DNA of 23,465 nt from a virus. The notes below the pieces were generated by a model that was not told the origin of the DNA, made no database searches, and saw nothing but the letters and a program-made list of their open reading frames with translations. The position numbers and the translations under genes are program-made. The stretch lies in IMG/VR virus record IMGVR_UViG_3300033064_006053, positions 1 through 23,465 of that record; one strand, given 5' to 3'. Of this stretch, positions 1 to 23,465 are shown in pieces (within the stretch, counting starts at the first letter, position 1; every line of letters starts with the position of its first letter).

Positions 1-1838
1 GCCCGGACCTGCCGGGCGGGTTCGTGCGGGCGTTCCGGGCCCGCGGGCTTGCTGTCGGCGAGGGACTTCACGAGCCCCTCCAGCCGGTCGAATCGGTCGT
101 GGAGCGCGTCGACGGACTTCTGGGCGTCGTCGGCGTCGCCGGACGGCTGGCGGCCGGATGGGGCCTTGCCCTTGGGCTTGCGTGCCGCCTTGCCCGGCTT
201 GGCGTTCAGCAGTCGCGACGCCAGGGCCGCGCCCTCGTCGTCGTCAGCCCCGTCGTCGTCGTCAGGGTCGTCGGCACCGGGCGGGCCGTCAGCGCCGGGC
301 GCGCCATCGCCTCCGCCCTGCATCGCCTGGATACCCTGCAGGTAGGTCTGGTTGAGGATGAGGTCGCCGCCCTTCCCCTCACCCAGTGCGTCGAGGTCCA
401 GCTCGGCCCGCGCCTCGTCGACCGTCTGGACGTGCCCGACCAGCTTGATGATGCGGTCGAGCCGGTCGCCCTCGCTCTCGACGTCGACGCCGGCGGGCGC
501 GATGACGAAGTCCTCGCCGTTGGGGAGGCGGCGCAGGATCTTGTTCAGAACCTTGAACAAGTGTCTGACGTGCGGCCGGAGCCACCGCGAGCGGGACACG
601 TCGGTCTTGGCCCGGGTGTTGTCGCCGCCCAGCGAGCCGGACTGGCCCGTGTTGCCGAACACGAAGTTGACCTCGGCCGGGTCGATCAGGCAGATCGCGC
701 ACAGCCACTTCGTCACGAAGTTCATCCACTCGGCGAATTCAAGATCGCGGTTGGTGCCCGACAGGCTGACCCAGCGCGCCTCGCCGCCCCAGATCAGGGG
801 TACGCGGTGTGCGTTCTGCGGCCCCGACACCATCGACTTGAAGTCGCGCTGGAAGGCCTCGCGCATCTCGACCGGGGGCGGGCCCGCCTCCTTGTCGGAG
901 ACGAGGTTCAGCAAGCCCTTGGTCTGCGCCCCCTGCCGGAAGAAGCTCTTGTTGTAGTTCCAGGGGTGCAGCCAGGCGCCGAGCGCGTCCACCAGCATCT
1001 CGCACTCGCTGTAGCCGTAGCCGGCCACGGCGAGGTCGTTGCGGGGGTGACGCACGGTCCAGACCAGCTCGTCGCGGGTGAAGGCCTCCACGGGCAGGTC
1101 GTGCGAGTCGACCTGCACGTAGCGGAGCACCGCCCCCGCGTCGTCCGGGTGCTTCCCGCCGTCGTCGGGCGGCGTCGCGAGGCGCATCGACTCGCCGGCC
1201 ATCGGCAGGAACTCGGCCGGCTCGTAGGGCTTGCTGGCCTTGGGCGCGCGACGCAGGCCGGCGCCGACCGTGCCGTCGAAGCCGCGGGACCGCGCCTCGG
1301 CCTCGCTCGGAACGAGCTGCACGGGCGCCTGGTCGTAGGCGAACGAGTCACGGAAGGTCCGCTTGACGAAGCCCTCGAGGTCCGGCCGGTCGTGCTCGTC
1401 GGCGTAGCCGTAGCCGCACTCGCGGAAGAAGCGTTCCTTCTCGGCCATCTCGCGCTTGGCCGCGCGGGTCGCGTTGGCCTCGCGGTCGCGCAGTCGCACC
1501 GCGAAGCCGGGGAGGCGCGGGTTGTCCTGCGGGACCGAGAACTCGGCGAGCGCCGACTCCATGACGTTCATGATCGCCGCCACGGGCGTCACGGCGGTCA
1601 TGCGCCGGAGCACTGCGTGGTTGAGGTGCGACGGCCGCAGCAGGTACTCGCCGCGTCCGTAGCCGCCCCGCAGGATCGTCGTCTCCGGGTCCGTGAAGAT
1701 GCCGCGGGGCGGCCCGGCCGCGAGCTCGCGCGCCTCTCGGGCGCGCGGGTCCTCATCGCTCAGGCGGGCCTTCTCGAGGTCCGACGATGCGTCGTCGGCC
1801 GGGCGCTGACCGGCGAAACCGAGGTGCCCAGGGATCAT
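1..1838 (-). CDS. Phage portal protein (C-terminus cut by window edge)
   Basis: The reading frame is open on the minus strand from ATG at 1838 to the window edge (about 612 codons, no stop). The portal forms the dodecameric DNA channel at the capsid vertex, where it meets terminase and tail. The clearest signature is the stretch around residues 263-310: RHPRND, then GYGYSECE (about 273-280), then NYNKSFFRQGAQTKGLL, the pattern of HK97/PBSX-type portals. A WLCAICLIDPAEV segment and a later QTVDEARAELDL segment also fit. The tail of the visible part is low-complexity, with Gly/Pro/Asp-rich then Lys/Ala-rich sequence and a final predicted helix (DRFDRLEGLVKSLAD). Its ATG overlaps the TGA of the preceding gene (ATGA), so the two are translationally coupled. 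Portal identity is firm; the subfamily is inferred. Confidence 0.88.
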   Translation of the reverse strand, partial: MIPGHLGFAGQRPADDASSDLEKARLSDEDPRAREARELAAGPPRGIFTDPETTILRGGYGRGEYLLRPSHLNHAVLRRMTAVTPVAAIMNVMESALAEFSVPQDNPRLPGFAVRLRDREANATRAAKREMAEKERFFRECGYGYADEHDRPDLEGFVKRTFRDSFAYDQAPVQLVPSEAEARSRGFDGTVGAGLRRAPKASKPYEPAEFLPMAGESMRLATPPDDGGKHPDDAGAVLRYVQVDSHDLPVEAFTRDELVWTVRHPRNDLAVAGYGYSECEMLVDALGAWLHPWNYNKSFFRQGAQTKGLLNLVSDKEAGPPPVEMREAFQRDFKSMVSGPQNAHRVPLIWGGEARWVSLSGTNRDLEFAEWMNFVTKWLCAICLIDPAEVNFVFGNTGQSGSLGGDNTRAKTDVSRSRWLRPHVRHLFKVLNKILRRLPNGEDFVIAPAGVDVESEGDRLDRIIKLVGHVQTVDEARAELDLDALGEGKGGDLILNQTYLQGIQAMQGGGDGAPGADGPPGADDPDDDDGADDDEGAALASRLLNAKPGKAARKPKGKAPSGRQPSGDADDAQKSVDALHDRFDRLEGLVKSLADSKPAGPERPHEPARQVR

Positions 1839-4800
1839 GCGGCGAGTCCCCGGGCGGCCCGGGCGCGCTGCACCAGTGCGTCGAGGGGTCGCAGGGGGCC
1901 GGACGCGCGGACGAAGGCCTTGGCGAGCGGGGAGCTGCCGGCCCGGGGGGCCGGCAGCAGCTTCGCCGCCGGGCCCGACTCGCGCGTCGGGAAGTGCCCG
2001 TGCGGCACAGGACGAACGCCGGCCGCGCGGAGGCTCTCGACTGCGGCCTTCTGCCGGTGTCCCGCGTTCTGGTCGAGGTTGTAGAGGGCCGCCTCGTCGC
2101 CGTCGCGCCAGGCCCCGCGCTCGAAGGTGTAGCCGTTGTTCCAGGCCTGCTGAACGGCGCTCCCCGACGCGGTGCGAGCTGCGTTCGCGCTGTCACTCGT
2201 GTCGGTCGCGTGGGTCTTGCCGGCCATGATCGCGCGCCACTTCCCGGTGAGGTGCGCCGCCTCGGCGGTGAGGCTGTCCCTGTCCACCGCGCGGGGCGCA
2301 CGGTCGTGCTCCGCGTAGGCCGGCGGGTCGCGCTCGGCGCGCTCCCGGGCCTTCTCGCGGGACGTGGCGTAGCCGCCCTCCATGCCGGCCAACTGCCCGC
2401 CGCCCGTGCCCCAGCGGTGCGACCCTCGCGCGTCCACGTTGGCGTGCCCACCGCGGAGTTGGCCCGCGATCTCGCGCATGCGCTGTGAGTCGCGGGACCG
2501 CTCGGCGCCGTGGGGGTCGTGCCCGGGCATGCCGGAGGTGGTGGTCCAGGTGTCGGCCCGCACCACGCCGTCGTGGGATCGGTCGGGCGTCTCGTACTGG
2601 TGCCGCAGGTGCTCGGGCACCTCGAAGGAGGCGTGCCCGATGTGCTCGGCGACGTGGTCCAGATCGGCGGCCGTCTGCAGGTGCTCACGGGTGGGCTTGC
2701 CGGCGCGCGCGTGGACCGCCCGGAGGTCCTCGGCGTAGGCCCGGGCGTCGCGCCGCTTCTCGGTGGACCCGTCGCGGTGCTCGGTGGTGGTGCCGTCGTC
2801 GTGGTGCTCGACCACGGACCACGACGGGCCCACGCCGCGGTGATCCTTGCGCACCACCGTCACGTTGCCTTCGTGGTGGTCGACCGACGCGCCGGACCCG
2901 CCGACCGCCTCGATGGCCGCAGCGTGCTTCTGCGCGTCGGTCCGGCGCGGCGTGGACACCGGCGCGGCCTGCGACGCGGCGCGCCGGGCGAGGTCCGCGC
3001 GGGCGACGACGGCGCGGGCATCCTTCCTGTCTGCATCGGCCTCGCGCTGGGCCTTGCGCCCGTCGCGGTGTGCCTGCATCGCCTGGTGGACCTCGGCGAG
3101 CGCGCGCGGCGCGGGGGCGGCCTGCGAGGGGCGCCAGGTCCCGGCGGCCTTGCGTCGTTCCACCTCAGCCGCGGCGTGGGCCACCCCGAACCCGTAGGGC
3201 CCCTGGTGGGTCTTGGCCTGAATGCCGCCTCGCGCCGGGTCCGCGGCAGCGATCGCCGCGAGGTCGTCGTCCGACGCCGTGCTGATGACCGCGTCCATCG
3301 CCTCGCGGTGCGGCATCCCGAGCTCGTGGTGCCCGCGCAGGTGCCCGGACCCGTCCGGGGCGCCGTGGGCGGTCACGCGGGCGTTGCGGCCGCCGACGCG
3401 CGCCACCTCGAGCGTGTCGTTCCGGTGCGTGACGACCTCGCCCACGTCGGGCGCGTCGGTCCGCCACGCGCCGCCACCGGCGAGGTGGTGGTACAGCTTG
3501 CTCAGGCGCGCCTCGGCGCTCCCCGTGGCGCGGGCGCGCGCGGCCTGGGCTTCCTGGTGTGCGCGGTGCCGGCCCATGATTGCCGGGAGCGCGGCGCGCA
3601 GGTGCTCGACGCCGTGGTGCTTGTACCCGAGCTCGCGCTTGCCGCCGTAGGTGTTGAAGCCCCGCTGCCGCGCCCGGTCCAGGGCCTGCTGCACTTCGCG
3701 CGGGTCCTGCCACTTGTGGCCCGCCTCGAACGCCTCGACCTCGTGCCGGACCTTCGCCGCGTCGCGCGCCTTCATCTTGTCGAGGATCTTGCCGTCCCCC
3801 GCGTCGATGGCCGCGACCTCGGCCGCGTGGCGCGCGGTCATGGCCTCGGCGCTCTCCTGGCGGGTCGGCTGGATCTTCTCGGGCACCGGCGCGGGGGCGT
3901 TCGCGGGGTCCAGGCCGAGCTTCGCCCGGGCGGCGACCGCCGCTGCCGCGTTGCGGTCGCGGTTGCGGATCGCCTGCCCCTCGCTGGCGGTCTCGGCGGC
4001 GATGCGCCGTGCGTCGCCGAGGTAGTGCTCGCCGCGGTCCTTGCCGTCGATGACCAGGCGGTGCTTGTGCGAGCCGCCGGCGGCCGGCGTGACCTTCACG
4101 TCGGCGCGGCGCCCCTCGACACCGGCGTTCTCGGCGCGCTTCTGGCGCCACGACTCCCCCGCACCCGCGGCGGCGTCCCATGCGCTCGGCTTGGGGGCAG
4201 CCGGGGGCGGTGCCGGCGGCGCGGGTTGAACGGCGGCCTGGGGGGCCACAGCCGGCGCAACGGGCGTCCCGCCTGCGCCCCACCGCGCGGCGAAGTCCCG
4301 GGCGTGTGCCGGGTCGCGGAAGGTGAAGCCCTGCCCGCGCAGGTGGTAACCCTTCACGGCCTCGGCGTCCGCCTTCATCGCCGCGAACTGCTCGGGTGGA
4401 ATCGACCCGGTGTGCGGGACCGACCAGACCTTGTTTCCGCGCTTCTGCGTGGTGCCTTCGACCACCTCGCCGATGAAGGCCACGGGTGGGTGCGCGCCGC
4501 CAGCTGCGGGGGCCGGGGCAGGGATCGACGCGAGCGCGGCCTTGGCTCGCTCGAGGCTGTCGGCGGGCTGCGGGGCCGTGGCGGGCGGCCCCGCCGGCCC
4601 GACCTCGGCAGGGGCGCGGGCCGCCCGACCGGCCATGACGGCCTGGCGGGCCTCGGCTCGCTGGTCGGCGTCGCCGCCCGCCGTGGCGATCTCCTGCAGG
4701 GCCGCCGCGCGCCGCTGGGACGCCTCGGCGCCGCTGAACTCGACCTGCTGGTCGGGGTGGGGCGCCATCACGTCGGCCCTGATGCCGCTCGGACCGCTGC

Positions 4801-7702
4801 CCTTCACGCTGCCGGACAGGGCGCGCGCGGTGTAGCTGCGGCCGTTCCCGTGGTCGGTCCACCCGGTCACGACGTAGCGCCGCCCGGTGCCGTGCAGCGT
4901 CACCACCTGGCCCACGTGGTAGGTGGCGTCGCCGTGCTCGGCCTTCGCGGCTGCGACCTTGTCGGCGTCGGCCTTGTGCTTCGCCGCCACGCTTCCGGCC
5001 GGGTGGCCCTTGCCGGGCGTGAACAGGCCCGCGTGCTGCTCGAGGCGGCGCAGGGTGTCGTCGCGACCATCCGGGCTGATGATGTCCAAACCCAGGTGCT
5101 GCTCTCGGCGCAACGCTCGGAGCGCGTCTGCGTCGCCGTCGACGTGAATCCACCCGTAGGCGGTGCCGGAGCTGCCGCGCACACTCCAACCCCCACCTGG
5201 GTGGGCAGCCTCGAGCGCGGCCTTGATGCGCTTCACTGCCTCGCCGCGGTCCGCCGGCGGGTGCCAGCCGGCCGTTGCCTCCTGGTGGGCCTTCTTCTCG
5301 GCGGCCGCCTCTGCGTCTCGCTTCTCGCGATCTGCGACGGCGCGGGCCTTGCCCTCGGCGATGCCCTCCGGGGAGCGGGGACCGCGCGGGTCTTCGTCCT
5401 CCCACTTGAACCGCGCCCCGCGGTCGCCGAAGTCGCGGGCGACCATGCTGTGCGTGACGCTGCTTTCGGTGCCGTCGTCCCACCGGACGACGTAGCGGTC
5501 GCCCCACTCCCCACTCTTGACAGCGCTCACGATCTCGCCGTTGCGGGGCTGGTTCGCCATGTCGCCGGTGTAGTGGAGCCGATCGCCGGGCTTGCCGATG
5601 CGACGGCCGTTGGCGTCCCGCTCGACAGGCGGCGTTGCAGCCGGCGCGGGTTGCGGCCGCGCGGGGAAGGCCAGCACCTTCGCGCTGGGCGCCGCGGGCG
5701 CCACGGGGGCATCCAGCTTCGCCTTGAGGTGGTCGATCACCTTGGACGCATCCGACCGATTGAGCCCCCCGACGGACAGGCCGCCAAGCGCCGCCTTGAT
5801 GGCGTCGTCGCGGAAGCGGTAGCCGGCCCGGCCCAGCATGCCGTCGATCGCCTGCATTTGTGCGTCGGTCGGCTTCGCGTGGTGGTGCTTGACGGCCGTA
5901 CCTTCGGCCTGCCCGGTCTGAGCGGCCCCGAGCGCGTCGCTGTCAGCCGCAGCCTCGTCGAAGTGGCTGTCGTTGGCCGGAGACAGCGCGCCTGGCGACA
6001 CGGTCGAAGACGATCCGGTGTGCCGAATGACGACAACCTTCCCATCGGGAAGCACATCGCGCACGGTGCCCGCGCGCCGGATGTACCTGTTGAGCGTCTT
6101 GCTGTGCTGCTGCCACGTCACGCGGCTGCCCGGCTCGCCGTGTTTTGGCGTGGGCGCGCTCGGCACCGGCGCCGTCGCCCCCCCACCCTGCCCCAGGTGC
6201 CGCGTGTGCTCGTACCGGGCCGCCTCGGCGGCGATGCGGGCGCGCTGCTTCGCGGTCCCGTGCTTGCCGGCGGCCGCGATGTCGCGCCCCATCTGGTCGC
6301 GGTGCTCGCCGATGGCGGTCGCGTGGTGGGCGTGGAGCATCGCGACCAGCGCGCGCCGCTCGACGACGTGCACGGCCCCGGTCTCGTCGTGGCGGATCGT
6401 GACCCTGTCGCCGTCGACCGCCTGGATGTGGAAGTGGCCGGACGTCCCGTCGTCGTCCAGCTTGAACGCGGCCCCGACCTTCATCTCGTCGGCGTGGCCG
6501 AGGCCGGCGCCGCCGCTCACCCGGTAGAAGTAGCGCCAGGGGCGCTTGGGGTTCCCGGTGGGGACGCGGCGCAGGTACTTGTGCCCTGCCCCCTTCGCCA
6601 GGTCGGAGGCCTGCGCCGCGTACAGGCGCTCGCCCAGCCAGTCGGGCACCTCGCACTCGGCGATGGCGTCGAGGGCGCCCACGGCCTTCGCGAGGCTCGC
6701 TCCACCTTCGATCTTCTTGCCGCCCCGCTGCGCCAGCCACGCTCGCAGCTCGCCCATCGGCAGCTTGCGCACGGTCCCCATCTTGAGGTCGCGGCGGTTG
6801 TAGGCGGCGCCGAAGCAGGCCCGCACGTCGTCGGCAGTGCCGAAGCCGACGAAGACCTTGTCCTCGTCGTGCTCGCCCGTCGCCGGGTCGCGCAGGTGGA
6901 TGACGTAGGCGAAGGGCGCGTGGCCGTTCGGCCCGACGAAGGCGTCGACCGGATCGCCGTCGGTGCCCTCGGTCGCGGCGAACTCGCCGTAGTGGGCCGG
7001 CATCGTGACCGACCAGGGCTTGCCGTCGGCGTCGGTCCCCGATCGCGTGCCGCCGCGCTGGGTCTCGACCAGGATGGTCAGGCCCTGGAAGTCGATGGTC
7101 CCGACGTAGGGGTACTCCGCGCGGTTGGGCCGAGGCGGCGGCCCGACCACGACGGCGCCGTCCACCTGGGCGTCGCCCCCGCCGGACGCCCCGTCCGCCC
7201 CGCGCAGCCGGCGCGCAGCGGCCAGGAGCGGGTTGCTCACACCCTCCCCCTTCGCGAGGGCCCCGCGCCCATTCTCGGCCAGGCTCGCCCCGAGTCGCCC
7301 GAGCTGGCGCCGGTGCCGCTGCCCGTACTCCCGCACCTCGGCGTCGCTCGCGCTCGAGAGGTAGGCGCCGCGGTAGTCCGGGTCGGAGGGGTAGTCGTGG
7401 GCGGCCCGCTGCAGGGCGGCCCGCTCGGACGCATCCCCCATCGACTCGACCGCCTCGATGGCGTCGGGCGAGGGGGTGTCGCGCTCACCGCCCCGGGCAC
7501 CCGCCAGCCGGGCGACGACGCGCGCGGCGAGGTCGGCCGGGAACCACCTGAGCGAGGCGGCGCTGACGCTGCCACGACGCGCCAGTCGCGCCACGGTGGC
7601 GGCCTGGGTGTCGGTCAGGCCGAGCCCATCGAGCGAGGGCGGAAGGGGGCGCACGCCCCGGATGGCGCCGGGCTGAATCGGGTGGTGGGGGAGGACAGCC
7701 AC
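1835..7702 (-). CDS. Giant polyvalent phage protein with inorganic-pyrophosphatase-like domain
   Basis: This 1955-residue multidomain protein starts at a GTG, the most upstream start after an in-frame TGA; the ribosome site is poor, so the start is uncertain. After a helical N-terminus, residues about 195-325 match the inorganic-pyrophosphatase-like (InPase) domain of phage polyvalent proteins: MPAHYGEF, GTDGDPVDAFVGPNG, DEDKVFVGFGT, KMGTVRKLPMGEL. Next come KYLRRVP...RYFYRV (about 375-395), several SH3-like segments (about 530-575, 705-755, 928-970), a helical unit with RSDASKVIDHLK (about 610-665), an SVRGSSG unit resembling an LPD29-type domain (about 820-890) and a GEVVEGTTQKRGNKVW unit (about 1078-1145). 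The remainder is Ala/Arg/His-rich and unrecognised. Such proteins are thought to be packaged or injected and to act early in the host; that role is inferred here. It lies directly upstream of the portal, whose ATG overlaps its stop. Confidence 0.85.
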   Translation of the reverse strand: MAVLPHHPIQPGAIRGVRPLPPSLDGLGLTDTQAATVARLARRGSVSAASLRWFPADLAARVVARLAGARGGERDTPSPDAIEAVESMGDASERAALQRAAHDYPSDPDYRGAYLSSASDAEVREYGQRHRRQLGRLGASLAENGRGALAKGEGVSNPLLAAARRLRGADGASGGGDAQVDGAVVVGPPPRPNRAEYPYVGTIDFQGLTILVETQRGGTRSGTDADGKPWSVTMPAHYGEFAATEGTDGDPVDAFVGPNGHAPFAYVIHLRDPATGEHDEDKVFVGFGTADDVRACFGAAYNRRDLKMGTVRKLPMGELRAWLAQRGGKKIEGGASLAKAVGALDAIAECEVPDWLGERLYAAQASDLAKGAGHKYLRRVPTGNPKRPWRYFYRVSGGAGLGHADEMKVGAAFKLDDDGTSGHFHIQAVDGDRVTIRHDETGAVHVVERRALVAMLHAHHATAIGEHRDQMGRDIAAAGKHGTAKQRARIAAEAARYEHTRHLGQGGGATAPVPSAPTPKHGEPGSRVTWQQHSKTLNRYIRRAGTVRDVLPDGKVVVIRHTGSSSTVSPGALSPANDSHFDEAAADSDALGAAQTGQAEGTAVKHHHAKPTDAQMQAIDGMLGRAGYRFRDDAIKAALGGLSVGGLNRSDASKVIDHLKAKLDAPVAPAAPSAKVLAFPARPQPAPAATPPVERDANGRRIGKPGDRLHYTGDMANQPRNGEIVSAVKSGEWGDRYVVRWDDGTESSVTHSMVARDFGDRGARFKWEDEDPRGPRSPEGIAEGKARAVADREKRDAEAAAEKKAHQEATAGWHPPADRGEAVKRIKAALEAAHPGGGWSVRGSSGTAYGWIHVDGDADALRALRREQHLGLDIISPDGRDDTLRRLEQHAGLFTPGKGHPAGSVAAKHKADADKVAAAKAEHGDATYHVGQVVTLHGTGRRYVVTGWTDHGNGRSYTARALSGSVKGSGPSGIRADVMAPHPDQQVEFSGAEASQRRAAALQEIATAGGDADQRAEARQAVMAGRAARAPAEVGPAGPPATAPQPADSLERAKAALASIPAPAPAAGGAHPPVAFIGEVVEGTTQKRGNKVWSVPHTGSIPPEQFAAMKADAEAVKGYHLRGQGFTFRDPAHARDFAARWGAGGTPVAPAVAPQAAVQPAPPAPPPAAPKPSAWDAAAGAGESWRQKRAENAGVEGRRADVKVTPAAGGSHKHRLVIDGKDRGEHYLGDARRIAAETASEGQAIRNRDRNAAAAVAARAKLGLDPANAPAPVPEKIQPTRQESAEAMTARHAAEVAAIDAGDGKILDKMKARDAAKVRHEVEAFEAGHKWQDPREVQQALDRARQRGFNTYGGKRELGYKHHGVEHLRAALPAIMGRHRAHQEAQAARARATGSAEARLSKLYHHLAGGGAWRTDAPDVGEVVTHRNDTLEVARVGGRNARVTAHGAPDGSGHLRGHHELGMPHREAMDAVISTASDDDLAAIAAADPARGGIQAKTHQGPYGFGVAHAAAEVERRKAAGTWRPSQAAPAPRALAEVHQAMQAHRDGRKAQREADADRKDARAVVARADLARRAASQAAPVSTPRRTDAQKHAAAIEAVGGSGASVDHHEGNVTVVRKDHRGVGPSWSVVEHHDDGTTTEHRDGSTEKRRDARAYAEDLRAVHARAGKPTREHLQTAADLDHVAEHIGHASFEVPEHLRHQYETPDRSHDGVVRADTWTTTSGMPGHDPHGAERSRDSQRMREIAGQLRGGHANVDARGSHRWGTGGGQLAGMEGGYATSREKARERAERDPPAYAEHDRAPRAVDRDSLTAEAAHLTGKWRAIMAGKTHATDTSDSANAARTASGSAVQQAWNNGYTFERGAWRDGDEAALYNLDQNAGHRQKAAVESLRAAGVRPVPHGHFPTRESGPAAKLLPAPRAGSSPLAKAFVRASGPLRPLDALVQRARAARGLAA

Positions 7703-7832
7703 GCGCGCGCCCCGGGGTGTTGCGACACGCGGGCATCGTAGCAGCGCACTGAACCTCTGTCACGGGGTCTGGTGGCCGCACAGGCATGGGCTCAGTCGAG
7801 GGCGCGGCGCGCTGGGGTCTCAATCGGTTCGG

Positions 7833-8336
7833 TCAGTCATCCATCTGGGAAAGGAGCCAGTCGTAGTAGGCGCAGGCGCCATCGCCGCCGTCGAGCACGG
7901 CCAGTGCAACATCCGGCAGGAGCTCCCGACCGATGGAAAGCACCCTCGCCTCGAACTCGACCGCCGCAGCGCGGCCGCCAGCCGTCTCGATGAAACGGTC
8001 TGCCGCCGCCTGCTGCGCAGCAGGCGACGCCATGATGTCCAGGTCGTCGGCGGTCAGGTCGGCCAGGTCGGCGGTCGGGCGCCAGCCGCGGCCGACGTCC
8101 ATCTGGACCACGCCGCCGCGCTTGCGGACGGCGTCGGCCAGTCGCTCGGTCGCCACCGCGACGAAGAAACCGTCGCCGCCCTCGGCGTGGGCCTCGGCGA
8201 TGGCCTCGATGAAGAGCTCGTCGTCGGCCGCCTCCTGGCCGAGCCAGGCCTTCGCGTCCTCGACTGCGGCCTCGGGCGTCTCACCGAGACCCCACGCTCG
8301 CCCCTGGCCGATGACGATGTACCTGTTGCTGTCCAT
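7833..8336 (-). CDS. Hypothetical phage protein, 167 aa
   Basis: The product is 167 aa, starting MDSNRYIVIGQGRAWG. The ATG at 8336 is chosen over an upstream in-frame start at 8417 because the upstream extension overlaps the previous gene and looks like shadow sequence. The N-terminus has the pattern 'IVxGxGxAWGxGxTxExAxxDAxAW', seen in small phage proteins of unknown function; I do not recognise a named family. The C-terminal half is acidic and alanine-rich with no membrane segment or cysteine motif. The gene lies 34 nt after the stop of its upstream neighbour and about 130 nt before the giant polyvalent gene, probably in the same late transcript. Confidence 0.65.
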   Translation of the reverse strand: MDSNRYIVIGQGRAWGLGETPEAAVEDAKAWLGQEAADDELFIEAIAEAHAEGGDGFFVAVATERLADAVRKRGGVVQMDVGRGWRPTADLADLTADDLDIMASPAAQQAAADRFIETAGGRAAAVEFEARVLSIGRELLPDVALAVLDGGDGACAYYDWLLSQMDD

Positions 8337-8370
8337 GTTGCCCACCCCCGTTGCGGCGTTGCCCAGTTGG

Positions 8371-8736
8371 TCAGAATCGGGCGGCCGTGGCCGCCGCCTG
8401 CTTGGCCCGCCACTCATCAGCCTCGCGGTGGCGCGACTTCTCAGCCGCGGCCTCGGCCAGTGCCTCGTAGACGCAGCCGGCCTCGCGGAGCGCCTCGTTC
8501 GCGTTCCAGCGGGCGTCGTCGCCGATCAGCATCTGGTGCACGTGCGACGCCGCGCCCGACGCCGCGATGCGCGCCAACGTCGGCGCCGCCGCCCCGTCCT
8601 TCATCGGGTAGGCGCCGACGAGCGCATACCACTCGCTCGGGTCCGCCCCGTCCGCCGGGGCGTGCAGCCCGTCCGCGAAGACCGCGGGCGCAACGATGTC
8701 GATCACGGCCTGGATCTGGTGCTCGTTCAAGTACAT
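8371..8736 (-). CDS. Hypothetical phage protein, 121 aa
   Basis: The product starts MYLNEHQIQAVIDIVAP and is 121 aa. The ATG at 8736 is preceded by GGGAG with a 7-nt gap, a strong ribosome site, so the longer in-frame start at 8787 is rejected. It reads as a soluble, helical, alanine-rich protein with no recognised motif (central GAYPMKDGAAAPTLARI; C-terminus EWRAKQAAATAARF). Its start region carries a 39-bp sequence repeated almost exactly at the start of the next upstream gene, including a small hairpin abutting the ribosome site. The two genes may therefore be co-regulated at translation. Confidence 0.6.
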   Translation of the reverse strand: MYLNEHQIQAVIDIVAPAVFADGLHAPADGADPSEWYALVGAYPMKDGAAAPTLARIAASGAASHVHQMLIGDDARWNANEALREAGCVYEALAEAAAEKSRHREADEWRAKQAAATAARF

Positions 8737-8772
8737 GCCCTGTCTCCCGTGTTCGGGCCGGCTCCGCTGCCG
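8734..8772 (-). repeat. 39-bp direct repeat, copy A (start site of the 121-aa gene)
   Basis: This segment matches 8982-9020 at 38 of 39 positions (a single C/T difference). Read on the coding (minus) strand it ends with the start codon and includes the stem CCCG-AACA-CGGG, whose 3' arm runs into the GGGAG ribosome site, 7 nt before ATG. The segment therefore looks like a duplicated translation-initiation region. The repeat and stem are seen directly; a regulatory role is inferred. Confidence 0.85.
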
Positions 8773-8798
8773 GCGCGGAAAATCCATACGACCGCGAC

Positions 8799-8984
8799 TC
8801 AGACTCGCTGGTAGCTGATGGCACCGTCGAGCACCATGTCCTCGGCCGTGACGAGCCTCGGATCGTAGTCCGCGGGCATCGTGACGCGGTACTTGCCCGG
8901 GTCGACGACCGCGACGGCGGGCCCGTCGCCCTGGCGAACGGTGGTGGTCTCGGCGATGCGGATGGTGGCGGTCTTGGTCTTCAT
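8799..8984 (-). CDS. Hypothetical small phage protein, 61 aa
   Basis: The product is 61 aa, starting MKTKTATIRIAETTTVRQGDG and ending YDPRLVTAEDMVLDGAISYQRV. The start at 8984 has GGGAG 7 nt upstream inside the 39-bp repeat. The alternating hydrophobic/polar pattern suggests a small beta-rich fold; I do not recognise the family. It is the first gene after the A+T-richer gap at 9021-9116 and may be the promoter-proximal gene of a late sub-operon. Confidence 0.6.
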   Translation of the reverse strand: MKTKTATIRIAETTTVRQGDGPAVAVVDPGKYRVTMPADYDPRLVTAEDMVLDGAISYQRV

Positions 8985-9020
8985 GCCCTGTCTCCCGTGT
9001 TCGGGCCGGCTCCGTTGCCG
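8982..9020 (-). repeat. 39-bp direct repeat, copy B (start site of the 61-aa gene)
   Basis: This is the partner of 8734-8772, with one mismatch. It covers the same coding-strand elements: a GAGCCGG lead-in, the CCCG-AACA-CGGG stem, GGGAG and the ATG. The two flanking genes encode unrelated proteins, so the similarity stops at the start codon. That argues for selection on, or recombination through, the control element rather than gene duplication. Confidence 0.85.
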
Positions 9021-9116
9021 ACCTTGTGACCGAACCCTAGTGCCCGCGGCCGCACCATGCAAACAATTTGTTAGCACTGGCGCGATTATTCTGGAATCGA
9101 CTGCAACCTCAGCACC
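9021..9116. other. Intergenic gap with A+T-rich patch, possible leftward promoter
   Basis: This 96-bp gap between the HTH gene and the 61-aa gene contains a patch (about 9056-9096, AAACAATTTGTTAGC and GATTATTC) that is clearly A+T-richer than its surroundings. On the minus strand, TTCCAG and TAACAA are 17 bp apart, a poor sigma-70 match (about half of each box). I call it only a possible promoter region for the downstream small genes, polyvalent protein and portal. Confidence 0.3.
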
Positions 9117-9380
9117 CTACGCGCCGCCGTCGCCCGAACCGTCGCCCGAACCAGCGATGTCCGCGATGCCCACGCCCAGCGCCTCGGCGATGCGCCGGAT
9201 CGTCACCGCGCCCTCGCCGTTGAGCGTCAGCGCGCGCGTCCCGGCGATGCACTGGTGCAGCGTGCTGCGGTTGGTCCCGAGCGCGTGCGCCAGGTCGGCC
9301 ATCGTGCGCGGCCCGGCCGCCAGCGATGCCTTCCGCCCGTCGAGGATGGACTGCACGCGGTCGCGCACCTCGTCGGCCAT
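9117..9380 (-). CDS. XRE/Cro-family HTH DNA-binding protein, 87 aa
   Basis: The product starts MADEVRDRVQSILDG. The chosen ATG at 9380 follows the upstream gene's stop by 8 nt and has a GAGCGGG ribosome site. The body reads as a helix-turn-helix of the Cro/C1 type: TMADLAHALGTNRSTLHQCIAG, then VTIRRIAEALGVGIADI. The C-terminus is a short Gly/Ser/Asp repeat (GSGDGSGDGG) encoded by a tandem GTCGCCCGAACC (plus-strand) duplication. It probably acts as a transcription regulator. It sits among the late genes directly after another HTH protein, so a late or superinfection role is possible but unproven. Confidence 0.75.
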   Translation of the reverse strand: MADEVRDRVQSILDGRKASLAAGPRTMADLAHALGTNRSTLHQCIAGTRALTLNGEGAVTIRRIAEALGVGIADIAGSGDGSGDGGA

Positions 9381-9388
9381 GTGCCCGC

Positions 9389-9940
9389 TCACCGCCGCCC
9401 CCTGGCCCGCGTAGGGGCATCCACGAGCGCCATCCACCTGGCGCCCTCGTCGAGGTCCCGCACGCCCAGCCCGAGCGCCGCGGCGAGTTGCCGCCGTGCG
9501 CCCAGCGGCTCGGTGTACTCCCGCCCATCCGCCCGTCGCCCGTCCAGCAGACGCCGGAGCGACACCCTCGCGGTGGCGATTGGCACATCGGGGAAGACGG
9601 CCCCGGCGAGCGCGTCGACCGTGGGGCCGCCGACGACGGCCCGCCGCACATGGACGCGCCGCCAGAGGTCAGCCCGGTCGACCAGCGGGCCGCCGTCGAG
9701 GACGTCGCCCCAACCGATCCCCTCGATGGACGCGAGCCCCAGTGCGCCAGCCACGGCGTCCAGCTCGCCGGGCCGTGGCGCCGCAGCACCGCGCAGCACC
9801 GCCGACAGACGCGCGCGCTCGGGGGCAGTGAGCCCCTCCCCGTCCGTCAGCGCGACGTTCAGATCGTGGCGGCTCATGCCGAGGTACGCGCGACGCGCGG
9901 CGACCGCTTGGTGAAGCGTGGGGGAACCCATGCCGGGCAT
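9389..9940 (-). CDS. Tandem HTH-like phage regulator, 183 aa
   Basis: The product starts MPGMGSPTLHQAVAARRAYLG. The start at 9940 is preferred for a GGGG ribosome site about 8 nt upstream; a second ATG at 9931 is possible. The N-terminal half reads like an XRE-type helical DNA-binding region (LHQAVAARRAYLGMSRHDL ... LSAVLRGAAAPRPGELDAVAGALGL). The C-terminal half has a second similar unit (VFPDVPIATARVSLRRLLDGRR ... LGARRQLAAALGLGVRDL), so it may be a tandem or pseudo-dimeric HTH protein. It sits 23 nt after the large-terminase stop and 8 nt before the next HTH gene. Target and role are unknown. Confidence 0.65.
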   Translation of the reverse strand: MPGMGSPTLHQAVAARRAYLGMSRHDLNVALTDGEGLTAPERARLSAVLRGAAAPRPGELDAVAGALGLASIEGIGWGDVLDGGPLVDRADLWRRVHVRRAVVGGPTVDALAGAVFPDVPIATARVSLRRLLDGRRADGREYTEPLGARRQLAAALGLGVRDLDEGARWMALVDAPTRARGRR

Positions 9941-9963
9941 GGTATGGCCCCATTGAAGCGGGT

Positions 9964-12270
9964 TCAACCCAAACCGAGAAGGTCCATGATCATCGCGCGC
10001 AGGGCCTCGACGCTCACGACGCGCAGAGCGCCCACCACCTCGGTCGGGAGCACCTTGGCCGCGGCCGCGACGTCCATCCCCCCGCCCACCCTCGAGAAGG
10101 CGTTCCAGGCCGCCACGAAGCCGGCGGCGTCGGCCGACACGTAGCTGCACGCCTCGGCGATCTCGGATTCGGTCGCGTGCTCGAGCGCCTGCGACCACCG
10201 GACGGCCCCCGCGTTCACGGTGGGGCCGGCGGGCCGCCGGGGCAGACCCGCCAGGTCGAAGGGGTCCTCGGCCGGCGGCGTGCGGTTGGCCGCCATCGCG
10301 GCCCGGGCCTCGCGCCGCTCGGTCTCGACCAGCGCCGCCAGGGACTCGGCCGCCGTCGGCGCGCCCCGGGCCGCCGCAGCGGTGGCCGCGTCCGCCTCGG
10401 CGCGCGCCCGGCGCGCGTCCTCGCCGTTCAGCTCGGCCTCGGCCGCCTCAGCCTCGCGCTCGGCGGCGTAGGGGTCCGCGTCGTCCCCCAGGATGGAGTA
10501 GCCCCAGCCCGCGCCCGTGCGGCAGGCCTTGTCGGCCAGCCACAGGCTCATCACGGTGTCGTCGTGCTGCCCGGTCGAGACCACCGCGCCGTTGATGATG
10601 CGGATCTCCGCCAGCTCGGACAGGATCAGGTCCGTGGCCTCGCGGCTGGCCGCGTCGCCGTAGGGGAAGCGCCACTTGCCCGCCTCGAACCCCGGCCGCA
10701 GCCCGGGCACCCCGACGCGCAGGTTGTGCTTCTCGGTCCCGGTGGGCGACCGGCTGATGGGCAGGTCGGACCGCAGCTCGAGGTCCTGCGCGAAGATCAC
10801 CTGGAAGCCGTTCGTTTCGACCTTGATGACGGCCGGCTGGTGCCGGGCCGCCAGCGTGCGGATCATCCCGATCTGCTGGTAGTGCGGCGCCCCCCTCACC
10901 CGCTGCCAGTCGATGAGCCGGCGGAAGCCGAAGGCGTCGACCGCCACCACCGTGATCACGGTGTAGTCCGCGCCCACCTCGGCGCTGATGGCGAAGTCGA
11001 CGCCGAACACGACGGTCCACCCCAGCTCGGCGCAGTCCTCGGCGGTGTACTGCCCGAGCACGAAGGTGGCGTCCTTCGTCGTAGGGTGGCGCTCGAACAG
11101 CTCGGGGGGGAACAGCGAGTTGACGTCGCTCGCGGGGCGCAGCTCGATCTCTTGCTGGTAGGCGAGCGCGTTGGTGGCCTGCTCGCTCGCGTGCCACGCG
11201 GCATCCTTCAGGGCCGGCCACAGGAATCGATCCTCGCCGGTCTCGGGGTCAATCCAGTGCCCCGGGTAGCGGGCGTGGTGGTACTCGGCGTTCTGCGCCA
11301 GGTCGGTGTGCAGGTCGGCGCCGTGCAGCGGCGTGCCCACCACCGCGAGCTGCGACCCAGCGGCCGGCAGCAGCATCGGGGCGATCGCCCGGTAGAGGAA
11401 GTCGCGCGCCTTGTCGCGGGCGCGCTGGCTGTACTGCGCGTCGTCGCCGAGGGGGTCGTCGACCACGATCCATCCGACGTGCGCGCCGCGGAAGCTCTTG
11501 CCGAAGGTCTTCGCGCGGAAGTTGGAGCCGTTCGTGAACCAGATGCGCTCCGTGGTCCACTGCTTCTCCCAGGTGGACGGCACGATGTCGCGCAGCTCGG
11601 CGACCATCGCGGCCGATGGCATCGACCACCGCTGCCCGTCCTCATCCTCGAAGGCCTTCCCGTCCTTGATGACGCGCATCAGGTCGGAGGCCTGCGCGTC
11701 GGTCTTGCTGATGAGGAGCCCGGTGGTGTCCGGGTCGCGCCAGCTACGCCAGGCCGGGTAGGCGAAGGACCAGAACGCGCTCTTGCCGTGCCCGCGCGCG
11801 GCGAGGAAGGCCAGCTTGCGGTACGCGCGCTCCTTCTTCTCGAGGCGGGCGCCGATGATCTCCGACCACTCGACGTGGTGCGGGCCCACCTGCATCCCGA
11901 GCGCGTAGCGCATGAAGTACGCGATCGACGCGCGGAACAGCCGGGGCTTGGCCCGCTCGAGCCACGCCTTCGTGTCGGTGTCGAGGAGCGGGGTGACGTC
12001 GCCCTCGGCGAGGACGGCCCGGGCCACGTCGGCGGCCGTGTCGTGGTCCGCCAGCTCGAGCCCACCGGCCCGGGCCCGGTCGACCAGCTCGGCCAGGCCG
12101 GGCCGGCGGCGTCCCGCGTGCGGGCCGGCGCCAAGGCTCCCGGTGTCGAGCACCTCAAACCCGGCCGCGGCCGCATCGACCACGCCGCGCGCCCACTCGA
12201 GGACGGCGTCGCGCTGGGCGCCGAGGGCGAGAGCGAGGGCGGCCGCGAGGGTCCGCAGCAGCCGGCGCAT
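9964..12270 (-). CDS. terL: Terminase large subunit (packaging ATPase/nuclease)
   Basis: The product is 768 aa from ATG at 12270, two bases after the small-terminase stop. TerL powers DNA translocation into the prohead and cuts genome units. The ATPase half has a Walker A variant AARGHGKS (about 157-164) and Walker B GWIVVDD (about 266-272). The RNase H-like nuclease half shows the expected acidic residues: VFGVDFAISAEVGADYT (D425), VIKVETNG (E485), GQHDDTVMSLWLA (D570/D571). The first 150 residues begin MRRLLRTLAAALALALG, hydrophobic but unlikely to be a true signal peptide; a later start is possible. About 170 residues beyond the nuclease domain are an Ala/Glu/Arg-rich extension, longer than usual for TerL. 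Confidence 0.93.
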   Translation of the reverse strand: MRRLLRTLAAALALALGAQRDAVLEWARGVVDAAAAGFEVLDTGSLGAGPHAGRRRPGLAELVDRARAGGLELADHDTAADVARAVLAEGDVTPLLDTDTKAWLERAKPRLFRASIAYFMRYALGMQVGPHHVEWSEIIGARLEKKERAYRKLAFLAARGHGKSAFWSFAYPAWRSWRDPDTTGLLISKTDAQASDLMRVIKDGKAFEDEDGQRWSMPSAAMVAELRDIVPSTWEKQWTTERIWFTNGSNFRAKTFGKSFRGAHVGWIVVDDPLGDDAQYSQRARDKARDFLYRAIAPMLLPAAGSQLAVVGTPLHGADLHTDLAQNAEYHHARYPGHWIDPETGEDRFLWPALKDAAWHASEQATNALAYQQEIELRPASDVNSLFPPELFERHPTTKDATFVLGQYTAEDCAELGWTVVFGVDFAISAEVGADYTVITVVAVDAFGFRRLIDWQRVRGAPHYQQIGMIRTLAARHQPAVIKVETNGFQVIFAQDLELRSDLPISRSPTGTEKHNLRVGVPGLRPGFEAGKWRFPYGDAASREATDLILSELAEIRIINGAVVSTGQHDDTVMSLWLADKACRTGAGWGYSILGDDADPYAAEREAEAAEAELNGEDARRARAEADAATAAAARGAPTAAESLAALVETERREARAAMAANRTPPAEDPFDLAGLPRRPAGPTVNAGAVRWSQALEHATESEIAEACSYVSADAAGFVAAWNAFSRVGGGMDVAAAAKVLPTEVVGALRVVSVEALRAMIMDLLGLG

Positions 12271-12272
12271 CG

Positions 12273-13037
12273 TCAGCCGCCGAGGAGGACGGTGCGGGCG
12301 ACTCGCGCCGCGTGGTCCTGGTCGATCACGTCGTCGTCCGGCGTCGGCGCCGAGAACGTGTCGGTGACGGCCGCCGCCGCCGCGATGGCGGTGTTGTTGA
12401 CCACCAAGCCCGGCGCGACCGGCGCCGTGTGCTTCGCGACGGCGTCGAGGGCGGCGACGCGCACCCGCATCAGGCGCTCCTTCTCGGTGGGCGTCAGCGG
12501 GCGCTGGTACTCCACGGCGGCGCCAGCGGCCGTGACCACCACGTCGTCCACCATCGACTCCAAGGCCTCGCGCGCGCTGCGGTCGACGTCGAGCAGCCGC
12601 TCGAGCGCGCGCGCCCGGAGCATGACGTTGAGGGTGCCGTCGATGTTGCTGGCGGCGCCGAGGACGGCCAGCGCCTCGGGCAGGGCGAGGTAGTTGTAGA
12701 GGGTCGCGTAGCTGATGCCGACGTGTGCGGCAATGTAGGTCTTGGGGTGGCCTTCCAGCACCATCGTCGCGCACTTACGCGCCAGCACCCTGCGCCACTC
12801 CTCGCTCGCGAGGACGTGGTATCGCTGCCAGGCCGCCTGCAACGTCGAGTCGGCCAGCCACCGGCGGACCGTCGGGGCGCTCCCCTTCAGCCCGTGCTCG
12901 GCCAGGAGCGAGGGCACCTTCCCGGGCGGGACGCCGTGGATGCGCAGCGAGTCGAAGGCCCGCCCCTGCGCCTCGGAGAGGCCGCAGCCCTCGAGCAAGG
13001 TGGGGTAGACGCTCGTATCACGCTCGGTGACGCTCAC
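12273..13037 (-). CDS. terS: Probable terminase small subunit, 254 aa
   Basis: The product begins MSVTERDTSVYPTLLEGCGL from a GTG with GAGG 8 nt upstream; an ATG just upstream runs into an immediate stop. TerS recognises the packaging site and recruits TerL. Two HTH-like segments are visible: KVPSLLAEHGLKGSAPTVRRWL (about 40-61) and KTYIAAHVGISYATLYNYLALP (about 99-120). A long helical middle and an acidic C-terminus (APTPDDDVIDQDHAARVARTV) follow. The call rests on the HTH content and on lying 2 nt upstream of terL; by sequence alone it would only be an HTH protein. Confidence 0.72.
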   Translation of the reverse strand: MSVTERDTSVYPTLLEGCGLSEAQGRAFDSLRIHGVPPGKVPSLLAEHGLKGSAPTVRRWLADSTLQAAWQRYHVLASEEWRRVLARKCATMVLEGHPKTYIAAHVGISYATLYNYLALPEALAVLGAASNIDGTLNVMLRARALERLLDVDRSAREALESMVDDVVVTAAGAAVEYQRPLTPTEKERLMRVRVAALDAVAKHTAPVAPGLVVNNTAIAAAAAVTDTFSAPTPDDDVIDQDHAARVARTVLLGG

Positions 13038-13052
13038 CGTTGCATCCTCGCG

Positions 13053-13080
13053 AAACTACTGTCCATTCGTCCAGTGTCGA
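13053..13080 (-). promoter_or_regulatory. Possible late promoter upstream of the terminase genes
   Basis: On the minus strand, TCGACA (13080-13075, one mismatch from TTGACA) is followed after 16 bp by TAGTTT (13058-13053, half-matching TATAAT). It sits between a hairpin and the small-terminase ribosome site. The -10 is weak, so this is only a candidate. Confidence 0.3.
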
Positions 13081-13083
13081 GCC

Positions 13084-13105
13084 GAAAACCGCCCTGATTT
13101 CAGGG
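13084..13105 (-). terminator. Hairpin followed by a short T run (possible early-operon terminator)
   Basis: Read leftward, CCCTGA-AA-TCAGGG forms a perfect 6-bp stem with a 2-nt loop (13105-13092). CGG and TTTT follow. It lies in the 185-bp gap between the LexA-like gene and the small terminase, where the early transcript would be expected to end. The stem is short and the T run only four bases, so it could instead be a protein-binding site. Confidence 0.4.
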
Positions 13106-13222
13106 GGCCGTGATCACAAAGTGAGCGCCGGTGAGCGGTCGTTTTCGGCGCCGCGGCGTCTCAGCCGGCCTCAGCGTCGCGAACCCGCCCCACGCGCGGA
13201 CTTCCGGGTTGCGCGGGAGCGC

Positions 13223-13858
13223 TCATCGCGCGCTCACCGGGTCCCCGGTGGCGCTGTGCGGGGGCTCCGGGGCGTCGCCGCCCGGCTCGGCCCAGGGCGA
13301 GAACACCTTCTGCCCGGCGGCGTCGAGCACCGCCACCACGCAGCGCGCGCCCGACGCCCTGCGCTCGGCGTAGCCCTTGGCTGTGAGCCGTTCGAGGACC
13401 TGGGCCGGCCAGAACGGCGACTTCGACCCGATGTGCTGTGCGATCTCGCGGATGGTCGGCGGGTAGCCCCGGCCCACCTGCTGCCCGATCATGTAGGCGA
13501 GCACCTGCGCCTCGCGCTTGGTCAGCCGGTCCATCTTCCCGGGGCCCTGGTCGGGCCGCGGCGGGCCGGACGACGGCTCCCGGGTCGCCACCCCCACCAC
13601 GGCCAGGGCCTCGGCGCAGACGGCGTCCCGCATCGCCAGCGCGACGGCACGGGCCTCGGACCGGGTGAGGGTCGGCCCGACCTCTCGCGTGGGCTTGCGG
13701 GCGACGATCCACTCCGCGAACCCTCCCGCGACCACGATCTCGGCCCACCACCCGTCCACGCGTTCGCGCCCACGGCGAGCTCGCAGGGTGAAGATGCCGG
13801 CGCGCATGCTGTCGCAGTGGTCGTCGGGGTCTCGGGTCCAGCCGGGGCGCTGGGTCAC
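13223..13858 (-). CDS. LexA-like winged-helix DNA-binding protein, 211 aa
   Basis: The GTG at 13858 overlaps the TGA of the preceding gene (GTGA), the coupling used throughout this operon. Residues about 111-170 read as the LexA N-terminal winged helix: LTKREAQVLAYMIGQQ, GYPPTIREIAQHIGSKSP, VLERLTAKGYAERR. No LexA protease domain (no catalytic Ser/Lys region or cleavage loop) is present. The N-terminal 100 residues (GWWAEIVVAGGFAEWIVARKPTREVG ... SEARAVALAMRDAV) are unrecognised. It is the last gene of the middle operon, just before the terminase block, so it might regulate the early/late change; that is inference. Confidence 0.7.
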   Translation of the reverse strand: MTQRPGWTRDPDDHCDSMRAGIFTLRARRGRERVDGWWAEIVVAGGFAEWIVARKPTREVGPTLTRSEARAVALAMRDAVCAEALAVVGVATREPSSGPPRPDQGPGKMDRLTKREAQVLAYMIGQQVGRGYPPTIREIAQHIGSKSPFWPAQVLERLTAKGYAERRASGARCVVAVLDAAGQKVFSPWAEPGGDAPEPPHSATGDPVSAR

Positions 13859-14307
13859 GACGCAGCCTCCGCGGCGATGCCCCAACTGCGCAGGAGCGTG
13901 GTCGAGACGTACCAGCTCCACCGATCGATGGGGCTCACCACCACCTGCCAGCCCGCGCCCTTGAGCGTGCCTGCGATGCGCGCCGCCCCTGGCGCGTTCG
14001 CGCTCTGCACCACGGCCCGGCGCGGCCCGATGCCGGCCATCACGAGTCGCTCAGCCAGACTGAAGCCCGTCGGGCACTCGCACCGCTCGGTCGACTTCGT
14101 GCGGGGGCAGGGCGACCAGCCGGGCCCCTCGCACAGGTCGTGGTCGAAGAAGACCACGTCGGCGGCGAGCACGTCCTCGTCGGTCACGCTATCGGCCGTC
14201 AGCCGGTGGACGATCGTGACCTCGGCGCCGATGCTCGCCTTCCGCAGCAGGTCGTGCAGCAGGCCCAGGCGCGAGGGGGTGTCGTCGATGAAGAGGATGC
14301 GGGTCAT
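13855..14307 (-). CDS. Cyclic-phosphate-processing receiver (cREC)-like domain protein, 150 aa
   Basis: The whole protein reads as a receiver-fold domain of the cREC type: MTRILFIDDTPSR (D8, D9), VVFFDHDL (D55, H56, D57), GFSLAERL, then VVQSANAPGAARIAGTLKGAG, where family members usually have HSxNxxG. The family is predicted, not proven, to process cyclic phosphates on nucleic acids or nucleotides. Unusually, the loop after DHDL carries four cysteines (C59, C67, C76, C78) that could bind zinc. The ATG at 14307 overlaps the stop of the preceding gene (ATGA), and its own stop overlaps the next GTG. A degenerate response regulator is the alternative, but the DHDL and SANxxGA signatures favour cREC. 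Confidence 0.7.
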   Translation of the reverse strand: MTRILFIDDTPSRLGLLHDLLRKASIGAEVTIVHRLTADSVTDEDVLAADVVFFDHDLCEGPGWSPCPRTKSTERCECPTGFSLAERLVMAGIGPRRAVVQSANAPGAARIAGTLKGAGWQVVVSPIDRWSWYVSTTLLRSWGIAAEAAS

Positions 14308-14654
14308 GCGTCGGGCCCCGCCGGCGCGCCCTCGCCGCTCGCCGCCCTCACCTCCCAGAACGCCCGCGCCGCGTCCATCCCTGGCGCGTCGAGGTCCAGC
14401 CAGTCGGGGGACTCCGGCACCTCGGTGCGCCGCAGCATCTCGAGGCGCTGCGCCTCGTCATCCGGGTCGCTGTCGAGGGGCATGAGCGCCCCACGCGCCA
14501 GGGCCAGCCCGTACATCAGGCGCTGCGCCCACATCTTCGGCTCGCGCCGCACGATGTTGACCAGCGCGCAGATGCCGTCGTCGAGGAAGGGCGCGTCCGG
14601 GCCGCCCAGGTCGATCACGGTGCGTCGGGCGCTCGCGAGCGCGTCGTTCGCCAT
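14304..14654 (-). CDS. Downstream part of a frame-split zinc-ribbon gene
   Basis: Standing alone this would be a 116-aa protein from ATG at 14654 (MANDALASARRTVIDLGG), with no good ribosome site. The same frame is open upstream of that ATG and encodes CALGHLD immediately before it. Joined to the short frame at 14615-14767 by one extra base at the G run 14676-14678, it gives a continuous protein of about 154 aa with a C-x2-C-x16-C-x2-C zinc ribbon at residues 9-32. The body is helical (DDGICALVNIVRREPKMWAQRLMYGLALARG) and of unknown function. Its stop overlaps the cREC-gene start by ATGA. Confidence 0.6.
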   Translation of the reverse strand: MANDALASARRTVIDLGGPDAPFLDDGICALVNIVRREPKMWAQRLMYGLALARGALMPLDSDPDDEAQRLEMLRRTEVPESPDWLDLDAPGMDAARAFWEVRAASGEGAPAGPDA

Positions 14655-14767
14655 GTCCAGGTGCCCCAGGGCGCACCCGCGCAGATGTTCAGGCCGCCGC
14701 TCTTGCCGATCGGGACCGCGTCGCCGCTCTGGCAGTAGCCGCACCCCGATGCCTCGGTCGTCTCCAT
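14615..14767 (-). pseudogene. Upstream fragment of the frame-split zinc-ribbon gene
   Basis: ATG at 14767 has an excellent ribosome site (GAGGAG, 7-nt gap), the best around, and encodes METTEASGCGYCQSGDAV then SGGLNICAG. Beyond that the frame gives tryptophan/arginine-rich sequence (APWGTWTWRTTRSRAPDAP) and stops at 14615, the look of an out-of-frame tail. Switching by -1 at 14676-14678 restores ICAGCALGHL, completing two CxxC pairs. The split could be a sequencing or assembly indel, a recent mutation or, less likely, programmed frameshifting; there is no classical slippery heptamer. Confidence 0.6.
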
Positions 14768-14812
14768 CTCACCGCTCCTCGCGCCCCTCGGCGCACCTGT
14801 CCCGTTCAGCGC

Positions 14813-14830
14813 CCGGCCGACGTCGGCCGG
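14813..14830. repeat. 18-bp perfect palindrome (CCGGCCGACGTCGGCCGG)
   Basis: This palindrome fills much of the 71-bp gap between the DUF4258-like gene and the split zinc-ribbon gene. With a one-base bulge the stem extends by three more pairs (GCG/CGC) outward. There is no T run on either side, so a classical terminator is unlikely. An operator, an mRNA-processing hairpin or a Rho-linked stop are options. It marks a break in an otherwise overlapping gene train. Confidence 0.7.
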
Positions 14831-14838
14831 CGCGCCCC

Positions 14839-15156
14839 TCACCCGAACCACCGCTCATCCCCAGCCCGCTCGTCGGGGTCGATCACGGTCAGCACCGACC
14901 CGCTCGCCGGGTCCACGATGAACTCGACCGGGCGCTGCATCAGCGAGCCCCGGATGGTCACAGCGCCGCCGTCGGGCGACTTGACCCACTCGTGACGGCG
15001 GCCCGCGCGACGCACCAGCACGCCGCCCGGCTCCTCGTAGACGACCTCGCCGCCGAGCAGCGCGTCGGCCAGGGCGGCCGTGACGTCGTCCTCGGCGAAG
15101 CCACGCAGGCCCGCGAACCGCTGCTTCGCGCGGTGCACCGCGTGGCGAGTGAACAT
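14839..15156 (-). CDS. DUF4258-like small protein, 105 aa
   Basis: The product starts MFTRHAVHRAKQRFAGLRGF from ATG at 15156 (GGCGGGGG upstream); the much longer open frame upstream is shadow sequence. The N-terminus has the H-x2-xR-x3-R pattern of DUF4258-like and related small RNase-toxin-fold proteins (TRHAVHRAKQRF ... EDDVTAALADALLGGEVV). The rest is strand-rich (HEWVKSPDGGAVTIRG ... VEFIVDPASGSVLTVIDPDER). The resemblance is modest, so activity is unknown. It follows the preceding gene by 17 nt. Confidence 0.6.
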   Translation of the reverse strand: MFTRHAVHRAKQRFAGLRGFAEDDVTAALADALLGGEVVYEEPGGVLVRRAGRRHEWVKSPDGGAVTIRGSLMQRPVEFIVDPASGSVLTVIDPDERAGDERWFG

Positions 15157-15173
15157 CGGGCCCCCGCCGGCGC

Positions 15174-15803
15174 TCACGTCGTCCCCCGCTGCGCGGCCGT
15201 GTACGTCCTCGGCCGCACCCCCACGACCTCGACGAAGCCACGGCGCGCCAGCTCGCGCAGGGCGCGCCCGGCGGCGCCGATGGACGCCGGCGCGGCCCGG
15301 TGGTCGATGCGGCGCATCCCGGCCAGCACGCCGCGCGCGTCGGCGCGGGGGAGGCACTCGACCGCGGCCAGGGCGAGGCGCTGGCGGGGCGACAGGGCCG
15401 CCCGCTCGACGGCCGCCATGACCGTGGCGGGCGAGCTGCCGGCCGGCACCCCGTGGCGGGCCCCGACCGCGTCCAGGGCCTCGCGGAGCGCGGCGCGCTC
15501 CGCCTGCACCCGCTCGAGTAGACCGTGCACCGCGCCCGGCTTGGCGCCGCCGGCGCCCACCATCTCGACGAAGGCCGCACGCGCCCGGACCGCCTCGAGT
15601 CGGAGCGCGGCGCCCCAGGCCAGCGCGCCGAGGACGTCGGGGGCGCAGGTGCGCGCCGTCGACACCATCCGCCAGCAGAGGGCCGACGGGGCCTCGGTGC
15701 GACCGATGGCGAGCAACTCCGCGTCCAAGCGGCGCGCGTAGGGGCCACCGCAGCGGCTGCAGGTCGAGGGCGGGGCGACGTGCCGGGTGGTGGAAACGGT
15801 CAC
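15174..15803 (-). CDS. Zinc-finger / winged-helix hypothetical protein, 209 aa
   Basis: The GTG at 15803 overlaps the previous TGA (GTGA) and gives MTVSTTRHVAPPSTCSRCGG. The N-terminus has cysteines at 15, 18, 43 and 53, with CSRCGG forming half of a plausible zinc-binding site. A long helical middle (about 55-140) precedes a C-terminal segment that looks like a winged helix (LSPRQRLALAAVECLP ... SIGAAGRALRELARRGFVEVVGVRPRTYTAA). A DNA- or RNA-binding role in phage transcription or replication is plausible but not shown. I do not recognise a named family. Confidence 0.62.
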   Translation of the reverse strand: MTVSTTRHVAPPSTCSRCGGPYARRLDAELLAIGRTEAPSALCWRMVSTARTCAPDVLGALAWGAALRLEAVRARAAFVEMVGAGGAKPGAVHGLLERVQAERAALREALDAVGARHGVPAGSSPATVMAAVERAALSPRQRLALAAVECLPRADARGVLAGMRRIDHRAAPASIGAAGRALRELARRGFVEVVGVRPRTYTAAQRGTT

Positions 15804-16069
15804 GACGCCAGCCCCACGCCTGCCGCCAGATCCCGCGCGTGGACCACCCCAGCCCCAGGCACGCACGCGAGACCGGCACCGCCCGGGAGCGTTGCGCGCA
15901 GGATGCCGACGGTGTCCTCGCTCCACCCCTTGCACGTCACCGGCACCAGCACCACCCAGGCCCGGGGGCCACGCCCACGGACCCGCCCAACGCAGCCGCC
16001 GTGGCGCTCCACGGCAGCGCGGGCGCGGGCGGACACCGCAGGACAGCGGAGGCCGTAGAAGGGGCTCAC
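15800..16069 (-). CDS. Hypothetical small protein, 89 aa
   Basis: GTG at 16069 overlaps the methyltransferase stop (GTGA), and its own TGA overlaps the next GTG. The product starts MSPFYGLRCPAVSARARAAVERHGGCVGR and contains VLVPVTCKGWSEDTVGILRATLP. Three cysteines are scattered without a clear metal-binding spacing. No family is recognised; the placement between two coupled genes is the main support that it is real. Confidence 0.55.
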   Translation of the reverse strand: MSPFYGLRCPAVSARARAAVERHGGCVGRVRGRGPRAWVVLVPVTCKGWSEDTVGILRATLPGGAGLACVPGAGVVHARDLAAGVGLAS

Positions 16070-17646
16070 GACGCGGACTCAGCGGCTACGATGCCGAGGC
16101 CGATCCAGCGCATCACCACCACCGCCATCGAGTTGCCGATCGCCTTGTACCTCGGCCCATCAGGGCAGGCCTCGGCCGGGCGCCCATTCCAAGGGATCTG
16201 CGTCCAGCCGTCGGGCATTCCCTGGAGCCGCTCGCACTCCATCGGCGTCAGCCTGCGCACGATCCGGCGGCCGAAGACGGCAGGGAGCGCCTGACCCAGA
16301 TTGCCGCCACCACCCGAGATCGCCCCCGTCCGCAGCCCGTCGCCGCCCTCGAGCCGGACCTCTGCGCGCGAGTTCTCCGCGAAGGCCCGGAGGTCGAGAA
16401 CGGCCGGCGGCGCCCCTCCGTTGGCGTGGCTCCCGCTGTGCCCACCTGCTCGGAGCGTTGGGCAGATCGGCCCCGCGTCAGCCCCATAGTCCTTCGAGGA
16501 GAAGGCGAGCACGTGGCCCGTATCCTTCGCGCCCACCGGCAGAGACATGTTGCGCGCGACGATCGGGTCCTCGCGGGCGTTGACCACGAAGGCCTCGGTC
16601 TCGAAGTCGTAGCGCCGCGATCCCGATGCGTTCACCGCCGTCGCGACGTCGATTGGGCCGCTCTGGCGGTTGCCGCGGTAGCACTGCGTGATGATAGGAG
16701 TCCCGCGCCCCGTGCCGTCTTCGCTCGCGTCAGCGCCCTCCGCGCACAGCGCGTGGGTTCTGTCCCCTGTGACGCAGACGTAGGTCTCACCCCCGCGACC
16801 GCAGCCGGCCCGCAGCCGGGGCAGAGCAGGCGTCGAGTCCGCCGAGTCGCCTTCGACGATCAGATGCCCCGATGCCGCTTCCTCCGCCCCTACCCTGTGC
16901 CCACGCCAGCCAGAGCCGCCCGCCAGCACATGCCCGACGATCAGACGCCCGGCGCGGGCGTCGTTGTCGTCGGGCCCACCGTCGCTCCCAGTCAGGGCTC
17001 CGACGACGCGATCTCCCGCAGCGCATCGAGAAGCTCGGCCGGCGGCGACCGACCGCGCTTCTCCGCGCGCCTCAAGATCCCTCGGGCCGCCTTCGGCGAG
17101 AGCGAGAACCGCGCGGGCAGCGGCCCCGTCTCCAAGACATCCGACAACGAAGACCCGTCGCCGTCGCTGGGGAACTCCGAAGCCTTGAGCGTCCAGCACT
17201 CGCCAGGCGCAGCGATACCCGACGTCGACCAGCCCGCGAACGAACGACGCGAAGTCCCACCCGCCGGCGGATGAGAGGACGCCGGGGACATTCTCCCAGA
17301 CGACCCATCGGGGGCGGATGATGCTCGCGACTTCTGCGAAGGCGAGTGCGAGACGTCCTCGCGCATCGCAGAGGCCGCCCCTGTTTCCAGCCACGCTGAA
17401 CGACTGGCAAGGGGTGCCTCCGACAAGAACGTCAACTGGTCCGAGGGCGCGGAGCCTCGTTTCTGTGAGCGAGAGGACATCGCCGAGGTTCTCCACGGTG
17501 GGGAAGCGGTGTGCGAGGACGGCCGATGGGAAGGGCTCGACCTCTGCGAAGGCCGCCGCCTCCCATCCGAGCGGCTCCCACGCGAGCGAGGCCGCCTCGA
17601 TGCCCGAGCAGATCGAGAGATACCGGAGCGGAGCATGGCCGATCAC
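16066..17646 (-). CDS. DNA (cytosine-5) methyltransferase, phage type
   Basis: The product is about 526 aa and transfers a methyl group from S-adenosylmethionine to C5 of cytosine in a specific sequence. Visible motifs: I, YLSICSGIEAASLAWEPLGW (about 9-28); IV, GGTPCQSFSVAG with the catalytic Cys at about 80; VI, WENVPG (about 118); VIII, GVPQRRRRVFVVG; IX, RRLTPMECERLQGMPDGWT; X, RYKAIGNSMAV. Between VIII and IX lie about 280 residues, a long target-recognition region typical of phage Dcm-like enzymes. The start GTG at 17646 overlaps the previous stop (GTGA); in-frame GTGs at 17652 and 17661 are alternatives. No cognate restriction enzyme is visible, so it probably shields phage DNA from host restriction. 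Confidence 0.95.
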   Translation of the reverse strand: MIGHAPLRYLSICSGIEAASLAWEPLGWEAAAFAEVEPFPSAVLAHRFPTVENLGDVLSLTETRLRALGPVDVLVGGTPCQSFSVAGNRGGLCDARGRLALAFAEVASIIRPRWVVWENVPGVLSSAGGWDFASFVRGLVDVGYRCAWRVLDAQGFGVPQRRRRVFVVGCLGDGAAARAVLALAEGGPRDLEARGEARSVAAGRASRCAAGDRVVGALTGSDGGPDDNDARAGRLIVGHVLAGGSGWRGHRVGAEEAASGHLIVEGDSADSTPALPRLRAGCGRGGETYVCVTGDRTHALCAEGADASEDGTGRGTPIITQCYRGNRQSGPIDVATAVNASGSRRYDFETEAFVVNAREDPIVARNMSLPVGAKDTGHVLAFSSKDYGADAGPICPTLRAGGHSGSHANGGAPPAVLDLRAFAENSRAEVRLEGGDGLRTGAISGGGGNLGQALPAVFGRRIVRRLTPMECERLQGMPDGWTQIPWNGRPAEACPDGPRYKAIGNSMAVVVMRWIGLGIVAAESAS

Positions 17647-17849
17647 GCCCACGCCCCCCACTCATCGTCCACCTCCGCCCCCACTCTACCGACCACGGCG
17701 CCAGGTCGCCGCACCGCAGCATCAGCCCGGGCCTGGCGCGCCTCGATCACCCGCGCCTGAGCGCACGTCCACCGCAGGCACACTGCGGGCCGACCGCTGA
17801 TGCCGGTCACGAGGTCGGGCAGACCGCATCGGTCGCACGCCGCCTTCAT
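17643..17849 (-). CDS. Small zinc-finger-like protein, 68 aa
   Basis: The product starts MKAACDRCGLPDLVTGISG with cysteines in the order C-x2-C, then CLRWTC, a plausible four-cysteine zinc site. A helix (QARVIEARQARADAAVRR) and an acidic tail ending DDEWGAWA follow. The ATG at 17849 overlaps the upstream stop as ATGA, and its TGA overlaps the methyltransferase GTG, so it is locked into the operon. Small zinc-binding phage proteins of this size are often nucleic-acid binders or inhibitors of host proteins, but this one is unassigned. Confidence 0.6.
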   Translation of the reverse strand: MKAACDRCGLPDLVTGISGRPAVCLRWTCAQARVIEARQARADAAVRRPGAVVGRVGAEVDDEWGAWA

Positions 17850-18208
17850 GCCACCCCCCGCACCGTGAGCAGGCCCCACCGTCGCGGGTGGCGCAGCGTG
17901 CGCCGGGCGTCGGGCATGTCCCGCACCACGCGCAGGACCGAGGGCAGCGCGCCCGCACCGTGGCGCTCGATGAGCACCCCGCGGAAGGCGCGATACAGCG
18001 CGAGCGCCGTGGCGTCTGCGGCAGCACCGTCCTCGGCGCTGCACGCGTCCCCGAGCGCCTGCGCCCACGGGTCGGCATCGAGGCACGCGAGGTGCCACCG
18101 GAACGCCACGCGCTCCCCCGACGCGCCGTCTACGGCGAGGTCGTGACCGTCGTGCGTGATGCCCGGCATGGTCGCACCGCAGGCGCAGCACCGTGGAGTG
18201 GCGCGCAT
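17846..18208 (-). CDS. Hypothetical CxxC protein, 120 aa
   Basis: ATG at 18208 overlaps the upstream stop as TGATG; the product starts MRATPRCCACGATMPGITHDG. CCACG supplies a CxxC at the N-terminus, and RWHLACLDADPW adds a His and Cys, so a zinc-binding treble-clef-like N-terminus is possible. The C-terminal half is helical (ALALYRAFRGVLIERHGAGALPSVLRVVRDM). No family is recognised. Confidence 0.58.
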   Translation of the reverse strand: MRATPRCCACGATMPGITHDGHDLAVDGASGERVAFRWHLACLDADPWAQALGDACSAEDGAAADATALALYRAFRGVLIERHGAGALPSVLRVVRDMPDARRTLRHPRRWGLLTVRGVA

Positions 18209-18390
18209 CACCACGACCCCACCGCGTCGACCCACGCCGCGCGCTTGCGCCGACGCCGGGCCATGCGCCGCCCCACTGCGGCGTCGATGTCGAGCGCCAC
18301 CGCCACGACGAGCGCAGCCGGCGCCACGACCGCGAGGCCGAGCGCGATGGCCGCGATGGCGGCGGTGTACGTCTCGCGTGGGTCAACCAT
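18208..18390 (-). CDS. Small single-pass membrane protein, 60 aa
   Basis: ATG at 18390 overlaps the upstream stop by 8 nt. After MVDPRETYT comes a hydrophobic segment of about 25 residues (AAIAAIALGLAVVAPAALVVAVALDI, about 10-35), then a strongly basic stretch RRMARRRRKR. This is one membrane helix with a cytoplasmic positive tail. It could be a holin-like or superinfection/immunity-type membrane peptide, but its place among early genes and the lack of an endolysin nearby argue against calling it a holin. Confidence 0.55.
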   Translation of the reverse strand: MVDPRETYTAAIAAIALGLAVVAPAALVVAVALDIDAAVGRRMARRRRKRAAWVDAVGSW

Positions 18391-18607
18391 GCGCCACCAC
18401 CGTCGCGCACTGCGGCGCGTGCATCGGGCGGCGCGACTGCACCACCCGGCCGTCGTCGTCGAGCTCAACGTCGATGGTCGCGAGGCCGCGGAGCGCAGCG
18501 CCCACGCTGAGCACCTGAGCCCGCAGCTCCTCGACCTGCGCACGGATGCGCCGCGTTTCATGGTCCGTCACGGTGTCGACCCCCCCTCGCGCGTGCATCT
18601 CACGCAT
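18383..18607 (-). CDS. Hypothetical coiled-coil protein, 74 aa
   Basis: ATG at 18607 overlaps the upstream stop by 8 nt, the same arrangement as at the next junction. The product starts MREMHARGGVDTVTDHE and has a heptad-like helix RIRAQVEELRAQVLSVGAALRGL, then a short strand-rich tail (IDVELDDDGRVVQSRRP). It looks like a small dimerising protein of unknown function. An internal GTG before TDHETRR is an alternative start. Confidence 0.55.
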   Translation of the reverse strand: MREMHARGGVDTVTDHETRRIRAQVEELRAQVLSVGAALRGLATIDVELDDDGRVVQSRRPMHAPQCATVVAHG

Positions 18608-18899
18608 GGTGGCGCGCCCCAGTGAGCACGGCGCGCGCATCGTTCAACGTCATCCCGCCGATGTCGCGGCATGGCGCTGCCCTCTGCACCCTCACCTCGC
18701 GGCCGAGCGCAGTGAGCGTCACGGTGTGCGGTCGGCCGTCCACAACGTCGCCCAGCGTCGCGAGCCCGTCGGCGTGCATCAGCATCGCCTGTACCAGCGT
18801 CACAGCGTCGGTGCCGGCACAGCCCGGCGCCACGACTGGCACGGTGTCGAGCATGGAGAATGCGCCGCGCATCAAGCGCAGCAGCAACCTGTCGTTCAC
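18600..18899 (-). CDS. Hypothetical small protein, 99 aa
   Basis: GTG at 18899 overlaps the previous stop (GTGA). The product starts MNDRLLLRLMRGAFSMLDTVPVV, with an internal helix AVTLVQAMLMHADGLATLGDVV, then strands PHTVTLTALGREVRVQR and a C-terminal helix MTLNDARAVLTGARHHA. The pattern suggests a small mixed alpha/beta fold. No recognised family; it is supported by position and coupling. Confidence 0.55.
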   Translation of the reverse strand: MNDRLLLRLMRGAFSMLDTVPVVAPGCAGTDAVTLVQAMLMHADGLATLGDVVDGRPHTVTLTALGREVRVQRAAPCRDIGGMTLNDARAVLTGARHHA

Positions 18900-19231
18900 T
18901 TCACCACCTCCACTGCCGCCACCCTCGGCAGCGGCACCACGCCCATGTCGAGCCACCACCCCGGCACGGCGCACGTCTCGGCCATCACAGCGCACGCCTG
19001 AGCACCCGCCCTCACGTCCTCACGCGTCGCCTGCGCCTGCGCCGTGACCTGCGACTCGACGATGCGTGCGAGTGTGCGGCGCGTGACCACGGCCTCGACG
19101 TGGAGCCGTTCGCACACCGCCTGTGCCCGCACCGCGCCCTCACGCACTTCCTCGACGCCCAGGTTGTGACCGAGCGCCACGCCGCAGTACGCCGCGACGA
19201 GGACCGCGACGAGGCGCAACCCGTCGCTCAC
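18896..19231 (-). CDS. Hypothetical membrane-anchored protein, 111 aa
   Basis: GTG at 19231 overlaps the previous stop (GTGA). The N-terminus MSDGLRLVAVLVAAYCGVALGHN holds one hydrophobic segment (about 6-20) that could be a membrane anchor or signal. The rest is a long soluble helix (VREGAVRAQAVCERLHVEAVVTRRTLARIVESQVTAQAQATREDVRAGAQ). Topologically this resembles Rz-like spanins or other anchored coiled coils, but no lysis gene is near, so I leave the function open. Confidence 0.55.
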   Translation of the reverse strand: MSDGLRLVAVLVAAYCGVALGHNLGVEEVREGAVRAQAVCERLHVEAVVTRRTLARIVESQVTAQAQATREDVRAGAQACAVMAETCAVPGWWLDMGVVPLPRVAAVEVVK

Positions 19232-19977
19232 AGCCGGCACACGCGGCATGCAGTGCCGCCCCCATCATCGATGACAGGCAGCGACAACTGCGACCGCGCC
19301 CCGGGCGGAACCCTGCCACTCGAGAACTCGGTTCTGAGGTCGGCAAGCCCGGCTGGCCACGTGTCGCGCTGAGCACTGCGGAACGTGTGCCCGGTCGCAG
19401 TCTCCTGCGCCTCTGCATCTGCGTAGATACTGGGGTGCATCTTCCACAGGTCCCACCACTCGCCGATGCGCTGACCGTAGCACCGCGCGCAGTCAGTGCG
19501 CGCCGGGATGCTGACCCCGCGCCTGCGAAGATACCCCGTCACCTCGGCCAGCTCCCACCCCCATTCGCGGAGCGGGAAACGCGAGTCGATCGTCGTCGAA
19601 TAGATGCCCTGGCGTTCCTCCTCGTCTGCTCGGAGACCGACGTACAGCACAGACCCAACCGGCAGCGCCGCGAAGTACGCGAGGCATGGCTCAATCTTGA
19701 GCACCCTGGTACACCACCGCTGGCGCCCGTTCGGCAGCGCGTTCCACTTCTCGATGAGGCCGTCGAGCGTCCCATTCGACACCCGCACGATGGGATTGCC
19801 GAGCATGTCCTCAAGCCTGCCCCAGTGCTCCAACATCTCGGGCAACTCATCACCCGTCGGAGTGCAGAGGTAGGTAAAGTCGACCGATGGCGCAGTCTCA
19901 GCGAGCCGAAGTGCGAGGGCAGTCGAATCCTTGCCCCCGCTCAGCGCAACGACATGGCGGGGTGCATCGCTGCTCAC
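19228..19977 (-). CDS. PAPS-reductase-like / PP-loop nucleotide alpha-hydrolase, 249 aa
   Basis: GTG at 19977 overlaps the helicase-loader stop (GTGA) and gives MSSDAPRHVVALSGGKDSTALAL. SGGKDST is the PP-loop that binds ATP or PAPS-type nucleotides. Further family marks are TYLCTPTGDELPEM, RWCTRVLKIEP, GLRADEEERQG and a C-terminal TDCARCYGQRIGEWW with a CxxC. Phage genomes often carry such proteins near replication genes. Roles proposed for relatives include sulfur transfer to nucleic acids (DndC-like) or nucleotide activation, but neither can be assigned here. No DndA/D/E partner is visible. Confidence 0.82.
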   Translation of the reverse strand: MSSDAPRHVVALSGGKDSTALALRLAETAPSVDFTYLCTPTGDELPEMLEHWGRLEDMLGNPIVRVSNGTLDGLIEKWNALPNGRQRWCTRVLKIEPCLAYFAALPVGSVLYVGLRADEEERQGIYSTTIDSRFPLREWGWELAEVTGYLRRRGVSIPARTDCARCYGQRIGEWWDLWKMHPSIYADAEAQETATGHTFRSAQRDTWPAGLADLRTEFSSGRVPPGARSQLSLPVIDDGGGTACRVCRL

Positions 19978-21029
19978 GACGCACACCCCTGCGGTTCAAG
20001 CGCGAGCAGTGCAGGGGTTGATGCGTTGGTGCGCGCCTTCGACCCGCCGCGCCTGCGGTAGTCGCTCGCGATGACGTCGACCACCGTGGTCGCGCCGAGC
20101 ATCCGCGAGTGGGCCCTGGCACCGATGCCCGCGATGAGCCCCTCGCGCGGGTTGTCGGTGTGCGGGCTAAGGTTGGTGGTGATGATGGCCGTCTTGCCGT
20201 CCGCGACCACCATCTCAGCGACGCGCTCGGCCCGCTCCACTGCCCACTCCGCGTTGCCACCAGCACCGCGCATCTCGTCGAACACGAGCACGTCGACGCT
20301 GCAGAGCGCGTGAAACAAATCGTCCTCGCGCCCGTCCCCGTCCCACGATCGCTTGACGGCGCTGAGGAAGTCGGGCCAGTAGACGTATCGGCACGTCACC
20401 CCGCGGCGTATCGTCAGGTGGCGCACGAGCCCGCAGGCGATGTGCGTCTTGCCCGTCCCCGTCGCGCCGTAGAGCATCACCCCCACGCCGCCAGGCTCCC
20501 ACCCGTCGAGCCAGGTGCGGAGGTAGGACCGCAGCCCGACCCGCGCGACCACCGTGGCGTCGAGCCGCGCCCAGTCGAGACTGCCGCCGTCACCGACGTC
20601 TGCGAGGTCCGTCGTCGCAGACGCGCCGGGAAGGCACGCGCGGTTGAACGCCTCGACCCGCGCCACGAGCCCGCCGCAAACCTCACACCGCGCGGCGAAC
20701 GCGTACCCTCGGTCGTCCTCGACGCGCACCCACCCGTCGCAGCACTCAGGCCGCCCACACCCCGTCCACTCGTGCGACACCCGGGCGCGGGCCAGAGTGA
20801 CCCGCCCCACGCGCTCGGCATAGACGTCGATATCACCTGGGGCCGGGGCCCGGGGCGCCCGGGCTGGCGGCGCCGCGGCCCGCGCCGATGCGGTAGCGCG
20901 GAGCGACTCGACCACAGCGTCGACCGCATCGCTGAGCGACGTGGTTGAGCGCGGTGCGCGGGGTTGCGGCGCGGGCGCCGCGATGTGGCGCGCGAGTGCT
21001 TCGAGTTGGCCCCGTTCGTCGTCGGTCAT
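19974..21029 (-). CDS. DnaC-like AAA+ replicative helicase loader, 351 aa
   Basis: The product loads the replicative helicase onto origin DNA opened by the initiator. The N-terminal about 65 residues are Ala/Pro-rich. A zinc-finger-like region follows (CGRPECC about 91-97, CEVC about 115-118). Then come the ATPase motifs: Walker A GATGTGKTH (about 188-196), Walker B VDVLVFDEMRG (about 245-255), sensor-1 IITTNLSP, and a late arginine-rich region RAHSRML. The ATG at 21029 has AAGGGG upstream. It follows the ParB-domain gene by 66 bp with no gene between. The zinc region resembles the zinc fingers of DnaC/DnaI-type loaders. Confidence 0.87.
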   Translation of the reverse strand: MTDDERGQLEALARHIAAPAPQPRAPRSTTSLSDAVDAVVESLRATASARAAAPPARAPRAPAPGDIDVYAERVGRVTLARARVSHEWTGCGRPECCDGWVRVEDDRGYAFAARCEVCGGLVARVEAFNRACLPGASATTDLADVGDGGSLDWARLDATVVARVGLRSYLRTWLDGWEPGGVGVMLYGATGTGKTHIACGLVRHLTIRRGVTCRYVYWPDFLSAVKRSWDGDGREDDLFHALCSVDVLVFDEMRGAGGNAEWAVERAERVAEMVVADGKTAIITTNLSPHTDNPREGLIAGIGARAHSRMLGATTVVDVIASDYRRRGGSKARTNASTPALLALEPQGCAS

Positions 21030-21095
21030 CGTCGTTCACCCCTTGAACCGATGTGACCGGCTGACCATTGGTGGCCGCCGGTATAGAACGAACCT

Positions 21096-22601
21096 CTATC
21101 GTCGCTCACCTGCGGCCGTCGCGCGGAGCTCCTCGGCCTGCTCTGCTGGCGTCATGGCCTCGAACTCAGCCCGCGCGGTGCGGTTGCGCTCGATGATGCC
21201 AGGAAGCTCCGAGGCGTGTAGCTCGTTGACCCGCGCAGCGTGTGACGGTGCGCGCCCCCGCCCACGGGCCGGCGTCGGGTCCGTCAGGCGGTCGATCAAC
21301 CACCGCGCGTTCGGTGCGGCCTGGCCCGCGAACAGCTCTGCGATCTTGGCCTCGATGTCCGCGACGGTGTGGCCCGCAGCGAGCGAACTCTGCAGGCACA
21401 CCCCGATGGCGCTCCCCGGCGGAATGCTCGTGATGCGCCGACCTGCGCCGTGCATGTCGCGACGGTGGTTGTGCTCCGACACCCACTTGGCCTCGATGCT
21501 GGCGTAGGCGGCCTGCGTCGCGGGGTCGCTGGCGTCGAGCCCCTCGTGCGTGCGCGTGGGCTCGCATGCGCGCGTGATCGCGCTGCTCTCTCTCTCTCTT
21601 TGATCTTGGTTGGGTTTTTCAATCTCTCTCTCTCCCCCTAAAGAGGGAGAGAGAGCGCATGCGCGCCTGCGCTTGCGTGATACCGCAAGCGCAGGCGCGG
21701 GCGCATGCTCGTCCGCGCTCACACGCGCGAGGGACGCCTGCGCCAAGATGCCGAGGCAGTCGCCCGACGCAGCGCAGACCTGCGCGACGTGGTGGCTGAT
21801 GGTCTGCTCGCCCGGGGAGTCGAGGCCACCCGACCCCACTGCGCGGACCATCGCCCGAGCCGCATCGTCGAGCGCATGAGCCGCGGTATTGAGGTGCGCG
21901 CGGGCCTGCGCCGCGGGGTCGAGCGCCACCGGCGGCCGCGGCTCGGGCTCCGCGTCTCGGCTCCGCACCGGCGCTGCGTCGGCCGGCGCCACGTCCATCG
22001 CGTAGCACTCGACGTCGGGCGCGGACTGCGCGTAATCATCGCCGGTGTCGATGCGGTTGGCGACTGCGGGCCCACGTCGCCCCGACACGTCCATCTCAGA
22101 CACGTTGCCGTGGCGGTCGGTGTAGGTTCGTGTGTGGACACTGGATTCGGAATCCAGTGACATCGATGCCCTGACCTTCGCGACGAACGAGTGGGCGACT
22201 GAGCACCGGCGCGCAATCTCACGGTCGGACCACGACGACCACTCATCATCAGCAAGTGCTCGCTCGACTGCGTTGCGCTTGTCCTGCGGGCTCCGCTGCA
22301 GCCCGTGCGCCGCGTTCGCTCCGAGGCTGTGCAGCACAGCGTCGCGGCGAGCACCGTCATGGACGTTTGCGTCGATGGCGTCGAGCCCTGCCAGGACGTA
22401 CGCCGCGACGCGGTGGAATCCGTCAGCGAGCCACATCACGCCGTCGGCGTTTCGGTAGACGTCGACGGGCGGGAACGGTGCGCCATCGCGCAGTTTCTCG
22501 GCATAGTCCTCGATGGTCTCCGTGCTCATCGCAGCCCGCGGTTGCGTCCCGCCGTCGCGCCGCACGTCGGCCACCAGCACCGTCTCACGGTAGCAGCTCA
22601 T
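21096..22601 (-). CDS. ParB-like nuclease/HTH protein, candidate replication initiator, 501 aa
   Basis: Residues about 5-150 read as a ParB N-terminal domain plus HTH: VLVADVRRDGGTQPRAAM, GVMWLADGFHRVAAYVLAG (the G-x-HR motif), NAAHGLQRSPQDKRNAVERAL, SWSDREIARRCSVAHSFVAKVR. A long linker follows; about 305-340 is encoded by the hairpin and purine tracts, giving an odd basic/acidic stretch (SRKRRRACALS, then GEREIEKPNQDQRERE). A conserved-looking C-terminal domain ends it (SIEAKWVSEHNHRRDMHGAG ... AIGVCLQSSLAAGHTVADIEAKI ... WLIDRLTDPTP). ATG at 22601 overlaps the stop of a mini-ORF (ATGA); an alternative GTG is at 22634. Placement before the helicase loader suggests an initiator; a transcription or partition role is the alternative. 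Confidence 0.78.
   Translation of the reverse strand: MSCYRETVLVADVRRDGGTQPRAAMSTETIEDYAEKLRDGAPFPPVDVYRNADGVMWLADGFHRVAAYVLAGLDAIDANVHDGARRDAVLHSLGANAAHGLQRSPQDKRNAVERALADDEWSSWSDREIARRCSVAHSFVAKVRASMSLDSESSVHTRTYTDRHGNVSEMDVSGRRGPAVANRIDTGDDYAQSAPDVECYAMDVAPADAAPVRSRDAEPEPRPPVALDPAAQARAHLNTAAHALDDAARAMVRAVGSGGLDSPGEQTISHHVAQVCAASGDCLGILAQASLARVSADEHAPAPALAVSRKRRRACALSPSLGGEREIEKPNQDQRERESSAITRACEPTRTHEGLDASDPATQAAYASIEAKWVSEHNHRRDMHGAGRRITSIPPGSAIGVCLQSSLAAGHTVADIEAKIAELFAGQAAPNARWLIDRLTDPTPARGRGRAPSHAARVNELHASELPGIIERNRTARAEFEAMTPAEQAEELRATAAGERR
21585..21599. repeat. CT-dinucleotide tract
   Basis: A near-perfect pyrimidine run (CTCTCTCTCTCTCTT) lies inside the ParB-like gene. It can pair with the GA tract at 21645-21655 as an alternative to the nearby CT arm. 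It encodes the RERE-type stretch and differs sharply in composition from the rest of the gene. Confidence 0.75.
21626..21655. repeat. CT/GA inverted repeat (11-bp stem, 8-nt loop)
   Basis: CTCTCTCTCCC (21626-21636) pairs exactly with GGGAGAGAGAG (21645-21655). It is the second of two hairpins clustered in the linker of the ParB-like gene. Just beside it is an A+T-rich spacer containing GGGTTTTTCAA (21612-21622). Confidence 0.8.
21657..21708. repeat. Large perfect hairpin, 16-bp stem extended to 21 bp
   Basis: CGCGCCTGCGCTTGCG (21662-21677) and its exact reverse complement (21684-21699) flank a 6-nt loop TGATAC. Beyond a 4-nt bulge, GCATG (21657-21661) pairs with CATGC (21704-21708). GCATGC occurs again at 21564, so three copies cluster here. 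It is the longest perfect inverted repeat I found in the window. Confidence 0.9.
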
Positions 22602-22636
22602 GGCGCCTGCCCCGTGTCGTCGTAGCACCTGCACAT
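22598..22636 (-). CDS. Leader mini-ORF, 12 aa, coupled to the ParB-like gene
   Basis: The mini-ORF MCRCYDDTGQAP has the best ribosome site of the region (GAGGTGAC, GAGGTG 6 nt before this ATG). Another ATG directly precedes it at 22639. Its TGA overlaps the ATG of the ParB-like gene (ATGA), while that gene has only a weak ribosome site of its own. Translational coupling is the likely purpose; two cysteines in CRC are notable but may mean nothing. It could also be a chance ORF. Confidence 0.45.
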   Translation of the reverse strand: MCRCYDDTGQAP

Positions 22637-22654
22637 CATCGTCACCTCGCGGCT

Positions 22655-22676
22655 GGTTAGTCGTCGTAGGCTAACC
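22655..22676. promoter_or_regulatory. Putative operator: GGTTAG-N10-CTAACC inverted repeat
   Basis: Two perfect 6-bp half-sites are separated by 10 bp, about one helical turn, as expected for a dimeric HTH repressor. It overlaps the -10 box and start point of the putative leftward promoter. A looser copy with GGCTAA and GGTTAA half-sites lies at 22727-22747 in the rightward promoter. Confidence 0.6.
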
Positions 22677-22696
22677 GTGGAATGAAAGCGCGTCAA
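22668..22696 (-). promoter_or_regulatory. Putative leftward early promoter
   Basis: On the minus strand, TTGACG (22696-22691) is followed after exactly 17 bp by TAGCCT (22673-22668). The -35 matches 5 of 6 consensus bases and the -10 only 3 of 6. The start would fall near 22661, just before the GAGGTGAC site of the mini-ORF. A GGTTAG/CTAACC operator covers the -10. Confidence 0.5.
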
Positions 22697-22720
22697 CCGG
22701 AAACTTTCTTCAAAAGACAG

Positions 22721-22749
22721 TTGACGGCTAATCCAATGGCGGTTAATGT
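22721..22749 (+). promoter_or_regulatory. Putative rightward repressor promoter, probably leaderless
   Basis: TTGACG (22721-22726) is followed after 17 bp by TAATGT (22744-22749), and the repressor ATG follows only 7 nt later at 22757. Transcription would begin at or next to the ATG, giving a leaderless mRNA, and no ribosome site is visible. Imperfect GGTTA-type half-sites lie in the spacer and at the -10. Confidence 0.5.
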
Positions 22750-22756
22750 CCTGCTC

Positions 22757-23032
22757 ATGGATACGAAGAAACCGAACCGCCGCCTCGACGCCCTGCACAC
22801 CTTCATCAGGTCGAGCCCCTACAGCCGAGACACACTGGCGCATGAGCTTGGCATCTCGGTCTCGTACCTGCACCGGCTCATCACCGGGGCGTGCATCCCG
22901 AGCGCCGACCTTTGCGTCCGCATCGAGCGGGCGACGATGGGCGCGGTGACCCGTGTCTGCCTGCGCCCCGACCTGTTCGGTGACGCGCCGGCCATGCGCA
23001 GCGTCGAAGAGAAGCGCCGCGCAGCGGGGTGA
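22757..23032 (+). CDS. Cro/YdaS-type HTH repressor, 91 aa
   Basis: The product starts MDTKKPNRRLDALHTFIRSS and carries a Cro-like HTH: SRDTLAHELGISVSYLHRLITGACIPSADLCVRIERATMGAVTRVCLRPDLFG. The closing 'IERAT.GAVTR..LRPDLF' pattern is characteristic of the YdaS/Cro family of phage regulators. The start at 22757 is chosen because it follows a promoter by 7 nt; longer in-frame starts at 22682 and 22736 lie within the putative control region and lack ribosome sites. It is the only rightward regulator, opposed to the whole leftward genome, so it most likely represses the leftward promoter and perhaps its own. Confidence 0.85.
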   Translation: MDTKKPNRRLDALHTFIRSSPYSRDTLAHELGISVSYLHRLITGACIPSADLCVRIERATMGAVTRVCLRPDLFGDAPAMRSVEEKRRAAG

Positions 23033-23062
23033 CCCGAGTGCGTCCACACTGAGACGATGAAC

Positions 23063-23104
23063 CGCGCCATCAGGCGCGATAGCACAACTGCGCCCATCGG
23101 GCGC
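23063..23104. repeat. Two tandem hairpins before the DUF6948-like gene
   Basis: CGCGCC-ATCA-GGCGCG (23063-23078) and GCGCCC-ATC-GGGCGC (23090-23104) are perfect 6-bp stems. The second abuts the GGAGG ribosome site (23105-23109). They follow the repressor stop, so they may weaken read-through or mask the ribosome site. No T run follows either. Confidence 0.6.
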
Positions 23105-23116
23105 GGAGGCGAGACG

Positions 23117-23424
23117 ATGAGCATTGGACAAGAGTTGGTAGGGCAGTTGGTGATCGTGCGGACAACTTGGCGGGGGTCCACTTCGGGCGTCTCGCGGAGT
23201 TCGACGCAGCATCGAAGTCCGCGACGCTGACCGACGCACGCAATGTGTGGTACTGGCGCGGCGCGGCGTCGTGCCACGGGCTCGCGGCGCGCGGCCTGGA
23301 CCATGAGGGGAGCAAGGTGTGCCCCGTCGTGTCGCGGGTGGTGATGACCACCGTGGTCGAGGTCATCGCCTGTTCCAGCGACGGTGCGGTGAGCCGCGCC
23401 GCGGCGCCTGAGTGGAAGTTGTGA
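23117..23424 (+). pseudogene. DUF6948-like phage protein, interrupted by a one-base frameshift
   Basis: ATG at 23117 has an excellent ribosome site (GGAGG, 7-nt gap) and encodes MSIGQELVGQLVIVRTT. That frame then runs into foreign-looking Ser/Arg sequence. One frame over, the sequence continues AGVHFGRLAEFDAASKSATLTDARNVWYWRGA and ends at 23424 (APEWKL). Together these match the DUF6948 layout (VIVRTxxAGVHFG ... DARxIWYWxGA ... GSKV). Exactly one base is missing between ACA (23164) and GCG (23170). Function of the family is unknown. The gap may be a sequencing indel rather than a true mutation. Confidence 0.7.
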
Positions 23425-23426
23425 AC

Positions 23427-23465
<39 letters not shown>

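Follow-up and report, generated by a model that had tools for sequence, protein, structure and literature searches.

Gene content of the locus

The window, i.e., the whole stretch of DNA that was analysed, is a virus record of 23,465 bases with a GC content of ~72%. Most of its recognisable genes lie on the minus strand, including those for a terminase, a LexA-like DNA-binding protein, a C5 methyltransferase, a PAPS-reductase-like protein, a DnaC-like helicase loader, and a ParB-like protein (Table 1). An earlier note on this DNA had proposed that the linker of the ParB-like gene is a replication origin and that the 501-aa protein is its initiator. The length is right when counted from the ATG at position 22601; the reading frame stays open upstream to a GTG at position 22634, which gives 512 aa. 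The next gene was correctly named as a DnaC-like helicase loader. No ParA was found among the window proteins scanned, which represent part of the ORFs of an incomplete contig. As GC skew along the window is driven mainly by gene direction and the contig is a fragment, it is uninformative on the position of an origin. A search with the terminase retrieved distant phages only, in which P0001 had no match and P0002 had matches at chance level only.

Table 1. Genes and DNA elements at the ParB-like locus of the window
Feature	Position	Strand	Evidence or remark
DnaC-like helicase loader, next gene	19974..21029	-	PHROG 50, 3.7e-32; IstB_IS21, 8.4e-10
ParB-like putative initiator gene	21096..22601	-	501 aa from ATG; PHROG 1033, fold and profile matches
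Helical C-terminal region, residues about 360-440	21282..21524	-	no detectable family
Linker cassette (module B), putative origin core	21564..21708	-	hairpin, tract, repeat and cassette comparisons
GA tract on coding strand (CT on +)	21585..21598 (to 21601 as pairing arm)	-	
A+T-rich spacer, putative unwinding element	21599..21623		GC 32%, compared to about 72% for the contig
CT tract on coding strand (GA on +)	21640..21656	-	
16-bp perfect inverted repeat	21662..21699		sits where other initiator genes have iterons
Intragenic palindrome CACTGGATT-CGG-AATCCAGTG (module A), putative own binding site	22139..22159		synonymous-shuffle p 0.007
HTH	22164..22241	-	H137 and K142 in recognition helix covary with palindrome
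ParB-fold domain, residues about 5-118	22248..22589	-	alignments and structure model
YdaS/HTH repressor-like gene, divergent from ParB-like gene	22682..23032	+	YdaS_toxin, 6.4e-10; PHROG 35 repressor, 1.6e-10

The ParB-like protein and its relatives

Residues 1-170 of the protein comprise a ParB fold and an HTH. PHROG 1033 ('ParB-like partition protein') matched the protein at 4e-18, a Foldseek search with the predicted model matched ParB, Noc, and KorB structures with E values down to 6.6e-8, and a profile match to solved ParB chains was obtained at 2e-5; Pfam ParB_N matched below the family cutoff only. Judged by the modelled fold of the N-domain and the HTH, the protein belongs to the ParB-fold superfamily, with the GERR-type box replaced by DGFHR. 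Residues 297-330, which form the linker, are predicted to be disordered (pLDDT below 50).

Relatives were found in many viral contigs, with about 35 to 55% identity, and cover the N-terminal half only. Homologue searches with the linker and the C-terminus of the window protein found no detectable relative, nor did P0002 and the C-terminal domain queried against viral contigs or full-length P0001 searched against genomes. The genes next to the ParB-like relatives often code for DEAD/ResIII helicases and Toprim proteins; downstream of most of them lies a DEAD helicase gene, not a DnaC gene, and the linker cassette is absent. Eight aligned ParB-like proteins were too diverse for back-translation. 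In two relatives (L030, positions 4995-6212, and L033, positions 4986-6242) the ParB-like domain is followed by what seems to be an MT-A70-type methyltransferase domain, and a perfect 22- to 24-bp palindrome is present near the junction.

A palindrome behind the HTH codons

Among the ParB-like relatives, the conserved DNA element is the palindrome at 22139-22159, which was absent from the features listed in the earlier note. It immediately follows the HTH codons, and some 430 bp separate it from module B. In the relatives the best palindrome of the gene was repeatedly located right behind the HTH codons, at the equivalent place in about 19 of 46 cases, with typical arms such as TCACTGG/CCAGTGA, TATCTGGCGG/CCGCCAGATA, and TCTGTGT/ACACAGA. 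Within the stretch examined at each locus there is usually one such site. In a set of 47 representatives with less than 85% domain identity, 23 carried a palindrome that was reached by <5% of synonymous recodings, compared to 2.4 expected (Fisher p 3.5e-17). In L045 (YLSESTDN) the reading frame through identical arms differs from that in L036 and L046 (VSGGNRQI and VSGGFRQI). The retention of the arms across changes of the reading frame indicates that the DNA rather than the protein is conserved.

HTH residue 137 tracks the base that follows CTG in the palindrome, with H, N, and D corresponding to G, T, and C, respectively. In mutual-information permutations this covariation gave p values of 2e-4 with 19 sequences, 0.001 with 17, and 0.012 with 14 after thinning. 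Since the same data served to derive the code, 32 columns were inspected, and the sequences share ancestry, the covariation is strong support but not proof. The other good covarying column, 142, belongs to the recognition helix as well. When positions are counted from the conserved valine, residues 137 and 142 come to lie at or near R173 and N178 of ParB. In ParB, R173 and N178 contact parS (PMC7383237). The palindrome at 22139-22159 is probably the ParB-like protein's own binding site, and with its HTH covariation this putative site resembles the palindromic ParB site of ParABS systems.

The intergenic DNA upstream of the ParB-like gene contains an imperfect copy of the palindrome, with five mismatches, at 22718-22738 (control mean, 0.15); it could be an operator or a chance occurrence.

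DNA elements in the linker

On the coding strand the linker contains, in this order, GCATGC and a hairpin, a CT tract, an A+T-rich spacer, a GA tract, and another GCATGC. All the elements that had been described there earlier were recovered: the perfect 16-bp hairpin (21 bp with a bulge), with arms at 21662-21677/21684-21699 and a 6-nt loop; the 11-bp CT/GA hairpin, with perfect arms at 21626-21636/21645-21655 (14 nt at 93%); the A+T-richer spacer, whose 25-mer at 21599 (GC, 0.32) has, together with an intergenic one at 22700, the lowest GC of all 25-mers in the window; and three GCATGC copies starting at 21564, 21657, and 21703. In addition, a second CT tract at 21585-21601 also pairs with the GA tract at 21640-21656 (17 nt, 94%).

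The 16-bp stem is the longest in the window, compared to a maximum of 12 bp in twenty 23.5-kb Markov sequences, and 1000 synonymous recodings of the linker produced a longest stem of 13 bp (mean, 6.5). The hairpin thus exceeds what chance and codon choice produce. Within the gene, codon usage is likewise poorest in the linker (0.25 compared to a mean of 0.66). Considering the stem and the codon usage together, the linker DNA does not look as if it was written for the protein. Near-copies of CGCGCATG occur five times in the window, some of them inside the hairpin, compared to an average of 2.7 in the recodings. A window-wide enrichment of GCATGC was rejected, as 8 copies were found and 12 expected; what is unusual about this motif is only the clustering of three copies within 145 bp.

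The 16-bp hairpin had no counterpart in any relative examined, and a DNA pattern search with its palindrome matched nothing in the viral contigs; the contig contains no second copy of it. Rfam gave sub-threshold hits only, and blastn with the linker gave short, weak matches only. The earlier note had proposed a comparison of homologues as a check of its origin claim. None of the relatives keeps the hairpin or the GCATGC copies, as their C-terminal halves differ, and this linker is missing from most ParB-like relatives; by itself, this comparison of sequences would weaken the origin claim.

Recurrence of the cassette in initiator genes

A second ParB-like protein of 659 aa (L090), from a Blastocatellia MAG, shows 45% identity in its ParB-like half and has a post-HTH palindrome of its own. 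Its gene contains a cassette of the type GCGCATGC/CTCTCTCT/A+T/GAGAG: just before the C-terminal domain lie GCGCATGCATGCGCGCACGCTCTCTCT, an A+T-rich stretch, and GA tracts. The C-terminal domain of L090 matches O-like initiators (L197, 1e-5; the DUF1376 protein L112, 1e-4), and several of the next-best matches are also initiators. Because the cassette of L090 precedes an O-like C-terminus, searches by DNA alone were performed.

The first pattern, GCATGCGCN{0,8}CTCTCTCTC, identified 15 stretches, including initiator genes in L098 and L101. The second, CTCTCTCTCN{22,52}GAGAGAGAG, was derived from the window linker and L101 and matched 86 stretches when scanned over all viral contigs. At 59 loci an ORF of at least 140 aa covered the motif, and a random 30 of these were checked individually. 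Eighteen of the 30 covering ORFs matched PHROG replication initiation, O-like, primosomal, or DnaD families (about 16 when the near duplicates L147/L185 and L186/L196 are taken into account), whereas an initiator gene of roughly 1 kb in contigs of tens of kb leads to an estimated expectation of 2 to 3%. The covering ORFs include HTH_36, DUF1376, DUF6291, and DnaT types, i.e., proteins with unrelated N-terminal families. In 29 such initiator genes direct repeats were present with a mean of 4.8 copies 5′ of the CT tract compared to 2.6 copies 3′ of it (p 6e-5), and the 5′ repeats exceeded those in synonymous recodings (p 3e-6). Examples are CGTCACAA, TGTTCAAC, and ACGTGAAC; L101 carries GCGCATGCG repeats, which are close to the GCATGC elements of the window.

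The cassette was absent from all 15 DUF1376 genes taken from one bacterial class, showing that it is not universal; it is a minority feature. The hits vary in their spacers, which are A+T-rich in some of them but not in the high-GC, actinophage-like ones (overall p 0.18). A Walker-A test revealed almost no loaders behind the cassette-bearing genes, so an adjoining loader is not general in this set. Neither the CT/GA cassette nor palindromes within phage ParB-like genes were found described in the open literature searched. In L105 the motif (8130-8153, reverse complement) consists of GCATGCGC and a long CT tract and immediately follows a large ORF resembling a primase/helicase; this is possibly an intergenic version of the cassette.

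Interpretation of the locus

We consider it likely, from the sequence comparisons, that the protein is a ParB-fold counterpart of lambda O, with an origin of two parts within its own gene and with a DnaC-like loader encoded by the next one. The initiator would work like lambda O, with the ParB fold and the HTH as its DNA-binding half. Module A would be the palindrome read by the protein's own HTH, and module B, situated just before the C-terminal domain with its repeats and hairpin, CT tract, A+T-rich spacer, and GA tract, would be the origin core. A dimer might load at module A, and possibly also at the repeats of module B, and slide between the two modules. The A+T-rich spacer would then be melted, and the C-terminal half would recruit the DnaC-like loader, which would deliver the replicative helicase as in lambda.

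An origin inside the initiator gene, as claimed before, is supported by the recurrence of the cassette in O-like initiator genes, whose repeats lie on the side of the tract where lambda has its iterons, and by the similar cassette of L090, a ParB-type protein with an O-like C-terminus. The part of the claim that involves the hairpin did not gain from the comparisons, as the hairpin is without counterpart in the relatives and the linker and C-terminus are without detectable homologue. Further points against our reading are that the C-terminus of the window protein is tied to O-like C-termini by its place only, that most ParB-like relatives have a DEAD helicase gene downstream and lack the cassette, that the cassette is not universal and its spacer not always A+T-rich, and that modules A and B lie about 430 bp apart. 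A far-reaching extension, which we regard as speculative, is that the CT tract, spacer, and GA tract form a shared, undescribed origin module that is combined with many unrelated DNA-binding domains, and that in the window a ParB-fold NTP switch loads at the intragenic palindrome and slides to the origin core.

The strongest competing explanation, although improbable in our judgment, is an orphan ParB-type regulator or partition protein for which the palindrome is an operator or parS, the hairpins act on transcription or mRNA (autoregulation, roadblock, or attenuation), and the origin is located elsewhere. Module A also occurs in relatives that lack the cassette and is compatible with a loading site for ParB, the functions of orphan phage ParB-fold proteins are diverse (PMC12704722), and the fold matches include the repressor KorB. 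However, no parA was present among the proteins scanned, the neighbours of the relatives often encode helicases and Toprim proteins, and a cassette that recurs in initiator genes with unrelated N-termini does not suit a ParB-specific regulation.

Somewhat less probable still is that the linker merely encodes a disordered peptide whose DNA drifted by slippage (CT/GA) and template switching (hairpin) and has no function as DNA. The predicted disorder, the poor codon usage, and the simple repeats agree with such drift, but slippage predicts neither the enrichment in initiator genes nor ordered repeats 5′ of the CT tract nor paired CT and GA tracts. An in-frame insertion of a mobile palindromic repeat (REP- or RPE-like) is a very unlikely source of the hairpin: a strong isolated palindrome with foreign codon usage would fit, but the contig has no second copy, the viral contigs have no match to the palindrome, and no Rfam family scored above threshold.

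Comparison with known systems

In phage lambda the iterons lie in the middle of O and are followed by an A+T-rich part and the C-terminal domain, and P is the next gene (PMC7466680). The window agrees with lambda in that its putative origin lies inside the initiator gene, with repeats and a candidate unwinding region ordered between the DNA-binding and C-terminal halves, and in that a helicase loader gene follows. It differs by a ParB fold and HTH in place of the lambda O N-domain, by a hairpin and GCATGC copies in place of four iterons, by CT and GA tracts flanking the spacer, and by a loader that is DnaC-like (IstB/PHROG 50 match), unlike that of lambda. The C-terminus of the window protein has no detectable relation to lambda O, whereas L090 does have an O-like C-terminal domain. 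The O-like, DUF1376, DUF6291, and HTH_36 initiators with the cassette (L101, L131, L149, L150, L189, L199, and others) share its order with the window but have other N-terminal domains, true direct iterons, and no ParB fold.

With ParB, Noc, and KorB and their parS, NBS, and OB sites the window shares the fold, the HTH, and a putative palindromic site. In contrast to these systems, no ParA was seen among the scanned proteins, the box is of the DGFHR type, the neighbours are replication genes, and the palindrome is intragenic, directly behind the HTH codons. Phage ParB-fold proteins without ParA have been surveyed (PMC12704722) and resemble the window protein in this respect; the main text of that survey does not mention palindromes and uses the word replication once.

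If the proposed reading is true, the sequence by itself would suffice to find phage origins of the CT-spacer-GA type, and replication initiation would be a new role for a ParB-type switch protein. A specificity code is suggested by the intragenic palindromes (H to G, N to T, D to C), and target sites could then be predicted for many orphan phage ParB genes. The recurrence of the cassette in unrelated replication genes would point to a shared origin design, for which the literature searched holds no description.

Other features of the window

At 13223-13921 a phage protein with a LexA-like DNA-binding domain (Pfam, 1.1e-11) is encoded, possibly reflecting damage-linked control. The C5 methyltransferase ORF at 16066-17661 also matches PHROG 864 'DNA primase' at 1.2e-51, probably because the protein is fused or the family is mixed. 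A GGCTCC tandem repeat at the end of the contig (23436-23465) is probably where the assembly stopped.
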